Positions 1-64,000 of a stretch of DNA of 64,000 bases are shown here, in pieces. The stretch covers positions 128,640 to 192,639 of the forward strand of contig NZ_LMUI01000023.1 of assembly GCF_009765995.1 (NCBI RefSeq), read 5' to 3'. The notes below the pieces were generated by a model, which saw only the letters and a program-made list of their open reading frames with translations, searched no databases and was not told the DNA's origin. A program made the translations under genes and the position numbers. The first letter of the stretch is position 1; every line of letters starts with the position of its first letter. The DNA is from Methylocapsa sp. S129 (lineage in GTDB: Bacteria > Pseudomonadota > Alphaproteobacteria > Rhizobiales > Beijerinckiaceae).

Positions 1-2
1 GG

Positions 3-308
3 CTACTGGCCTTTGCATTTGTCGGCGCCGGTCTATTCAACGCCATCGGCGGCGCGGCCGTGCAGGCGGGGTTTATACGCTGGGGTTATCCGGCGTGGTG
101 GAACTTCGTCACCGCCGCGCTCGAAGTGCTTGGCGCCGCTCTCGTCGTTCTTCCCGCAACGCGGATTTGGGGATTGGCGCTCGTGGCGATGGTGATGATC
201 GCCGCGATTGCCACCGTCATTTGGCGTCGGGAATACAAGCATTTGCCGCCGGGTGTGGCGCTGGCCGCGCTGATCGGCATCGAATTGGCGCTTGTGGTCG
301 CGCATTGA
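3..308 (+). CDS. DoxX-like small membrane protein, C-terminal part
   Basis: The gene enters from outside the window: the frame is open from the first bases and ends at TGA 306-308, leaving about 101 residues. The visible part is very hydrophobic, with at least three membrane segments separated by short charged loops (WRREYKH near the end). Spacing and composition fit the DoxX-like family of four-helix inner-membrane proteins, whose substrate is usually unknown. A GTG at 60 could mimic a start, but the frame continues upstream in the same hydrophobic pattern, so I treat it as internal. Family assignment is by pattern only. Confidence 0.6.
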   Translation, partial: LLAFAFVGAGLFNAIGGAAVQAGFIRWGYPAWWNFVTAALEVLGAALVVLPATRIWGLALVAMVMIAAIATVIWRREYKHLPPGVALAALIGIELALVVAH

Positions 309-428
309 GACATTCGCTATTAAGGCGACGCTGTAATTCACTTTCGTCATGGGCGTCGAAGGAGCCTTTGTGGCCGCCTTCGCTATCGATGACGCTCAGA
401 GATCGCCGCGCGTCCGCAAGTCGTGGCC

Positions 429-1064
429 TCACGCCTCTTCGATCCTCGCCGGCTGCTTCGTCAGTTTCGCGTCCCCATCCGATGGCGTGAGGATGGAGGC
501 GAACAGCACCCGCTTGAACTGCTCGATCGGTAGGGGGGAACGATCGACCTTCATCCGCATCATCGCGCCCTCCCAGGCCGCGAGGAGGAAGGTCGCGACA
601 TCGTCGGCGCCAAGATCGCTGCTAATCTCGCCCGCCGCCTGGCCAGCGCGCACGACCTCGGCAAAGGAATGCGTAAGCTTGCCGCAGATCTCGACCAAGT
701 GGTTGCGAAGCAGCTCGCTGTGCTCGGGCGCCTCGAGGCTCATGTTGCCGACAAGGCAACCATAGCGCCAGCCGGCGGCTTCGAGCCATTCGGTGATGGC
801 GTCGAAATAGGCGCGCAAACGCTCGACGGCAGGGCGGGTTTCGTCGCGCAGCGTCCGGTCCATGACGGCCTGGGTGCGCTCGTGGTAGCGATCGAGGATC
901 GCCGCCGCGAAGGCTTCCTTCGACCGGAAATGGTTGGTGAAGCAGCCTTGGGGAACGCCGGCGTCTGCGGTGATCTCGCGGACGCCGGCCCCGGCGAAGC
1001 CGCGCTCGTGCAGCGTCTGCACGCCGGACTCGATGATTTTCTCACGGAGGGAAGGTCTGGCCAT
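429..1064 (-). CDS. TetR/AcrR family transcriptional repressor
   Basis: A 211-residue regulator. The N-terminal TetR helix-turn-helix spans about residues 8-55 and contains the usual pattern REITADAGVPQGCFTNHFRSK. The C-terminal half is an all-helical ligand-binding region typical of small TetR repressors. I chose the ATG at 1062-1064 (MARPSLREK) over longer frames because homologues begin this close to the HTH and because the palindromic operator abuts it. No clear Shine-Dalgarno precedes it. It is divergent from the DUF1330-like gene at 1186, so it probably represses itself and that gene. The ligand cannot be read from sequence. Confidence 0.88.
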   Translation of the reverse strand: MARPSLREKIIESGVQTLHERGFAGAGVREITADAGVPQGCFTNHFRSKEAFAAAILDRYHERTQAVMDRTLRDETRPAVERLRAYFDAITEWLEAAGWRYGCLVGNMSLEAPEHSELLRNHLVEICGKLTHSFAEVVRAGQAAGEISSDLGADDVATFLLAAWEGAMMRMKVDRSPLPIEQFKRVLFASILTPSDGDAKLTKQPARIEEA

Positions 1065-1099
1065 TGCATATAAATACAGTTGGACGTATTTATATGCAA
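1064..1099. promoter_or_regulatory. Perfect palindromic operator between tetR and the DUF1330-like gene
   Basis: Two perfect 14-base arms, TTGCATATAAATAC (1064-1077) and GTATTTATATGCAA (1086-1099), are separated by 8 bases. The site is AT-rich in a GC-rich background and begins at the last base of the TetR start codon, so binding would cover the repressor's own initiation region as well as the divergent promoter. This is typical TetR autoregulation geometry, although the 36-bp footprint is longer than the minimal TetR site and could hold two dimers. Confidence 0.8.
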
Positions 1100-1185
1100 G
1101 AGCAAGCCCGCAATCGTCTCTCCGACCCGTTCCGAGCGCTCGCATGACGAGGGCTGAGAGGCGGCGATCCAAGGAGATAGCTGAA

Positions 1186-1608
1186 ATGACATCCATTGAA
1201 TGCGCCCGCTCAGCCCTGGAGGCGGCGGGCAGGACGCTTGCCGAAGCAGGTCCGGTCTTCATGGTCAATATGGTGCGCTATCGTGACCAGGCGGCCTATG
1301 AGCCAGGAACCCGCCTGCCGCCATGCTCGGGCCGCGAAGCCTATCTCCAGCGCTACGCGCCCGCCTTCAATCAGGTCGCCGAGGGCGAGAACCATGCGGT
1401 CTTCTGGGTCGGCAATGTCCGCGGCGTGCTGGTCGGCTTGGACGGCGAGCAGTGGGATGACATTGTCATCGTCCGTTATACGAGCTTTCCCTCGCTGCGC
1501 CGGATCCTGGAGAGCCCCTCCTATGAAGAGCAGGCGGCGCCGCATCGGCGCGCGGCGCTGGCCAACTGGAAATTCATCGTCACGACACAACCCGAGATAC
1601 CGCGATGA
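1186..1608 (+). CDS. DUF1330-like dimeric alpha/beta-barrel protein
   Basis: A 140-residue soluble protein with the pattern of small dimeric alpha/beta-barrel (DUF1330/YciI/monooxygenase-like) proteins: a strand FMVNMVRYR near residue 25, a central DDIVIVRYTSFPSL strand, then SPSYEEQAAPHRRAAL near the C terminus, which is the usual DUF1330 ending. No catalytic residues can be assigned. The ATG at 1186 is supported by AAGGAG at 1171-1176. It is divergent from the TetR gene and is the probable target of that repressor. Confidence 0.75.
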   Translation: MTSIECARSALEAAGRTLAEAGPVFMVNMVRYRDQAAYEPGTRLPPCSGREAYLQRYAPAFNQVAEGENHAVFWVGNVRGVLVGLDGEQWDDIVIVRYTSFPSLRRILESPSYEEQAAPHRRAALANWKFIVTTQPEIPR

Positions 1609-1609
1609 T

Positions 1610-1834
1610 CTCGGCCATCCGATCCTGGGGCTAAGGCTGGTCGCATGCACGCAAGCGGTCTGTCTCGTCGAGGGTCGTTCGGCGCATGAGATTTTCGGCA
1701 GTCCCGACGATCTGAAATTTCGATCCTCGATGACGCTGTTCGCGGCGGCGGCCGGCGACAATGGGATTTTTGAAGAGGCTTTGCGAAAATATTTCGACGG
1801 GCGGGCGGACGATTCGCTGAACGCGCTGCGTTGA
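1610..1834 (+). pseudogene. Truncated DUF1810 remnant
   Basis: In the +2 frame after the preceding gene the translation matches the C-terminal half of DUF1810 (calpastatin-like) proteins: GHPILGLRLVACTQAV, VEGRSAHEIFGSPDDLKF, then SSMTLFAAAA and EEALRKYFDGRAD before TGA at 1832-1834. The family is normally about 140-150 residues; only about 75 are left, and the frame runs back into the DUF1330-like gene without the family's N-terminal domain or a plausible start. I read it as a decayed fragment. The identification comes from memory of family motifs. Confidence 0.6.
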
Positions 1835-1893
1835 CGGTTTTGTTCGGGCGGGTGTGCGAGGGCGCCGACGTCCAATCAATTGACGCAATCCAT

Positions 1894-1912
1894 CAATAAT
1901 ATATCATTATTG
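1894..1912. promoter_or_regulatory. Inverted repeat upstream of the FAD oxidoreductase gene
   Basis: CAATAAT (1894-1900) and ATTATTG (1906-1912) are perfect 7-base arms around ATATC. They lie in an AT-rich stretch immediately upstream of the Shine-Dalgarno AGAGG (1919-1923) and the TTG start at 1931. The position suggests an operator or promoter core for the FAD-protein/dehydratase pair. No local regulator gene is evident for it. Confidence 0.4.
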
Positions 1913-1930
1913 CATGACAGAGGTTGAGCA

Positions 1931-3355
1931 TTGCATCGTCCGATGACGGAGCCGGATAGGCTGGCGAGCGCAGGCAGGCTTCGCATTGCGGTGGTCGGCG
2001 GCGGCTTCACCGGCGTCGCCTTCGTCATCCATGCGACACGCCTGATCCCGGGCCCGCTCGATATCGACATCATCGAGCCTTCGGCGGCCCTTGGCCTCGG
2101 CCACGCCTATAGCGCAAGCGACCCGCTTCATCGCATCAATGTGCCGAGCGAGCGCATGAGCCTGTTTGCAGGCGACCTCTCGCATGCCACGGACTGGTTG
2201 TTCCAAAAACAGATTCTGCCAGGCGACGGGGCGAGCACGGACGCCATCGGCCATCATTATGTCGCCCGGTCGCATTACGGCGCCTATGTCGCCGATACGC
2301 TGGCGAAAACCCTGACCGCCGCCGCCCCACGCGTATCCTTACGCCATCGCCGGGCCCTTGCGACGGCCATCCGTCCGGCGGACGGCGGTTGGTCGATCGC
2401 TTTGTCGACCGGCGACGCCGTCGAAGCCGACCGCGTCGCGCTCTGCTTTGGCCATGCGGTCGCGGGTTCGCCCTGCCCCATCAGCGCCGCGGCCGCCGCC
2501 GATCCGCGCTTGATCGCTAATCCCTGGCGGGCGGATGGTCTTTCGTCGATCGACAAAGAGGCATCGGTGCTCCTTGTCGGGACGGGCCTCACGATGGCCG
2601 ATATGGCGGCGAGCCTGTTGGGCCGCGGCCATAAGGGCAAGCTCATTGCGGTATCGCGGCGCGGCCTGATGGCGCAGCCGCATGGGCTGTTCGCCGACGA
2701 CGTCAATTTTCTGGGCGATTGCGCGCCTCCGCTGACCGCCCTTGGCCTGCTCGACCTCGTGCGCCGTCGCGTTCGCGCGTCAACGGATCAGGGTCGCGGC
2801 TGGCATCCGGCCATCGACGCGCTGCGCTACAACCTGCCGCGCGTCTGGGGCGCCCTGCCGCCAGGCGAACGACGAGCGGTGAAACGCCGGCTGCTGGCGT
2901 TCTGGGATGTGCATCGTTTCCGTGTCGCGCCCCAGGTGCATGCGGCCCTCGCGGCGGCGATCGGCGATGGACGGCTGGTTGTGGAAAAGGCGGGCGTCGC
3001 CGCCATAGATGCGAATCAGGATTCGCTCGTCGCCACGCTGCGCCGGCCCGGCGGCGCACTGCAGGAGCGGCGCTTCGGCGGGATCATCCTATGCGTCGGC
3101 CCCGATCGCGACCTCACGCATAATCCGCTGATTAGGGAGATGTTCGCCGTCGGCCTCGCGCGCGCCGACGCGGTGGGTCTGGGGCTTGATGTCGACGCCG
3201 GCTCGCATCTGATCGCCCGCGACGGGACGGTCCAACCTAATCTGCTGGCTTTCGGTCCGATGACGCGCGGCACATTCGGCGAGATGACGGGCGCGCCCGA
3301 TATCGCCCGCCATATCGAGCGTGTGGCTGGTCTGATGGCGGCGGGAGCCGCCTAA
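1931..3355 (+). CDS. FAD/NAD(P)-binding oxidoreductase
   Basis: A 474-residue flavoprotein of the FAD-NAD(P)-binding family (PF13454-like). The N terminus carries a dinucleotide fold with GGGFTG (about residues 24-29), followed by the family's HRINVPSERMSLFAGDLSH segment around residues 65-85. A second nucleotide-binding motif, LVGTGLTMADMAASL, lies near residue 215. A TTG start at 1931 has AGAGG at 1919-1923 with 7-base spacing; an in-frame ATG at 1943 is the alternative. It is followed after about 100 bases by an IlvD/Edd dehydratase on the same strand, so the pair may act on one sugar-acid or hydroxyacid substrate. The reaction is unknown. Confidence 0.8.
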   Translation: MHRPMTEPDRLASAGRLRIAVVGGGFTGVAFVIHATRLIPGPLDIDIIEPSAALGLGHAYSASDPLHRINVPSERMSLFAGDLSHATDWLFQKQILPGDGASTDAIGHHYVARSHYGAYVADTLAKTLTAAAPRVSLRHRRALATAIRPADGGWSIALSTGDAVEADRVALCFGHAVAGSPCPISAAAAADPRLIANPWRADGLSSIDKEASVLLVGTGLTMADMAASLLGRGHKGKLIAVSRRGLMAQPHGLFADDVNFLGDCAPPLTALGLLDLVRRRVRASTDQGRGWHPAIDALRYNLPRVWGALPPGERRAVKRRLLAFWDVHRFRVAPQVHAALAAAIGDGRLVVEKAGVAAIDANQDSLVATLRRPGGALQERRFGGIILCVGPDRDLTHNPLIREMFAVGLARADAVGLGLDVDAGSHLIARDGTVQPNLLAFGPMTRGTFGEMTGAPDIARHIERVAGLMAAGAA

Positions 3356-3456
3356 AGCTCTTGTCGCGCGCTTCGCCGAAGGCGATGATGGCCTTACATC
3401 GCGCCGTTTGGTCGCAACAAGGCTCGCCGAGAGCCGTTCGTCGAGAGCCCATTGGC

Positions 3457-5172
3457 ATGACCAAGTCCTATGAAGGCCTGAACGGCGGACTGACCAATTA
3501 CGGCGATCCCGATTTTGCGCGCTATCTGCGCCGCTCATTCGCCAAGTCGATGGGCTATTCCGACGCGGCGCTCGACCGGCCGATCGTCGGCATTTGCACT
3601 ACCGCCAGCGGGTTCAACAATTGCCACCGGCATTTCCCCGAACTGCTGGAGGCGGTCAAGCGCGGCGTGCTCGCGGAAGGCGCGCTGCCTGTCCCCTTCC
3701 CCGTCATCTCGCTGGGCGAGGTGTTCCTCAGCCCCACCAGCATGATGTTCCGTAATCTGATGGCGATGGACGTCGAGGAAATGATCCGCGCGCAGCCGAT
3801 GGATTCGGTCGTGCTGATGGGCGGATGCGACAAGACCGTTCCCGCGCTGCTGATGGGCGCGGCCTCCGCCAATAAGCCCGCCGCGCTTCTGGTCGGCGGC
3901 CCGATGATGACCGGTCGCCATAAGGGCGAGCGCCTCGGCGCCTGCACCGACTGCCGCCGCTTCTGGGCGCGCTACCGGGGCGGCGACGTCGACGCCGAGG
4001 AGATCGCGCTCGTCGAAGGCCGCCTGGCGGTCACCGCGGGCACCTGCGCCGTCATGGGCACGGCCAGCACGATGGCGCTGCTCGGCGAGGCCCTGGGCAT
4101 GATGGCGCCCCATAGCGCCGCGATTCCCGCCGTCCACGCCGACCGCCTGCGCGCGGCCGAAGCGACGGGCGCCCTGGCGGCGCGGATGATCGGCGGCGAC
4201 CGCACGCCGCAAAACATCATGACGCCGTCCGCCTTCGAGAACGCGCTACGCGTTCTGCTGGCGATTTCCGGCTCGACCAACGCCCTCATCCACCTCACCG
4301 CCATAGCGGGGCGTCTTGGGATCAAGATCGGCCTCCAGGAATTTAACCGCCTCTCCGACGAAACGCCGGTGCTGGTCAATCTCAAGCCTGTCGGCGACGG
4401 CTATATGGAAGATTTTCATTATGCGGGCGGCCTTGAAGGCGTGTTGCGCGCACTGCAACCCAGGCTGAACCTCGAGACAACAGACATTTCCGGGCAGAGC
4501 CTCGCCGAGCGTCTCGCCAGGCCTCTGAGCGACGCGATCGACCGGACCTTCATCCGCGCGGTGGACAATCCGATCGAGCCGCAGGGCGGCTTGATCGCGC
4601 TACACGGGACGCTGGCGCCCGAAGGCGCGTTGCTCAAGCGCGCCGCGGCGACGCCCGCGCTGCTGGAGCACGAGGGGCGCGCGATCGTATTCTCGTCGCT
4701 CGACGATCTCGCCGCGCGCATCGACGATCCCGATCTCGACGTCGCGGCCGACGACATTCTGGTCTTGCAGAACGCGGGCCCCAGGAGCGCATCGGGAATG
4801 CCCGAGGCCGGTTACCTGCCGATCCCTAGGAAACTCGCCCGGCAGGGCGTCAAGGACATGGTCCGCATCTCCGACGCTCGTATGAGCGGAACGGCGTTCG
4901 GCGCCGTCGTTCTGCATGTCACGCCCGAAGCGGCGGCGGGCGGGCCGCTGGCTCTGGTGCGCAACGGCGACCGCATCCGCCTTTCGGCGCGCGAAAAGCG
5001 CCTCGATCTTCTCGTGGACGCCGCGGAAATGGAAAGACGGCGAAGCGCCCATATCGGCGCAGGCGAGGCCCCGAAGCGCGGTTATGCGCGGCTCTATCGC
5101 CAAACGGTTCTGACGGCCACGCAAGGATGCGACTTCGATTTCCTGCGCGCCGAAGGCGGCGCGCAAACGTAA
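3457..5172 (+). CDS. IlvD/Edd family dehydratase
   Basis: A 571-residue member of the dihydroxyacid / sugar-acid dehydratase family, which uses an Fe-S cluster to remove water from 2,3-dihydroxyacids or aldonates. The cluster-binding cysteines are visible in NNCHRHF, in GGCDKTVPALLMGA and in AGTCAVMGTASTM. The C-terminal domain has the usual NAGPRSASGMPE and RMSGTAFGAVVLHVTPE motifs. Overall pattern resembles pentonate dehydratases (L-arabinonate/D-xylonate type) more than biosynthetic IlvD, but substrate cannot be fixed. I chose ATG 3457 (MTKSYEGLNGG) because homologues start there; a frame open from TTG 3361 adds 32 unconserved residues. Confidence 0.88.
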   Translation: MTKSYEGLNGGLTNYGDPDFARYLRRSFAKSMGYSDAALDRPIVGICTTASGFNNCHRHFPELLEAVKRGVLAEGALPVPFPVISLGEVFLSPTSMMFRNLMAMDVEEMIRAQPMDSVVLMGGCDKTVPALLMGAASANKPAALLVGGPMMTGRHKGERLGACTDCRRFWARYRGGDVDAEEIALVEGRLAVTAGTCAVMGTASTMALLGEALGMMAPHSAAIPAVHADRLRAAEATGALAARMIGGDRTPQNIMTPSAFENALRVLLAISGSTNALIHLTAIAGRLGIKIGLQEFNRLSDETPVLVNLKPVGDGYMEDFHYAGGLEGVLRALQPRLNLETTDISGQSLAERLARPLSDAIDRTFIRAVDNPIEPQGGLIALHGTLAPEGALLKRAAATPALLEHEGRAIVFSSLDDLAARIDDPDLDVAADDILVLQNAGPRSASGMPEAGYLPIPRKLARQGVKDMVRISDARMSGTAFGAVVLHVTPEAAAGGPLALVRNGDRIRLSAREKRLDLLVDAAEMERRRSAHIGAGEAPKRGYARLYRQTVLTATQGCDFDFLRAEGGAQT

Positions 5173-5238
5173 GATCGCTCCATTTCGTTTGCGGGCGGAA
5201 ATTGCCTGGCGCGGCGGCGTTCATGCCGTCGCTGCCTT

Positions 5239-6288
5239 TTACGCAACCCCGCGCCATTCGAGCCATCGGCCGTGAAAATCAGCGACGGCGAGCAACTCGT
5301 CGACAGGCCCCTGCGGCCATAGCGACAAACGCACCCGCGCGCCGCGGCGCTCGTCGGCTTCCGCCTCCATCCGCAGCCAGGCGAACGGGCTCGCTTTTGT
5401 CGCGCGGTCAGCCGCTTGCGCGATGGCGGCGCGGATCGCCGCCTTTGTCGCGTCGGGAAGATATTGCCAGAAAATGCTATGCGCGAGGACCAGCGCGCGA
5501 CCGGGCGCGCCGGCGCTCAGCTCCCGCGCCGCGAACAATGCGGCGTCGATCTGTTCGACTCGAATGTTTTCGTTTGAGGCTAAATCCAAAGCGGCCTGCG
5601 CGCGTTCTACGCGCGCCGTTTGATCGGGCCAGATATAGGCGAGCATCCGCGCTCGAGCGGCGGCGTCCCTGGCGTCGATCGGATTGAGATCGCAGCCTTG
5701 CCTGTCGGCGATTTCAATCGCGCCAGCGACGGCGGAACGTTCGCCGCGCCATTCGCAAGGGATTGTCACTTTCGCATCAGGCGTCCCCCAGGAGAACGAT
5801 CCATATCGATAGAAATAACGATCGAACGAAAGGTTCAATCCCGCGCTGGCGCCGATTTCACGAACGGCCAGCGGCAGGCCGGTAAGCCGCGCAATCGTGA
5901 GATATCCGGGCAGCAATGCCGCCGATCGCGCAACCTCATTGGTCTGCGGCGCGCTGTCGAGAAAGCGCGTCAGCCTTGCGTCGTCGCTGGCGAACGCGCT
6001 TTGCGCGGCGCGCCAGAAAGCCACATCCGAAGGAAGCCGGTTCGGTGGATAAAACGGCGCGAGGGCGGGGTGGCCCTCGCGTGCTAGAGCATTCAACGCG
6101 CCGCAGGCGCGCAGAGCGATTGCATCTGCCTCCGGTCGGTCCGGCCAATTCAGCAGCCTGCGGCCGAACGCCGTTTCCTCCGTCAGATAGGCATGCAAGG
6201 CACCGCAAACGAGCGCAGTAAAAGGCGAGCCCATCTGCTCGCACCACTCCGCTTGCTGACGAAAATTATTGAGCGCGTCGGGATTCAT
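5239..6288 (-). CDS. DUF2332 family protein
   Basis: A 349-residue protein of the DUF2332 family, recognised from the N-terminal FRQQAEWCEQMGSPFTALVC, the central REIGASAGLNLSFDRYFYRY and the C-terminal segments HSIFWQYLPD and FAWLRME. The family has no established biochemical function; the central motif and fold predictions in relatives hint at a methyltransferase-like domain, but I do not claim activity. The gene lies between the convergent dehydratase and acnA, with 36 bases to acnA, and is on the same strand as acnA. Confidence 0.85.
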   Translation of the reverse strand: MNPDALNNFRQQAEWCEQMGSPFTALVCGALHAYLTEETAFGRRLLNWPDRPEADAIALRACGALNALAREGHPALAPFYPPNRLPSDVAFWRAAQSAFASDDARLTRFLDSAPQTNEVARSAALLPGYLTIARLTGLPLAVREIGASAGLNLSFDRYFYRYGSFSWGTPDAKVTIPCEWRGERSAVAGAIEIADRQGCDLNPIDARDAAARARMLAYIWPDQTARVERAQAALDLASNENIRVEQIDAALFAARELSAGAPGRALVLAHSIFWQYLPDATKAAIRAAIAQAADRATKASPFAWLRMEAEADERRGARVRLSLWPQGPVDELLAVADFHGRWLEWRGVA

Positions 6289-6324
6289 GCGTGCCGCCGG
6301 CTCTCATCTTCGCCACAGCACCTC

Positions 6325-9036
6325 TCACGCCGCCAATTGCCGCAGCACATATTGCAGGATCCCGCCGTTGCGGAAATATTCCAGCTCGTCGAGCGTATCG
6401 ATGCGGCAGATCAGCGGGACTTTTGTGCTGGCGCCGTCGGCCGAGACGATTTCGGCCTCCATCTTCTGGCGCGGCTTCAGATCATGCGTCAGCCCGTGGA
6501 TGGTGACCTTCTCGTCGCCCTTCAGGCCCAGCGTCTGCCAGGAGGTCCCGTCCTCGAACAGGAGGGGCAGCACGCCCATGCCGACGAGATTCGAGCGATG
6601 GATGCGCTCAAAGCTCTGGGCGATCACGGCGCGCACGCCGAGCAGCTTGGTGCCCTTCGCCGCCCAGTCGCGCGACGAGCCCGTGCCATATTCGCGCCCG
6701 GCGAACACGACCAGCGGCACGCCCTCCTTCTGATAACGCATCGCGGCGTCATAGATCGCCATGCGCTCGCCCGAGGGATGATGGATGGTGTAGCCGCCCT
6801 CGACGACATTGCCGGACGAATCTTTGACCATCTGGTTCTTGATGCGGATATTGGCGAACGTGCCGCGCATCATCACTTCATGATTGCCGCGCCGCGTGCC
6901 GTATTGGTTGAAATCGACCGGGCGCACCTGATGCTCGATCAGATATTGGCCGGCCGGGCTCTGCTCTCGGATGGAGCCGGCCGGCGAGATGTGGTCGGTG
7001 GTGATGGAATCGAGGAATTCGCCAAGAATCCGCGCCCCGACAATGTCGGTCACCGGCGTCGGCTCCATCGTAATGCCCTCGAAATAGGGCGGGTTCTGCA
7101 CATAGGTCGAGCCCATGTCCCAGGCATAGGTGAGGCCGGCGGGGATCTTGACCTTGCGCCAATTGGCGTCGCCGTCGAAGACGCTCGCATATTTGGTCTT
7201 GAACATTTTGGCGGTGATCGTGTTCTCGACGAGATCGGCGATCTCCTGGCTGGTCGGCCAGATGTCGGCGAGATAGATCGGCGCGCCCGATTTGTCGTAG
7301 CCGAGCGCATCTTTCGTCAGATCGACCTGCATCGAACCGGCCAGCGCATAAGCGACGACGAGCGGCGGCGAAGCCAGATAATTGGCGCGCGTATCGGGAT
7401 TGACGCGGCCCTCGAAATTGCGATTGCCCGAGAGAACGGCGGCCGCGACAAGATTGTGTTTGGCGATGACGGACGAAATGGCTTCGGGCAGCGGACCCGA
7501 ATTGCCGATGCAGGTCGTACAGCCGAAGCCGACGACATTGAAGCCGAGTTTGTCGAGCGACTTTTGCAGCTCGGCGTCCCGCAGATATTCCTCGACGACC
7601 TGGCTGCCCGGCGCCAGCGACGTCTTGACCCACGGCTTGACCGTCAGCCCCTTGGCGACGGCATTGCGCGCCAGCAGCCCCGCCGCCATCATCACGCTCG
7701 GATTGGACGTGTTGGTGCAGGAGGTGATCGCGGCGATCACGACATCGCCATGACCGAGGTCGAAATTCGTGCCCTCGACCTTGTAGCGGTGGGCGATATC
7801 GGCGCCCTGCTTGAATTCCGTCTCCATCGCGCCGGCAAAGCCGGCCTTCGCCGTGGCCAGCAAGACCTTGTCTTGCGGGCGCTTGGGCCCCGCGATGGAG
7901 GGCGCGACTTCGCCAAGGTCCAGCGCCAGCGTATCGGTAAAGACCGGGTCGGGCGTCAGGCGCGTGCGATAGAACCCCTGCGCCTTCGCATAGGCCTCGA
8001 CCAGCGCGATGCGCGGCCCTTTGCGGCCGGACGTCTCGAGATAGCGGATCGCCTGCACGTCGACCGGGAACAGACCGCAGGTCGCGCCATATTCGGGCGC
8101 CATATTGGCGATGGTCGCGCGGTCGGCGACCGACATGGCGTTGAGGCCCGGACCGAAGAACTCGACGAATTTGCCGACCACGCCCTTCTTGCGCAGCATT
8201 TGCGTCACTGTCAGCACGAGATCGGTGGCGGTGACGCCCTCGCGCAGGTCGCCGGTCAGTTTGAAGCCGATGACTTCGGGCAACAGCATCGACAAGGGCT
8301 GGCCAAGCATCGCCGCTTCCGCCTCGATGCCGCCGACGCCCCAGCCGAGCACAGCCAGGCCATTGACCATGGTGGTGTGGCTGTCGGTGCCCACCAGCGT
8401 GTCGGGATAGGCGATCTCCGTCGTGACGCGGCCGACCTTCTCTTTGCGCGTCCACACCGTCTGCGCGAGATATTCGAGATTGACCTGATGGCAGATGCCG
8501 GTGCCGGGCGGCACGACGGCGAAATTGGAAAAGGCCTGCTGGCCCCATTTCAGGAAGCGGTAGCGCTCCTGGTTTTGCTCGTATTCGCGCTTGACGTTTT
8601 GCCCAAGCGCCTTGTTGTTGCCGAAGAAGTCAACCACCACCGAATGGTCGATGACGAGATCGACGGGCACCAGCGGATTGATCTTGTCGGGGTCGCCGCC
8701 AAGCGTCACCATCGCGTCGCGCATGGCGGCGAGGTCGACGACCGCCGGCACGCCGGTGAAATCCTGCATCAGCACGCGAGCGGGGCGGAACGCGATCTCA
8801 TGCTCCACCTTGCCGCGATTGGCGAGCCAGGCCGCGACCGCTTCGATATCGCCCTTCTTGACCGTGCGCCCGTCCTCGTTGCGCAGCAGGTTCTCCAGCA
8901 CGATTTTCATCGAATAGGGCAGTTGCGAAATGCCGGTCAGGCCGTTTTTTTCAGCGCTTTTGAGCGAAAAATACTCGTAGGTCTTGGCGCCGACGGTGAG
9001 CTTTTTGCGACATTTGAAACTGTCGAGACTGGCCAT
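6325..9036 (-). CDS. acnA: Aconitate hydratase A
   Basis: A 903-residue cytosolic aconitase, the usual AcnA length, interconverting citrate and isocitrate in the TCA cycle. The [4Fe-4S] ligand cysteines are visible in SCTNTSNPSVM and in FGCTTCIGNSGPL; the signature VGTDSHTTMVNGLAVLGWG lies near residue 205 and the swivel domain has AGREYGTGSSRDWAAKG. The start MASLDSF at 9036 has GGAG eight bases upstream; longer frames only add unconserved sequence. It is divergent from ccmA with about 118 bases between the starts, an arrangement common in Rhizobiales. Confidence 0.97.
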   Translation of the reverse strand: MASLDSFKCRKKLTVGAKTYEYFSLKSAEKNGLTGISQLPYSMKIVLENLLRNEDGRTVKKGDIEAVAAWLANRGKVEHEIAFRPARVLMQDFTGVPAVVDLAAMRDAMVTLGGDPDKINPLVPVDLVIDHSVVVDFFGNNKALGQNVKREYEQNQERYRFLKWGQQAFSNFAVVPPGTGICHQVNLEYLAQTVWTRKEKVGRVTTEIAYPDTLVGTDSHTTMVNGLAVLGWGVGGIEAEAAMLGQPLSMLLPEVIGFKLTGDLREGVTATDLVLTVTQMLRKKGVVGKFVEFFGPGLNAMSVADRATIANMAPEYGATCGLFPVDVQAIRYLETSGRKGPRIALVEAYAKAQGFYRTRLTPDPVFTDTLALDLGEVAPSIAGPKRPQDKVLLATAKAGFAGAMETEFKQGADIAHRYKVEGTNFDLGHGDVVIAAITSCTNTSNPSVMMAAGLLARNAVAKGLTVKPWVKTSLAPGSQVVEEYLRDAELQKSLDKLGFNVVGFGCTTCIGNSGPLPEAISSVIAKHNLVAAAVLSGNRNFEGRVNPDTRANYLASPPLVVAYALAGSMQVDLTKDALGYDKSGAPIYLADIWPTSQEIADLVENTITAKMFKTKYASVFDGDANWRKVKIPAGLTYAWDMGSTYVQNPPYFEGITMEPTPVTDIVGARILGEFLDSITTDHISPAGSIREQSPAGQYLIEHQVRPVDFNQYGTRRGNHEVMMRGTFANIRIKNQMVKDSSGNVVEGGYTIHHPSGERMAIYDAAMRYQKEGVPLVVFAGREYGTGSSRDWAAKGTKLLGVRAVIAQSFERIHRSNLVGMGVLPLLFEDGTSWQTLGLKGDEKVTIHGLTHDLKPRQKMEAEIVSADGASTKVPLICRIDTLDELEYFRNGGILQYVLRQLAA

Positions 9037-9154
9037 CGGCTGAACTCCGGAGGGGGATGAAGGGGGATTAGAACTCTTATAGATAAGTTCGTCCTGCCGG
9101 GCTACACAACAATGTCGCGAAATCGCCCAAAAAGGCGTCGCCGGAGAAGTCTCG

Positions 9155-9796
9155 ATGCGCTTGGTTGGCGCCAACATTGCGATCGAGCGGGGCGGACGGC
9201 GGCTATTTTCCGATCTGTCGTTTGCAGCGGCGGCGGGCGAGGCGCTGATCGTCACCGGCCCCAATGGCGCGGGCAAATCGAGCCTGCTGCGCGCCATCGC
9301 CGGCCTGCTGCGCGTCGCGGCGGGCGCGGTGGTTCTCGAAGGCGGCGACGATGAGCTGCGCTTGGGCGAACAAGCCCATTATCTCGGTCATGCCGATGCG
9401 CTGAAAGGGGCGCTGACGGCGCGCGAGAATCTCGAATTCTGGGCGGCGATGCTGGGCGCCGAAAAAACGCCCGCTGACGCCCGGACTGGCCCAATGCCCA
9501 TCGGCGCCGCGCTCGATCGTCTGGGCCTCGCCCATGTCGTCGATTTTCCCGTCAATTTTCTCTCGGCGGGTCAGAGGCGGCGGGTCGCCCTGGCGCGGCT
9601 TCTTGTCGCATATCGTCCGCTCTGGCTGCTGGACGAGCCGACGAGCGCGCTCGACGCCGCCGCGCAGGCGCGCCTTGGCGAAATCATGCGCGCGCATCTG
9701 GCCGGCGGCGGCATGATTGTCGCGGCGACGCACGCGCCGCTCGGTCTAGACGGGCGCGAATTGAAGCTGGGCGCACAGGAGCTCATCGGCTCATGA
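9155..9796 (+). CDS. ccmA: Heme exporter ABC ATPase CcmA
   Basis: A 213-residue ATPase of the CcmABCD complex, which works with CcmC to release holo-CcmE for cytochrome c maturation. Walker A is GPNGAGKS (residues 35-42), the ABC signature is LSAGQRRR (136-143) and Walker B is PLWLLDEPT (155-163). The length is typical for CcmA, which is short for an ABC ATPase. It overlaps ccmB by four bases (ATGA), indicating translational coupling. It lies divergent from acnA. No ccmC follows ccmB here. Confidence 0.95.
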   Translation: MRLVGANIAIERGGRRLFSDLSFAAAAGEALIVTGPNGAGKSSLLRAIAGLLRVAAGAVVLEGGDDELRLGEQAHYLGHADALKGALTARENLEFWAAMLGAEKTPADARTGPMPIGAALDRLGLAHVVDFPVNFLSAGQRRRVALARLLVAYRPLWLLDEPTSALDAAAQARLGEIMRAHLAGGGMIVAATHAPLGLDGRELKLGAQELIGS

Positions 9797-10464
9797 AAAG
9801 CGCTGCGACCGCCCTGTTCATGCGCGAATGGCGGATCGCCCGCCGCATCGGCGGCGGCGCTTCCACCGGCGCGGTGTTTTTCCTGATTCTTGTCGCGCTG
9901 ATGCCGTTTGCGATCGGCCCGGACCTTAATCTTTTGGCGCGCATCGGCCCGGCGATCCTGTGGATCGCCGCCCTGCTGTCGACGCTGCTCGGCCTCGACC
10001 GCCTGTTTCAGGGCGACGAGGAGGATGGCTCGCTCGATCTGCTGGCGCAGGCGCGCCTGCCGCTCGAAGTCGTCGTCCTCGTGAAATGCGCCGCGCATTG
10101 GACGGCGGGCGTCTTGCCGCTGATTGTCGTCAGCCCGCTGTTCGGCCTGATGCTGGCGCTGGACGCCCAAGCGCTCGGCCTCGTCGCCGCCAGCCTTCTC
10201 GTCGGCACGCCGGCGCTGACGATGATCGGCGCGATCGGCGCCGCGCTGACGGTGTCGCTGCGGCGCGGCGGGCTGCTGATGGCGGTGCTGGTGCTGCCGC
10301 TGACGATCCCCGTCCTGATCTTTGGCGTATCGGCCGCTTCGGCGGCCAGCGGCGGCGCGGCGCCGCTCCTGGCGCCCTTCCTCGCTCTCGCCGCGCTCTC
10401 GCTCGCCGCTCTCGCAGGCGCGCCATTCGCCGCGGCGGCGGCTTTGCGGCTGGCGGGGGAATAG
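9793..10464 (+). CDS. ccmB: Heme exporter permease CcmB
   Basis: A 223-residue integral membrane protein with six hydrophobic segments. The N terminus FMREWRIARR and the loop LFQGDEEDGSLDLLA are characteristic of CcmB. It forms the membrane channel of the CcmAB transporter and is translationally coupled to ccmA. In most Rhizobiales ccmC, ccmD and ccmG/dsbE follow directly; here the next gene, 32 bases on, is a GMC oxidoreductase, so the maturation locus is split in this genome. Confidence 0.93.
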   Translation: MKSAATALFMREWRIARRIGGGASTGAVFFLILVALMPFAIGPDLNLLARIGPAILWIAALLSTLLGLDRLFQGDEEDGSLDLLAQARLPLEVVVLVKCAAHWTAGVLPLIVVSPLFGLMLALDAQALGLVAASLLVGTPALTMIGAIGAALTVSLRRGGLLMAVLVLPLTIPVLIFGVSAASAASGGAAPLLAPFLALAALSLAALAGAPFAAAAALRLAGE

Positions 10465-10496
10465 GCGCCGGCGATTCGTCCCGCTAAGAAGCGACG

Positions 10497-12167
10497 ATGA
10501 AGCGGGAAGACAGCGAACAATTCGATTATATCGTCGTCGGCGCCGGCTCGGCCGGATGCGTGCTCGCCGACCGCCTGACCGAAGACGGGCGATCGAGCGT
10601 CCTCGTCGTCGAATTTGGCGGCTCCGACCGCTCCGTCTTCATCCAGATGCCCGGCGCACTGTCGATCCCGATGAACACCAGGAAATACAACTGGCGCTAT
10701 GAGAGCGAGCCGGAGCCGCATATGGACGGCCGCCGCTTTCACATCCCGCGCGGCAAGGTTTTGGGCGGGTCGTCGTCGATCAACGGCCTCGTCTATGTCA
10801 GAGGCAATCCGCACGATTTCGATCGCTGGGAGGAAGAAGGCGCATCAGGCTGGGGCTATCGCAACGTGCTGCCCTATTTTAGGCGCGCGGAAGGACGGCG
10901 CGACGGCGCCGACGCCTATCGCGGCGGCGAGGGACCGCTCGCGACCCGCTACGGGCCGACCACCAATCCGCTCTATGACGTCTTTGTCGAAGCAGGCCGC
11001 CAGGCCGGCTATGGCGTGACGCCCGACATTAACGGCGAGCGGCAGGAAGGTTTCGGCCGGTTCGACATGACGGTGAAGGACGGCGTGCGCTGGTCGGCCG
11101 CCAACGCCTATCTCAGGCCCGCCATGAAGCGCGCCAATCTCAAGGTCGTCGCCCATGCGCTGGCGACGCAGGTTCTCTTCGACGGGCGCCGCGCGATCGG
11201 CGTGCGCTATGCGCGAGGCGGCCGCGACCATCTGGCGCTGGCGCGGCGCGAAGTGATCCTCAGCGGCGGCCCGATCAATTCGCCGCAGCTTCTCAAATTA
11301 TCAGGGATCGGGCCGGCGCAGGAACTGCGGGCGCTCGACATTCCTGTCGTGCATGATCTGCCCGGCGTCGGCGAAAATCTGCAGGACCATCTCGAATTCT
11401 ATTTTCAGGTCGCCTCCAAACAGCCGATCACGCTCTATGGCCAGACTGGCCTGTTCTCGCGCGGCCTGATCGGCCTGCAATGGCTGTTGCGCGGGCGCGG
11501 CCATGGTGCGACCAACCATTTCGAGACGGGCGGCTTCATCCGCTCGCGGGCGGGCGTGCGCTACGCCGACATCCAGTATCATTTCCTGCCGCTCGCGGTG
11601 AGCTATGACGGCGTCGGCATGGCGAGCGAGCATGGCTTTCAGGCCCATGTCGGCCCGCTGCGCTCCAAGAGCCGGGGCTGGGTGCGCCTGAAATCGCCCA
11701 ACCCGCGCGATTATCCCCGCATCCAGTTCAACTATATGAGCCATGCCGACGACTGGACCGAGATGCGCGCCTGCGTGCGCCTGACGCGCGAGATTTTCGC
11801 GCAAAGCGCCTTCGATCCCTATCGCGGCCGCGAGATCAGGCCGGGCGCCGAAGTCGTCAGCGACGAGGCGATCGACGCCTTCGTGCGCGCCCATGTCGAG
11901 AGCGCCTATCATCCCTCGGGCACATGCAAGATGGGCGCGAAAGACGATTCCATGGCGGTGGTCGATTCCGAAGCGCGCGTGTTCGGCATCGACGGCCTGC
12001 GCGTCGTCGATAGCGCGATCATGCCGTCGGTCACCTCGGGCAATCTCAACGCGCCGACCATCATGATCGGCGAAAAAACCGCCGACGCCATTCTCGGCCG
12101 CCCCCCGCTGGCCGCCTCCAACGCGCCCTATTACCAGGCGCCGGACTGGGAGACGGCGCAAAGGTGA
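10497..12167 (+). CDS. betA: Choline dehydrogenase (GMC oxidoreductase)
   Basis: A 556-residue FAD-dependent glucose-methanol-choline oxidoreductase. The Rossmann motif VVGAGSAGCVLADRL is at residues 13-27; GKVLGGSSSINGLVYVRGN is the GMC signature around residue 85. The active-site histidine is in ESAYHPSGTCKMG and the second active-site position in SGNLNAPTIMIGEK near the C terminus. The EPEPHMDGRR segment, the two domains and the ending LGRPPLAASN resemble alphaproteobacterial BetA closely, so oxidation of choline to betaine aldehyde is the likely role. However betB, betI and a choline transporter are not beside it, so another alcohol substrate is possible. Confidence 0.85.
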   Translation: MKREDSEQFDYIVVGAGSAGCVLADRLTEDGRSSVLVVEFGGSDRSVFIQMPGALSIPMNTRKYNWRYESEPEPHMDGRRFHIPRGKVLGGSSSINGLVYVRGNPHDFDRWEEEGASGWGYRNVLPYFRRAEGRRDGADAYRGGEGPLATRYGPTTNPLYDVFVEAGRQAGYGVTPDINGERQEGFGRFDMTVKDGVRWSAANAYLRPAMKRANLKVVAHALATQVLFDGRRAIGVRYARGGRDHLALARREVILSGGPINSPQLLKLSGIGPAQELRALDIPVVHDLPGVGENLQDHLEFYFQVASKQPITLYGQTGLFSRGLIGLQWLLRGRGHGATNHFETGGFIRSRAGVRYADIQYHFLPLAVSYDGVGMASEHGFQAHVGPLRSKSRGWVRLKSPNPRDYPRIQFNYMSHADDWTEMRACVRLTREIFAQSAFDPYRGREIRPGAEVVSDEAIDAFVRAHVESAYHPSGTCKMGAKDDSMAVVDSEARVFGIDGLRVVDSAIMPSVTSGNLNAPTIMIGEKTADAILGRPPLAASNAPYYQAPDWETAQR

Positions 12168-12714
12168 GGCGCGCGGCCGGCAGACTTGCAAAAGCCTTGC
12201 AGCACGCGACGACACCAGCTTTCGCGCAAAATGCCTTTCGGCAGACTATAACGATATCAATAGCTTACGTTTCCTCCCCGCAAGCTTTTTTCAGACCACA
12301 TCGTGGAATTTCAAAGGGTTGCAAGCGAAAAAATTAAAAAAAATGCGTCTCCCGAGATTTCTCCAATGCCGATCCGATCGCCAGCCGGCATGGCGACGGC
12401 GCGAAGCAGCCAAGCCCTCCAGACGCGGGCTCCCGTCGCCATCGCCTCAATCGCTTCGCCGCCGCGCGCGATGACCGCGATGCGCTCAGCGAGGATGCGA
12501 CGGAAATGCTAAAATGTCCAGAAAATTTTTCTTAAAAACAGAAAGAGAGCCCCGGCAGGCTTTGGCGCCCAAGGTCGGCTGACAGCAAGCACCCGCAAAG
12601 CGGCGAAAATCTCACACTTTTGCGATCCGAGCGAGCTTAAACGCAGGTTCTGCCCTGCCGGATATACAATGGATATCCATTTTTCCTAAAGCCGCGCGGC
12701 CGCAAGATTTGGCG
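12168..12714. other. Gene-free interval between betA and the TIR-ATPase gene
   Basis: I find no convincing gene here. The stretch is patchy in composition, with A-rich runs around 12328-12342 and 12520-12545 inside otherwise GC-rich DNA. A 67-codon minus-strand frame (about 12300-12510) shows some coding-like character but has no recognisable product. A short palindrome GGATATCC lies at about 12671. The patchiness suggests decayed or imported sequence next to the TIR gene. Confidence 0.4.
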
Positions 12715-12765
12715 CCCTCTTCCCCTTGGTGGGAAGATGCCCGGCGAAGCCGGGCAGATGAGGGG
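12715..12765. repeat. Two-hairpin palindromic intergenic repeat, copy A
   Basis: The element begins CCCTCTTCCCC, has a first imperfect hairpin (CTTCCCC / GGGAAG), a second perfect hairpin GCCCGGC-GAA-GCCGGGC, and ends GATGAGGGG. The same architecture (start CCCTTCTCCC, two hairpins, end GATGAGGG) recurs at 15998 and, inverted, at 16113. Such CCCTTCTCCC...GGATGAGGG elements are common dispersed intergenic repeats in Rhizobiales. Confidence 0.7.
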
Positions 12766-12928
12766 AGTCGCGCGCAGCGCGACGGCTTTGAGCCTATCCG
12801 CGCGGAAACCGAAGGCGGACCGCGGCCCAAAGCTGGCCGCCCCGCGCCCCAGCGCTCATTGACATTTTCCACACGACCGCCTTGGTTGACTGAGGCCATT
12901 CGCGCGCGAAAACTGCGAGCCCGCTTTC

Positions 12929-15900
12929 ATGTCGACCGGCAAGCCGATCATCTTCATCAGCTATGCGCATGCGGATGAGCCGGATAAGCTAGGCGAGGGC
13001 GAAGTTAAATGGCTTTCTTTCGTGCAAAGCTTCCTGCAGCCGGCCGTAAAGCATGGCGTTTTCGACACTTGGGTCGACCGCCAGATGAACGGCGGCGCCA
13101 AGTGGGACACGAAGATCGAAGAATATCTTCGCGGCTGCGATATCTTCGTTTTGCTCGTGTCCCGCCATTCGATGGCGTCCAACTATATCATCGACAAAGA
13201 AATCGCGATCATTCGTGAAAGGTTGGCGAATGACGAAAACGTCTACTTCTATCCGCTGCTGCTGACCCCGACTCCCAAGGCGGGACTGGATAAAGTCACG
13301 GATATGAATCTTCGGCCGCGCGACGCCAAGCCGTTCTCTAGCTTCCCGTATAATGATCGCCTCCAGCATATGAGCGAGGCGGCTAACGAGATCGCAGAGA
13401 TCGCGCAGCAGATCATCGAGCGCAAAAGCCCATCACGATCGACTCCCCCTTCCGTCCAACCGGCCTATGTCCATACCGCCCATCTCCCCGAAACCGCCTA
13501 CGAGCGCCTCGTCGGTCGTGACGCAGAGTTGGGACGCCTCGACGACGCCTGGGCCGATTCGAGAACCAACATCCTCTCGCTCATCGCCGAAGGCGGCGCG
13601 GGCAAGTCGGCGCTCGTGAACGAATGGCTCGGGCGATTGCAGGCGGAGAACTATCGCGGCGCCGAGGCGGTGCTCGGGTGGTCGTTTTACAGCCAGGGCA
13701 CGAAGGAGCGCGCAACGTCGGCGGACGCATTCCTTGATTGGGCGCTCGACAAGCTCGGCGTCAAGCCTGCGACAACCAGCGCGACAGCCAAGGGTGACGC
13801 GGTCGCGGAAGCGATGATGCGTCGCCGCGTGCTACTCGTGCTCGATGGCGTCGAGCCGTTGCAGCATGGTCCCGGCCCGCAGCTTGGCCAGTTGAAGGAC
13901 CAGGGCCTGCGCGCCCTGCTACGGCGCTTCGCTGCGACGCCGCTGGCGCAGGCGCATGGATTGATCGTGCTGACCAGCCGGTTGGCGGTAACCGACATCG
14001 CGCGCTGGCGGGATAGCGCCGCGCCGGTCGTCGATGTCGAGAAACTGTCGAACGAAGCCGGCGCAGCGCTGCTGCGCGACAATAGCGTGTGGGGGACCGA
14101 CAGGGAGTTGAAAGCCGCGGCGCACGACTTCGGCGGCCATCCGCTCGCGCTCGGCCTGCTCGCAAGCTTCCTCAAGGAAACGCAAACCGGCGACCTGCGC
14201 CGGCGCGACCACATCCGCGCGCTTATAGCCGATTCCGACAATCCGCGACACGACCACGCCAAGCGCGTGATGGAATCCTATGAGAAGGAGTGGCTCGCCG
14301 GACAGCCCGTGCTGCTCGCGATCATGCAGTTGATCGGCCTGTTCGAACGGCCGGCGAGCGGCGATTGTCTCGCGGCGCTGCGCGCCGAGCCCGTGATCGA
14401 GGGGCTCAACGAACCGATCGTCGGCATTGATGACGACAAATGGCGCCGCGCCGTCGCACGCTTGCGCGAAGTGCGGCTGCTCGCGCCGCCGGACCCCGCT
14501 GCGCCCAACGCGCTCGACGCCCATCCGCTAGTGCGCGAATGGTTCGGCGAGCGGCTGCGAGGGACGAACGAGGCAGCATGGAAAGCCGCCCACGGGCGCC
14601 TTTACGAGCACTTGCGCGACACGACGAGGGAAGGCGACGAGCCGACGCTGACCGATCTCGCGCCGCTCTACCAAGCGATCGCCCACGGATGCAGCGCGGG
14701 ACGGCATCAAGAGGCGCTGAATTACGTATATAAGCAAAGAATTTGTCGATGGATTTACATTGTCGGTTCCCTTGACTCAGTGCTTGAATTCTATTCAAGG
14801 CATCGACTAGGGGCATCGGGTAGCGATCTGGCCGCGATCTCCTTTTTTCTTGAGTCGCTCTATACCAAGGCTGTGAAAACTCTCGATGCAATTGATCAGT
14901 GGTTTGTCATTGGGGAAGCGGCCTATTGTCTGGAGGCTCAGGGCAGATTGAGCGAGTCCCTGGAGGCCCGACGCGCGTCGGGCAGCGGCATATTGGAATT
15001 TCCGGTGGATGCGGTTACCGACGAGATTCTTCTCGGTGAAATCGAGCTGCTCACCGGCGACATTCCGGCAGCCATCGCGAGCGCAAATCGTGCGGTCGCC
15101 GCGAGCGGGTATCGGGCGATTAATCACGCGGGCATTTCTGACCGGTACCGCATGATCGGCGCCAGCACGACCCTTGCTGACGCCTTGCTTGCCGCCGGTG
15201 ATTTCCGGGAGGCGTCGAGTCTGTTTGCCGACGCGGAGAAGCGCCAGCGTCAGATACAAAGCGAAGACCGCAGGATTTATCATCAAGGAGTATCTCATCG
15301 CTGCGCGCTATTGCTTGACAAACGCCAATGGGTCTCCGCCTGCGAACGCGCCCATGCCGCCTTCGACGTTTCCGCTTATGATAAATTCCCGCATCATATC
15401 GCGGAAGACGTTCTAAACTTGGCCCGCGCCGAGTTGGGGGCGGCGCTCGCGGGCGCCGAGGCCCAACGCCGGGCGTTGTGTTTCCTGTCGTTCGGCGATC
15501 AGACTTGGCGCGGGACGAATGGAAGCGTGCAGCGCTGCTTCGACGAGTCCGTGGCGGCTCTGCGCGCCTCGGCGATCAATGCAAACCTCGTCGGTGCGCT
15601 CCTCGCCCGCGCCGCCCTCCTTCGCTGCATCGGCGATTGGCCCGGCGCGGCACGCGATCTCGACGAGGTCGAGGAGATCGCCGAGCCGGGGCCGATGCGG
15701 CTGTTTCTTTGCGACATGGCGCTTGAACGCGCGCGGCTCGCCTTCGCGCGCATCGAGGCCTTCGCGCCGCTCAACGGGCTCATCGACGATGGGCCGCCGA
15801 AGCCCGTTCTTCCGGACGCCGCTGAAGCGGAACGCCTCAAAGAGGAGGCGCGGACGAACCTCGGCATAGCGCGCAAGCTCATCACCGAATGCGGCTACCA

Positions 15901-15982
15901 CCGACGCGATGAGGAATTGGCCGAGCTGGAGGCCGTGCTCGCCGGCCAACGCCGCTTCGCCGAGTTGCCGCCGAGGGTGTGA
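12929..15982 (+). CDS. TIR / NB-ARC-like NTPase / helical-repeat STAND protein, candidate defence sensor
   Basis: A 1017-residue three-part protein. Residues 6-140 form a TIR domain (FISYAHAD; then DIFVLLVSRHSMASNYIIDKE), with E91 at the position of the catalytic glutamate of NAD-cleaving bacterial TIRs. Residues 190-560 are a STAND ATPase: LVGRDAEL, Walker A EGGAGKS (221-227), GWSFYSQGT (250-258), Walker B VLLVLDG with D306, sensor-like LIVLTSR (345-351) and GLPL-like GHPLAL (403-408), then a winged-helix-like HPLVREWF. Residues about 590-1010 are alpha-helical TPR-like repeats. By analogy with TIR-STAND immune proteins, the repeats would sense a trigger, the ATPase would oligomerise and the TIR would deplete NAD+. 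It stands alone, with no partner gene on its strand nearby. Codon composition is AT-richer over about residues 590-830. The start ATG 12929 has only a weak ribosome site. Confidence 0.85.
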   Translation: MSTGKPIIFISYAHADEPDKLGEGEVKWLSFVQSFLQPAVKHGVFDTWVDRQMNGGAKWDTKIEEYLRGCDIFVLLVSRHSMASNYIIDKEIAIIRERLANDENVYFYPLLLTPTPKAGLDKVTDMNLRPRDAKPFSSFPYNDRLQHMSEAANEIAEIAQQIIERKSPSRSTPPSVQPAYVHTAHLPETAYERLVGRDAELGRLDDAWADSRTNILSLIAEGGAGKSALVNEWLGRLQAENYRGAEAVLGWSFYSQGTKERATSADAFLDWALDKLGVKPATTSATAKGDAVAEAMMRRRVLLVLDGVEPLQHGPGPQLGQLKDQGLRALLRRFAATPLAQAHGLIVLTSRLAVTDIARWRDSAAPVVDVEKLSNEAGAALLRDNSVWGTDRELKAAAHDFGGHPLALGLLASFLKETQTGDLRRRDHIRALIADSDNPRHDHAKRVMESYEKEWLAGQPVLLAIMQLIGLFERPASGDCLAALRAEPVIEGLNEPIVGIDDDKWRRAVARLREVRLLAPPDPAAPNALDAHPLVREWFGERLRGTNEAAWKAAHGRLYEHLRDTTREGDEPTLTDLAPLYQAIAHGCSAGRHQEALNYVYKQRICRWIYIVGSLDSVLEFYSRHRLGASGSDLAAISFFLESLYTKAVKTLDAIDQWFVIGEAAYCLEAQGRLSESLEARRASGSGILEFPVDAVTDEILLGEIELLTGDIPAAIASANRAVAASGYRAINHAGISDRYRMIGASTTLADALLAAGDFREASSLFADAEKRQRQIQSEDRRIYHQGVSHRCALLLDKRQWVSACERAHAAFDVSAYDKFPHHIAEDVLNLARAELGAALAGAEAQRRALCFLSFGDQTWRGTNGSVQRCFDESVAALRASAINANLVGALLARAALLRCIGDWPGAARDLDEVEEIAEPGPMRLFLCDMALERARLAFARIEAFAPLNGLIDDGPPKPVLPDAAEAERLKEEARTNLGIARKLITECGYHRRDEELAELEAVLAGQRRFAELPPRV

Positions 15983-15997
15983 GGCGCGGCCCGCGAG

Positions 15998-16052
15998 CCC
16001 TTCTCCCGCTGCGCGGGAGAAGGTGACCCGACGAAGTCGGGTCGGATGAGGG
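15998..16052. repeat. Two-hairpin palindromic intergenic repeat, copy B
   Basis: Starts 15 bases after the TIR-ATPase stop. Hairpin 1 is CTTCTCCCGC-TGC-GCGGGAGAAG, hairpin 2 is GACCCGAC-GAA-GTCGGGTC, and the element ends GGATGAGGG. Both stems are perfect, so it may also act as a transcription terminator or mRNA-end stabiliser for the TIR gene, although no T-run follows. Confidence 0.8.
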
Positions 16053-16112
16053 CCTGTCGGCGTGATAGCGCGAAAAAGGATGCGGCGGTTTAGGTCGCGA
16101 CCAGGGCGACCG

Positions 16113-16165
16113 CCCTCATCCGTCATGCTCCGCATGACACCTTCTCCCGCCAAGCGGGAGAAGGG
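16113..16165. repeat. Two-hairpin palindromic intergenic repeat, copy C (inverted)
   Basis: Same element as copy B in the opposite orientation: CCCTCATCC, hairpin GTCATGC-TCC-GCATGAC, then CTTCTCCCGC-CAA-GCGGGAGAAG. Copies B and C thus form a large inverted pair separated by 60 bases between the TIR-ATPase gene and the DHH gene. The hairpin-2 sequences differ between copies while pairing is kept, as expected of structure-conserved repeats. Confidence 0.8.
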
Positions 16166-16255
16166 AGCGCCTGTCCCCGCCTGCCCGCCCCTCCGCTAAC
16201 CCGATATTCAGCTTTTTGGCCGACAAGCGACGTTTTACGCCTTAAGGAGCGGCCC

Positions 16256-17194
16256 GTGCCCCCTACCCAATTCCGTTTGGTGACCCGCAGCGATTTCGAC
16301 GGCCTGGTGTGCGGCGTTCTTCTCAAAGAATTGAACCTGATCGACGAGATCACCTTCGTTCATCCCAAAGACATGCAGGACGGCAAAGTCGCCATTTCGG
16401 GGCGCGACATCATCACCAACCTGCCCTATGTCGACGGCTGCCATCTGGCCTTCGACCATCATTCGAGCGAACTCGACCGCGGCGGCGGCGAAATGCCGCC
16501 CAATCACATCATCGACCCCGACGCTCTGTCGGCAGCCCGCGTCGTCTACCGCTATTTCGGCGGCCAGCCGCATTTCCCGGGCGTTCGCGAGGATATTATG
16601 CGCGCGGTCGACAAGGCCGATTCGGCGCAATTCACAGGCGATGAAATTCTCCGCCCGCAAGGCTGGGCCTTCCTCAGCTTCCTGATGGATTCGCGCACGG
16701 GGCTCGGCCGCTTCCGGCAGTTTCGCATCTCCAATTACGAACTGATGATGCAATTGATCGACCGCTGCCGCACCCATACGGTCGAGGAGATTCTCGAATC
16801 GCCCGACGTCAAGGAGCGCGTCGATCTCTATCGCCAGCACGACGCGCCTTTTCGCGAGCAGGTGCTGCGTTGCGCGCGCGTTTACCGAGACCTCGTCGTC
16901 CTCGATCTTCGCCAGGAGGAGACGATCTACGCCGGCAATCGCTTCATGATCTACGCTTTGTTTCCGCAGTGCCGCGTCTCGATGCATGTGCTGTGGGGCG
17001 TCAAGCAGCAAAACACCGTCTTCGCCATCGGCAAGTCGATCATCGACCGCGGCTCGCCCATCGATGTCGGCTCGGTTTGCCTGAGCTATGGCGGGGGCGG
17101 CCATGAGGCGGCCGGAACCTGCCAGGTCGACAATGCCCGCGCCGCCGATGTGATGGCGGAACTGATCGGCAAGCTCGCGGTGCGTGCGCACTGA
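16256..17194 (+). CDS. DHH family phosphoesterase
   Basis: A 312-residue DHH-DHHA1 protein. The metal-binding motifs are SDFDG (residues 12-16) and DHHSSE (67-72); the DHHA1 substrate-binding loop is GGGGHEAAGTCQV near the C terminus. The family includes oligoribonucleases/pAp phosphatases and exopolyphosphatase-like enzymes, so it probably cleaves a small phosphodiester or polyphosphate in the cytosol; the exact substrate is not readable. The GTG start at 16256 is supported by AAGGAG at 16243-16248. It is likely monocistronic. Confidence 0.88.
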   Translation: MPPTQFRLVTRSDFDGLVCGVLLKELNLIDEITFVHPKDMQDGKVAISGRDIITNLPYVDGCHLAFDHHSSELDRGGGEMPPNHIIDPDALSAARVVYRYFGGQPHFPGVREDIMRAVDKADSAQFTGDEILRPQGWAFLSFLMDSRTGLGRFRQFRISNYELMMQLIDRCRTHTVEEILESPDVKERVDLYRQHDAPFREQVLRCARVYRDLVVLDLRQEETIYAGNRFMIYALFPQCRVSMHVLWGVKQQNTVFAIGKSIIDRGSPIDVGSVCLSYGGGGHEAAGTCQVDNARAADVMAELIGKLAVRAH

Positions 17195-17354
17195 CGCGTT
17201 CCGAGGCCGCGCCGCCCCTTCTGAAGATTTGTATCGCCGACACGAGACGCAGTCACGCCGAAGGCGCCGTAACGAAGTGAAGGACCGGCGAAGTCGGTTG
17301 ACGGCGGCTCGGCGGCGTGGCCCTTCTCTCCGCGCGACCCGCGCCCAACCGATC

Positions 17355-18116
17355 CTAGGCCATCTCCAACATATCCGAAAAAATCGCGACAAGGTCCGTC
17401 CCGCCTTCCTCGTCGACGAGCGTCAGCGCCGCCTCGATATGGTCGAGATGGGCCATGGCGAGCGTGGTCGCGCGTTCGGAATCGCCGACCGCCAGGGCTT
17501 CGACGATCGGGTCATGCTCGCGCAACGAGCAATCGAGTTGCGTCGTCGTCGCATAGGCGGCCAAGGCGAGCGACATTTGCGCGATGAGGTCGCGCAGCAT
17601 CGAGACGAAAACGCCGTTTCCCGCCAGTTCCGCGAGCTTCAGGTGGAAATTTCCCGACAGGCGGATTTCCGCGCTGCGGTCCTTGGCGGCGACGGCGTGG
17701 TGCTCGGCGATCAGATGCGCCCTGAGCGACGCGGCCGCTTCATGGCGTTCGCCTTCGGGGAGCGCCGCGACGAGACGCACGACCTCCCTTTCGAGCAGCC
17801 GGCGCGCCTGGAAGACGTCGCGCGTTTCCTTGGCCGAGGGCCGCGCGACAAAAGCGCCGCGATTGGGTTCGAGTTGCACGATCCGCCGCTGCGACAGGAT
17901 CAGCAGCACTTTGCGGATGCGCGCGCGGTTGAGCTTAAAGATTTCCGCGAGCTGTTCCTCCACCAGCTTGACGCCAGGCGCCAGCCGGCGCTCGGCGACC
18001 GCCTGAATCACGGCGTTGAACATCCGCTCCTCGGCCGCCGACAGGCCGACGATCCGCTGGTCCGTTTCCCTCGCCGGCGCGTTATTAGCGGCGAGCGAAG
18101 ACTTGCGTCGTGTCAT
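17355..18116 (-). CDS. GntR family regulator, FCD type (island copy 1)
   Basis: A 253-residue regulator with an N-terminal winged HTH (about residues 28-95, including AEIFKLNRARIRKVLLILSQ and LEPNRGAFVARPS) and a C-terminal helical FCD ligand-binding domain (HLKLAELAGN and LREHDPIVEAL, carrying metal-binding-type histidines). It follows the hydrolase gene on the minus strand after 54 bases. It is a candidate to bind the TTGTTWACAA sites in this island. The ligand is unknown and is probably the imported substrate or a breakdown product. Confidence 0.88.
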   Translation of the reverse strand: MTRRKSSLAANNAPARETDQRIVGLSAAEERMFNAVIQAVAERRLAPGVKLVEEQLAEIFKLNRARIRKVLLILSQRRIVQLEPNRGAFVARPSAKETRDVFQARRLLEREVVRLVAALPEGERHEAAASLRAHLIAEHHAVAAKDRSAEIRLSGNFHLKLAELAGNGVFVSMLRDLIAQMSLALAAYATTTQLDCSLREHDPIVEALAVGDSERATTLAMAHLDHIEAALTLVDEEGGTDLVAIFSDMLEMA

Positions 18117-18170
18117 GAATCTTACCGGTTCTCGAAAACGCTCTCGGGCTCAACGCCGAAACGATTCCCT

Positions 18171-18995
18171 TCATTGTGTCAGTTCGGCCATGCTCCTCGC
18201 AAGAACGCCGTCGCCAGCGGCGAGCGTTTCGAGGATCGAAAAATGGTCCGCGCCTTCGACCGGTAGGATACCCGGTCGCCAACCCTGGGCCCTCAAAACC
18301 TCGCCGAAATCGCGCGACTGGCGCTGGATTTCGGGACGCTCTTTGTCGCCAAAAGCGAGCACGAGAGGTTTTGGCGCCCCCACCGGCCGGTGCAGCGGAG
18401 AAAACTGGCGGGCGTCCTCCGCCGACATGCCGATCGCATCGTTGAGACTCGACAGGCGGATCGGCTCGAGATCGTAGATTCCGCTGATCAGCAAGCCGCC
18501 CCTCACCTGCGGCAGGTCCAAGGCATAGGCCATGAGATGGGCCCCTGTCGAGATTCCGCACAGCCATACCTCAGACTTGCCGCTCACGATTGTTAACAAT
18601 TTCTCGGCGAGCCATTGCGTCATCGCGATCGCTTCCGCGCATATGTCGGCCATGCCTGCGGCCGGCGCCAGCGTATATTCGCCGATCGCGACGTTCAGGC
18701 CATGCGCGAGCAGACCTGCCGCGATGAAAGCCTGCCCCTCCTTGTCGTTCCATTGCCAATAGCCGCCGTGCAGGAACAGAATTGTCGGCCGCGAGGGCTG
18801 GCCGCAGGGAAAGATGTCGAGGCGCTGGCGAACGCCCTCGCCATAGCGCAGATCGCGCAGGCAAGGCCTGGCGGCGTAAAGAGCGCCGCTTCGGTCCGCC
18901 CAGCGCGCGAGATAGCCCTCCCAGCCGGGCACGACAGCGCGATTGTTGTATGCGGCGTCGAGGCCGGCGCGGTCCATTCCCCGATAGAAATTCAT
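18171..18995 (-). CDS. Alpha/beta hydrolase, arylformamidase-like
   Basis: A 274-residue alpha/beta hydrolase with the oxyanion motif FLHGGYW (about residue 75), nucleophile elbow GISTG (S149), and the C-terminal GADHFSIL histidine. Relatives with HGGYW and an N-terminal FYRGMDRAGLDAAYNN are annotated as kynurenine formamidase-like esterases, so amide or ester hydrolysis of a small substrate is likely. I prefer the ATG at 18993-18995 (MNFYRG), where homologues begin and TTGGACAG precedes; ATG 19019 would add eight residues. It is divergent from the first oxygenase gene across a repeat-containing gap and upstream of a GntR gene. Confidence 0.8.
   Translation of the reverse strand: MNFYRGMDRAGLDAAYNNRAVVPGWEGYLARWADRSGALYAARPCLRDLRYGEGVRQRLDIFPCGQPSRPTILFLHGGYWQWNDKEGQAFIAAGLLAHGLNVAIGEYTLAPAAGMADICAEAIAMTQWLAEKLLTIVSGKSEVWLCGISTGAHLMAYALDLPQVRGGLLISGIYDLEPIRLSSLNDAIGMSAEDARQFSPLHRPVGAPKPLVLAFGDKERPEIQRQSRDFGEVLRAQGWRPGILPVEGADHFSILETLAAGDGVLARSMAELTQ
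18588..18600. promoter_or_regulatory. Intragenic copy of the GATTGTTAACAAT operator-like site
   Basis: GATTGTTAACAAT inside the hydrolase coding region matches 13 of 14 bases of the perfect palindrome at 20917-20930. It lies about 400 bases downstream of the hydrolase start. FCD-type GntR proteins bind TNGTNNNACNA-like palindromes, so this may be an auxiliary site. A chance occurrence is possible but the sequence is markedly AT-rich for this gene. Confidence 0.4.
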
Positions 18996-19043
18996 GCGTT
19001 CTGTCCAAAAAAGCGCCATGGCGTTGCTGATTATTTAATCTTG

Positions 19044-19068
19044 TATTGTTTACACTATTGTTTACAAA
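19044..19068. promoter_or_regulatory. Tandem TATTGTTTACA direct repeats in the divergent promoter
   Basis: TATTGTTTACA occurs at 19044-19054 and again at 19056-19066, 12 bases apart, in the AT-rich gap between the hydrolase gene and the first oxygenase gene. The second copy extends to TTGTTTACAA, an imperfect palindrome of the same type as TTGTTAACAA at 20917-20930. Probable binding sites for one of the two island GntR proteins, controlling both divergent transcripts. Confidence 0.55.
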
Positions 19069-19104
19069 AATTCAACATCGAAAGACGCAGCGAAGGAGGC
19101 GCAT

Positions 19105-20118
19105 ATGGCCGCGCTCGAACAAGTCCCGATCGTCGATCTCCAGCCATTCCTGGCCGGAACGCCCGAAGAAAAAAAGCGCGTCGCCGGGTTGGTCGACAGG
19201 ACGAACCGCGAAATCGGCTTTCTCGTCATTACCGGCCATGGCTTCGATCCCGATCTTTTGTCGGGCTGGTTCGACGCGTCGCGCCGGTTCTTCGAGCAAT
19301 CCGCCGAGGCCAAGCTGAAATATGTCCCGGCGACGCCGGAATCGCATCAAGGCTATCATCGCCTCGCCGCCTCGGGGCTGGCCGCCAAGGAGGGGCGGGA
19401 GGCGCCGCCGGATCTGCGCGAATATTTCATGATCGGCCGAATGGATGTCGCCGATCCCTATTTCCACACGGAGGCGGCGCGCCGCTTTTATCGGGAGAAT
19501 GGCTGGCCGGCCTTCCCGCCCGATTTCCGTCTGTTGGGCGAGAATTATTACCGCGCCGTCGAAAATCTCGGCCGCCAGCTCATGGCCTTGTTCGCGGCGG
19601 CGCTGGGCCTCGACGAAGCCTATTTCAAGCCTGCGATCGACAAGCACTTTTCCGTCGTCAGTTCGATCTATTATCCCGCCCAGCGCGAGGCGCCCGCGCC
19701 CGGTCAATTGCGCGCGGGCGCGCATACCGATTACGGCGCCCTGACGATCCTCGCCCCGAGCGATTCGCCGGGCGGCCTGCAGGTGCGCATGCCGTCCGGC
19801 GAATGGGCCGACGTGCCGTTCGTCCCGGGCGCTTTCGTCATCAACATCGGCGATATGATGCAGCGCTGGACCAACGACCGCTGGCTCTCGAACATGCATC
19901 GCGTCGTCAATCCGCCCGCGCAAAGCGCCGCGCCGCCGCGTCCGCGCCAGTCGATCGCTTTCTTCCTGCATCCCAATTACGACGCGGTCGTCGAATGCCT
20001 GCCCACCTGCCAGAGCGCGGATCATCCGGCCCAATACGAGCCGATCCGCGCGGGCGATTACATGATGACGAAGGAAGCCGCGATCGCCGCCGCCAAGCCG
20101 TCAAAATCGGCGGCCTGA
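19105..20118 (+). CDS. Isopenicillin-N-synthase-family 2-oxoglutarate/Fe(II) oxygenase 1
   Basis: A 337-residue oxygenase. The DIOX_N-like N terminus begins VPIVDLQPFLAGTPEEK; the double-stranded beta-helix core holds the iron triad H207 and D209 (AHTDYGALTIL) and H265 (MHRVVNP), and R281-x-S283 binds the 2-oxoglutarate carboxylate. The family hydroxylates or desaturates small molecules; bacterial members include thymine-7-hydroxylase-like and purine-acting enzymes, but the substrate here is unknown. A paralogue lies 1 kb downstream. It is divergent from the hydrolase and followed convergently by the second GntR gene. Confidence 0.9.
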   Translation: MAALEQVPIVDLQPFLAGTPEEKKRVAGLVDRTNREIGFLVITGHGFDPDLLSGWFDASRRFFEQSAEAKLKYVPATPESHQGYHRLAASGLAAKEGREAPPDLREYFMIGRMDVADPYFHTEAARRFYRENGWPAFPPDFRLLGENYYRAVENLGRQLMALFAAALGLDEAYFKPAIDKHFSVVSSIYYPAQREAPAPGQLRAGAHTDYGALTILAPSDSPGGLQVRMPSGEWADVPFVPGAFVINIGDMMQRWTNDRWLSNMHRVVNPPAQSAAPPRPRQSIAFFLHPNYDAVVECLPTCQSADHPAQYEPIRAGDYMMTKEAAIAAAKPSKSAA

Positions 20119-20146
20119 GCGGGACGCGGCGATGCCTGAGCGAGGG

Positions 20147-20881
20147 TCAGCCCACCGTCTCGATGATGCGCTTCAGATCGACGTCGCGGCGCGGCGGCGG
20201 GTAGAAATCGAGTTCCGCCTCCAGCACGAACAGGCACCGCTCGATCTGGCGAGCGGCGAGCAGGCTCTGGCCCGATTCGATCAGCTCCATCAGCAGGCGA
20301 TATTGCTCCGGCATCGTTGCGAATGCGCGGGGCGTGCCATAGACGCCGAGAATCAGCGAGGTCCGCAGGATCAGTTGTTCGAGCGCGGCGGTCAGCGCCT
20401 CGTTATGCGCCAAAGCGGCGAGCGACAGATGGAAGCCGCTGATCCCGCTGATCGCGAGTTTACGGTTGCCGCGATTCCAGTTGAGCTCCTGATCCCTCAC
20501 TTGGCGCCAGAGGACGCCGATCTGATAGGTCAGGATGGTGCGGGTGACGATTTCCGTCGTGACGCGCTCGATCGCGCGCCGCGCTTCGAACACGTCGCGC
20601 GCTTCCTTGACGCCGGGCCAGGCGACGAAGGCGCCGCGATTCTTCTGCAGGTCGACCAGGTTTTCGAAGGCGAGCCGCTGAAAGGCGGCGCGGACGAAGA
20701 AGCGCTTGGTGGCGAAGGATTCGGCGATCGTCTCCTCAGGCAGCTTGGTTCCCGGCGGCAGATCGCCGGCCGAGACCGCGGCTCTGATGCGTTCGCAAAT
20801 CGCGCTCTCGACATCGTCGGATTTGATTCGAGGCCGCAAGCTGCGCTTCGGTTCGACGATTTTCTCGGCCGTTTTGCCCAA
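20147..20881 (-). CDS. GntR family regulator, FCD type (island copy 2)
   Basis: A 244-residue GntR protein: winged HTH (about residues 20-90, LPEETIAESFATKRFFVRAAFQRLAFENL and KNRGAFVAWPG) plus a helical FCD-like domain. The start is TTG at 20879-20881, supported by GAAGGTC upstream. It is divergent from the second oxygenase operon across a perfect GATTGTTAACAATC palindrome, so autoregulation and control of the oxygenase-CapA-ABC operon are likely. It shares architecture with the GntR at 17355 but is clearly a distinct sequence. Confidence 0.87.
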   Translation of the reverse strand: MGKTAEKIVEPKRSLRPRIKSDDVESAICERIRAAVSAGDLPPGTKLPEETIAESFATKRFFVRAAFQRLAFENLVDLQKNRGAFVAWPGVKEARDVFEARRAIERVTTEIVTRTILTYQIGVLWRQVRDQELNWNRGNRKLAISGISGFHLSLAALAHNEALTAALEQLILRTSLILGVYGTPRAFATMPEQYRLLMELIESGQSLLAARQIERCLFVLEAELDFYPPPRRDVDLKRIIETVG

Positions 20882-20916
20882 TGTCTGACCTTCAGCTTGC
20901 CAATTTTATCATCGCA

Positions 20917-20930
20917 GATTGTTAACAATC
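20917..20930. promoter_or_regulatory. Perfect palindromic operator GATTGTTAACAATC
   Basis: A 14-base perfect palindrome in the gap between the divergent GntR gene and oxygenase 2. It fits the FCD-GntR half-site logic (TTGT/ACAA) and matches the tandem TTGTTTACA repeats at 19044-19068 and the intragenic site at 18588. It lies about 36 bases upstream of the GntR start and about 120 upstream of the oxygenase ATG. Confidence 0.65.
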
Positions 20931-21050
20931 ATGGAAATTTTGTCAATGATTCTCGTCAGCAAGGCCTAATTTCCAACTAAGTAATTGATTTCTATGGGAT
21001 GGTACGGCGGTTGCTCCGAAACGCGCAGAATTCAAACACGAGAGCCTCCC

Positions 21051-22040
21051 ATGAAGAAAATGACATCCATCCCCGTCATCGACCTTGCCCCCTATCTCGA
21101 AGGGACGCCGGAAGGCCGCAAGAAAGTCGCCGCCGAAGTCAACAAGGCTTGCGAGGAGATCGGCTTCTTCCTGATCAAAGGCCATGGCGTCGCCCAGGAT
21201 ATCGTCGATCGCACGTATAATACGGCCGAATCTTTCTTCCGCTTGCCCATCGACGACAAGCTGCCGATCAAAACCCCCTCCGTCGATATCGCCCGGGGCT
21301 ACACGCCGTTCAAAGGCGAGACGCTGTCGGCGGGCCTCGGCAAGGCGGCCCCGGCCGATCTCAAGGAAATCATCGATATGGGGCCGGTCGACGTGCCCGG
21401 CGGCGAATATTACGAGCGCCCGGACGCGAAGAATTTCTTTCACCCCAATCTGTGGCCGGCCAAGCCCGACAATTTCCAGCCGGCGATGGAGACCTATTAC
21501 CGGCGGATGAACCGCCTCGCCAACGATCTCATGGGCATTTTCGCCCTCGCGCTCGACCTGCCCGACGACTTCTTCTTCGACAAGCTCGACAAGAACATGA
21601 GCGCGTTGCGGATCATCTGCTATCCCGAGCAAAAAGAAGCGCCCGAGCCCGGGCAATTGCGCGGCGGCGCCCATACCGATTACGGCACGCTGACGATCCT
21701 GATGTCGGACAAGGCGGCCGGCGGCCTCCAGGCGCAGCATCGCGACGGCTATTGGGTCGATGTCGTGACCGAGCCGGGCACTTACGTCATCAATATCGGC
21801 GACATCATGCAGATATGGACGAACGACCGCTGGGTTTCGACCATGCATCGGGTCGTCAATCCGCCGGCGGAACTGGCCGACAAATCGCGGCGCCATTCCA
21901 TCGTGTTCTTCCACCAGCCCAATTACGACGCGCTGATCGATACGCTGCCCTCATGCTTCAGCGCGCAGCGGCCCAAGAAATACGAGCCGCTCACCTACAA
22001 AGACCATTGGCTCGGCAAGTGGAACGCGACGCGCAAATGA
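21051..22040 (+). CDS. Isopenicillin-N-synthase-family 2-oxoglutarate/Fe(II) oxygenase 2
   Basis: A 329-residue paralogue of the oxygenase at 19105, with the same N-terminal IPVIDLAPYLEGTPEGRKK pattern, iron ligands H208 and D210 (AHTDYGTLTIL) and H266 (MHRVVNP), and R281-x-S283 for the co-substrate. ATG 21051 (MKKMTSIPV) is the homologous start; a frame from 20985 adds unconserved residues. It heads a plus-strand run with the CapA-like gene (40 bases later) and the ABC importer, so it probably oxidises the compound that importer brings in. Substrate unknown. Confidence 0.9.
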   Translation: MKKMTSIPVIDLAPYLEGTPEGRKKVAAEVNKACEEIGFFLIKGHGVAQDIVDRTYNTAESFFRLPIDDKLPIKTPSVDIARGYTPFKGETLSAGLGKAAPADLKEIIDMGPVDVPGGEYYERPDAKNFFHPNLWPAKPDNFQPAMETYYRRMNRLANDLMGIFALALDLPDDFFFDKLDKNMSALRIICYPEQKEAPEPGQLRGGAHTDYGTLTILMSDKAAGGLQAQHRDGYWVDVVTEPGTYVINIGDIMQIWTNDRWVSTMHRVVNPPAELADKSRRHSIVFFHQPNYDALIDTLPSCFSAQRPKKYEPLTYKDHWLGKWNATRK

Positions 22041-22080
22041 CCCGGCCAACCGCCCGTCACTCCTGAACCATAGGTTGGCC

Positions 22081-23205
22081 ATGCAGCCCATGATCCTGGC
22101 TCTCAGCGGCGACATCCTTCCCACGCGCCGTCTCACGGCGCCCGCCCGCGCCGTCGAGGATGTCTATGATCTCATTCGCACGGCCGATCTCGCGATCGGC
22201 AATTTCGAGATGCCGCTGACGGATGGCGGCGCGCCCGTCCAGAAGCTCCTGAATATCCGCGCGGCGCCGGAGATCGCCGCCGATGTCCCCGCGCTCGGCT
22301 TCGGCGTCCTGACGCTGGCGAATAACCATGCTGTCGATTATGGCTGGACCGGCCTTGAGGACACGCTCTGGCTTCTGCGCGAGCAGAAAATAACAGTCGT
22401 CGGCGCGGGGTGGAACGAGGCCGAGGCGGCGGCGCCCGCCACGCTCGATGTGCAAGGGCGACGGATCGCCATCATCGCCTTTTCCTGCCTGACGCCAACG
22501 GGCATGAGCGCCGCGCCAGACCGCCCTGGCATAGCCGCCCTGCATGTCGAGACCGCTTACGAGATCGATCCTTGGTATCAGATGGAGGAGCCCGGCGATC
22601 CCTCCGTCGTCAAGATCAAGACGCGGATCCGGGATCTCGATCTGGCCAAAGCGACGCGGCTGGTCGCCGAAGCGCGCGCCGCCTGCGACTTCCTCGTCGT
22701 CACCATCCATTGGGGTTTCGGCTCCGGCGAAGAGCTCGCCGAATACCAGCTTCCGCTCGGCCAGGCGCTGATCGACGCGGGGGCCGATGTCGTTCACGGC
22801 CATCACCCGCATGCGGTGCACGCCATCGGATTTCATCGCGGCAAGCCGATCTTCTTCGGGCCCGGCACTTTCATCGGCCAGCAAGTGTTCCTGGACGCGC
22901 CGCCCAACGTGAAGGCCTTGTGGGCGGGCATGTCGCCGGACGGCTACGTCGCGCGCTTAAGTCTCGCGAGCGGCGCCGACCCGACCATTGCACTTCATCC
23001 CACCACGCTCGATGCGGATCGGCTGCCGCGACTGGCGCACGGGGATGATTTCGACCGAATCGCGGAGCGGCTGAAACGCCTTTCCGCCCCCTATGGCGCC
23101 GTCATCTCTTCGGACGGCGGCGTCCTTCATGCCGCGCCGATTCCCGGCTGCCCGCGGCAATCACACGGCCCATGCATCGGCTCATGCCGGCGCTCATCAA
23201 CTTAA
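22081..23205 (+). CDS. CapA-family metallophosphatase-like protein
   Basis: A 374-residue CapA/PgsA-domain protein. The calcineurin-like metal motifs are ALSGDILPTRRL at the N terminus, GNFEMPLT, TLANNHAVDYG, VTIHWGFG, and GHHPHAVHAIGFHRGKPIFFGPG. No signal peptide or membrane anchor is seen, unlike the poly-gamma-glutamate CapA proteins, so a cytosolic hydrolase acting in this catabolic operon is more likely than capsule synthesis. It sits between oxygenase 2 and the sugar-type importer. The last 20 residues (cysteine-rich) look unconserved. Confidence 0.82.
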   Translation: MQPMILALSGDILPTRRLTAPARAVEDVYDLIRTADLAIGNFEMPLTDGGAPVQKLLNIRAAPEIAADVPALGFGVLTLANNHAVDYGWTGLEDTLWLLREQKITVVGAGWNEAEAAAPATLDVQGRRIAIIAFSCLTPTGMSAAPDRPGIAALHVETAYEIDPWYQMEEPGDPSVVKIKTRIRDLDLAKATRLVAEARAACDFLVVTIHWGFGSGEELAEYQLPLGQALIDAGADVVHGHHPHAVHAIGFHRGKPIFFGPGTFIGQQVFLDAPPNVKALWAGMSPDGYVARLSLASGADPTIALHPTTLDADRLPRLAHGDDFDRIAERLKRLSAPYGAVISSDGGVLHAAPIPGCPRQSHGPCIGSCRRSST

Positions 23206-23219
23206 GGGGGACGACGCAT

Positions 23220-24230
23220 ATGCTTAACAGGATGAATATCCCTGCGCCCACGAAACGGAGCCGCACACGACGCGTGGCCGCGATGGCTCTCTCGACTGCC
23301 GCTTTGGCGGTCGTCGCTCTCGGCCCATCGTCAGCCGCGCGCGCCGACGAGAAGATCATCGCCATCAGTTTCCCGAACGCGTCGATCATCGGCGCCGTCG
23401 TGACCGAGATCGAAGCGGCCAAAGCCAAGGGCGCGGCGATGGGCTACAAAGTCGTGGTCGACGATCCCGGCACCGATCTCAACAAGCAGATCAACACGAT
23501 CAAGACCTGGACCGAACAGAAAGTCTCGGTGATCGTCTGCAACACGCTACAGCCCGCCGCCTTCGAATCGGTCGCCAAGCAGGCGCGCGCCGCCGGCGTG
23601 AAATGGATCACCTACGGACAGAAGATCGACAACCAGGACGCGACCGTCGGCTATGCGCAATATCACGACGGGCGTGCGCTCGGCGAATATGCCGGAAGCT
23701 GGATTACCGAGAAACAAGGCGGCAAGGCCAAGGTCGTCATCCTCGGCTATGAAAAGGGCGTCTGGGGCCAGCAGCGCGGCAGCGGCATCAAGGATGGCGT
23801 CAAGGCCAAGGCGCCGAACGCCGAGATCGTGGCGGAGCAAGACGCGATCAGCCCGACCGAAGGCTTGAACGTCACGCGCTCGATTCTGGAGGCCCATCCC
23901 GACGCCAACGTCATTCTCGGCGTCGAAGATCCGGCGACCGAAGGCGCTTACAAGGCCTGGATCGCGGCCGGCAAGGACAAAGCCGATCCGAACGCGTTCA
24001 TCGGCGGCATGGACGGCACCGCTCAGGCTCTCAAGCTTCTGAGGGAGGGCGGCACGGTTTATCGCGCATCGATGGCGATCCCGCTCGTCGCGGTCGGCGA
24101 GGCGATGGTGACCACCGGCGACGCCCTCCTCAAGGGAACCAACAAGGGCGACGACATAGTTCCCCTGGAGCTCGTGGTCGAAAAATCGCCCAAGGCGGAG
24201 GAATATTTGAAGCAGCAGGGCGAGAAATAG
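23220..24230 (+). CDS. Sugar-type ABC transporter substrate-binding protein
   Basis: A 336-residue periplasmic binding protein of the ribose/LacI type (Peripla_BP_4). A Sec signal peptide spans about residues 1-42, ending SSAARADEK. The mature part has the expected IIAISFPNASIIGAVVTEI start, WITYGQKI, and the hinge-region pattern DGTAQALKLLREGG. The start ATG 23220 follows TAAGGGGG. It is the first gene of the importer, followed after a stable hairpin by the ATPase. Members also bind nucleosides, inositols and autoinducer-2, so a non-sugar ligand is possible given the oxygenase neighbours. Confidence 0.9.
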   Translation: MLNRMNIPAPTKRSRTRRVAAMALSTAALAVVALGPSSAARADEKIIAISFPNASIIGAVVTEIEAAKAKGAAMGYKVVVDDPGTDLNKQINTIKTWTEQKVSVIVCNTLQPAAFESVAKQARAAGVKWITYGQKIDNQDATVGYAQYHDGRALGEYAGSWITEKQGGKAKVVILGYEKGVWGQQRGSGIKDGVKAKAPNAEIVAEQDAISPTEGLNVTRSILEAHPDANVILGVEDPATEGAYKAWIAAGKDKADPNAFIGGMDGTAQALKLLREGGTVYRASMAIPLVAVGEAMVTTGDALLKGTNKGDDIVPLELVVEKSPKAEEYLKQQGEK

Positions 24231-24257
24231 GCGGCGGCCGAACGCGTCGACCGCATG

Positions 24258-24282
24258 CGGCCGGGCGTCTTCCGCCCGGCCG
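24258..24282. terminator. Intercistronic hairpin after the binding-protein gene
   Basis: CGGCCGGGCG and CGCCCGGCCG form a perfect 10-base stem around a 5-base loop (TCTTC). It lies 28 bases after the binding-protein stop and 42 before the ATPase start and has no T-run. Such hairpins commonly protect the upstream binding-protein mRNA or attenuate transcription so that the binding protein is made in excess over the membrane parts. Confidence 0.5.
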
Positions 24283-24323
24283 GTTCCTTGCATGCCGCTT
24301 CTCGTCGAAAGGAACCCGTCCGC

Positions 24324-25829
24324 ATGGCCTTCGCGGTTTATGGCTTGAAGAAATCCTACGGCGGCGTCGAGGTTCTCAAAGGCGTGGACCTGCAGGTCGC
24401 CGACGGCGAGATCCACGCTCTGCTCGGCGCCAACGGCGCCGGCAAGTCGACCCTGATCAAGTGCCTGTCGGGCGCGATCCAGCCCGACGACGGCGTGATT
24501 ATCGTCGGCGCCGACAAGTTCAACGCCCTGACGCCGCGCGAGGCCCGTCAGGCCGGGATCGCCGTCGTCTACCAGGACCTGTCGCTCGCCGCGACGCTCG
24601 ACGTCGCCGATAACATGTTCCTCGGTCAGGAATTGCGGTTCGGCCCTTTTGTGCGCAAGCGCGCGCAGCGCAGGGAGGCCGCCCGCTGGCTCGACGAGAT
24701 GGGGACCGGCATTGCGCCGACGGCGGCGCTGTCCAGCCTCGGCAATGCCGGCCTGCAGGCGGTCGAGATCGCCAAGGCTTTGCGCACGCGGCCCAAGGTC
24801 CTCATCCTCGACGAGCCGACCGCCGCTCTGTCCGAACGTGAAGCGGCGACGCTCGGCGCGCATCTTCTCGAATTGAAGAAGCAGAATCTGCCCTTGCTTT
24901 ATGTGACGCACAGGCTGGGCGAAATCTTCGCCCTCGCCGATCGCGTCACGGTGTTGCGCGGCGGCCGCGTCGCGCTGACCGGCAAAGTGTCGCAATTCGA
25001 TCGCGACGCTCTGGTCGACGCGATCGTCGGCGAGCGCATCGATCGGGGCCGGCCGGCGCCGTTTGAAGAACAGCCGGACGCAGAGCCCATCCTGCGCGTC
25101 GACGGGCTTCTGGCTGCTGGCGTCGGCCCGGTCAGCTTCGCCATCAGGCCTGGCGAAATCGTCGGCGTTTTCGGCCTCGTTGGATCCGGCCGCACCGAAC
25201 TCCTCGAAACGCTGTTCGGAAGCCGCGTGCGCTACGGCGGGACTGTCGCCGTGGCCGGCAAGCCGCTGAGGGCTGGAGGGCCTGGGGACGCTGTGGCGGC
25301 GGGCCTCGCCCTCGTCCCTGCGGACCGATTGCGCAAGAGCATTCTGGGCGCGCTTTCGGCGGGCGAGAACATGCTGCTGTCGTCGTTCGGCCGGCTGGGG
25401 CGGATCGGCATGCGCAATCGGCGCGCCGAACGGCGGACATTCGCGCAGGCCGCCGGGCGGCTCGATCTGCGCCCGCCCCGGATGGACCTGGAGGCGCGGC
25501 GATTCTCCGGCGGCAATCAGCAAAAGCTTGTCATCGCCCGCTGGCTCAACGACACCCAGAATTGCCGGGTGCTGATGCTTGACGAGCCGACCCAGGGCGT
25601 CGATGTCGGCGCGCGCCGCGACATTTATGCGGCGTTGCGCGCGACTGCGGAATCGGGCGCCAGCGTCCTCGTCACTTCGTCGGAGCCGGAGGAGCTGGTG
25701 CAGATCGCCCACCGCGTCATCGTTCTCTCAGGCGGCCGCATCGCGGCGATCGTCAGCGCGGCCGACATCGAGGAAAGCCTGCTTCTCTCGCTCGCGCATA
25801 AAATCGAGCATCAAGGACATGCCGCATGA
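24324..25829 (+). CDS. Sugar-type ABC transporter ATP-binding protein (RbsA-like, two ATPase domains)
   Basis: A 501-residue tandem ATPase. The first domain has Walker A GANGAGKST and Walker B VLILDEPTAAL, with a divergent signature (LGNAGLQAVEIAKAL). The second has the degenerate Walker A GLVGSGRTEL typical of RbsA/MglA, a good signature FSGGNQQKLVIARWL and LMLDEPTQGVDVGAR. ATG 24324 follows GAAAGGA. It overlaps the permease gene by four bases. It energises import of the ligand captured by the protein at 23220. Confidence 0.93.
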   Translation: MAFAVYGLKKSYGGVEVLKGVDLQVADGEIHALLGANGAGKSTLIKCLSGAIQPDDGVIIVGADKFNALTPREARQAGIAVVYQDLSLAATLDVADNMFLGQELRFGPFVRKRAQRREAARWLDEMGTGIAPTAALSSLGNAGLQAVEIAKALRTRPKVLILDEPTAALSEREAATLGAHLLELKKQNLPLLYVTHRLGEIFALADRVTVLRGGRVALTGKVSQFDRDALVDAIVGERIDRGRPAPFEEQPDAEPILRVDGLLAAGVGPVSFAIRPGEIVGVFGLVGSGRTELLETLFGSRVRYGGTVAVAGKPLRAGGPGDAVAAGLALVPADRLRKSILGALSAGENMLLSSFGRLGRIGMRNRRAERRTFAQAAGRLDLRPPRMDLEARRFSGGNQQKLVIARWLNDTQNCRVLMLDEPTQGVDVGARRDIYAALRATAESGASVLVTSSEPEELVQIAHRVIVLSGGRIAAIVSAADIEESLLLSLAHKIEHQGHAA

Positions 25830-26857
25830 GCACGCAATCCATCGCGCCGGCGTCATCGCTGAAACGAAGCCGCGGCGTTCCCGTCGAAATGGTCGTCAAC
25901 AACATCCTGTTGCTCGCGCTATTCGTGCTGGTCGTCTATTTCGCCACCCATAGCGGCGCCTTCCTGACGATCTCCAACATCAAGGTTCTGCTGACCAATT
26001 ATGCCGCGATCGGCGTCGTCGCAGCGACCCTCGCGCTGTTGGTCATCGCGGGGCACGTCGATCTGTCGATAGGATCGAACATCGCTTTTTCCGGCATGAT
26101 CACCGCGATCGCCATGACCTCATGGCAGGCGCCCCCGGCCGCGGGCGTTCTGATCGGCATCGCGTCAGGCGCGGCGATCGGGCTCGTCAACGGCGTGCTC
26201 TGCGCCTTTCTCAACTTCAGTCCGATCATCGTGACGCTCGGCATGCTGAGCGTGCTGCGCGGCGCGACATTGCTGATCAATCCCATTGAAATCAGCGGCC
26301 TCGGCGACGCCTTCTTCATGATCGGCAACGGCAGCGTGTTCGGCATGCCAATCCTGCTGATCGTCGTGCTCGGCTTCTTTCTGCTGTCGGCCGGTTTCCT
26401 GTCGCTGACCGTGTGGGGCCGCTATGTCTTCGCCATTGGCGTGAACCCGCAGGCGGCGTTTTTGGCCGCGCTTCCGGTGCGCTCCGTGCTGCTTGCGCTT
26501 TACATCGCGACGGGGGCGGCCGCGGGCGCGTCCGGCGTATTGCTGGTCAGCAGGCTCGACGGCGCCTCGCCAGGTTCTCTCGGGCTGCAGATGGAGCTGC
26601 AGGCGCTCACCATCGTCCTGCTCGGCGGCGTCGCCTTCGCTGGCGGACGCGGCCGGATGTTCGGCGTCTTTACGGCCTGGGTGTTCCTGGGCGTTCTCGA
26701 CAACGGCCTGACGTTGCTCAACGTGCCGCCCTTCGTGCAATTGGTAGCGAGCGGCCTGGCGCTTGTCTTCGCCGCAAGCCTCGACGCGCTCGGCACCTTC
26801 CTGGGCCCGCGCCTGGAACAACGGCGCCGGGTCGCCGAACAAATGGCCCAGGAATAA
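25826..26857 (+). CDS. Sugar-type ABC transporter permease (RbsC-like)
   Basis: A 343-residue membrane protein with eight to ten hydrophobic segments and the BPD_transp_2 pattern: ALLVIAGHVDLSIGSNIAFSG, GLVNGVLCAFLNFSPIIVTLGML and VLLGGVAFAGGRGRMFG. It is translationally coupled to the ATPase gene (ATGA) and completes a one-permease importer, as in RbsC systems. It ends the catabolic island; a stem-loop at 26880-26920 follows. Confidence 0.92.
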   Translation: MSTQSIAPASSLKRSRGVPVEMVVNNILLLALFVLVVYFATHSGAFLTISNIKVLLTNYAAIGVVAATLALLVIAGHVDLSIGSNIAFSGMITAIAMTSWQAPPAAGVLIGIASGAAIGLVNGVLCAFLNFSPIIVTLGMLSVLRGATLLINPIEISGLGDAFFMIGNGSVFGMPILLIVVLGFFLLSAGFLSLTVWGRYVFAIGVNPQAAFLAALPVRSVLLALYIATGAAAGASGVLLVSRLDGASPGSLGLQMELQALTIVLLGGVAFAGGRGRMFGVFTAWVFLGVLDNGLTLLNVPPFVQLVASGLALVFAASLDALGTFLGPRLEQRRRVAEQMAQE

Positions 26858-26879
26858 AGCCGGTAAGGTTTGGCAGGGC

Positions 26880-26920
26880 CGTCATGGCCGCCTCCGGTTA
26901 TCCCCGGAACGGCCATGACG
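26880..26920. terminator. Stem-loop between convergent permease and efflux genes
   Basis: CGTCATGGCCG (26880-26890) and CGGCCATGACG (26910-26920) are perfect 11-base arms, with an inner TCCGG/CCGGA pairing that lengthens the stem. It lies 23 bases after the permease stop and 46 bases before the end of the convergent adaptor gene. No T-run is present; a bidirectional mRNA-end structure is the likely role. Confidence 0.55.
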
Positions 26921-26965
26921 ATCGACAGATCATGAACGGCAAGTCGAGATCATCGGGTCATGGCC

Positions 26966-28219
26966 TCAATCGCTCTTAGCCGCGACCTTGTCGTCCTTTT
27001 GCGCGCCGACGACCACCGGAGGTTTCGCCTCCGCCGTGGCGATCTGCACGACATCGCCCGTTTGCGTCGATTCCGTGGGATTGTCGATCAGCCGGTCGGA
27101 CAAGGACAGGCCCGATTCGATCTCGACATTATTGCCAAGATTGCGGCCAAGGGTCACCGGCCGCAAAGCCACTTTGTCGTTCGCATCCACCGCGGCCACG
27201 CGCATGCCATGGGCGCCGAACACCAAAGCGGTGGTGGGAATGCGCAAAGTGTTCGCATCGGAGGGAATGTGAAAATCGACATCGGCGAAGGCGCCGGGCC
27301 AGAGTTTTCCGTCCGGATTATCGGCCTGCAGCTCGATCAGGGCGGTGCGCGAATTTTCCACGAGCGCATTCGATGTCGACACAAGCTCCGCCTCGAACGC
27401 CTCCTGCTGGCCAGGCAGACGCAGCGTCGCCTTGATCCCGGGCTTGAGTTCGCCGAGGAAGGCTTGCGGAACATTCACATAGACGCGCATGCGATGGATG
27501 TCGGCGACCTGGAACAAGGCGCGCCCCGTCGTGCCGCCCGCATTGACGAGATCGCCGATATCGACATTGCGCGCCGTCACGACGCCGTCGAAGGGCGCCC
27601 TGATCTCTTCGAACCGGGCCAGTTCCTGCAATCGGCTCACCGCGGCCTGCTGGGCCGTGACATTGGCCCTGGCGACCGCCAGCGCCGCATTGCGCGAACT
27701 CGACGTCAGGCGATCCGTATCGCCCTGTTCCGCGCTCGACCACCCCTGCGCGACAAGCCGCGACGTTCGCTGGTCGGTCACCTTGCCAAGATCGGCGTTC
27801 GCCTGCGCCTGTTCGACCGCCGCCTGCAATTGCACGAGTTGGGCCTTGGCCTCTTCGAGCTGTTGATCGAGATCGGGCGCCGAGATCGAAGCGAGCACGT
27901 CGCCCTTGGCCACATGCGCGCCGATATCCTTGTTCCAAGCCGTCACATAGCCGCTCGCGCGGGCGAACAGCGAACCGGAATTGAACGCGCTCACATTGCC
28001 CGGCAGGACCAATTGCGCTTCGGCGGGTCCGCGTTCGGGCTGCACAAGCCGCACGGTGGGAACCGCCTGTTCATTGGTCCAGGCGCCGATCTCCTGCCGG
28101 CTCTTGGCGCGATCCACGACGCCGAAAATGGCGATGCCGATCGCGCCGACAGCGGCGGCGCAGAGAAGGAGCGTAACGCGGCGCGACTTGCGCGGTCGAA
28201 TGGAGGTTTCAGAGGACAT
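26966..28219 (-). CDS. RND efflux periplasmic adaptor subunit
   Basis: A 417-residue membrane-fusion protein. The N terminus has a basic stretch and one hydrophobic anchor (TLLLCAAAVGAIGIAIF, about residues 16-33). The lipoyl-like halves flank a coiled coil of about residues 100-180 rich in Q, A and L (EEAKAQLVQLQAAVEQAQA), followed by FEEIRAPFDGVVTARNVDIGDLV, the HlyD_D23 signature. It bridges the RND pump to an outer-membrane channel. It lies 12 bases downstream of the pump gene on the same strand. No outer-membrane factor gene is present in the window. Confidence 0.92.
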   Translation of the reverse strand: MSSETSIRPRKSRRVTLLLCAAAVGAIGIAIFGVVDRAKSRQEIGAWTNEQAVPTVRLVQPERGPAEAQLVLPGNVSAFNSGSLFARASGYVTAWNKDIGAHVAKGDVLASISAPDLDQQLEEAKAQLVQLQAAVEQAQANADLGKVTDQRTSRLVAQGWSSAEQGDTDRLTSSSRNAALAVARANVTAQQAAVSRLQELARFEEIRAPFDGVVTARNVDIGDLVNAGGTTGRALFQVADIHRMRVYVNVPQAFLGELKPGIKATLRLPGQQEAFEAELVSTSNALVENSRTALIELQADNPDGKLWPGAFADVDFHIPSDANTLRIPTTALVFGAHGMRVAAVDANDKVALRPVTLGRNLGNNVEIESGLSLSDRLIDNPTESTQTGDVVQIATAEAKPPVVVGAQKDDKVAAKSD

Positions 28220-28231
28220 GAGGGCTCCGGG

Positions 28232-31200
28232 TCAGGCGGGGGATGGCAAACTGGAAAGCGGCTCGGCGGCGCTGGCTTGGCTGGCCTTGCGTCCATGCGC
28301 GATGGCGAACATCGTGGGCACGAACAACAGCGTCGCAAACGTAGCAAAAAGCAGGCCGCCGATGACGGCGCGGCCGAGCGGCGAATTCTGTCCCGGCTCG
28401 ATCGCCATCGGCGCCATGCCGATGATCATCGCGAGCGCGGTCATCAGCACCGGCCTGAAGCGCGTGGCGCCCGCCTCCAGCGCGGCGGCGATCGCGTCCT
28501 TGCCTTCGGCGAGCTGTTCGCGCGCGAAACTGACGACGAGAATGCTGTTGGCCGTGGCGACGCCCATGCACATGATGGCCCCGGTCAAAGCGGGCACCGA
28601 CAGGGTGGTGTAGGTGATGAACAGCATCCACACGATGCCGGCCAAAGCGGCCGGAAGCGCCATGATGATGACGAAAGGATCGAGCCAGGACTGGAAATTG
28701 ACGACGATCAGCAGGTAGATCAGCACGACCGAAAAGGCGAGGCCGACGATCAATTGCTGATAGGCGCCGGTCATTGTCGCCGCCTGGCCGCGAATGGCGA
28801 CTGTCGATCCCTTGGGAAGATCGGCGCGCGCATCGTCGACGATCTTCTGGATGTCGGCGGCGACGCCGCCCAGATCGCGCCCCTGCGTCGTTGCGTAGAT
28901 ATTGACAGTGTTGCGGATATTGTAATGCGAGACGATCGCGTCGAGCGGCTCAGGCGAGAGGGTCGCCAGGCCGCCCAGCAATTGCGTCGACTGGGCCGCG
29001 GTCAGCGGCAGGTTCTTGAGCTCGCCGAGCGTATCGATGCCATATTGCGGCGTCTGCACGGAAACGGGATAGGACACGCCATTGGCCGGGTTCAACCAAT
29101 AGGTCGGCGCCGTCTGGGTGCTGCCCGACAGCGTCGCCTGAATGCTTGCGGCGGCGTCGCTTTCCGTTAGTCCGACAACGCCGGCGAGCTCCCGATTGAA
29201 ATCCACTTTCAGCCCAGGGTCCTGGAATTGTTCCTGGATGCGCGGATCGGCGACGCCTGGGACGCGGCGGATCTTGGCGAGCAGCTTGTTGGCGAAGGCC
29301 CGGCTCTCCTCAAGATTGGCGCCGGCGATCTGGACGTCGAGCGGCGCCGGCGAGCCGAAATTGAGGATCTGGCTGACGATATCGGCGGGCAGGAAGGAGA
29401 AGGTCGAGCCGGGAAACGCCTTTGGCAATTGCTCGCGCAACGTCTTCACATAGGCGTCCGTCGCGGTCGGCCCTTCGTTCAATGTCACCAATATGTCGGC
29501 GTCGAACACGCCGATCGTGCCGGAATTTCCATATGCAATATTGATGCCGCTGTTGGGCAGGCCGATGTTGTCGACGATGCTCGCCACTTGCGCGGGCGGA
29601 ATCAGCGCGCGAATCTTCTGTTCGACCTGATCGGCTAGGCGCGTCGTTTCCTCGATGCGGGTTCCGGTCGGCGCGCGCATATGCATCCGGATCGCGCCGC
29701 TGTCGACCGAAGGGAAGAAATCCTGTCCGAGAAATGGCGCGAGCCCGAGCGACAGCAGGGCGACGGCGAGGAAGCCGCCGGCGAACCAGAAGCGGCGCCC
29801 CAGCGCCAATCGCAACAGGCCGAGATAGCCCTGCCGCAGCCGTTCGAAATGATGTTCGAAGCCGCGTTGGAAGCGCGCGAAAAAGCCCGCGGGCGCGGGT
29901 TCGTCCGTTTCGACGCGCGTCGAATGATGATGCTGGCCGCGCAGCAGGAAATGCGCCATCGTCGGCACCAGCGTATAGGTCAAGCCATAGGAGGCGATCA
30001 TCGCGAAGACGACCGCCATCGCCAGCGGCCGGAACAAATAGCCGGCGACGCCGCCGAGCGACAGCAGCGGCACGAAGGCGATGCAGATGCAGAACAAAGC
30101 GATCGTCGCCGGCGGCATGATTTCCTGCGCGCCGCGGGTGATCGCGGTCAAAATATCTTCGCCAAACTCCTCCATATGGCGATTGATGTTTTCGATGGTC
30201 ACTGTCGCGTCGTCGACGAGGATGCCGACCGCCAGCGCCAGACCGCCGAGCGTCATCACATTGATCGTCTGGCCGAGCAGCGAAAGCGCGACCAGCGAGC
30301 TGAGCACCGCCAGAGGGATCGAAACGGTGATGATCAGGGTCGAACGCCAGCTTCCCAGAAACACCAGGATCATGAAACCCGTCAGCGCCGCCGCGATCAG
30401 GCCCTCGCGCACGACGGCGGCGACGGAGGATTTGACGAAGCCTGATTGATCGCCGACGAATTTCAGGTCGACCCCGGGCGGCAGGGTGGCCTGAACGGCC
30501 GGCAGCCGCGCCTTGATGCCGTCGATAATGTCGAGCGTCGACGCCGAGCCGATTTTCAGCACCGACATCAGCACGCCCTTGCGGCCGTCCAGTTGCACCA
30601 CATTGGTCACCGGCGGCGAGCCATCATGGACGAAGGCGACATCGCGCATGAAGATGACGACGCCGTCGACCACTTTGACCGGCAGATTGTTGAAATCCTC
30701 GAGGATTTTTGGCGAGTCGTTGAGATCGATGGTGTATTCGTAGGAGCCGATCTTCTCGGTGCCGACCGGATTGATCAGGTTCTGCCGGGCGAGCGCATTG
30801 CCGACGTCGGCCGCCGAAATATTATGGGCGCGCAAAGCCTTCTGATCGAGGTCGATCTGCACTTGCCTGCCGGCGCCGCCATAGGCGTAGGGAATCTGGG
30901 CGCCGGGAACCGTCGTGAGCGCCGGCCGGATGAAATTCTGCGCGAGGTCGTTGAGTTGGGTTTGCGAGAGCGTGTCGCTCGACAGCGCGAGCTGGATGAT
31001 CGGCACGCTCGAGGCATTATAGACCAGGATGATCGGCGGGGTGACCCCCGGAGGAAGCTGCTTCAAAATCGTCTGGGAAATCGAAGCGACCTGCGCCTGC
31101 GCGGCGCTGATGTCGACGGTCGGCTGGAAATAGATTTTGACGACGCCGGTGCCGGGCAGCGACTGCGATTCGATATGTTCGATGTCGTTGACCGTCGTCG

Positions 31201-31417
31201 ACAGAATGCGTTCGTAGATCGAGACGATGCGGCCCGACATGTCGTCCGGCGGCAGGCCGGTATAGGTCCAAACGGCTGAGATGACCGGGATGCCGATATT
31301 GGGAAAAATATCGGTCGGCGTGCGGATCGCCGAAAGCCCGCCGTAGATAAGGATCAAGATCGCCATGACGACGAACGTGTAGGGACGCGCAAGAGCTAAC
31401 CGAACGATGGCAGTCAT
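28232..31417 (-). CDS. RND efflux transporter, inner-membrane pump
   Basis: A 1061-residue RND pump with the family's two repeats, each one membrane helix, a large periplasmic loop and a cluster of helices. TM4 carries GGLALAVGILVDDATVTIEN (about residues 395-415), holding the proton-relay aspartates. The N terminus RLALARPYTFVVMAILILIYGG and FPNIGIPVISAVWTYTGLPPDDM is the standard AcrB/MexB-type porter start. The DD in TM4 fits hydrophobe/amphiphile exporters better than heavy-metal types, but substrates cannot be assigned. Pump precedes adaptor, the reverse of the usual adaptor-pump order. Confidence 0.93.
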   Translation of the reverse strand: MTAIVRLALARPYTFVVMAILILIYGGLSAIRTPTDIFPNIGIPVISAVWTYTGLPPDDMSGRIVSIYERILSTTVNDIEHIESQSLPGTGVVKIYFQPTVDISAAQAQVASISQTILKQLPPGVTPPIILVYNASSVPIIQLALSSDTLSQTQLNDLAQNFIRPALTTVPGAQIPYAYGGAGRQVQIDLDQKALRAHNISAADVGNALARQNLINPVGTEKIGSYEYTIDLNDSPKILEDFNNLPVKVVDGVVIFMRDVAFVHDGSPPVTNVVQLDGRKGVLMSVLKIGSASTLDIIDGIKARLPAVQATLPPGVDLKFVGDQSGFVKSSVAAVVREGLIAAALTGFMILVFLGSWRSTLIITVSIPLAVLSSLVALSLLGQTINVMTLGGLALAVGILVDDATVTIENINRHMEEFGEDILTAITRGAQEIMPPATIALFCICIAFVPLLSLGGVAGYLFRPLAMAVVFAMIASYGLTYTLVPTMAHFLLRGQHHHSTRVETDEPAPAGFFARFQRGFEHHFERLRQGYLGLLRLALGRRFWFAGGFLAVALLSLGLAPFLGQDFFPSVDSGAIRMHMRAPTGTRIEETTRLADQVEQKIRALIPPAQVASIVDNIGLPNSGINIAYGNSGTIGVFDADILVTLNEGPTATDAYVKTLREQLPKAFPGSTFSFLPADIVSQILNFGSPAPLDVQIAGANLEESRAFANKLLAKIRRVPGVADPRIQEQFQDPGLKVDFNRELAGVVGLTESDAAASIQATLSGSTQTAPTYWLNPANGVSYPVSVQTPQYGIDTLGELKNLPLTAAQSTQLLGGLATLSPEPLDAIVSHYNIRNTVNIYATTQGRDLGGVAADIQKIVDDARADLPKGSTVAIRGQAATMTGAYQQLIVGLAFSVVLIYLLIVVNFQSWLDPFVIIMALPAALAGIVWMLFITYTTLSVPALTGAIMCMGVATANSILVVSFAREQLAEGKDAIAAALEAGATRFRPVLMTALAMIIGMAPMAIEPGQNSPLGRAVIGGLLFATFATLLFVPTMFAIAHGRKASQASAAEPLSSLPSPA

Positions 31418-31840
31418 GAATCCGAGCCTGGGATTGAAACGCCGCGCCCTTTTGATTCTTCAGGCCCGGCGTCGAAACACTGTCGCCTGGCAGAGGGTGT
31501 CAGCACGCAAACAATATACCCCAAGTATGGTGCGGTGCGTCATAACATTATCTTGATCAATTCCCCCATGAATCGGCCCCCATGTCAGGGCGAGGGGATG
31601 GTTACTCTTTAGGCGGAGCAATAACGGCGACAAAGCATGGGCAATGTGGCGGGAAACAGGCGCCGAAAATACTAGCAGAAAGCGGAAATTCAAATTGAGA
31701 GGCGCAGGCCTGCGCTTTGTGGCGGCGGTTCGAGAAAAGCCCCGGCGGGCTCTCGCATCTCGCATGAAATGTCCGTGCAGGCAGGATATAGCTGTTGGCG
31801 TCGCGTGCCGCGCGGCCAGGCGCAATCTCAAGAACGACGG
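31418..31840. other. Gene-free interval between the RND operon and the DMGDH-type gene
   Basis: This 423-base divergent gap must hold promoters for both flanking transcripts. I see no gene. An AT-richer patch at about 31505-31570 contains TATACCCCAAGTATGG and TAACATTATCTTGATCAATT, the likeliest promoter/operator zone. No riboswitch core that I recognise (for example glycine) is present, but a structured leader ahead of 31841 cannot be excluded by eye. Confidence 0.4.
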
Positions 31841-34363
31841 ATGAATCTCATGCGAACGCAGGCTCGGGTGGTGGTGATCGGCGGCGGGGTTGTCGGCGTT
31901 TCGACGCTCTATCATCTCGTCAAGAAGGGCCTGACCGACAGCGTTCTGGTCGAGCGCAAGGAATTGACCTCCGGCTCGACATGGCATGCCGCGGGGCTGC
32001 TGCCTCTCTTCAACGTCAGCTATTCCGTGGGGCAGATCCACAAATATTCGGTCGCCCTCTACAAGAAGCTCAGCGCCGAGACCGGGCTCGACGCCGGCCT
32101 CGCGCAGGTCTCGAACATCCGCCTCGCGCGCACGCAGGACCGCCTCGACGAATATAAATATTACGCCGGCGTCGCGGCGACGATCGGCGGCATCGAGGTG
32201 AACTTCCTCACGCCCCAGCAATTGAAGGAAATCTGGCCGCTCTGCGAGACCGACGGCATTCTGGGCGCGATCCAGCACCCGCAGGACGGCTATATTCAAC
32301 CCGCCGATCTCACCCAGGCTTTGGCGCGCGGCGCGCGCAATGGCGGGGGCGAGATCAACCGCAATACGACCGTCAGCGCGATCGAGCGCACCGCGAGCGG
32401 CGAATGGAAGGTCGTCACCGACAAGGGCGACATCATTTGCGAACATGTCGTCTCGGCGACCGGCAATTTCGCGCGGCAGACGGGACGGATGGTTGGCCTC
32501 AACGTGCCGGTCATTCCCGTCCAGCACCAATATATCGTCACCGAGCAACATCCCGCGATCATGGCGCGCAAGGCGAAGGGCCTGCCCGAAATGGGCGTTC
32601 TGCGCGAATCCGACAGCTCCTGGTATATGCGCGAGGAAGCCGGCGGCCTGCTGCTCGGCCCTTATGAAGTCGGCGCGCCCGCCTGTTATGTCGACGGGCC
32701 GTCGGCGCAGAGCGAATATGAATTGTTCCAGGAGGACCTCGATCGCCTGGCGCCTCATATCGAGACGGCGATCGCCCGCGTGCCCGCCTTTGGCGAAGTC
32801 GGCATCAAGAAAGTCTATAATGGCGCCATCGCCTATACGCCTGATGGTTCGCCGATCGTCGGTCCGGCGCCGGGGCTGAAGAATTTCTGGCTCAATGAAG
32901 GCCATTCCTTCGGCATCACCGCCGCCGGCGGCGCCGGCTGGCAGCTCGCCGAATGGATCGCCGAGGGCGAGCCGACCATCGACATGCTCGGCGTCGATCC
33001 CCGTCGCTTCGGCCCCTATGCCCAGACCGGCTTTCTCATCGAGAAGAACGAAGAGGCCTACGCCAAGGTCTTTTCCACCCATTATCCCGACGAGGAGCGC
33101 GGCGGGGCGCGCCCATTGCGGCAGACGCCCTGCTATGGCCGCATGCGCGATCTCGGCGCGGTGTTTGGCGCGATCTATGGCTGGGAGCGGCCGAACTGGT
33201 TCGCGCCATCAGGCTATGCCTTGAGCGAGGCCGATCTCGCCAAGCCTGACGTCCTCATGAACGAGAACCATCCTCCGGTCGTCGGTGGCGCGAAGCCGCG
33301 CGAGAAATGGAGTTTCCGCCGCTCCAATTATTTCGACCATGTCGGCGCCGAATGCCGCAATGTGCATGAGAATGTCGGCCTGCAGGACATGTCGGCCTTC
33401 GCCAAATTCGAAGTCTCCGGCCCCGGCGCCGAGGCTTGGCTGGATTCGATCCTGACCAACAAGATTCCCAAAGCGCTCAACCGCGTGACGCTGACCTACC
33501 TCCTGACCAGGCGCGGCGGCGTGCGCGCCGAATTCACGCTGACCCGCGTCGGGCCGCAGCGCTTCTATCTCGTCTCCGCCGGCGCGCTTGAGACACATGA
33601 TTTCGACACGCTGCAAAAACTTCTGCCCGCCGATCATAGCGTGCGCCTCGACAAGGTGACGACGCAATATGGCGTGCTGGTTCTGGCCGGCCCGCGCTCG
33701 CGCGAAGTGCTCGCCAAAGTCGCCGACATCGACGTTTCGGCAAAAGCGTTTCCCTGGCTGACGGCGCGGCCTTTGTCGATCGGCGCGGCGGGGCTGCTGG
33801 CTTTGCGCGTCAATTTCGTCGGCGAGCTCGGCTTTGAATTCCATCATCCGATCGAGATGCAGAATTACATTTTCGATCGTCTGATGGACGCGGGCGCGGA
33901 ATTCGGCGTCAAGCCGTTCGGCATTCGCGCGATGGATTCGCTGCGGCTGGAAAAATCCTACAAACTGGTCGGGCGCGAATTGTCGATCGAATATGCCGGG
34001 CTCGAATCGGGCCTGGAGCGTTTCATCGATCTCAACAAGGGCGATTTCATCGGCCGCGACGCCCTGACGGCCTGGCGCGGCAAGGGCTTCGCCAATCGTC
34101 TCGTCACGATGGAAGTGCATGGCGTGACCGACGCCGACGCGCGCGGCTCCGAACCTGTGCTGCGCAACGGGGCGTCGGTGGGGCGGACGACGTCGGGCGG
34201 CTATGGCTGGCGAACGGGCAAATCGCTGGCGCTGGCGATGGTGCTGCCCGAACATGCGCAAGCTGGAACCGAACTCGACATTCAGGTGCTCGGCGAGACG
34301 CGGCGCGCCGTTATTGTCGACGACAGTCCGTTCGATCCGGATAATGCGCGGCTAAGGGGATGA
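31841..34363 (+). CDS. Dimethylglycine/sarcosine dehydrogenase-type FAD oxidoreductase with GcvT-like C-terminus
   Basis: An 840-residue flavoenzyme. The N-terminal DAO domain has VVVIGGGVVGVSTLYHL and GSTWHAAGLLPLF, whose histidine is the covalent flavin attachment site in dimethylglycine and sarcosine dehydrogenases. A middle FAO_M-type segment (around residues 370-430) is followed by a tetrahydrofolate-binding GcvT-like domain (RSNYFDHVGAECRNVHENVGL and LRVNFVGELGFEFHHP) and GcvT_C (LERFIDLNKGDFIGRDAL). The expected reaction is oxidative N-demethylation of a methylated glycine, passing formaldehyde to folate. It appears monocistronic. With betA at 10497 it could serve betaine catabolism, but the loci are 20 kb apart. 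Start ATG 31841 or 31850. Confidence 0.87.
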   Translation: MNLMRTQARVVVIGGGVVGVSTLYHLVKKGLTDSVLVERKELTSGSTWHAAGLLPLFNVSYSVGQIHKYSVALYKKLSAETGLDAGLAQVSNIRLARTQDRLDEYKYYAGVAATIGGIEVNFLTPQQLKEIWPLCETDGILGAIQHPQDGYIQPADLTQALARGARNGGGEINRNTTVSAIERTASGEWKVVTDKGDIICEHVVSATGNFARQTGRMVGLNVPVIPVQHQYIVTEQHPAIMARKAKGLPEMGVLRESDSSWYMREEAGGLLLGPYEVGAPACYVDGPSAQSEYELFQEDLDRLAPHIETAIARVPAFGEVGIKKVYNGAIAYTPDGSPIVGPAPGLKNFWLNEGHSFGITAAGGAGWQLAEWIAEGEPTIDMLGVDPRRFGPYAQTGFLIEKNEEAYAKVFSTHYPDEERGGARPLRQTPCYGRMRDLGAVFGAIYGWERPNWFAPSGYALSEADLAKPDVLMNENHPPVVGGAKPREKWSFRRSNYFDHVGAECRNVHENVGLQDMSAFAKFEVSGPGAEAWLDSILTNKIPKALNRVTLTYLLTRRGGVRAEFTLTRVGPQRFYLVSAGALETHDFDTLQKLLPADHSVRLDKVTTQYGVLVLAGPRSREVLAKVADIDVSAKAFPWLTARPLSIGAAGLLALRVNFVGELGFEFHHPIEMQNYIFDRLMDAGAEFGVKPFGIRAMDSLRLEKSYKLVGRELSIEYAGLESGLERFIDLNKGDFIGRDALTAWRGKGFANRLVTMEVHGVTDADARGSEPVLRNGASVGRTTSGGYGWRTGKSLALAMVLPEHAQAGTELDIQVLGETRRAVIVDDSPFDPDNARLRG

Positions 34364-34390
34364 AGCGGCGTTGATGCTCGGGGCTCCACC

Positions 34391-35134
34391 TTAGGTCGGT
34401 TGAATGGGGTCGGCAGCGGCTGGCCCTAAGAAAGGGCAACAATCCAAAATACCTCCGGCAATCGCCTCCTTCGTTTGTTCCATGACAGCCGCGCGCCGCT
34501 TCACCCGTTCCGCCCATTCCCGCGACGCCGCGCGATATGTGGAACGGTGTTGGCTCTTCCACCCGCGCGACTTCGGATCTCCCTCTGCCATCATCTGTGT
34601 TAGATAGACCTTCTTGATCTGGATGTCGTCGAATCGAGCGCGGTGATGCACACCGTTCCGTTCTCTAATTTCGGAACCGTAGGTCTTATCGAAGGACTTC
34701 ATGAAGCGCCCAACGTCGATCTTGCGATCGGACGCTGTTTTGTTCACCGCGTTCAGCAGGTTCCTCGCGCGCTCCCGGAATTCGTAAAAGCGACTGAAAT
34801 ACATCTCACACACGTTGGTAAGATGCTACTCTTTCGAAACGGGAAGGTCGCTGAAGGGATATCGCCGGAAGTAGAACTCTAGGTTTTTTAATGTGTTTAC
34901 CGTCGCTGTCAGGCTCAGATAGCCATACGCTACCGCGTGCTGCCCTTCGACCTCGTTCGAAAAGATGAAGTCCCCCAATTCGGCGGTTGGCGATCCAAAT
35001 TCAGGTTCGCCGAAAAGGATCGTCTTTCCGATCTTTTCGCGGTTCCACTCCCTCCAGCCTGGATAGTTCTCCAGGTCGGTCATCCACTTGGTGATGCCTT
35101 TCATTAGACGGTCGTGGAGAGTGGGTTCCGGCAT
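34391..35134 (-). pseudogene. HEPN-like gene interrupted by one in-frame amber codon
   Basis: Two minus-strand frames, 35134-34826 (102 residues) and 34813-34391, lie in the same reading frame, separated only by TAG at 34828-34826 and four sense codons (His-Leu-Thr-Asn). Read through, they give about 247 continuous residues: GQHAVAYGYLSLTATVNTLK, then FYEFRERARNLLNAV and IRERNGVHHRARFDDIQIK. RNGVHH is an R-x4-H motif of HEPN ribonuclease-like domains and sits in the expected RN..VH.. context of Cthe_2314-type HEPN proteins. The simplest reading is a recent nonsense mutation, since downstream sequence shows no further damage. The first stretch could still be made as a short product. No antitoxin-like partner adjoins. 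Confidence 0.65.
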
Positions 35135-35160
35135 GCTGCAATTCTAAGGTGGGCGCGGCC

Positions 35161-35994
35161 CTATGGCCAAATATCACGCGTGGCAAAAGCTTCGCCAAGT
35201 TCCCGCACCAGCGGCTTCATAAAGTAGGTTTCATTGGCCGGCATCACATCGGCGCGCACGCCGAAGGCGGCAAGCTCGCCCGCAACGACAGGTCCGATCG
35301 CGGCGACAAGGATGCGCTCGAGCCCTTCCCGCGCGGCGTCGACGCGCCCGTCTTTGGCGGCGACCTGAAAAAACCGCCGCACCTGCGGCGAGCTGGTGAA
35401 GGCGATGGCGTCGATCTCGCCCGCTGCGATCTGCGCGATGATTCCAAGCACGCGCTCGTCATCGGCTTCGGACGCATAGACGTAGGGCAGAACCGCGTCC
35501 GCTTGCGCCCCCGCCCCGCTGAGAAAGCCAAGCAGCGGCTGGTGATCGCCGTCGGGATAGAGCTGCACGCCGACGCGGCGGCCGGTCAGATCGAAGGCGG
35601 CAAGGGCTTCGACCACCCCGGCGCTGGTGGGAGTCGGCGCGGTGAGATCGGCGTCGAGGCCGATCTCGCGCAAGGCGCGCACGGGCTTGGGGCCTCGCGT
35701 GATTTTTCGCGGGGGCCGAAGCGCGGCGACAAAGGAATCTCTGATCCCGGCGCGCTCCGCGACGCCTGCCAATCGGCGCAGCCCCTCGCCGGTCAGCAGG
35801 ATAAGATCGTCGCCGGGCCGCGCGATGAAACGTCGCAGCCATTCCTCGACAGGCGCCGGATCGGGAGCGTCCCGGATCGCAACAAGCGGACAGGGAATGG
35901 GAATCGCGCCGCGCTCACGCAGCATGGTCGTGAACAGATCCAGCTCCCGGGTCTCGGGCACGACAATCCGCCGACCGGTCAATGGTGCGCCCAT
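35161..35994 (-). CDS. hemD: Uroporphyrinogen-III synthase-like (HemD/HEM4) protein
   Basis: A 277-residue protein with the HEM4 pattern: N-terminal GRRIVVPETRELDLFTTMLRERGA, central linker strand VGVQLYPDG, YVYASEADDERV, and AIAFTSSPQVRRFFQVA with the conserved TSSPQV. HemD closes linear hydroxymethylbilane to uroporphyrinogen III in tetrapyrrole synthesis. The gene is not beside hemC or hemE here, and alphaproteobacterial hemD often adjoins hemC, so this may be a second or divergent HEM4 protein. The next minus-strand gene upstream is 20 bases away. Confidence 0.7.
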   Translation of the reverse strand: MGAPLTGRRIVVPETRELDLFTTMLRERGAIPIPCPLVAIRDAPDPAPVEEWLRRFIARPGDDLILLTGEGLRRLAGVAERAGIRDSFVAALRPPRKITRGPKPVRALREIGLDADLTAPTPTSAGVVEALAAFDLTGRRVGVQLYPDGDHQPLLGFLSGAGAQADAVLPYVYASEADDERVLGIIAQIAAGEIDAIAFTSSPQVRRFFQVAAKDGRVDAAREGLERILVAAIGPVVAGELAAFGVRADVMPANETYFMKPLVRELGEAFATRDIWP

Positions 35995-36014
35995 GGCTGA
36001 ACCTGAACCCTCAG

Positions 36015-36350
36015 CTAGACCCCGTAGAATGAAAAGACGCGGCGCGCCTCATCGGCATGAAACGCGCCGGCGTCCGGCCCCCCCGGATCGCCCAAAAAAA
36101 CGCCCAACGCCTGCGCCTTCAGGAAGAAACCGGGGCCGGGCAGGCCCGGCCGCGTCTTACTCACGCAAAGCGCCGCCAGCATCGGGCGGCCGGCGGCCGC
36201 ATCCTCTTCCATCAGGCGTTCAAGCGCTTGCGTGAGGCGATGGATCGTCTGCGGCGGCTTCAGGCCAAGGCGCTGCGCCAGGTCCCCGTAGCTGATGGTC
36301 TTCCCGGCCTGCGCCTGATCCGTCAAAGCCTTACGAAGATGCTCGTTCAA
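36015..36350 (-). CDS. Conserved small protein of unknown function
   Basis: A 111-residue protein I do not recognise with confidence. The N-terminal half, KTISYGDLAQRLGLKPPQTIHRLTQAL, reads like a small winged-helix or MGMT-like DNA-contact fold, and the segment RPMLAALCVSKTRPGLPGPGFF is proline/glycine-rich. It lies 5 bases after the next upstream minus-strand gene and 20 before the HemD-like gene, so the three may be cotranscribed. Confidence 0.6.
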   Translation of the reverse strand: MNEHLRKALTDQAQAGKTISYGDLAQRLGLKPPQTIHRLTQALERLMEEDAAAGRPMLAALCVSKTRPGLPGPGFFLKAQALGVFLGDPGGPDAGAFHADEARRVFSFYGV

Positions 36351-36355
36351 GCCGG

Positions 36356-36634
36356 TCAGGCCTTCCGGCGCGACCCGCTTTCATCCTTGTCGTCGCGCTT
36401 GCGAAACCGCAACACGGAAGCGGAATGATTGGGACGCGCGGCGATGCGGCGGCGGCCCGTGAGAGTCAGAACATAATGGCCCCGATCGCTGTCCCAACGC
36501 ATCAGATCGTCCTGAACGGCGATCTGCCGGATAATCATCGTGGTGGGGTCCTGAACATGGGCCGGCGCTATATCGCCAAACGTATCCAGCTTTTTCAGAG
36601 CCTCGATGAGTTTATCCCCAAACGAATCTGTCAT
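36356..36634 (-). CDS. Small hypothetical protein
   Basis: A 92-residue protein without a family I can name. It starts MTDSFGDKLIEALKKLDTFG, has a middle strand-rich part ending HYVLTLTGRRRIAARP, and finishes with a very basic tail (FRKRDDKDESGSRRK), which suggests nucleic-acid or membrane-surface contact. ATG 36634 is chosen because the longer frame upstream is compositionally unlike protein. It is 5 bases from the following gene, indicating an operon. Confidence 0.55.
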   Translation of the reverse strand: MTDSFGDKLIEALKKLDTFGDIAPAHVQDPTTMIIRQIAVQDDLMRWDSDRGHYVLTLTGRRRIAARPNHSASVLRFRKRDDKDESGSRRKA

Positions 36635-36927
36635 TTGCACTCTCCAGACCCAAGATGATGCGCCCGCGGACGAACTGCAAGGCCGAAAACCCGGAATCGC
36701 CTCCATGATGCAGCCGCGATTGACCGGCCGTCCCAATTTCGGAATCGCAGACTACCCCGTCCTGCCTAGCAAAAAGGGCGCCTCACCGCGGCGATAGCGT
36801 CGAAGTCTACTCCCCCTTTCAACGGCCATTGCGAATTTTTTTGGAACTATCCGCGACTGTGTGGATTACCTCGCCAGATACTCGAACATATCGCTCAAGT
36901 ATCAGGAGCCAATAAGAGGAGATCATT

Positions 36928-37014
36928 ATGGGACTCGGTCGCGGAGCGTTACTCTGGTTGATTGGCGTGCCACTGCCCGTAATCATTCTGATTGCGCTCT
37001 TTTGGCACCACTAA
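36928..37014 (+). CDS. 28-residue single-helix membrane peptide
   Basis: ATG at 36928 with a strong AAGAGGAG Shine-Dalgarno at 36914-36921 opens a 28-codon frame ending TAA 37012-37014. The peptide starts MGLGRGALLWLIGVPLP, continues as an isoleucine/leucine-rich helix and ends FWHH. It is one hydrophobic segment with a basic N terminus, so an inner-membrane peptide. It is followed by the CsbD gene after 45 bases in an AT-rich gap, so it probably belongs to the envelope/general stress response. Confidence 0.7.
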   Translation: MGLGRGALLWLIGVPLPVIILIALFWHH

Positions 37015-37059
37015 TCTACATGTTAACTATATAAATAATTAACTATTTGGAGAATTCTC

Positions 37060-37275
37060 ATGAGCGGTACGACAGACAAAATTAAGGGCTTGGGCAATGA
37101 GGCTCTCGGCGGCGCCAAGCGCAACCTTGGCGAAGCGGTCGGCTCCGACAAACTCCAGGCGGAGGGCATCGCGCAGGAAATCAAGGGTAAGGCGCAAAAG
37201 GCGGTCGGCGACGCGAAGGACGCGGCGAAGGACGCAGCCAAGAAGATCGATGACGCGGCCAATCGCAATTTGTAA
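37060..37275 (+). CDS. CsbD family stress protein
   Basis: A 71-residue, lysine/alanine-rich, glutamine-containing hydrophilic protein with the CsbD pattern [31 protein letters not shown] and [19 protein letters not shown]. Members accumulate under general stress and have no known enzymatic role. TTTGGAG precedes the ATG. A rho-independent terminator follows at 37300-37328. Neighbours are the 28-residue peptide, an Nramp-related transporter and Dps. Confidence 0.92.
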
Positions 37276-37299
37276 CCCTCATCATCCCACCGAATATCG

Positions 37300-37328
37300 C
37301 GCCGGCCCCTTCCAAGGGCCGGCGTTTT
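37300..37328 (+). terminator. Rho-independent terminator after csbD
   Basis: CGCCGGCCC (37300-37308) pairs perfectly with GGGCCGGCG (37316-37324) around a 7-base loop and is followed directly by TTTT. It lies 24 bases after the CsbD stop and 35 bases before the end of the convergent transporter gene. Confidence 0.85.
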
Positions 37329-37362
37329 GTTGCGAGGTCCCCGCAAAACGCCGACCACGAAA

Positions 37363-38652
37363 CTAACGGATCGAGGTGACGACCATGGCGACAATGGTCA
37401 GCGCCATGACGATGGTGGCGAGCCAGCCGACCGTCAGAAGCGGGCGCGGCAACGTGAAGCTCCCCATGATGTCGCGGCGCATCGTCAGGATCATCATCAT
37501 CGTCATGACCGGCGCCGCCACGACGCCATTGACGACCGCGCTCCAGAACAAAGCCTTGATCGGATCGATCGGCGTGAAATTCATGATCGCGCCGATGATC
37601 GTCGCCACGGCGATTGCGCCATAGAAGGCCTTGGCCTGCTGCGGCTTGCGGGCGAGCCCGACGGGCCAGCCGCGCGCCTCGCCCAGGGCGTAGGCCGCCG
37701 ATCCCGCCAGAACCGGCAGCGTCAGGAGCCCCGTCCCGATAATGCCGGCGGCGAATATGGCGAAAGCAAAATTACCCGCGATCGGCCGCAAAGCCTCGGC
37801 GGCCTGACTCGACGTTTGAATGTCGGTCATGCCATGCGCGTTGAGCGTCGCCGCCGTCGTGATGATGATGAAGAGGGCGATCAGATTGGACAGAGCCATG
37901 CCGAGATAAGTGTCGACGCGGATGCGCGAAAGCTCCGACGGCCCCTGTTCCGGCGCCCGCTTGAGCGGGCTGGCCTCCGGCCGCTCCTGCTCATCCTCGA
38001 CTTCCTCGCCCGCTTGCCAGAAGAACAGATAGGGGCTGATCGTCGTGCCCAGCACCGCGACAACGGCGACGACGTAATCGGTCTTCCATGACAAGGACGG
38101 GACGACGAGCGCATAGCCGACATCGGCCCACGGCACCTGGACCACGAAGACCGTGCCGACATAGGCGAACAACGACAGCGTCAGCCATTTGAGAACCGAC
38201 ACATAGCGCGCATAGCGCACGAATATTTCGAGCAACGCCGACACGATGGCGAAGAGAGCGACGTAAAGCAATTGCGGGCCACCGATCAGCAAGCGCAGCG
38301 CCGCCCCCATCGCGCCCAGATCGGCGCCGATATTGATCGTATTGGCCAGCAGAAGCAGCCCGACGACGCCGTTGAGCAGCCAGGCCGGATAATATTTGCG
38401 CAAATTTCCCGCAATCCCGGCGCCGGTGACGCGGCCGATGCGCGCGCTGATTTCCTGGATCGCGCACATCAGCGGATAGGTCAGAACGAGCGTCCAGGCG
38501 AGGCCATAGCCAAACTGGGCGCCGACCTGCGAATAAGTCGCGATGCCGCTGGGATCGTCGTCGGACGCGCCGGTGATCAGGCCGGGGCCCAGAATTTGGA
38601 GAAGCTTCGGGCGTTCGGGTTGTTTCACAACGGCGGGCGCGGCGGTTTGCAT
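37363..38652 (-). CDS. Nramp-related divalent metal transporter
   Basis: A 429-residue membrane protein with about eleven hydrophobic helices in the Nramp/SLC11 pattern. TM1 reads ITGASDDDPSGIATYSQ: DPSG replaces the canonical DPGN metal-site motif. TM6 reads TISPYLFFWQAGEEVED where Mn/Fe Nramps have MPH, so the metal-ligand methionine is absent. It therefore belongs to the divergent Nramp-related branch, and its substrate may not be Mn(II) or Fe(II). ATG 38652 (MQTAAPAVV) has AAGGA upstream. It lies 83 bases downstream of dps on the same strand, suggesting linked metal/oxidative-stress roles. Confidence 0.85.
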   Translation of the reverse strand: MQTAAPAVVKQPERPKLLQILGPGLITGASDDDPSGIATYSQVGAQFGYGLAWTLVLTYPLMCAIQEISARIGRVTGAGIAGNLRKYYPAWLLNGVVGLLLLANTINIGADLGAMGAALRLLIGGPQLLYVALFAIVSALLEIFVRYARYVSVLKWLTLSLFAYVGTVFVVQVPWADVGYALVVPSLSWKTDYVVAVVAVLGTTISPYLFFWQAGEEVEDEQERPEASPLKRAPEQGPSELSRIRVDTYLGMALSNLIALFIIITTAATLNAHGMTDIQTSSQAAEALRPIAGNFAFAIFAAGIIGTGLLTLPVLAGSAAYALGEARGWPVGLARKPQQAKAFYGAIAVATIIGAIMNFTPIDPIKALFWSAVVNGVVAAPVMTMMMILTMRRDIMGSFTLPRPLLTVGWLATIVMALTIVAMVVTSIR

Positions 38653-38735
38653 CGTTAGATCCTTCGCGGAAATCCTGAACGACGCGCTCAGTCGCAATTT
38701 TTATCGAAGACAAGCCGGCTCGCCGGCGGCCGCGC

Positions 38736-39275
38736 TCAGTGACCCGTGCTGTCGGCGCCTCTGGTCGCCTCAAACAAGAACCATGTTCTGCGCTCCGCAT
38801 CGTCGATGTAATTCTCCAGCAGGCTCGCCGTCGCGACATCGTTATGATCGTCGCAAAGCGCATGCGCCTTGCGCATGCTCGCCGCCACCGCCTTGTTGTC
38901 GGCCATCAGCTCCGCGAGCATATCGAAGGGCGACACGAAGGTCGCGTCATTGTCCTTGATCCGCTGGAGTTTTGAGATATGGCCGATGGAATGGACGGTT
39001 CTGCCGCCAAGCTTGCGAACCCGTTCGGCGAGGGGATCGGTGGTCGCGAAAATCTGGTCCGATTGTTCGTCGAGCATGAGATGATAGTCACGAAAATGCG
39101 GACCGCTCATGTGCCAGTGAAAGTTCTTGGTTTTGAGGTACAGCGCGAAACTGTCGGCCAGAATGTGATTGAGCTCCGCGACGACGGGATGGGCCTTGGC
39201 CGAGATATCGCTTGGCGTGTTCAAGGCGGAAGGCCTGGTGTCCTCAGCGCCTCTCGATTTCGTAATCGTCGACAT
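38736..39275 (-). CDS. dps: Dps family DNA-protection/ferritin-like protein
   Basis: A 179-residue four-helix ferritin-like protein. The inter-subunit ferroxidase-centre residues are in KTKNFHWHMSGPHFRDYHLMLDEQSDQIF. Dps oxidises and stores Fe(II) using peroxide and coats DNA under starvation. The N-terminal ~25 residues (polar, with a basic start) are longer than in minimal Dps and could contact DNA. An EcfG-type promoter lies at 39328-39353, fitting general-stress control. Confidence 0.93.
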   Translation of the reverse strand: MSTITKSRGAEDTRPSALNTPSDISAKAHPVVAELNHILADSFALYLKTKNFHWHMSGPHFRDYHLMLDEQSDQIFATTDPLAERVRKLGGRTVHSIGHISKLQRIKDNDATFVSPFDMLAELMADNKAVAASMRKAHALCDDHNDVATASLLENYIDDAERRTWFLFEATRGADSTGH

Positions 39276-39327
39276 CGATCAAAACTCCCTGTCCGAAACA
39301 GCCGTAAGGCGCATGATATTCGGGGCT

Positions 39328-39353
39328 AAACGTCGGAGCGCCCGTTTCGTTCC
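39328..39353 (-). promoter_or_regulatory. EcfG (sigma-E-type general stress) promoter for dps
   Basis: On the minus strand, GGAAC (39353-39349) is followed after exactly 17 bases by GTTT (39331-39328). This matches the alphaproteobacterial EcfG consensus GGAAC-N16/17-cGTT. The -10 lies about 52 bases upstream of the dps start codon, leaving a short leader. dps is a known EcfG target in this class. Confidence 0.75.
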
Positions 39354-39390
39354 CGCCAGGCGGCGGCGAGGCCGCGCCGATTCCAGCCGC

Positions 39391-40296
39391 TCAGCGATCG
39401 ACGGGCCTCATCGCGCCGATCAATTCTCTCAGGAATTCCTCGCAGACCGGCGGCAACGTGCGCTTGCGTCGTTTGACGAGGCTGATGGTTCGTGAAAAGC
39501 GCGCATCGTCGATCGGGCGCGCGCGTAAGTCCGGCGCCGCGTCGATTTCTTTCGAGGAAGCCGGCAGGATGGTGATGCCAAGGCCCGCCCGCACGAGGCC
39601 GACGGCGGTCATCATATAGGTCGCCTCCGCGGCGGGGCGGATGATGCGCCCCGAAGAGACGAAGGCGGCGTCGACGATCGCGCGAACGCTCGTCTCGGGA
39701 TCCATCAGCACCAGAGGAAAGTCGGCGAGGTCGGGAAGCGTGATTTTTCGTCGCGAGGCGAGCGGATGACGGCGTGGAAAGACGACGCAAAGCCGATCCT
39801 TCGCCTCATGCAGAATCTCGACGTCCGGCGTCAGTTCGACGCCGGCGGTGACGCCCAGATCGACCGCTTCGCTTTGCACGAGCGCGACGACCTTGCTCGC
39901 AATAGCGTCGCGAATGACGAAGGCGATCGCCGGATTGGCGGTGCGGAAGCGCGCGACCACATCGGGCAGGCCGGCCGCCGAAAAAGAGGGCAGCGCCGCG
40001 ATCCTGATCGTGCCGCGCCGTCCCTTGGCGATGTCGCGCGCCTCGCTCATCGCGCCGTCGAGATCGGAAAGCAGTCGGCGCAGCCGCGGCGCCAGTTCGC
40101 CGCCGACGCTCGTCAAGGCGACGCCGCGCGGATCGCGATCGAACAATTTCATGCCGAACGAGGATTCAAGATTGCGAATTTGCACCGTCAGCGCGGGCTG
40201 CGACAGATGCAGCCTCTTGGCGGCACGCGTAAAGCTGCGCTCGTCCGCCAGCGTGACGAAGGCGCGCAATTGCGGCAGCGAATAGGTCATAATCAA
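39391..40296 (-). CDS. LysR family transcriptional regulator
   Basis: A 301-residue LysR protein: N-terminal HTH (LPQLRAFVTLADERSFTRAAKRLHLSQPALTVQIRNLE) and a C-terminal periplasmic-binding-like effector domain. It is divergent from the AtuA-family gene across a 95-base AT-rich gap, the standard layout for a LysR activator of the adjacent operon (AtuA-esterase-ABC importer). The ATG at 40296 or the one at 40290 could be used. Confidence 0.92.
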   Translation of the reverse strand: MIMTYSLPQLRAFVTLADERSFTRAAKRLHLSQPALTVQIRNLESSFGMKLFDRDPRGVALTSVGGELAPRLRRLLSDLDGAMSEARDIAKGRRGTIRIAALPSFSAAGLPDVVARFRTANPAIAFVIRDAIASKVVALVQSEAVDLGVTAGVELTPDVEILHEAKDRLCVVFPRRHPLASRRKITLPDLADFPLVLMDPETSVRAIVDAAFVSSGRIIRPAAEATYMMTAVGLVRAGLGITILPASSKEIDAAPDLRARPIDDARFSRTISLVKRRKRTLPPVCEEFLRELIGAMRPVDR

Positions 40297-40391
40297 ATAC
40301 TATAATTGTGATCAGAAACATTCAATTGTCTAATGGCGCCTCGCCATCTTATCTGCCCCTTCGGCGCTGAAACTGCGGCGCGGGAGGAAAT

Positions 40392-41735
40392 ATGAGGCGA
40401 ATCAGGTTGGGCGCGGGCGCGGGCTTCTCGGGCGACCGGATCGAGCCGGCCGTCGAACTCGCCGAGCGCGGCGCCCTCGACTATCTCATCTTCGAATGCC
40501 TCGCCGAGCGCACGATCGCGCTCGCGCAGCAGGCGCGCCGCGCCGATCCTTCGCTCGGCTACGATCCGCTGCTGGAGGCGCGCATGCGCGCGATCCTGCC
40601 GATCTGCGCGGCGAAGGGCGTCAAGATCATCTCCAACATGGGCGCCGCCAATCCGCTCGGCGCCGCGCGGCGCATCGCCGAGATCGCGGCCGAGTGCGGC
40701 TGTCGCGGTCTGAGGATCGCCGCCGTCACGGGCGACGACGTGCTCGAACTGATGCGCGCCCGCAATGCGGAAATGGAAGAGACGGGCGGCCGCATCGCCG
40801 ATCTCGGCGACAGAATCATCTCGGCCAACGCCTATCTCGGCGCCGAGCCGATCGTCTCGGCCCTCGCGCAAGGCGCTGACGTGGTCGTCACCGGACGCTC
40901 TTCCGATCCAGCGTTGTTTCTCGCGCCTCTACTGCATGAGTTCGGCTGGCGGCGCGACGATTGGCGCCTGCTCGGCCAAGGCGCGCTCGCGGGTCATTTG
41001 CTCGAATGCGCGGGCCAGGTCAGCGGCGGCTATTTCGCCGATCCTGGCTTCAAGGAGACCCCCGATCTCGCACGCCTCGGTTTCCCCATCGGCGAAATAA
41101 GCGCCGACGGCGACCTCGTCCTCAGCAAAATCGAAGGCTCGGGCGGCCGCATTACCGAGGCGACGTGCAAGGAGCAATTGCTCTACGAAATCCACGATCC
41201 CGCGCGCTACATCCAGCCCGATGTCGTCGCCGATTTCTCGCAAGCGACGGTGCGCGAGATCGGCCCCGATCGCGTGCGGGTCGCGGGCGGGCGCGGCAGT
41301 CCGAGGCCGGACGCGCTCAAGGTTTCGATCGGCTATCTCGACGGCTATATCGGCGAAGGGCAAATCTCCTATGCCGGCGCTGGCGCGCTGGCGCGCGGCC
41401 GCCTCGCCATCGACATCGTGCGCGAGCGGCTGGCGCAAACGCAGGTCGCCGCCACGGAGCTGCGCTTTGAAATCATCGGCCTGAACGCCTTGCATGGCGA
41501 CCGGCTTTCGCGCGACGCGCACGAACCTTACGAAGTGCGCGTGCGAGTCGCCGGGCACGCGCTTTCCAGACAGGAAGCCGCGCGCATCGGCGCCGAAGTC
41601 GAAACGCTTTACACCAACGGGCCAGCCGCCGGCGGCGGCGTCGTCAAATCGACGCGCGAAGTGATCGCCGTCGCCTCGGCCTACGCGCCGCGCGAGGCGG
41701 TTCGGCCCAGCGTCTCGTTCGAGGTCGCCCGATGA
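40392..41735 (+). CDS. AtuA family (DUF1446) acyl-metabolism protein, main domain
   Basis: A 447-residue protein of the AtuA/DUF1446 family, linked to acyclic terpene and related branched acid catabolism but without a defined reaction. It shows RIRLGAGAGFSGDRIEPAVELAERG at the start, KIISNMGAANPLGAARR, VVTGRSSDPALFLAPLLHEFGW and ATCKEQLLYEIHDPARYIQPDVVADFS. Many AtuA proteins carry an additional about 110-residue C-terminal domain; here that domain is encoded separately at 43474. GGAGGA precedes the ATG. The 3' end overlaps a possible upstream start of the tannase-family gene. Confidence 0.9.
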   Translation: MRRIRLGAGAGFSGDRIEPAVELAERGALDYLIFECLAERTIALAQQARRADPSLGYDPLLEARMRAILPICAAKGVKIISNMGAANPLGAARRIAEIAAECGCRGLRIAAVTGDDVLELMRARNAEMEETGGRIADLGDRIISANAYLGAEPIVSALAQGADVVVTGRSSDPALFLAPLLHEFGWRRDDWRLLGQGALAGHLLECAGQVSGGYFADPGFKETPDLARLGFPIGEISADGDLVLSKIEGSGGRITEATCKEQLLYEIHDPARYIQPDVVADFSQATVREIGPDRVRVAGGRGSPRPDALKVSIGYLDGYIGEGQISYAGAGALARGRLAIDIVRERLAQTQVAATELRFEIIGLNALHGDRLSRDAHEPYEVRVRVAGHALSRQEAARIGAEVETLYTNGPAAGGGVVKSTREVIAVASAYAPREAVRPSVSFEVAR

Positions 41736-41794
41736 AATCGCGCGAGCTCGACCCCGCCGATCAATCGCAGCAACTGGAGACAGGAGACGGATCC

Positions 41795-43477
41795 ATGAGC
41801 AAGCAGAGGCGGGACCGATCGGCGCAGAGAAAAAAGGCGCATGGGCTGAGCTTTTTTCATGGCCTGGCCATCGTCTCGGCCGCAGCTTTTTCCTGCCATG
41901 CCGCAACGGCCGTCGCGGCCGATTGCCAAAGTCTGGCGGCGCTGTCTTTGCCCAACGCCAAGATCGACGCGGCCCAGGAGATCGACGCCGGCTCCTATAC
42001 GCCGGCGGGCGCGAAGGCCATTGCCGGCCTGCCGGCGTTTTGCCGCATCCATGGAATCATCGCGCCAGCGCCAGGCTCCCAGATCGGTTTCGAATTGTGG
42101 TTGCCGCGCACGAGCTGGAACCACAAATTGGAAATGTTCGGCAATGGCGGGTACAGTTCCGACATCAGCTATGCCGACATGGCCGACCGCTTGCAAACGG
42201 GATATGCGAGCGTGGCCACCGACACCGGGCACATCGGATCGGATCCGGCTTTCGCGGCGGGACATCCAGAAAGCATCGTCGATTGGGGCCACCGCGCGGT
42301 TCATGAGACGGCGCAAAAGGCCAAATTGCTGGTCGCGGCCTATTACGGCGCGGCGCCCGTCCACGCCTATTTCAAGGGCTGCTCGACCGGCGGACATCAG
42401 GCGCTGATGGAGGCGCAGCGTTTCCCTGGCGATTTTGACGGCATCATCGCCGGCGACCCGGGCAACAACCGCACCCATCTCAACGCCGGCTTTCTCTGGC
42501 AATATATCGCCAACCACCCGCATGGCGACGACGCGCATCCGATCATCCCGGCCTCCAAGCTTTCGATGATCACCCAAGCCGTCGTGAAAGCCTGCCAGGG
42601 GTTGAACGGCTCACAAGATGGCGGTCTGCCGACCGACAATTTCCTCACCGACCCGGGTAGCTGCCATTTCGATCCCGCGACCATCGCATGCAAGGGTGCG
42701 GACGCGGCCGATTGCCTGACCGCGCCGCAAGCGCAGGCGCTCAAGGCGATGTATGACGGCGCCCGCGACCCGCAGACGGGCGAGCGCATCTTTTTCGGCT
42801 GGCCGCCCGGCAGCGAAGGCTCGAGCGCGGTCGTCGAGCGTCTGCCGGGTTGGAGCCTGTACTGGGCCGATCCTGCGAAAGCCGATCAGCCGGCGCGCCT
42901 GACCTATTGGCGCGACTGGGCCTTCGACGATAAGTGGAATTGGTGGAATTTCGATTGGAGCCGCGACATGCGCGCCGCCGACGCCAAGCTCGCCCCCATC
43001 ATCAACGCCAACAGCCCGGATCTGGAGACTTTCCGCAAGCTCGGCGGCAAATTGCTCGAATACCACGGACTGGCCGACCCGGTCGCGCCGCCACTTGATT
43101 CCATCAGCTATTACGAACATGTGGTCGCGGACCAAAAGGAGAAGCACGCGGACCTGTCCGCCGGCGCATTCTATCGCCTGTTCCTCGTGCCCGGCATGGC
43201 CCATTGCTCGGGCGGCCCGGGCGCCGATCGGTTCGATGCGCAATCGGCTCTGGAGAATTGGGTGGAGCGCGGCGCGCCGCCCGATTCGATGATCGCCTCG
43301 CACGCCGACGGCGAGGGAGCGGCGACGCATGTCGCCTTCTCACGGCCGCTCTGCCCCTATCCGCGGCAGGCGCGTTATGACGGCAAGGGCGATCCGACGC
43401 TCGCCGGCAGCTTTGTCTGTCGAGACGATGGGCGTTCTCGCGAGCCCCCCTCCGTCGGGCCGGATTATTCGAAATGA
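41795..43477 (+). CDS. Secreted tannase/feruloyl-esterase-family hydrolase
   Basis: A 560-residue tannase-family esterase with a Sec signal peptide (about residues 1-42, ending TAVAADC). The nucleophile elbow is GCSTGGH (S197), followed by FPGDFDGIIAGDP; the acid is in LEYHGLADPVAPP and the histidine in VPGMAHCSGGPGADRFD. Cysteines typical of the family's disulphides are present. It should hydrolyse ester bonds of aromatic or other acyl esters in the periplasm or outside. ATG 41795 has AGGAG at 41782-41786; a start at 41732 overlapping the AtuA stop would bury the signal peptide. It sits between the two parts of AtuA. Confidence 0.88.
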   Translation: MSKQRRDRSAQRKKAHGLSFFHGLAIVSAAAFSCHAATAVAADCQSLAALSLPNAKIDAAQEIDAGSYTPAGAKAIAGLPAFCRIHGIIAPAPGSQIGFELWLPRTSWNHKLEMFGNGGYSSDISYADMADRLQTGYASVATDTGHIGSDPAFAAGHPESIVDWGHRAVHETAQKAKLLVAAYYGAAPVHAYFKGCSTGGHQALMEAQRFPGDFDGIIAGDPGNNRTHLNAGFLWQYIANHPHGDDAHPIIPASKLSMITQAVVKACQGLNGSQDGGLPTDNFLTDPGSCHFDPATIACKGADAADCLTAPQAQALKAMYDGARDPQTGERIFFGWPPGSEGSSAVVERLPGWSLYWADPAKADQPARLTYWRDWAFDDKWNWWNFDWSRDMRAADAKLAPIINANSPDLETFRKLGGKLLEYHGLADPVAPPLDSISYYEHVVADQKEKHADLSAGAFYRLFLVPGMAHCSGGPGADRFDAQSALENWVERGAPPDSMIASHADGEGAATHVAFSRPLCPYPRQARYDGKGDPTLAGSFVCRDDGRSREPPSVGPDYSK

Positions 43478-43824
43478 AGCTGCGCGAGATCGCCCATTCG
43501 CGCACCGGCGACAAAGGCGACACTTCGAACATCTCGCTGATCGCCTTCGAAGCGAAGAACTATCCGCTCATCGTCGCACAGGTAAGCGCCGCGCGCGTGC
43601 GCGAGCATTTCTCGGAGCTCGTCCATGGCGAAGTCGCCCGCTATGAGCTGCCCGCGATCGGCGCGCTCAATTTCGTTTTGCGCAACGCGCTGGGCGGCGG
43701 CGTGACGCGCTCGCTCGCACTCGACGCCCATGGCAAGAGTTTGAGTTCGGCGCTGCTCGATCTCGACATCGATCCGGACGTGGCTGAATCCAACGAATCA
43801 AAAGAAGGGGAGAAAACGCTATGA
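43474..43824 (+). CDS. AtuA C-terminal-domain protein
   Basis: A 116-residue protein matching the small C-terminal domain of AtuA family proteins: LREIAHSRTGDKGDTSNISLIAF at the N terminus, then ARYELPAIGALNFVLRNALGGGVTRSLALDAHGKSLS. It overlaps the tannase gene and the following binding-protein gene by four bases each, so it is translationally coupled to both. It probably pairs with the AtuA main domain encoded at 40392. The last 15 residues are unconserved. Confidence 0.85.
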   Translation: MKLREIAHSRTGDKGDTSNISLIAFEAKNYPLIVAQVSAARVREHFSELVHGEVARYELPAIGALNFVLRNALGGGVTRSLALDAHGKSLSSALLDLDIDPDVAESNESKEGEKTL

Positions 43825-45356
43825 TCCGATTGGCGAAGGCGGTAAGCGCCGCGGCGCTTCTGGGCAGTCTCAGCCTTCCTACTATGGCCGCCGATCTGCG
43901 CATTGCGACGCCGCAATTGCCGGCGGCGCTCGATCCGGTCGTCTCGACGCTGGGCACGAACTGGCTGGTCGCCGCCAATGCCTGCGAAGGCCTCTATGCG
44001 CTCGACGACAATTGGCAGCCGCAATTGATGCTCGCCCAATCGGCGGCCTATGACGAAGCGGCGCTCACGCTCACCATCAAGCTGCGGCAGGGAATAAAAT
44101 TCCACTCCGGCGCTCCGCTCGCCGCCGACGACGTGGTCGCCTCGCTGTCGCGCTATCGCGAGAGCGCGGGCACCGGCGCGGTTCTCAAAGCGCTCGTCGC
44201 TTCGATTGTCGCAACCGCGCCCGACACAGTGGTCCTCAAACTGAACGCGCCGACCGGGGTCATTCCCGGCCTGCTCACGCTGACCCCCGCCTCGATCATG
44301 TCCAAAGCGTCGGTCGAGGGAAAATCGCCATCGCAGCCTGTCGCCAATCTCGATTGCACCGGGCCGTTCAAAGTGACGGAATTTCAGCCGGACCGGCAGG
44401 CGGTCCTCGCGCGCTTCGCCGATTACCAGCCGCGCGGCGAGCCAAGCTCGGGAGCGGCGGGCGAAAAGAAGGCTCTGGCCGATCGGGTCATCTTCCTGCC
44501 GCAGCCCGAGCCCTCAGTGCGCCGCGACAGCGTGCTGACCGGCGCGGCCGATATCGCCACGACGCTGCCCTTCGATTTCTACGATGCGGTCAAATCGAGC
44601 CCCGCCGCTGTTCCCCTGATCGTCAAGGACAACCAGTCGCTGACCATGGTCTTCAACACCAGGAAGGGGCCGACCGCCAATCCCAAGCTGCGCCAGGCGA
44701 TCTACGCCGCGCTCGACATGGACCCGATCATGCTCGCGGCGGAAGGCAATCCCGATTTCTATACGCTCGATCCGAGCTGGGCGCCCGATCGCAACAGCGT
44801 CTGGCACACCGGGGCCGGCGCCGAGAAGTTCGGAACGGCCAATCCTGAACGCGCCAAGAAGCTGCTCGCCGAGTCCGGCTACAAGGGTGAGACGCTGCGC
44901 TGGCTCACCTCCAAGGATTTCTACCAGCAGCATTATCTGCCCGCGCTCACGGCGCAGCAGCAGCTCGAAGACTACGGCATAAAGATCGATCTTCAGGTCA
45001 TGCCGGCGGCGGCCTTCGTGCAGACTCGCACCGACCCCGACAAGTTCGACATCTTCTCGAGCTTCCTGCCGACCTATGTCGATCCCGTCGTCATCCCCTA
45101 TCTCAACGCCAGCTATCCCGGCTTCTGGAACGATCCGCGCAAGGAGGAACTGGTCAAGAAATTGGCGACTTCGACCGATCGGAAGGCGCGCATTGACATC
45201 TGGAAGCAGATCCAAACCCTCATCTACGAGGAGACGCCCTATATCAAATTTGGCACCGAGGCGTCGTTTGAAGCGCTCCGCAAGGGCGTGACCGGCGTGA
45301 CCGATAGTCCGGCGATCGGCCAGGCGTTCTTCAATGTCGCCCCGCCTACCAAATGA
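43821..45356 (+). CDS. Peptide-type ABC transporter substrate-binding protein
   Basis: A 511-residue SBP_bac_5 (DppA/OppA-like) binding protein. The Sec signal peptide ends SLPTMAADLR. The mature protein has KLRQGIKFHSGAPLAADDVVASLSRY, the family signature, and ends with IDIWKQIQTLIYEETPYIKFG. Members bind peptides, nickel, opines or other organic acids and amides. It is the first of five coupled importer genes in this operon; the ligand is presumably related to the product or substrate of the esterases. Confidence 0.92.
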   Translation: MIRLAKAVSAAALLGSLSLPTMAADLRIATPQLPAALDPVVSTLGTNWLVAANACEGLYALDDNWQPQLMLAQSAAYDEAALTLTIKLRQGIKFHSGAPLAADDVVASLSRYRESAGTGAVLKALVASIVATAPDTVVLKLNAPTGVIPGLLTLTPASIMSKASVEGKSPSQPVANLDCTGPFKVTEFQPDRQAVLARFADYQPRGEPSSGAAGEKKALADRVIFLPQPEPSVRRDSVLTGAADIATTLPFDFYDAVKSSPAAVPLIVKDNQSLTMVFNTRKGPTANPKLRQAIYAALDMDPIMLAAEGNPDFYTLDPSWAPDRNSVWHTGAGAEKFGTANPERAKKLLAESGYKGETLRWLTSKDFYQQHYLPALTAQQQLEDYGIKIDLQVMPAAAFVQTRTDPDKFDIFSSFLPTYVDPVVIPYLNASYPGFWNDPRKEELVKKLATSTDRKARIDIWKQIQTLIYEETPYIKFGTEASFEALRKGVTGVTDSPAIGQAFFNVAPPTK

Positions 45357-45357
45357 C

Positions 45358-46233
45358 ATGAGCGCTACGACGGCGACGATCGCGCCGGCGGCCAGGCGAG
45401 CGGGCCTCGCCCGCCGCCTCGCCGCCAAGCCGACGGCCGCTTTGGCGATTCTGGTCCTCGCCGGACTGATCGCCGCGATCCTCGCCGCGCCGCTTCTGAC
45501 CCATGCCTCGCCGCTCAAGATCGATCCTGCCCATCGTCTGCTGTCGCCGCGCACCGGCCATCTCATGGGCACCGACCATCTCGGGCGCGACATGTTGGCG
45601 ATCGTTCTCTACGGCGGGCGCACGTCCCTGATCGTCGGCTTTTTCGTCACCGCCATTGCGATGAGCGTGGCGATCGCCCTCGGGCTTCTCTCAGGATTCT
45701 ACCGTCGCATCGACGCCGTGCTGATGCGAATCGTTGACGGCCTGATGGCTTTTCCTGGCATCGTGCTCGCCACCGCCGCGGCGGGCTATATCGGGCCGAG
45801 CGTGACGACCGTCGTGCTCGCCCTTTCGCTCGTCCTCATTGCGCCCGCGCTGCGGGTCGTGCGCGGCCAGACGCTGATCGTGCGTGAATTGCCGATGATC
45901 GAGGCGGCGCGCGCGGTCGGATTGCGCGAAACGCATATTCTGACGCGCTATATCCTGCCGGCCGTTCTCTCGCCGATCCTGATCCAGGCGTCTTTCGTGT
46001 TTTCCGCCGCCGTGCTCGGCGAAGCGGCGCTCAGTTTCATTGGTCTTGGCGTCGGCGCCAAGGACGTGAGTTGGGGCGGCGCGCTCGCGGAAGCGCGCGA
46101 TTATATCCAGAACGGCTGGTGGATCGTCGTCTTCCCCGGCGCGGCGCTGGTGCTGACGATCCTTTCGCTCAATCTTCTGGGCGACAGCCTGCGCGACGCG
46201 CTCGATCCGAAACTGGCGGGGCGGCGGGCATGA
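45358..46233 (+). CDS. Peptide-type ABC transporter permease (DppC-like)
   Basis: A 291-residue permease with the DppC N-terminal pattern (PLLTHASPLKIDPAHRLLSPRTGHLMGTDHLGRDMLAIVLYGGRTSL) and the EAA loop EAARAVGLRETHILTRYILP. About six membrane helices. Its start lies one base after the binding-protein stop. It precedes its DppB-type partner, the reverse of the classical B-C order, and overlaps it by four bases. Confidence 0.92.
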   Translation: MSATTATIAPAARRAGLARRLAAKPTAALAILVLAGLIAAILAAPLLTHASPLKIDPAHRLLSPRTGHLMGTDHLGRDMLAIVLYGGRTSLIVGFFVTAIAMSVAIALGLLSGFYRRIDAVLMRIVDGLMAFPGIVLATAAAGYIGPSVTTVVLALSLVLIAPALRVVRGQTLIVRELPMIEAARAVGLRETHILTRYILPAVLSPILIQASFVFSAAVLGEAALSFIGLGVGAKDVSWGGALAEARDYIQNGWWIVVFPGAALVLTILSLNLLGDSLRDALDPKLAGRRA

Positions 46234-47174
46234 TCCGCTATATCGGTCGGCGCCTCCTCCTCATCCTGCCCACGATCTTCGTGCCGCTGATTCTCGTCTT
46301 CCTGATGCTGCGTCTGGCGCCCGGCGATCCCGCCGCGCAGATCCTCGGCGATCAGGCGACGCCCGATCAGGTCGCCGCGTTGCGCCATGACATGGGTCTG
46401 GACCAGCCGCTCGTCGTGCAATTCGTCTTCTGGCTGAAAGGCGTGCTCACGCTGCATCTGGGCGCCTCGTTCTTCTTCAGGCAGCCCGTCATCGATATCC
46501 TGCCTTCCTATGCCTTCGTCACAATCCAGGTCGCGCTGCTCGCCTTGTTCATCGCGCTGGTCGTCGGCGCCTGCGCGGGGGTCGCCGCCGCGCTCAAACG
46601 CGATACGCCGATTGATCGCGGCCTTGTTGCGTTGGCGGTGCTCGGGCTCTCGCTGCCCGAATTCTGGTTCGCGCTTCTGCTGATCTTCCTGTTCGCGGTG
46701 ACCTGGCGTATTTTCCCCGTCGCCGGCTATGTCGCGCCGAGCGAAGGCCTTGTCGCGAGCTTCATGACCATCGCGCTGCCCGCGATCGCCCTCGGCCTGC
46801 GCCAATCGGCGCTGATGACGCGCATGATGCGCTCGTCGATGCTCGACGTCATGAGCGAGCCCTATATCGCGACCGCGCGGGCGCAAGGGCTGCCCGAACG
46901 CCGCGTCGTCCTGCGCTATGCGCTGCGCGTCGCGGCGGCGCCCTTCGTCACCGTCGCCGGCCTTTCGGCGAGCCATCTGCTCAGCGGCGCGGTGGCGATC
47001 GAACTCATCTTCTCCCTGCCGGGCCTCGGCAAGCTCCTCATCGATGCAGTCGGCCGCCGCGACTACCCCGTTGTCGAAGGCGCGGTCCTGGCCATCGCGA
47101 TCATGCTGGCGATCCTCAATCTTGCAATCGACCTCCTCTATGCGCTGCTCGATCCGCGCGTGCGCCTCTCATGA
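46230..47174 (+). CDS. Peptide-type ABC transporter permease (DppB-like)
   Basis: A 314-residue permease: MIRYIGRRLLLILPTIFVPL and FLMLRLAPGDPA are the standard DppB start, and the cytoplasmic EAA loop is YIATARAQGLPERRVVLRYAL. Six membrane helices. It overlaps the gene before and after by four bases (ATGA), so the importer is translated as a coupled unit. It forms the channel with the DppC-type protein. Confidence 0.92.
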   Translation: MIRYIGRRLLLILPTIFVPLILVFLMLRLAPGDPAAQILGDQATPDQVAALRHDMGLDQPLVVQFVFWLKGVLTLHLGASFFFRQPVIDILPSYAFVTIQVALLALFIALVVGACAGVAAALKRDTPIDRGLVALAVLGLSLPEFWFALLLIFLFAVTWRIFPVAGYVAPSEGLVASFMTIALPAIALGLRQSALMTRMMRSSMLDVMSEPYIATARAQGLPERRVVLRYALRVAAAPFVTVAGLSASHLLSGAVAIELIFSLPGLGKLLIDAVGRRDYPVVEGAVLAIAIMLAILNLAIDLLYALLDPRVRLS

Positions 47175-48136
47175 ACGCTCTCGCGACGATCCTCGAGGTG
47201 CGCGGCCTCAGCGTCAGCTTGCCGATCGGCGGCAAGCTCACGCCCGTCGTCACCGACATGAATCTTTCGATCGCGCGGGGGGAAGCGGTCGCGCTGGTCG
47301 GCGAATCGGGCTGCGGCAAATCGATGACCGCGCGCGCGATCATCGGCCTGCCGCCGCCCGGCGCCGAAATCGCCGGCTCGATCGTTCTCAAGGGACAGGA
47401 GCTTACGCAGCTCACGCCCTCCGAGCGGCGCCGGATCGGCGGACGCGAGATCGGCTTCATCTTCCAGGAGCCGATGACCTCGCTGCACCCGACGCTCTCG
47501 ATCGGCGCGCAAATGACCGACGGTCTGCGCTATCACCTCGGCCTCAGCCGGACGGCGGCGCTGGAGCGGGCGCGCGAATTGCTCGACCGCGTCGGCATTC
47601 CGCGCGGCCGGGACATCCTCGCCGGTCACGCCCATCAGCTCTCGGGCGGCATGCGCCAACGCGTCGTCATTGCGATGGCGATCGCCTGCGGTCCCAGCCT
47701 CGTGATCGCCGATGAGCCGACGACCGCGCTCGATGTCACCATCCAGGCGCAAGTGCTCGACCTTCTCGCGCGCATGCGCGAGGAATTGGGCCTGGCCATG
47801 CTCTACATCACCCACGATCTGGAAGTCGTCGCCGATTTCTGCGACCGCGCGATCGTGATGTATGCCGGCGATCGGGTGGAGGACGGCCAGCCGGAGCAAT
47901 GCCTGACGCGCCCGCGCCATCCCTATACGAGCGGGCTGGTGGCGGCGATCCCGCGCATGGGCGGAACGTCAGCGCGCCTTTCGCCGATTCCCGGCCAGGT
48001 GCCGCCGGTCGGCGCATGGCCCGCGGGATGCCGCTTCGCGCCGCGCTGCGCGATCGCCGATGAGATTTGCGCCACGCGTCCCGTTTTCGATGCGGGCGTT
48101 CGCTGCTGGCGCCCGCTTGCGAGCCCCGCGCCATGA
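47171..48136 (+). CDS. Peptide-type ABC transporter ATPase (DppD-like)
   Basis: A 321-residue ATPase with Walker A GESGCGKS, signature LSGGMRQR and Walker [14 protein letters not shown], followed by the oligopeptide-type C-terminal domain with [15 protein letters not shown], whose four cysteines (including a later CW) bind an Fe-S cluster in DppD-type subunits. Coupled to both neighbours by ATGA overlaps. Confidence 0.93.
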
Positions 48137-49080
48137 GCCCGCCTGAGAAGCTCCTAGAGGCGAGGGATCTCGCCAAGACCTTTGGCAAGGTCGCCGCCGT
48201 GCGCGGCGTCAGTTTTGCGCTGCGGCGCGGCGAGACCTTCGGCATCGTCGGCGAAAGCGGCAGCGGCAAATCGACTTTGGCGCGCCTCCTGCTGCGGCTC
48301 ATCGAACCGAGCGGCGGCGGCGTCCATTTTCGCGGCCGCGATCTTACGAGTCTCGGCAGAGAAGAGATGCGGCGCGAGCGGCGCCACATCCAGATGATTT
48401 TCCAAGACCCGTTCGGCTCGCTCAATCCGCGCATGACGGTCGGCGAACTCGTCGCCGAACCGATGCACGCGCATGACATCGGCGAGCGGGGCGATCGCGG
48501 CGCGCGCGCGCTCAAACTGCTCGACGAAGTCGGCCTGCCCGCCGCCGCCGGGGCGCGTTATCCTCACGAGTTTTCCGGAGGACAACGCCAGCGCATCGCG
48601 ATCGCGCGCGCGCTGGCGAGCGAGCCCGCGCTGATCGTCGCCGACGAACCCGTCAGCGCGCTCGACGTCTCTGTCCAGGCGCAGGTGCTCAACCTCCTGC
48701 TCGATCTCAAGGAGCGCCACGGCATGACGTTGCTGTTCATCTCGCATGACCTGCGCGTCGTCGAATTCATTTGCGACAGGATCGCGGTGATGTATCTGGG
48801 CGAAATCGTCGAACTGGGCGACAAGGCTGCGATCTGCGGGGAGCCGCGCCATCCTTATACGCAGGCTCTCTTCGCCTCCGCGCCGGGCCGGCCGAAGACG
48901 GCGCGGCTCGCGGGCGAGATTCCGAACGCGGCCGATGTCCCCTCCGGCTGCGCGTTCCGCACCCGCTGCCCGCGCGCTTTCGATCGCTGCGCGATCGACC
49001 ATCCGCCGCTGCGCGCGCTTGGCGGAGAGCGGTTCGCCGCCTGTCATCTCGTGGAGCCCGCGGCGGAGGCCGTCTCATGA
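48133..49080 (+). CDS. Peptide-type ABC transporter ATPase (DppF-like)
   Basis: A 315-residue ATPase with Walker A GESGSGKS, signature FSGGQRQR, Walker B LIVADEPVSALDV and the C-terminal GCAFRTRCPRAFDRC motif. Start ATG 48133 overlaps the previous stop. It forms the heterodimer with the DppD-type subunit. Its last four bases overlap the start of the carboxylesterase gene. Confidence 0.93.
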   Translation: MSPPEKLLEARDLAKTFGKVAAVRGVSFALRRGETFGIVGESGSGKSTLARLLLRLIEPSGGGVHFRGRDLTSLGREEMRRERRHIQMIFQDPFGSLNPRMTVGELVAEPMHAHDIGERGDRGARALKLLDEVGLPAAAGARYPHEFSGGQRQRIAIARALASEPALIVADEPVSALDVSVQAQVLNLLLDLKERHGMTLLFISHDLRVVEFICDRIAVMYLGEIVELGDKAAICGEPRHPYTQALFASAPGRPKTARLAGEIPNAADVPSGCAFRTRCPRAFDRCAIDHPPLRALGGERFAACHLVEPAAEAVS

Positions 49081-50579
49081 ACGATGTGATTGTCCGCGCG
49101 CCCTATGGCGCCTTGCGCGGTTGCGCGACCGCGACCGGCCTCGCATTCCTGGGCCTGCGCTATGGCGAGCCGCCGGTCGGCGAACGCCGCTGGGCGCCGC
49201 CGTCGCGCTACAAGCCGCCGGATGGAATGGTCGACGCCACCCACTTCGGCCCCTCGCCGCCGCAGATCGCTTCGCCCGCGACGCCATGGCGCGCCGCTTT
49301 CGCGCCGCGCGAGATGAGCGAGGATTGCCTCAACCTCAATGTCTGGACGCCCGCCGCCGATGGCGCACGTCGCCCGGTGCTCGTTCACGTCTTCGGCGGC
49401 GGCTTCGAGACGGGAAGCGCCAGCGAGGGATTGCAGGACGCCGCCGCGCTGTCGGCGCAGGCCGGCGCCGTCGTCGTGCGGATCAATTTCCGTATCGGCG
49501 CGCTCGGCTTCCTCTCTCTCGGCGATTCCTTTGGCCGGGAATTCGCGGCCGGCAATGTCGCCCTGCTTGATCTGCGCCTCGCGCTCGAATGGGTGCGCGA
49601 TAATGTGGGCGCGCTGGGCGGCGATCCGGATAATGTCACCATCTTCGGTCTCTCGTCCGGCGCTTTCATGATCGCGGCGCTCTTCGCCCTTCCCGAAACA
49701 CACGGCCTCTTCGCCAGAGCCTGGATGCAGAGCGGCTCCGCGTCGCGGGTGCTGACGCGCGCCCAGGCGAGCGCGACGACCGAGACGTTCCTGCGCGAGG
49801 TCAGCGTCGCCGCGGGAGATCGCGACGGCCTCGCGAAGCTTGGCGTCGAGGCCATTCTGGCCGCGCAGCGCAAAGTCGCCGCGCTTGATCTGGGCGATCG
49901 CAACGCGCCAGGCGGGCGCACGCTAGGCATCGTCGAGGATGGCGTCACGCTGACGCGCCACCCGATGTCCGCCTTCACCGCCGGCGAACGGCGCGACGCG
50001 CCGATCGTGCTTGGCTGCACGCGCGACGAGGCGCGCTTGTGGTTCGCCGCCCGCATGATGCGGCTGCCGCAGGCGATGGACGATGTGCTCGCCGAAATGA
50101 TCCGCTTCAGCGACGCTGAAAGCGGCGCCCGACTGTTCGCCTTTTATCGCGCGCGCTATGGCGACCTCGAGCCTGTCGGCTTGCGCGAAAAATTTCTCTC
50201 CGACGCCGTCTACGGCGTGCCCGCCCTGCGCACGGCGCTTGCCCATGGAGACGCCGGCGGCGCCGCGTTCCTCTATCGCTTCGACTGGAGCGCGCCCGGC
50301 GCCGCGGCCGCACTCGGCGCTTCGCATGGCTTCGACGAGGCTTTCGTCTGGAACGCCGCCGATGCGCGGCGCTTTCCGCTCGCAGCGGGCGATGACGACG
50401 CGGCGAAATTGGGCGAGGCGATGTCGAGCGCGCTCATCGCTTTTGCGACAAACGGTTCGCCCGGCTGGCCGTCCCTCTCGGAAAGCGGCGCGATACGATT
50501 GTTCGGCGGCGGGAGCTCGGCGTTCGCCGAGATCGATAGGCCATTGCTGGACGCCTGGGAGGGCGTAGCGCGGCGATAG
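49077..50579 (+). CDS. Type-B carboxylesterase
   Basis: A 500-residue COesterase-family hydrolase. It has the N-terminal YGALRG and FLGLRYGEPPVGERRW, SEDCLNLNVW, the oxyanion VFGGGF, and nucleophile elbow GLSSG with S193, within NVTIFGLSSGAF. The catalytic His lies in GASHGFDEAFVWN near the C terminus. No signal peptide, so it acts in the cytosol. It is the last gene of the operon, coupled to the ATPase, and probably hydrolyses the ester or amide imported by the preceding ABC system. Confidence 0.9.
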   Translation: MNDVIVRAPYGALRGCATATGLAFLGLRYGEPPVGERRWAPPSRYKPPDGMVDATHFGPSPPQIASPATPWRAAFAPREMSEDCLNLNVWTPAADGARRPVLVHVFGGGFETGSASEGLQDAAALSAQAGAVVVRINFRIGALGFLSLGDSFGREFAAGNVALLDLRLALEWVRDNVGALGGDPDNVTIFGLSSGAFMIAALFALPETHGLFARAWMQSGSASRVLTRAQASATTETFLREVSVAAGDRDGLAKLGVEAILAAQRKVAALDLGDRNAPGGRTLGIVEDGVTLTRHPMSAFTAGERRDAPIVLGCTRDEARLWFAARMMRLPQAMDDVLAEMIRFSDAESGARLFAFYRARYGDLEPVGLREKFLSDAVYGVPALRTALAHGDAGGAAFLYRFDWSAPGAAAALGASHGFDEAFVWNAADARRFPLAAGDDDAAKLGEAMSSALIAFATNGSPGWPSLSESGAIRLFGGGSSAFAEIDRPLLDAWEGVARR

Positions 50580-50600
50580 GCGCGGCTGACGAAACGCTTC

Positions 50601-53570
50601 TCAAGAAGCCGCTGCCCGCCGCGGCGCTTTCAACTCGCGCGCAGCGGCCATGCTTGCCGCGAGCAGGCGCGCGACATGAACCGCCTCTCGCTCGGCGCCA
50701 TCCCTGATCTGATGCCGGCAGGAGGTTCCGTCCGCCACGACAACGACCTCCGGCGCGGCCTTGCGTACCGTCGGCAGCAGGGACAGTTCGGCCATCGCCA
50801 GCGAGACGTCGACGGTCTCCGCCTGATAACCGAAGGCGCCGGCCATGCCGCAGCAACTCGACTCGATCGTCTCCACCGCGAGGCCGGGGATGAGCCGCAA
50901 CACGCCCTCGACGGCCCCCATCGCGCCGAACGCCTTCTGGTGGCAATGTCCATGCAGGAGGACTTTATTGCAGACCGGCGCGAGGTCAGGGGCGAAGCGC
51001 CCCGCCTTGGCCTCGCGCATGATGAATTCCTCGAAAAGAAGCGCATGCGTCGATGCCCGTCTTGCCTCCTCGCCTGGCAGCAGAGCGAGCGCCTCGTCGC
51101 GGAACGATAGGAGACAACTCGGCTCAAGCCCGACGACCGGCACGCCGCGCTCAAGAAAGGGACGAAGCGCGGCGAGCGTGCGCGACATTTCCGCGCGCGC
51201 AGCCTCGACATTGCCAACCGACAGGAAGGTGCGCCCGCAGCAGAGCGGGCGACGCGAGCCATCCGCGCCGCGGGCGAAATGAACGCGATAGCCGGCGCCC
51301 GTTAGCGTCGCTGCGGCGGCGGCGAGATTCTCTGGCTCGAAGGCCGCGTTGAAACTGTCGATCCAGAGCACCATTTCTGGACCGCCCTCGGGGCCGAGCG
51401 CCTCCGCAGGTACAACGAACCTGTCGCGGCGCCAGACCGGCAACGCGCGGTGTGCGCTGAAGCCGACCACCCTTTCCATCAGCCATCGGAGCGGCGGGAC
51501 GCGATTGCGCAGATTGAGCAGCGGCGCAAGAGGCGCCGCGAAGCGCGCGTAACGCGGCAAGAAAGCCACCAGTCTGTCGCGAAGGGAAAAGCCGTGTTTC
51601 GCCGCGCGCACCGCCAGCACCTCGATCTTCATGCGCGCCATGTCGACGCCAGTCGGGCATTCGCGCTTGCAGGCTTTGCACGAGACGCAGAGCTTCATCG
51701 TCTCCGCCATCGCGTCCGAGGCGAAAGCATCCGGGCCGAGTTGGCCGGATAGAGCGAGGCGAAGACTGTTGGCGCGTCCGCGCGTTACATGCTTTTCGTC
51801 GCGCGTGGCGCGATAGGACGGGCACATCGCGCCGCCTTCGATCTTGCGGCAGGCGCCGTTGTTGTTGCACATCTCGACCGCGCCCTGCAGGCCGCCGACG
51901 GTGCCCGGATAGGCCGACCAGTCGAGCGCCGGCGCGAAATCGCGCATCTGGTAGCCGGGGGGATAGCGCAGCAGGCTGCGGTCGTCGAAACGCGGCGCCC
52001 TGACGATCTTGCCCGGATTGAGCGCGCCTTTCGGATCGAATATGTCTTTGACCTCCTCGAAGGCGCTGACGAGCTTGGCGCCGAACATCGCCTCGTGGAA
52101 CTCGCTGCGCACGATGCCGTCGCCATGCTCGCCCGAATGCGAACCCTTATAGGCGCGCACGAACGCGAAGGCCTCTTCGGCGATCGCGCGCATCGCCTTG
52201 ACGTCCTTTTCCAGCCGCAGATTGAGGATGGGCCTGACGTGCAGGCACCCTTCCGACGCATGGGCATACCAGGTGCCCCGGGTCCCATGCTTTTCGAAGA
52301 CGTGGGTCAGCTTCGCCGTATATTCGGCAAGATGCTCCAACGGCACGGCGCAATCTTCGACGAAAGAGACAGGCTTGGCCGCGTCTTTCATCGACATCAT
52401 GATGTTGAGGCCGGAGGTGCGCAGGTCTGTGATGGCTGTCTGCAGCGACGGGTCCAGCACTTCTACGACACCGCCCCAATGCGCCTTGTCGCGATCGAAG
52501 CCGAACCCGAGGTCGCCCATCAATTCGCCGAGTTGTTTCAGGCGGCGCTGATTTTCCGCATCGTCTTCGGCGAATTCGACAACCAGAAGCGCCTCCGGCT
52601 CGCCGCGCACGACGGCGTCCAGCGTCGGCCGGAACATCGGGATCTCGCCCGCGAGCGCAATCATCGTCGCATCGACGAGTTCGACGGCGATCGGCTTCAG
52701 CTTGACGAGATGTTGAGCCGCGTCCATCGCGGCATGAAAGGAGCCAAAATGACAGACGCCGACCGCGCGGCGTCCGAGCAGCGGCCACAACTTCAATTCG
52801 ATCGCGGTGGAATAGGCGAGCGTGCCTTCGGAGCCGACGAGGATATGCGCGAGGTTCACGCGGCCGCGCGCGGGGTCGAGCGCATCGATATTGTAGCCGC
52901 CGACGCGGCGCTGCACCTTGGGGAAACGCGTCGCGACCTCCGCCGCCTCGCGGGCGCCGATCGTCAACAGCTTTTCGGCAAGCGTCCTGCCGCGGGGATC
53001 GTTGAGGTCGGAAAGATCGGCGGCGATGTCGCCAAAACGCATCGACGCGCCATCGGCGAGGGCGGCGTCGATCGCGATGACATTGTCGCGCATCGTGCCA
53101 AAGCGCAGCGACCGGCCGCCGCAGGAATTGTTTCCCGCCATGCCGCCGATCGTCGCGCGCGAGGCCGTGGAAATATCGACCGGAAACCACAGGCCGTGCG
53201 GCTTGAGCTGCCGATTGAGGTCGTCGAGCACGATGCCGGGCTCGACGACGCAGCGTCTTTGCGCGACGTCGAGCGAGAGAATGCGGCGCAGGTGTTTGGA
53301 GCCGTCGATGATGAGGCCGCGATTGATCGCCTGCCCGCATTGCGAGGTGCCGCCGCCGCGGGCGATTACGGGCACGCCTTCTTCCCGCGCCAATGCGAAG
53401 GCCCGCAAAGCCCCGTCCATTGTTTTGGGAACGACCACGCCCGCCGGCATCATCTGATAATGCGACGCGTCGTTCGCGTAACGCCCGCGGCTGAAGGCGT
53501 CGAAGAGGACGTCGCCCTCGATGTCGGCCTTCAGGCGTCGTTCGAATCCGGGACGCGCCACGCCGACCAT
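50601..53570 (-). CDS. FAD/[4Fe-4S] D-2-hydroxyacid dehydrogenase (YdiJ-like)
   Basis: A 989-residue fusion. Residues about 40-260 are a FAD_binding_4 domain (ARGGGTSQCGQAIN and STASRATIGGMAGNNSCGGRS), followed by the FAD-oxidase C domain (EHGDGIVRSEF). Around residues 560-650 are two Fe-S segments (CNNNGACRKIEGGAMCPSYR and CVSCKACKRECPTG). The C-terminal part has CCG-type cysteine motifs (GHCHQKAFG and SSCCGMAGAFGY). Relatives oxidise D-lactate or D-2-hydroxyglutarate and feed electrons to quinone. The next upstream gene on this strand is a GntR regulator. Confidence 0.92.
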   Translation of the reverse strand: MVGVARPGFERRLKADIEGDVLFDAFSRGRYANDASHYQMMPAGVVVPKTMDGALRAFALAREEGVPVIARGGGTSQCGQAINRGLIIDGSKHLRRILSLDVAQRRCVVEPGIVLDDLNRQLKPHGLWFPVDISTASRATIGGMAGNNSCGGRSLRFGTMRDNVIAIDAALADGASMRFGDIAADLSDLNDPRGRTLAEKLLTIGAREAAEVATRFPKVQRRVGGYNIDALDPARGRVNLAHILVGSEGTLAYSTAIELKLWPLLGRRAVGVCHFGSFHAAMDAAQHLVKLKPIAVELVDATMIALAGEIPMFRPTLDAVVRGEPEALLVVEFAEDDAENQRRLKQLGELMGDLGFGFDRDKAHWGGVVEVLDPSLQTAITDLRTSGLNIMMSMKDAAKPVSFVEDCAVPLEHLAEYTAKLTHVFEKHGTRGTWYAHASEGCLHVRPILNLRLEKDVKAMRAIAEEAFAFVRAYKGSHSGEHGDGIVRSEFHEAMFGAKLVSAFEEVKDIFDPKGALNPGKIVRAPRFDDRSLLRYPPGYQMRDFAPALDWSAYPGTVGGLQGAVEMCNNNGACRKIEGGAMCPSYRATRDEKHVTRGRANSLRLALSGQLGPDAFASDAMAETMKLCVSCKACKRECPTGVDMARMKIEVLAVRAAKHGFSLRDRLVAFLPRYARFAAPLAPLLNLRNRVPPLRWLMERVVGFSAHRALPVWRRDRFVVPAEALGPEGGPEMVLWIDSFNAAFEPENLAAAAATLTGAGYRVHFARGADGSRRPLCCGRTFLSVGNVEAARAEMSRTLAALRPFLERGVPVVGLEPSCLLSFRDEALALLPGEEARRASTHALLFEEFIMREAKAGRFAPDLAPVCNKVLLHGHCHQKAFGAMGAVEGVLRLIPGLAVETIESSCCGMAGAFGYQAETVDVSLAMAELSLLPTVRKAAPEVVVVADGTSCRHQIRDGAEREAVHVARLLAASMAAARELKAPRRAAAS

Positions 53571-53647
53571 CGGAAATTCCCTCCTGCTCGAGCCTGCTGC
53601 TCAGCGGACCAGAGCCCTGAATTCTCTTGCGGAATTCCATCCAACTT

Positions 53648-53654
53648 GAATGCT
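53648..53654. promoter_or_regulatory. GAATGCT motif upstream of the dehydrogenase gene
   Basis: GAATGCT in the AT-rich 139-base gap upstream of the dehydrogenase start shares its GAATGC core with two copies upstream of the GntR/aminotransferase pair (54508 and 54541). A single 6-base match is weak on its own. Confidence 0.3.
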
Positions 53655-53709
53655 AAACTCAATAAGTCTCGGCACATAGAACAAAATTCTGAATTCAAAA
53701 TATCCTCAC

Positions 53710-54462
53710 TTATGGCGAGGACAAAGAAGGAGGCTCGTCCCTAGCGCCATCCGCGGCCGCCATCTGCTTGTTGCGCAAGTGCCGGAACAGAACGTTGCTC
53801 AATTCCTCGCCGGCGCGACGGCGCAGGGCGTCAAGAATGGCTTCGTGCTCGCGCATCGCTTCGCCCCAGCGGTCGCGCTTGCGGGCGAGGTTGGCGGAAT
53901 AGCGCGCACGCCGGATTCTGCCGGCGAAGCTCGCGTAAGTCGCGGAAAGGGCGGAATTGCGCGCCGCCGCGACAATTGTCTGATGAATGAGTTGATTGCA
54001 GTTGAAATAGCCATGCATGTCGCGATGCAGATAAAAGCCGTACATCACATGATGCAGCCGCTCGACTTCGGCAATCTCTTCATCCGTAATGTTTTCGCAT
54101 GCGAGCCGACCCGCCAAGGCCTCGAGGCCGCCCATGACATCGAAAAGCTCGGCCAGATCCTGCGCGCTCAGGCTCCGAACGCGCGCGCCTCGGTTAGGGA
54201 GAAGATCGACCAGCCCTTCCGACGCCAGAACCTTGAGCGCCTCTCTCAGCGGCGTCCGCGAGACGCCCAGCATTTCGCAGAGCTGACGCTCCGGGATGCG
54301 CGCGCCGTCGGCCAGATTGCCTTCAACGATATGGTCTCGCAAACGCTCGAGGATTTCCCGGTGCAGCGAGGCGGGCGGCTCCGGCCGCTCCGGGTCCTGG
54401 GCGCCCACAGCGCCGGCCTCTGACCAGGGCGTCGGGTGGTTTTGGCTGGCAATATCCGACAT
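53710..54462 (-). CDS. GntR family regulator, FCD type (third copy)
   Basis: A 250-residue FCD-GntR protein: a flexible N terminus of about 30 residues, winged HTH with ARIPERQLCEMLGVSRTPLREALKVLASEGLVDLLPNRGARV, and a helical FCD domain (LHHVMYGFYLHRDMHGYFNCNQLIHQTIV). Its histidines fit a metal-dependent carboxylate sensor. It lies between the dehydrogenase gene (same strand, downstream) and the divergent aminotransferase gene, so it is the likely regulator of both directions. Confidence 0.92.
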   Translation of the reverse strand: MSDIASQNHPTPWSEAGAVGAQDPERPEPPASLHREILERLRDHIVEGNLADGARIPERQLCEMLGVSRTPLREALKVLASEGLVDLLPNRGARVRSLSAQDLAELFDVMGGLEALAGRLACENITDEEIAEVERLHHVMYGFYLHRDMHGYFNCNQLIHQTIVAAARNSALSATYASFAGRIRRARYSANLARKRDRWGEAMREHEAILDALRRRAGEELSNVLFRHLRNKQMAAADGARDEPPSLSSP

Positions 54463-54507
54463 GGAGTCACAAATAGCGCGTCTGATGCGCTTAGTCGATA
54501 CAAAAAT

Positions 54508-54547
54508 GAATGCAAAATATTTCTTGATTATTCAAAATACGAATGCA
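54508..54547. promoter_or_regulatory. Paired GAATGCA repeats in the GntR/aminotransferase gap
   Basis: GAATGCA occurs at 54508-54514 and 54541-54547, 33 bases apart, about three helical turns, in an AT-rich 150-base divergent gap. The second copy reads through the palindrome ATGCAT. Spacing on one DNA face suggests a cooperative operator, presumably for the adjacent GntR protein. Confidence 0.5.
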
Positions 54548-54612
54548 TTATCATCTTCAGACTATTGCAAAGGCCGATCCCATCGATCCGATGCGGTTCT
54601 TAGGAGGTTTCG

Positions 54613-55818
54613 ATGACCGAACGTCAGGGCCATCACTTCTTGCAGATCCCCGGCCCAAGCCCGGTGCCTGAGAGAATTCTGCGCGCGATGAACAGGCAGG
54701 TGATCGACCATCGCGGCCCCGAGTTCCAGCGCCTCGGCCAAGAGACGCTGGAAGGTTGCCGGACGGTGTTCAAGACCTCCGGCCCGGTGATCGTCTATCC
54801 CTCCTCCGGGACGGGCGCCTGGGAGGCGGCGATCGTCAACACCTTATCGCCGGGCGACAAGGTCCTGATGGTCGAGACCGGCCATTTCGCCACGCTCTGG
54901 CGCCAGATGGCGGCGCGCTGGGGCGTCGAGGTCGATTTCATGCCGGGCGACTGGCGGCGCGGAGCCGATCCCGCCGCCATCGAAGCCAGACTGGCGGAGG
55001 ACCGATCACACTCGATCAAGGCGGTGATGGTCGTCCATAACGAAACCTCGACGGGCGTCGCCAGCCGTATCGGCGATATCCGCAAAGCGATCGACCAGGC
55101 GAATCATCCCGCGTTGTTGATGGTCGACACGATCTCCTCTCTCGGCTCGATCGATTATCGCCACGACGAATGGGCCGTCGACGTCACCGTGAGCTGTTCG
55201 CAGAAGGGGCTGATGCTGCCGCCCGGCCTCGGATTTAATGCGATCTCCGAAAAGGCGATCGCCGCCTCGAAGACCAACAAAATTCCCCGCTCCTACTGGG
55301 ACTGGGCGGAAATGCTGAAGCCGAACGCCAGCGGTTTCTTTCCCTACACGCCCGCAACCAACCTGCTCTACGGACTTCGCGAATCCATCGCGATGCTGCT
55401 GGAGGAAGGACTTGACCAGGTTTTTGCGCGCCATCAGCGCCTCGCCGCGGCGACGCGCGCGGCGGTGCGCGGTTGGGGTCTCGAGATCCTCTGTCAGGAG
55501 CCGGCCGAATATTCGCCGGTTCTCACCGCCGTGCTGATGCCGCCGGGGCACGACGCCGATCGATTCCGCAAGATCGTCCTCGATCAATGTAATATGTCGC
55601 TGGGCGCCGGACTGACCAAGCTCGCCGGAAAAGTATTCCGCATCGGTCATCTCGGCGCATGCAACGCGCTGGTTCTGATGGGCGCCCTGACCGGCGTTGA
55701 AATGGGATTGTCGGCGGCTGGCGTGCCGCATCGCGCCGGCGGCGTGCAGGCGGCGATGGCCGAACTCGAAGGGCGCGACGAAGCCAATGCCCCGCAGCCG
55801 GTCGCGGTCGCCCGTTGA
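54613..55818 (+). CDS. Class V aminotransferase (alanine/serine/aspartate-glyoxylate type)
   Basis: A 401-residue PLP enzyme. It has the start FLQIPGPSPVPERILRAM, DHRGPEF, YPSSGTGAWEAAIVNTLSPGD, VVHNETSTGV, the cofactor aspartate in LMVDTISSLGSIDYR, and K198 in SQKGLMLPPG as the Schiff-base lysine. The family moves amino groups to glyoxylate (serine-, alanine- or aspartate-glyoxylate aminotransferases); which donor applies is not clear. AGGAGG precedes the ATG. It is divergent from a GntR regulator and 51 bases upstream of a hydratase-like gene. Confidence 0.9.
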   Translation: MTERQGHHFLQIPGPSPVPERILRAMNRQVIDHRGPEFQRLGQETLEGCRTVFKTSGPVIVYPSSGTGAWEAAIVNTLSPGDKVLMVETGHFATLWRQMAARWGVEVDFMPGDWRRGADPAAIEARLAEDRSHSIKAVMVVHNETSTGVASRIGDIRKAIDQANHPALLMVDTISSLGSIDYRHDEWAVDVTVSCSQKGLMLPPGLGFNAISEKAIAASKTNKIPRSYWDWAEMLKPNASGFFPYTPATNLLYGLRESIAMLLEEGLDQVFARHQRLAAATRAAVRGWGLEILCQEPAEYSPVLTAVLMPPGHDADRFRKIVLDQCNMSLGAGLTKLAGKVFRIGHLGACNALVLMGALTGVEMGLSAAGVPHRAGGVQAAMAELEGRDEANAPQPVAVAR

Positions 55819-55868
55819 CTTGATTTCAACCGGTGGATGCTGGCGCGCGAGAATTCCAGGAGGAACAA

Positions 55869-56651
55869 ATGGCTGCGATGGATCCTCCGGCGAACGCCGA
55901 TGCCACGGCGCGGCTTGCGTCGATCCTGATCGATGCGCATACGCAAGGCCGGCGCATCGATGCTGTCCCGGCCGGGGCTTTGGTGGCCTCTGAGGCCGAG
56001 GCCTATCGGACGCAGGCGATTGTCGCGCGGCGGCTCGGCCCGATCATCGGCTGGAAGACGGGACGCAAAGAGCCCGGCGCGGCTCCATTGCGCGCGCCTT
56101 TGTTTGAGAATCGGCTCTATCGATCGGGCGATCTTATCAAGCGGGACGCTTTCTCGGTATGGCGTCTGGAGGCCGAACTCATGTTCCGTCTCGGCCGCGA
56201 TCTGCCCGAAATGGGAACGCCCTATACGCGTTCGGACGTGGTCGCCGCGATCGAAGAGGTCATTGTCGGCTTCGAGATCGTCGACAGCCGCTTCGCCGCC
56301 TGGCCCGATGTGGCGCCGCCGCTCCTTCTGGCCGACCTGCTCTCCCATGGCGCGATGGTGATCGGATCGGGCGTTCCATTGCCGCGTACGGCTGCGTTTG
56401 AAAAAGCTCCGGTCAGCCTCACGATCGACGGGCGCGTGATCGTCGAGCGCGAAGGCGGCAATCCCGCGGGCGACATCCTCGAACTCGTCGCCTGGCTCGC
56501 CAATGATCTTGCGGCGCATGGCGCTGCACTGCGCGCAGGCGACCTCGTCACCACCGGCTCCTACACCGGCATGCAATATCTCCCGCCCGGCAGCCGGGCT
56601 GAAGCAAGCTTTGCGGGCATCGGGCGGGTCGAGATCGCCCGCGGCGCGTGA
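55869..56651 (+). CDS. 2-keto-4-pentenoate hydratase-like protein
   Basis: A 260-residue member of the MhpD / fumarylacetoacetase-like hydratase family: GRRIDAVP near the N terminus, GWKTGRKEPG, the metal-binding glutamates in LEAELMFRLGRDLP, and VTTGSYTGMQYLPPGSRAEASFAGIG at the end. Such enzymes hydrate or decarboxylate unsaturated 2-oxoacids in ring-cleavage pathways. ATG 55869 follows AGGAGG at 55858-55863. It ends 5 bases before the end of the convergent amidase gene. Confidence 0.87.
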   Translation: MAAMDPPANADATARLASILIDAHTQGRRIDAVPAGALVASEAEAYRTQAIVARRLGPIIGWKTGRKEPGAAPLRAPLFENRLYRSGDLIKRDAFSVWRLEAELMFRLGRDLPEMGTPYTRSDVVAAIEEVIVGFEIVDSRFAAWPDVAPPLLLADLLSHGAMVIGSGVPLPRTAAFEKAPVSLTIDGRVIVEREGGNPAGDILELVAWLANDLAAHGAALRAGDLVTTGSYTGMQYLPPGSRAEASFAGIGRVEIARGA

Positions 56652-56656
56652 TGGCG

Positions 56657-58099
56657 TCATCGCGCCGCGGCGACGCCTGGAACGCGGTCCGGCGCCATGG
56701 GCGTCCAAAGCGCCGCCTCCTCGCATTGGGCGGCGATCGACATCAGCAGCCCGTCCTCTCCCGGCGCCGCCACCAATTGGAATCCGATGGGCAGGCCGCT
56801 TTCCGACAAGCCGCAGGGAAGGTTGACGCCGGCGCAACCCGACATATTGACGAAGGCGGTGAAGACCGCATGTCCCCTGCCCCCGACCGGCCGCCCCGCG
56901 ATCTCTGTCGGAAAGGGTTCTGTCGCCGGCCAGGGCAACGCCGCGGCCGAAGGCGTCAAGATCAAGTCATAGGTTTCGAAGACCGAAGCGAGCCGGGATT
57001 CCAGATCGCGGATCGCCAGCAGCGCATCGACGTAGCGCGCCGCGGCGAAGGCGTCGCCTGAAGCGGTCATCGCCTGGATGGCGGGCGAGGCGTCGTCGTT
57101 GAAAGACGGGAAGGCGCCGCTGATCCAGGAAAGGCCGCTCTGGCTGATGACGGGCCACGCGGCGTCGATCGGCGCGAGTTCGAACGGCGCCTCCCCTTCC
57201 TCCACGATATGGCCGAGCTCCGAGAGGCGCCGCGCGGCCAAGCCGACCATCGCCGCGATTTCCGGATCGACCGGCGCTTCGCCAAAGCGCGGGATGTAGA
57301 GGATGCGGCGCGGCCGCGGCGCCTCGACGGTGAAAGGCTTCGCCGCAAAGCGCGCGCTGGCCGGATCGCGTCGGTCGGCCGGCGCCATGATCGTCATGGC
57401 GAGCGCGACGTCGGCTGCCGTCCGGGCGATCGGCCCGACGGATTCGAAATCGAGCAGGATCGCCGGGAATCCTCCGCAACGCGGCACGCGGCCGCGCGAA
57501 GGCTTCAGGCCGACAAGACCAGTATGCGAGGCGGGCCGGCGGATCGATCCGCCGCCGTCGGTGCCGATCGCGATCGGGCCCAGGCCGGCTGCCACCGCCG
57601 CCACGGCGCCGCCGCTCGAACCACCGGGAGTCAGAGCGAGATTCCAGGGATTGCGCGTCGGTCCAAACAGGAGATTGTCGGTATATCCCTGCACCGTGAA
57701 TTCCGGGCAATTGGTCTTGCCCAGGATGATGGCGCCCGCCGCGCGAAGCCGTGCGATCGGCAATTCGTCGGCGTCGGGCGTGAAATCGGCATAGAGCCTG
57801 CTGCCCCATGTCGCGCGCATGCCCTTGACCCGCATATTGTCCTTGACGGTGATCGGCGTTCCGTCAAGCGGCCCGCGCGCGGCGCCGCGGCGATGGCGCT
57901 CCGCCGAGTCCGTGGCCGCCTCGCGGGCGCCGGCGGCGTCAAGCGTCACGACGGCGTTGATCAGCGGATTGACCATGGCGACGCGGTCGAGCACGCTTTC
58001 GATCACGTCGGCAGGCGAAAAGGCTCCCGCCTCATAGCCCTCGGCGAGCGCAGTGGCGGTCAACGCCCAAAGCGGCGCATCCTGTCTGTTCCCGACCAT
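56657..58099 (-). CDS. Amidase-signature hydrolase
   Basis: A 480-residue amidase-signature enzyme with the Ser-cisSer-Lys triad: K86 in ITVKDN, S161/S162 in GGSSGG and nucleophile S185 in GTDGGGSIRRPA. It follows the cyanuric acid hydrolase/barbiturase gene by 10 bases on the same strand, so it is a strong candidate for the next step: ureidomalonate hydrolysis after barbiturase, or biuret/carboxybiuret hydrolysis after cyanuric acid hydrolase, both of which use amidase-signature enzymes. ATG 58099 (MVGNRQDAP) is chosen over a longer unconserved frame. Confidence 0.9.
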   Translation of the reverse strand: MVGNRQDAPLWALTATALAEGYEAGAFSPADVIESVLDRVAMVNPLINAVVTLDAAGAREAATDSAERHRRGAARGPLDGTPITVKDNMRVKGMRATWGSRLYADFTPDADELPIARLRAAGAIILGKTNCPEFTVQGYTDNLLFGPTRNPWNLALTPGGSSGGAVAAVAAGLGPIAIGTDGGGSIRRPASHTGLVGLKPSRGRVPRCGGFPAILLDFESVGPIARTAADVALAMTIMAPADRRDPASARFAAKPFTVEAPRPRRILYIPRFGEAPVDPEIAAMVGLAARRLSELGHIVEEGEAPFELAPIDAAWPVISQSGLSWISGAFPSFNDDASPAIQAMTASGDAFAAARYVDALLAIRDLESRLASVFETYDLILTPSAAALPWPATEPFPTEIAGRPVGGRGHAVFTAFVNMSGCAGVNLPCGLSESGLPIGFQLVAAPGEDGLLMSIAAQCEEAALWTPMAPDRVPGVAAAR

Positions 58100-58109
58100 G
58101 CCCTCGCCC

Positions 58110-59204
58110 TCAAACCTTGACGATGGCGGCGATCGGCGCGGCGCCGGGTGCGCATTGATGCTCTGTGCCGCCGGAAACGAAGATCGCGGGATCGTTGGTG
58201 ACGCTCGCAATGACGGCACCCAGAGCGGCGCGCGCATGGCGTTCGTAATTGATGTCGGCGTCGGAAAGCATGGTGTTGCGCCGACCCCGAATCAGCCCTG
58301 TCGGGCTTGCCTCGGCCTTGGCGAAAATCGCCGCGATATGACGGCTCTGCTCGGCTGTCGCGGTCGCGACCACCCGCAGGCCAGCGCTCGCCAGCGCCGC
58401 GCGCACGCCGTCCGCATCGATCGCATCGGCGAGCGTCGCATGGCCGATGCGCAGGTCGCCGCCCGCCTGAGGCGAATTGCCAAACAGCAGCACTTCGCAA
58501 TTCCTGAGCTCGCCGCCCGCCGAGGTCGATGCGACGGATGAGAACAAGTCGAGCCGGCGGCCGATCGCCTCCTCCGAGAGATCGGCTTCAGCCACTTCGC
58601 CGAGCGCCACCGCGACGCCAAGCGCCATCGCGCCGCGCGCGTAGACCTTCGAGCCATTCGGATCGTCGGTCGCGAGCGCCGCGCCGCGCGCCTTGGCGTC
58701 GGCGATTCGCGCGGGCGTCAGCAGCGGACCTTTCACTTGAACGTAATGGACGTCGGCCGCGTCGGCGATCCCGGTCTCGGCGAGACAGCGGCGCACCGCG
58801 CCGGCGACCTCACGCACCATCGCCATCCGGCCGATCTCCTCGGGCGCAAGATCGCGCGTGACAGCGATTCCGAGCGCCAGGCGCGGGGTCGCGGCCCGCG
58901 TCGCCTCGCTGCGGGTGAAGACCGTCGCATGCGGCGACAGCGCGCCTTCGGTGCCGCCCGACCAGACGAAGGCGATCCGCCGACCGACCTCCTCGGGCGA
59001 AACGCCGAGGCGCGGCGCCAGCAGCAATTCGTACGAGATCGTCGCAAAGCCGCGCGTGAAATCATTGGCGCCGCCGTTCCCTTCGGTCTTGCCGATGACG
59101 GCGACGATCGTCGTGGGATCGACGACGCCCTGATCGAGAAGCGCCTCCAATCCCGAGACATCATTGGGCGCGGCCATTGCGACCTTGTGCAAACCGATCT
59201 TCAT
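58110..59204 (-). CDS. Cyanuric acid hydrolase / barbiturase
   Basis: A 364-residue ring-opening amidohydrolase, the usual length. The threefold pseudo-symmetry is visible as three Lys-Ser pairs: K39 (VIGKTEGNGG) with S82 (WSGGTEG), K158 (QVKGPLLTPARI) with S228 (STSAGGE), and K296 (AKAEASPTG) with S344 (FVSGGTEHQCAPGAAP). The family opens cyanuric acid to carboxybiuret or barbiturate to ureidomalonate; sequence alone does not let me choose. GGAGGA precedes ATG 59204. It lies between the nucleobase-type importer and an amidase, all one operon. Confidence 0.92.
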   Translation of the reverse strand: MKIGLHKVAMAAPNDVSGLEALLDQGVVDPTTIVAVIGKTEGNGGANDFTRGFATISYELLLAPRLGVSPEEVGRRIAFVWSGGTEGALSPHATVFTRSEATRAATPRLALGIAVTRDLAPEEIGRMAMVREVAGAVRRCLAETGIADAADVHYVQVKGPLLTPARIADAKARGAALATDDPNGSKVYARGAMALGVAVALGEVAEADLSEEAIGRRLDLFSSVASTSAGGELRNCEVLLFGNSPQAGGDLRIGHATLADAIDADGVRAALASAGLRVVATATAEQSRHIAAIFAKAEASPTGLIRGRRNTMLSDADINYERHARAALGAVIASVTNDPAIFVSGGTEHQCAPGAAPIAAIVKV

Positions 59205-59259
59205 GGGCGTTCCTCCGGTGCGTTTGTGTTTGGCTGTGGATCGATCGCGGCGGCTGTGC

Positions 59260-60183
59260 TCAGCCGACGCGGTAGGCTTGGCCGATCGCCTGCGGCATGC
59301 GTGTGCCGCGGCCAAGCCCGGCAAGAACGGCGAGCGCCAAGAGATAGGGCGCCATCTGGATGGCGTAGGAACTGACGGGCAGGTTGAAACCCTGCAGACG
59401 CACTTCAAGCGCGCTCGCCGCGCCGAAGACGAGACAGGCGGCCAGCGCGCCGAGCGGCGTCCAACGGCCGACGATGACCGCGGCGAGCGCGAGGAACCCG
59501 CGACCGTTGGTCATGCCGTCGGTGAAAGTGCCGACATCCTGAAGGGACAGGACGGCGCCGCCGAGCCCGGCGATCGCGCCGCCAGCGATGACGGCGAGCT
59601 GGCGAATGCGGATCGGATTATTGCCGGCGGCGAACACCGCTTCGGGATTTTCGCCCGTGGCCCTCAGCGTCAGCCCCGCCCGCGTGCGGTAGAGCGCAAG
59701 ATGCAGCAACAGCGCGATGGCGACCGCGGCATAGGTGAGGGCTGACTGCCGGAACAGAATGGGGCCGACGAACGGGAGGCTTGAAAGAAACGGAATGTCG
59801 ATCGCGCCGAATATGTGGAGCCGGATCGAGGGCGCACGGCCGCCGAACAGACCGCGCAGCAAAAAGCTGGTGAGGCCGAAGGCCAGGATATTGACTGCGA
59901 GTCCGGTGACCATCTGGTCGGCGCGAAAAATGGTCACGGCGATCGCGACGATCGACGCAATCAGACTTCCGGCGACCACGGCAAGCAGAAGACCGACCGC
60001 CGGACTGCCGCTGACGAAGGCGCCGATCGCGGCGCCGAAGGCGCCGGCGAGCATCATGCCCTCGATGCCGACGGCGAACACGCCGGCGCGCTCCGAGATG
60101 AGGCCGCCAAGCGCGCCAAGGATCAGCGGCGCGGCGATGCGAACGGAAGCCGCCAGAAGGGCAACGAGAAAGGCGTAATCCAT
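59260..60183 (-). CDS. BMP/nucleoside-type ABC transporter permease 2 (NupQ-like)
   Basis: A 307-residue membrane protein with the BPD_transp_2 pattern of nucleoside/nucleobase importers: LGALGGLISERAGVFAVGIEGMMLAGAFGA, ADQMVTGLAVNILAFGLTSFLLR, and GENPEAVFAAGNNPIRIRQLAVIAGGAIAGLGG. Start ATG 60183. It lies 22 bases after permease 1 and 55 before the hydrolase gene, so the importer and hydrolase are cotranscribed. Confidence 0.92.
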   Translation of the reverse strand: MDYAFLVALLAASVRIAAPLILGALGGLISERAGVFAVGIEGMMLAGAFGAAIGAFVSGSPAVGLLLAVVAGSLIASIVAIAVTIFRADQMVTGLAVNILAFGLTSFLLRGLFGGRAPSIRLHIFGAIDIPFLSSLPFVGPILFRQSALTYAAVAIALLLHLALYRTRAGLTLRATGENPEAVFAAGNNPIRIRQLAVIAGGAIAGLGGAVLSLQDVGTFTDGMTNGRGFLALAAVIVGRWTPLGALAACLVFGAASALEVRLQGFNLPVSSYAIQMAPYLLALAVLAGLGRGTRMPQAIGQAYRVG

Positions 60184-60205
60184 TTTTCCTGTCCCTTGTC
60201 CTCTC

Positions 60206-61318
60206 TCAAACTCGCTGCCATCGGCGGTCGAGCCCGATCGCGCAGAGTACGAAAACAATGCTGAAGCCCTGGATGACATAGACGAGCGAGGACGGCACGC
60301 CGACCTCGCGTTGCATCGCCAGCGCCCCCGCTTGCAGAAAACCGAAGAACAGCCCCGCCGGCACCACCGCGAGCGGATTGGCGGCGGCGAGCAGCGCCAC
60401 GGCGACGCCTGTGAAGCCAAAGCCCAGCGAGAAGCCTTCGATGAGGCGGTAGTGGACGCCGAGCACTTCGATGCCGCCCGCGAGTCCAGCGAGGCCGCCG
60501 CCGAGCAGCATGACGCCGATGACGCCGCCTGCGAAGGAGACGCCGGCATAGGCCGCCGCCGCGCGGCTGCCGCCCAGCAGACGGAGCTGGAAGCCGAAGC
60601 GCGTGCGCCAGAGGAGGAATTGCGCGCAGCCGGTGACGACGAGCGCGATGATGAGCCCGACATGCAGGTCATAGCCGGAAAAGAGCGTCGGCAGGCGCAC
60701 GGCTTCGTCGAACATCGGCGATTGTGGAAAGCCCGCTCCCGCCTCGCCCATCGCGCCATTCAGCGCCTCGCTGACGAGAAGCACGCCGACGAAATTCAAA
60801 AGCAGGGTCGAGAGCACTTCGTGGACGCCGCGCGTCAACCGGATGACGGCTGCGATCCCAGCCCAAAGCGCGCCGGCGACGGCGCCCGCCGCCAAGGCGA
60901 GCACGATCGCCAAAAGCGACGGCAGATCGCCGCAATTGAGCGCGACCCAGGAGGCCGCGAGGCCGCCGACGGCGATCTGGCCTTCGCCGCCGATATTGAT
61001 GATCTGCGCGCGGAAACAGAGCGCCACGCCGACGGCGGTCAGAATATAGGGTGTGCTTTTGTTGAGCGCGAAGGCGACATGGTCGAACGAGCCGAAGGCG
61101 CCGTGGAGCAGCGCCCAATAGGCGGCGATCGGGCTTTTTCCGGAAATGAGGATTGGAATCGCCGTCACCGCGAAGGCGAGAAGGACAGCGACGACAGCGC
61201 GCCCGGTCGCACGCAGACCGTTATGCGCGCCGAGCCGCTGAAAAAGCGCGCCGGCGTCGGGCGCGCCAGCCTCTGAGGCTGACAGTTCGATCGGGCCGAG
61301 CGCAACGGGATCTTTCAT
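60206..61318 (-). CDS. BMP/nucleoside-type ABC transporter permease 1 (NupP-like)
   Basis: A 370-residue membrane protein with about ten helices. It has TPYILTAVGVALCFRAQIINIGGEGQIAVGGLAAS, GVHEVLSTLLLNFVGVLLVSEAL, and AGGVIGVMLLGGGLAGLAGGIEVLGV, the pattern of the first permease in BMP-type systems. It has a longer polar N terminus (about 40 residues) than its partner. Start ATG 61318, 4 bases after the ATPase stop. Confidence 0.92.
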   Translation of the reverse strand: MKDPVALGPIELSASEAGAPDAGALFQRLGAHNGLRATGRAVVAVLLAFAVTAIPILISGKSPIAAYWALLHGAFGSFDHVAFALNKSTPYILTAVGVALCFRAQIINIGGEGQIAVGGLAASWVALNCGDLPSLLAIVLALAAGAVAGALWAGIAAVIRLTRGVHEVLSTLLLNFVGVLLVSEALNGAMGEAGAGFPQSPMFDEAVRLPTLFSGYDLHVGLIIALVVTGCAQFLLWRTRFGFQLRLLGGSRAAAAYAGVSFAGGVIGVMLLGGGLAGLAGGIEVLGVHYRLIEGFSLGFGFTGVAVALLAAANPLAVVPAGLFFGFLQAGALAMQREVGVPSSLVYVIQGFSIVFVLCAIGLDRRWQRV

Positions 61319-61322
61319 GATC

Positions 61323-62825
61323 TCACGCCGCTCCCGCCATCATCAGGCCGATGCGTGTGACGTCGACCTCCGCGCGGGGCTCAGGCGAGGACAAACGGCC
61401 GTTCGACAGGACCGCGATGCGGTCGCCGAGCGTCAGCACCTCCTCAAGCTCGGCCGAGACGTAGAGGATGGCGCCGCCCTCATCGCGCAACAGCAGCAAT
61501 TGGTCGATGACGAAGCGCGCCGCGCCCGGATCGAGCCCCCAGGTCGGCTGGAAGGCGAGCAACAGCCGCGGCTTGCGCCCGATCTCGCGCGCGAGCACGA
61601 TCTTCTGCTGATTGCCGCCCGAAAGCGTTCGCGCCTGCACGTCGCCATGGGGCGCGCGAATATCGAAGGCGGCGATCCGCTCGTTCGCCCGCGCGCGCAT
61701 CGCGCCGGGGTCGAGCAACGGCCCGCGCGCCAGCGGCGGACGGTCGAAATCGCGCATCGCGAGATTGTCGGCGATCGTCATGCCCGGAACGAGGCTGGTG
61801 CCGCCGCGATCGATGGGGATATAGGCGAGGCCGGCGGCGAGCCGCCGGCGCACGCTCATGCGCGTGATGTCGCGCCCATCGAGCAGGATGCGGCCCGAAT
61901 GGGCAGGCAGAATGCCGGCGAGCGTATCGAGAAGATCGGCCTGGCCGTTGCCGTCGACGCCCGCCACGGCGAGGATCTCGCCAGCCTGTACCGTGAATCC
62001 AATCTCGCTGAGGCGGGTCGCTCCCGAAGCGTCCCGGCGCGTCAGCCCTTCGACGGCGAGCACGGCTTGCCCCGGGGCGCGAGCGCTGCGCGTCACCGGC
62101 GCGGAGAGGTCGCGCTCGACCATCATGCGGGCGAGACCCTCACGTGTCGCCTCGGCGATCGGCGTGCGGCCCGAGACCGCGCCGTCGCGCAGCACCACGA
62201 CCTCGTCGCAGATCTCGATCACTTCGGCGAGCTTGTGCGAAATGAAGATCACCGAATGCCGCTCCTCGCGCAGCCGCCGGATGACGCCGAGGAGGCCGGC
62301 GACTTCGGGCGGGCTGAGGTTGGAGGTCGGCTCGTCGAGAATGAGAAGCTTGGCGCCGCGCAGGATCGCTTTCACGATCTCGACGCGCTGACGGAGCCCG
62401 AAGGAGAGCGTGGCGACGATCGCATGCGGATCGACCGCGAGCCCGTAAGTGCGGCTCGTCGCTTCGATGCGGGCCGCGATCTCGGCCGGCTTGAGGACGG
62501 CGCCGGCCGCGGCCCAGCCGAGCATGACATTTTCCGTCACCGTCATCGCCTCCACCAGCGTGAAATGCTGATGGATCATGCCGATGCCCGCCGCGATCGC
62601 CTCGCGCGGACTATGGCCGGCAAGCGCGCGGCCCTGAAAGAGGATCCGGCCGGAATCCGGTCGGATCATGCCGAACAGCACTTTCATCAGCGTGCTCTTG
62701 CCAGAGCCATTCTCGCCGAGAAGGCCAACGACGCAGCCCTCGCGCACGTCAAGATCGACAGACCGGTTGGCGCAAACCGCTCCATAGGTCTTGACGATGC
62801 CGCGCATTTCGAGAAGTGCCGGCAA
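61323..62825 (-). CDS. BMP/nucleoside-type ABC transporter ATPase (NupO-like, two ATPase domains)
   Basis: A 500-residue tandem ATPase. Domain 1 has Walker A GENGSGKS, a signature variant FGLRQRVEIVKAIL and LLILDEPTSNLSP; domain 2 has a degenerate Walker A GVDGNGQADL and a good signature LSGGNQQKIVLAREI. I chose TTG 62825 because GGAGGA lies just upstream and because an ATG at 62888 would overlap the binding-protein gene that ends at 62869. An ATG at 62807 is a shorter option. Confidence 0.9.
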   Translation of the reverse strand: MPALLEMRGIVKTYGAVCANRSVDLDVREGCVVGLLGENGSGKSTLMKVLFGMIRPDSGRILFQGRALAGHSPREAIAAGIGMIHQHFTLVEAMTVTENVMLGWAAAGAVLKPAEIAARIEATSRTYGLAVDPHAIVATLSFGLRQRVEIVKAILRGAKLLILDEPTSNLSPPEVAGLLGVIRRLREERHSVIFISHKLAEVIEICDEVVVLRDGAVSGRTPIAEATREGLARMMVERDLSAPVTRSARAPGQAVLAVEGLTRRDASGATRLSEIGFTVQAGEILAVAGVDGNGQADLLDTLAGILPAHSGRILLDGRDITRMSVRRRLAAGLAYIPIDRGGTSLVPGMTIADNLAMRDFDRPPLARGPLLDPGAMRARANERIAAFDIRAPHGDVQARTLSGGNQQKIVLAREIGRKPRLLLAFQPTWGLDPGAARFVIDQLLLLRDEGGAILYVSAELEEVLTLGDRIAVLSNGRLSSPEPRAEVDVTRIGLMMAGAA

Positions 62826-62868
62826 GACAGATTCCTCCAACGCCGGTCTCTTGCAATCGAGCGCCGCG

Positions 62869-63930
62869 TCAGAGGCCGCCGTGGCCATCCTCCTTGACGA
62901 CCTTGATCTTGAGGCCGCCCGCAGCGAACGTCTTCTCAAGCGCCTCGACATCGGCGACGATCGCCGGCGGGATCGCCGGATTGAAGGCGCTGTCGGGCGA
63001 ATATTTCAGCGAGGCGCCCGTGCTGCCAGGCGTATCGAGGCCATAAAGCTCATATTTTCCGCCGAGCTTGCCAGCCTTCGCCTCGACGGCGGCGGCCGCA
63101 TACATCTCATCCCATTTTTCGACGATATTGGTGGCGACATTGGTCGGCGCAATGGCGGTCTGGTCGGTCGAGCGGCCGTTGCAATAGATGTTGCGCTCCT
63201 TGGCGGCTTGGATGATGCCGGCCTGGGCGGCGTTGAGTTTGCCGCTGATGAAATCGGCGCCCCAGTCCGCCAGCGACAGCGCCGCCTCCTTGGCCGCGGC
63301 CGCGTCCTCCATATCCTTGATATAGATGACCTTCACCTCGATCTTCGGATTGACGCTTCTCGCGCCCTGGCGATAGGCGCCGATCTGGGAATAGACGTTG
63401 GGGAGGCCTTCCAGGCCATTGACCGAACCGATCTTGCCGGTCTTGCTCAGCTTGGCCGCCAGAACGCCCATGAGATAGCCGAACTGGGTGTTGTCGAAAT
63501 CGACCGAGGCGACGTTCTTGCCCGCGCCGCCCGAGCCCGACCCGACGATGAAGGTCGTCTTGGGAAATTCGCCGCCGACGCGTTCGGCCGCCGAGAGGAA
63601 GCGCCCGGTATGGCCGATGACCAGATCGAAGCCGCGCTTGGCGTAGTCGCGCAGAGCCTCCACCTCGTCGGCCGACTGGACGTTCTCCGAATAGGCGGTG
63701 TCCCAGCCTGCCGCCTTCAGCTTGACCAGGCCCTGATAGCCGACGGCGTTCCAGCTCTGGTCGTTGATCGAGCCGGGGAACAGCATCGCCGCCTTTCCCT
63801 CGTCGGCCGCGGCGGCCGGTCCGGCGGCCAGCGCCAGGCCGGCGACCGCCGCCAGCACAGCGCGCCGCAGGCTGCAAAGTCTTGCGGAACCGTTCGTCGA
63901 ACCGGTCCGCTGGGGCGCCATCTTGTTCAT
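62869..63930 (-). CDS. BMP family ABC transporter substrate-binding protein
   Basis: A 353-residue basic-membrane-protein-type binding protein with a Sec signal peptide (about residues 1-42, ending GPAAAADEG). Mature motifs include MLFPGSINDQSWNAVGYQGL, GHTGRFLSAAERV, VASVDFDNTQFGYLMGVLAAKLSKTGKIGSVNG and YCNGRSTDQTAIAPTNVATNIV. BMP proteins bind purine or pyrimidine nucleosides/nucleobases and related ureides. AAGGAG precedes ATG 63930. It heads the minus-strand operon; its promoter lies near or beyond the window end. Confidence 0.93.
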   Translation of the reverse strand: MNKMAPQRTGSTNGSARLCSLRRAVLAAVAGLALAAGPAAAADEGKAAMLFPGSINDQSWNAVGYQGLVKLKAAGWDTAYSENVQSADEVEALRDYAKRGFDLVIGHTGRFLSAAERVGGEFPKTTFIVGSGSGGAGKNVASVDFDNTQFGYLMGVLAAKLSKTGKIGSVNGLEGLPNVYSQIGAYRQGARSVNPKIEVKVIYIKDMEDAAAAKEAALSLADWGADFISGKLNAAQAGIIQAAKERNIYCNGRSTDQTAIAPTNVATNIVEKWDEMYAAAAVEAKAGKLGGKYELYGLDTPGSTGASLKYSPDSAFNPAIPPAIVADVEALEKTFAAGGLKIKVVKEDGHGGL

Positions 63931-64000
63931 TGCGAATGCTCCTTGTTACGTAAAGGCAAAGGCGAGGCCGCGCGGCGCCTGCGGGTCCCGTCGACGGGAA

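What the first reader, a model, noticed from the sequence alone, without database searches (positions are those of the whole stretch)
12929..15982. Standalone TIR / STAND ATPase / helical-repeat protein, a probable uncharacterised antiphage sensor
Seen: an N-terminal TIR fold with a glutamate (E91) where NADase TIRs have theirs, a complete STAND ATPase with Walker A, Walker B and GLPL-like motifs including the unusual GWSFYSQGT, and about 400 residues of TPR-like repeats. Known: TIR-STAND proteins act as abortive-infection sensors in bacteria and NLR-like receptors in plants. Inferred: the single gene is a complete defence system triggered through its repeats. The trigger and exact subfamily appear uncharacterised to my knowledge.
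Basis: partly seen in the sequence, partly recalled or inferred. Interest (0 to 1): 0.72.

Follow-up and report, generated by a model that had tools for sequence, protein, structure and literature searches.

The report
Modular NLR-like bacterial receptor gene
This gene encodes a bacterial protein built like plant and animal immune receptors (an effector domain, a molecular switch and a repeat-built sensor); sampled relatives keep the switch but exchange the effector and vary the sensor, which suggests a fast-evolving self-contained alarm, probably against viruses, although no activity has been shown.

Summary
In detail: 12929..15982 is one 1017-aa ORF with an N-terminal TIR (Pfam TIR_2, E 2.6e-10), a STAND-type NTPase and a divergent repeat half. 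Glu91 aligns with the Glu of AbTIR's W-x-x-x-E, with one inserted residue.

New here: the NTPase-plus-repeat core is a patchy clade (11 of 397 genomes of the family, fragments included; 17 of 398 of the phylum) whose N-terminus is swapped: several TIR types, SEFIR, the N-terminal part of defence candidate PDC-M54A, membrane segments. In one related genus 4 of 39 genomes carry it beside thiC; 5 of 34 others examined have that site empty. There the switch diverges like most neighbouring genes, the TIR is exchanged, and the repeats are hypervariable. Window versus its closest relative shows the same trough.

The defence reading is partly supported. Defence-island context was not found (no background control). 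NADase activity, trigger and phage protection are untested; both structure models were low confidence.

The parts
12929..15982 (+). TIR-STAND-repeat receptor gene, 1017 aa
   Evidence: Open reading frame; homologue over nearly the whole length, L030, 41-45% identity
12950..13315 (+). TIR domain, residues 8-129 (putative NAD-consuming effector)
   Evidence: Pfam TIR_2 E 2.6e-10; ThsB TIR model E 5.6e-14; TIR profile to AbTIR E 3.2e-21
13199..13201 (+). Glu91, equivalent of the TIR W-x-x-x-E glutamate with a one-residue insertion
   Evidence: Alignment; 12 of 12 TIR rows have Glu in this or the preceding column
13505..13966 (+). P-loop NTPase (nucleotide-binding) domain, residues 193-346
   Evidence: AAA_16 E 2.9e-6, below Pfam cut-off; motif residues invariant in 8 of 8
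13592..13606 (+). Walker A GGAGK, residues 222-226
   Evidence: G222, G225, K226 invariant in 8 of 8
13679..13699 (+). Family signature WSFYSQG, residues 251-257
   Evidence: W251, S252, Q256, G257 invariant in the 8 rows of A2
13829..13855 (+). Walker B VLLVLDGVE, residues 301-309
   Evidence: D306, G307, E309 invariant in 8 of 8
14516..14536 (+). DAHPLVR, residues 530-536: MHD-like motif of a winged-helix part (label by analogy, recalled)
   Evidence: D530, H532, R536 invariant in 8 of 8
14720..15598 (+). Divergent TPR-like segment (putative sensor), about residues 598-890
   Evidence: 36% identity to L009 between segments of 83% and 68%; breaks at residues 598 and 890; dN 0.69 in 661-900
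15599..15979 (+). Conserved C-terminal cap, about residues 891-1017
   Evidence: 68% identity to L009; 83% over residues 907-1017 to the remnant in L010/L037
15993..16170 (.). Intergenic inverted repeat (33-nt arms, 88%) between the gene and the next ORF on its strand

Best explanation
A self-contained NLR-like receptor. In the resting cell the STAND NTPase holds the protein closed. A foreign, probably phage, protein binds the fast-evolving TPR-like segment (about residues 600-890); nucleotide exchange in the NTPase then drives oligomerisation and clusters the N-terminal TIR domains, which consume NAD+ and stop growth of the infected cell. Shown here: the domains, the motif residues, effector swapping on a conserved switch, and divergence concentrated in the repeat segment. 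Inferred from known STAND and TIR proteins: autoinhibition, oligomerisation, NAD+ cleavage, abortive infection. Unknown: the ligand.
For: TIR with the conserved Glu and NTPase motifs. One core carries different N-termini: TIR_2 types; a SEFIR-type domain in L032 (Pfam TIR_2 45.7 and SEFIR 40.7 bits, both over cut-off; PADLOC bSEFIR 1.9e-48); the N-terminal part of PDC-M54A at 2.3e-52 in L082; N-termini without a Pfam match in L042 and L092. In the window's genus 3 of 11 genomes have the core with three different effectors: ThsB-type TIR, SEFIR, 'SFPGEHR' TIR. Conversely L033 has the window's TIR type (52% identity) in front of another NTPase. Patchy presence: 11 of 397, 4 of 385, 17 of 398 genomes. 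At one site in genus g18: thiC-n7 distance 55-71 bp in 5 of 34 genomes without the gene against about 3.4-4.2 kb in the 4 with it. There (6 pairs): NTPase-WHD dS 0.28-0.43, identity 0.88-0.91; repeats identity 0.47-0.67, dN 0.22-0.43; TIR of L035/L131 dS 0.20 (five flanking genes 0.43-0.74) but of L034/L035 dS 2.93 (same five 0.13-0.58). Window vs L009: 83/36/68% identity in three segments; 0 of 100 shuffles, scanned on a coarser grid, fit as well. Two control pairs of membrane-anchored relatives have no such trough: L087/L088 (overall 0.73, as L034/L035) 0.65-0.88 and L084/L086 (overall 0.59, as window/L009) 0.54-0.80 in the repeats.
Against: No defence-island context seen; no match in phage records, no relative in viral contigs, plasmid matches only in the TIR. 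Relatives with hydrophobic N-termini in f90 sit in housekeeping-like synteny, so the core is not always accessory. One of ten flanking genes of L034/L035 (n9) is itself divergent (dS 1.59, identity 0.59), so fast change near the site is not unique to this gene. In two of six allele pairs the repeats' dS (0.55, 0.58) lies within the flank range. The four-allele tree of the repeats does not reject the species tree (p-AU 0.09), so exchange of the sensor is not proven. dN/dS stayed below 1 in every window where it could be computed, so positive selection is not shown. The window gene has no same-site allele to compare.
Confidence: 0.68

Rival explanations
1. Housekeeping or stress signalling: a MalT/AfsR-like STAND regulator in which the TIR is a protein-interaction domain, responding to a metabolite or cell protein.
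For: Ordinary metabolic neighbours of the window gene and of sampled homologues; relatives with hydrophobic N-termini in conserved synteny; repeats of relatives resemble the MalT TPR model, below its cut-off.
Against: Presence in few genomes, empty sites in some close relatives, effector swapping and divergence concentrated in the repeats are not expected of a housekeeping regulator; no DNA-binding family among the Pfam matches at E <= 1.
Confidence: 0.14
2. Thoeris-like signalling: the TIR makes a nucleotide messenger that activates a separate effector encoded elsewhere.
For: The best PADLOC match of the TIR is a ThsB model.
Against: No ThsA match among the 10 window neighbours scanned (the rest of the genome was not searched for ThsA); the TIR is fused to its own sensor and is replaced by other N-termini in relatives, so a dedicated partner seems unlikely.
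Confidence: 0.1
3. Allorecognition: the receptor senses a polymorphic protein of other strains or of mobile elements, like fungal NLR incompatibility genes, rather than phage.
For: Alternative alleles at one chromosomal site with hypervariable repeats resemble polymorphic recognition loci; the parallel is drawn for bacteria in PMC10907252 (passages seen).
Against: No partner locus was looked for or found; nothing here separates phage from other non-self ligands.
Confidence: 0.08

Closest known systems
Avs/AVAST proteins, e.g. Avs5 (PMC12931631: passages and the section on sensing-domain variability seen)
   Same: Tripartite effector - STAND NTPase - TPR-type sensor; variable C-terminal repeats proposed to recognise different phage ligands
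   Different: Avs5 has Sir2 and nSTAND3; neither an Avs model nor nSTAND3 is among this protein's matches at E <= 1
Bacterial TIR-AP-ATPase-TPR proteins of conflict systems (PMC7159879, PMC8195603: passages seen)
   Same: TIR fused to a STAND NTPase with C-terminal TPRs; displacement of effector domains is described as a theme
   Different: The passage seen places such a protein beside peptide-processing and vWA/MoxR genes; this gene stands alone, and NB-ARC is not among its Pfam matches
Thoeris ThsB
   Same: TIR type
   Different: Fused to NTPase and sensor; no ThsA match among 10 neighbours
bSEFIR and PDC-M54A (PADLOC names)
   Same: Their N-terminal domains occur on the same receptor core in L032 and L082
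   Different: The window protein carries TIR instead
Plant TIR-NLRs such as RPP1 and Roq1
   Same: TIR - nucleotide switch - repeat sensor; the TIR profile matches their TIRs
   Different: LRRs rather than TPRs (recalled); none is among the matches of the core profile at E <= 1
[quoted passage not shown] text not held)
   Different: Not read, so overlap with the allele pattern reported here cannot be judged

Membership tests
TIR domain NADase | TIR sequence family | tested here: met
   PF13676 41.3 bits, cut-off 28; PDB TIRs by profile
TIR domain NADase | Glutamate at the catalytic position | tested here: met
   E91 pairs with the AbTIR W-x-x-x-E Glu with one inserted residue
TIR domain NADase | TIR fold | tested here: inconclusive
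   Model pLDDT 50.7; no Foldseek match at E <= 0.001, although many of the weak top matches are TIRs
TIR domain NADase | NAD+ cleavage | not testable with these tools
   Needs biochemistry
STAND NTPase | Walker A, Walker B, sensor Arg, GLPL-like and winged-helix motifs | tested here: met
   11 chosen motif residues identical in 8 of 8 rows; motif names are recalled
STAND NTPase | Match to a curated NTPase model above cut-off | tested here: not met
   Window protein: AAA_16 28.3/32.6, NACHT 18.2/26.7; relatives L034 (NB-ARC 24.4/23.5) and L082 (AAA_16 39.1/32.6) do pass
Avs (AVAST 1-5) | Match to Avs models | tested here: not met
   No Avs among PADLOC matches at E <= 1
Avs (AVAST 1-5) | Tripartite effector-STAND-repeat architecture | tested here: met
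Thoeris | ThsA partner gene nearby | tested here: not met
   None among 10 neighbours scanned
NLR-like immune receptor | Exchangeable effector on a conserved switch | tested here: met
NLR-like immune receptor | Sensor more variable than switch | tested here: met
Anti-phage defence system | Defence-island context | tested here: not met
   no background control was run
Anti-phage defence system | Protection from phage | not testable with these tools
   Needs plating assays

The most novel reading that the evidence does not exclude
An uncatalogued clade of bacterial NLR-like receptors behaves like a plant resistance-gene or fungal incompatibility locus: at a fixed chromosomal site, alternative alleles share one NTPase switch and C-terminal cap but carry exchanged effector domains and hypervariable, possibly cassette-exchanged, repeat sensors, so that single-gene immune receptors with new input and new output are assembled by recombination.
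Probability: 0.4. Interest if true: 0.78.

Novelty: new variant of a known kind. Interest (0 to 1): 0.6.

Why it matters
TIR-STAND-repeat proteins are a known kind, but the NTPase and sensor of this clade match no model of the defence catalogue searched (PADLOC 2023), and the copies sampled do not lie in evident defence islands, so island-based searches could overlook them. A site where species of one genus hold an empty site or one of several alleles offers ready-made pairs for asking which residues of a bacterial NLR-like sensor decide what it detects, and whether one switch can drive unrelated effectors.

Tried and rejected
Structure: full-length AlphaFold2 with three rows (pLDDT 40.6) and TIR alone (pLDDT 50.7) were too poor; the Foldseek search of the latter gave no match at E <= 0.001. 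I draw nothing from them beyond 'inconclusive'.

Insertion-site test at the window locus: the ORF 16256-17194 next downstream is in 1 of 11 genus genomes. acnA-ccmA-ccmB are largely kept, but no GMC oxidoreductase was found by tblastn (E <= 1e-8) in any of the 10 relatives' stretches fetched around ccmB (two of these end within 0.7-1.4 kb of ccmB). The block right of ccmB is therefore different, and I found no clean empty site for the window gene.

Defence islands: 139 neighbour ORFs within 6 kb of 18 loci. I dropped 6 antisense ORFs lying inside core genes and scanned 133. PADLOC at E <= 1e-15 gave 23 families, 24 member-matches, 12 names, e.g. SspA, DndA, PycC, mad3. mad3 and AriA also hit the window's own ABC ATPase, so such names are weak evidence. 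No matched control loci were run, so enrichment was not measured. The genes were called by a simple codon-bias script.

Sensor exchange: topology tests on four alleles. Flanks: both alternatives to the species tree rejected. NTPase: species tree best, neither alternative rejected (p-AU 0.11, 0.06). Cap: one alternative rejected (0.024), one not (0.06). Repeats: unresolved, species tree not rejected (0.09). Exchange of the sensor stays a possibility only. Periodicity of variable sites: permutation p 0.049 in 660-820, 0.32 in 840-900, 0.25 in the NTPase; not used.

The thiC interval as a defence hotspot: in the eight intervals read, occupants look by eye like a carbonic anhydrase, a SulP-like transporter, a glutaminase and a VapBC-like pair among others; not used. 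A guess that the L042 N-terminus is DUF4062-like (the Swarozyc domain; PMC13174449, abstract and passages seen) found no Pfam support. A FxsC-type link is far below its cut-off (24.3 of 130).

Literature searches. The string WSFYSQG is in 0 papers of the library. Two relevant Avs papers are not held.
Full report
What is there. One ORF of 1017 aa fills 12929..15982 on the + strand. Pfam finds TIR_2 on residues 8-129 above its cut-off, weaker AAA_16/AAA_22/NACHT matches within 193-384 below cut-off, and only traces of TPR. PADLOC gives TIR models and nothing for the rest; NCBIfam gives a weak FxsC N-terminal (TIR-like) match. The gene appears to stand alone: the GMC oxidoreductase ORF ends 761 bp before it and the next likely gene on its strand begins 273 bp after it, beyond an inverted repeat. 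Of ten neighbours scanned, eight are dihydroxy-acid dehydratase, DUF2332, aconitase, an ABC ATPase, CcmB, GMC oxidoreductase, an FCD-domain regulator and a 2OG-Fe(II) oxygenase; two have no Pfam match at 1e-10. The only PADLOC matches at 1e-6 are those of the ABC ATPase.

The family. Profile searches with the NTPase-plus-repeat core (alignment A2) at E <= 1e-25 find it in 3 of 11 genomes of the genus, 11 of 397 of the family, 4 of 385 of the class and 17 of 398 of the phylum, 11 of those 17 in one family, f90. A search with the whole protein at E <= 1e-10 found 10 of 298 in the family and 3 of 297 in the order. All counts include the window's genome, and some matches are fragments (e.g. G074, G237). 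Two candidates per genome at most were scored in the large searches, so they say little about copy number. Phage records give no match, plasmid records match only in the TIR (6 records), and viral contigs gave no relative. Across 8 aligned cores, 11 chosen motif residues of the NTPase and winged-helix region are identical.

Effectors are swapped. N-termini on this core include TIR_2 domains of several types (window, L030, L031, L034, L035, L036, L041, L076, L078-L081); a SEFIR-type domain in L032 that passes Pfam's TIR_2 and SEFIR cut-offs and matches PADLOC bSEFIR at 1.9e-48; a region matching the N-terminal part of the PADLOC candidate PDC-M54A at 2.3e-52 in L082, whose biochemical nature was not tested; stretches without Pfam match (L042, L092); and hydrophobic segments in six loci (L084-L089). 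Conversely, L033 joins the window's TIR type to another NTPase. In the window's own genus the three genomes with the core carry three different effectors.

One site, several alleles. In genus g18, 4 of 39 genomes hold the core (a fifth match is to the TIR region only), each between the same gene n7 and thiC. thiC stretches were compared for these four and for 34 others, 38 of 39 in all. In five of the 34 (L164-L167, L177) thiC and n7 are 55-71 bp apart, i.e. an empty site. In the rest the distance is larger (168 bp in two), n7 was not found, or, in six, none of the listed neighbours was found downstream of thiC. For all six allele pairs the NTPase to winged-helix part is 88-91% identical with dS 0.28-0.43, inside the range of five flanking genes (0.13-0.74). 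The repeats (681-900) are 47-67% identical with dN 0.22-0.43 and dS 0.55-1.33, the two lowest values lying within the flank range. The cap is 75-85% identical. The TIRs follow neither: L035 and L131 share one (dS 0.20, less than their flanks), L034 has a divergent one (dS 2.93 to L035, saturated to L131), and L132 has a TIR of another type that does not align, in a frame-broken reading. This is good evidence of effector exchange. For the sensor it shows excess divergence; the tree test does not prove exchange, and dN/dS stays below 1. Against a special status of the gene, one of ten flanking pairs of L034/L035, n9, is also divergent (dS 1.59; the other nine 0.10-0.58).

The window gene fits the same picture. 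Against its closest relative found, L009 (a Xanthobacteraceae MAG contig, starting at residue 385), a three-segment model places breaks at residues 598 and 890 with identities 0.83, 0.36 and 0.68; 0 of 100 shuffles, scanned on a coarser grid, fit as well. dN is 0.12 in 385-600, 0.69 in 661-900 and 0.30 in 901-1017. Two control pairs of relatives with hydrophobic N-termini lack so deep a trough: L087/L088, with the same overall identity as L034/L035 (0.73), stays at 0.65-0.88 in the repeats, and L084/L086, with that of window/L009 (0.59), at 0.54-0.80. Truncated copies exist: L039 retains a TIR-region fragment and L037/L010 (one and the same stretch) only the cap.

Mechanism. From established knowledge of STAND receptors and TIR enzymes, the likely cycle is ligand binding to the repeats, nucleotide-driven oligomerisation, TIR clustering, NAD+ loss and growth arrest. 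The sequence evidence supports the parts, the modularity and the fast-changing sensor; every catalytic and physiological step is inferred. The main results against an anti-phage role are the lack of defence-island neighbours (no background control) and the f90 relatives in housekeeping-like synteny.

Known or new. The architecture is known (PMC7159879, PMC8195603, PMC12931631; passages or a section seen). Variable sensors are proposed for Avs5 in the last of these. What I did not find in the ten searches listed under Tried and rejected is this NTPase clade, its effector range, or same-site alleles that differ in effector and sensor while keeping the switch; [quoted passage not shown] I therefore file the family as a new variant of a known kind.

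Noticed in passing
Own genome G000, contig C36, 64.9-79.9 kb (loci L094, L095): Five TIR_2 matches within about 15 kb, in frames of 1011, 1379, 469, 210 and 164 aa: a possible TIR-rich defence region of the same genome. Of six C36 ORFs scanned, PADLOC matched one (a TIR model) at 1e-6.
   Followed up: partly
Own genome G000, contig C5 near 132 kb (L096:10693-11172 and 12067-15165): A ThsB-like TIR ORF lies near a 1033-aa ORF that matches caspase and DEAD-helicase defence models (PDC-M23B, HamB, caspase).
   Followed up: partly
L084-L089 (family f90 genomes): The same NTPase-repeat core with N-terminal hydrophobic segments in conserved synteny; neighbours scanned in L087 include a PolB-type 3'-5' exonuclease, SspB, a RadA-like ATPase and a Colicin_V/CvpA protein. 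Its role is unclear.
   Followed up: partly
L034, L035, L131, L132, sensor region before the cap: An in-frame insertion in the repeat segment reads like a translated intergenic palindromic repeat (SLRAEGEAIQSGG...), present in several alleles; the identification is by eye.
   Followed up: no
window 15993-16170: A palindromic GC-rich element with 33-nt arms, 88% complementary, follows the gene. No Rfam match in 9000-20000.
   Followed up: partly
window 9793-17194: In the genus relatives ccmB is kept in 11 of 11 genomes, but GMC oxidoreductase was not found beside it in the 10 stretches fetched, and the 16256-17194 ORF (no Pfam match at 1e-10) is in 1 of 11 genomes: an accessory block or a rearrangement.
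   Followed up: partly
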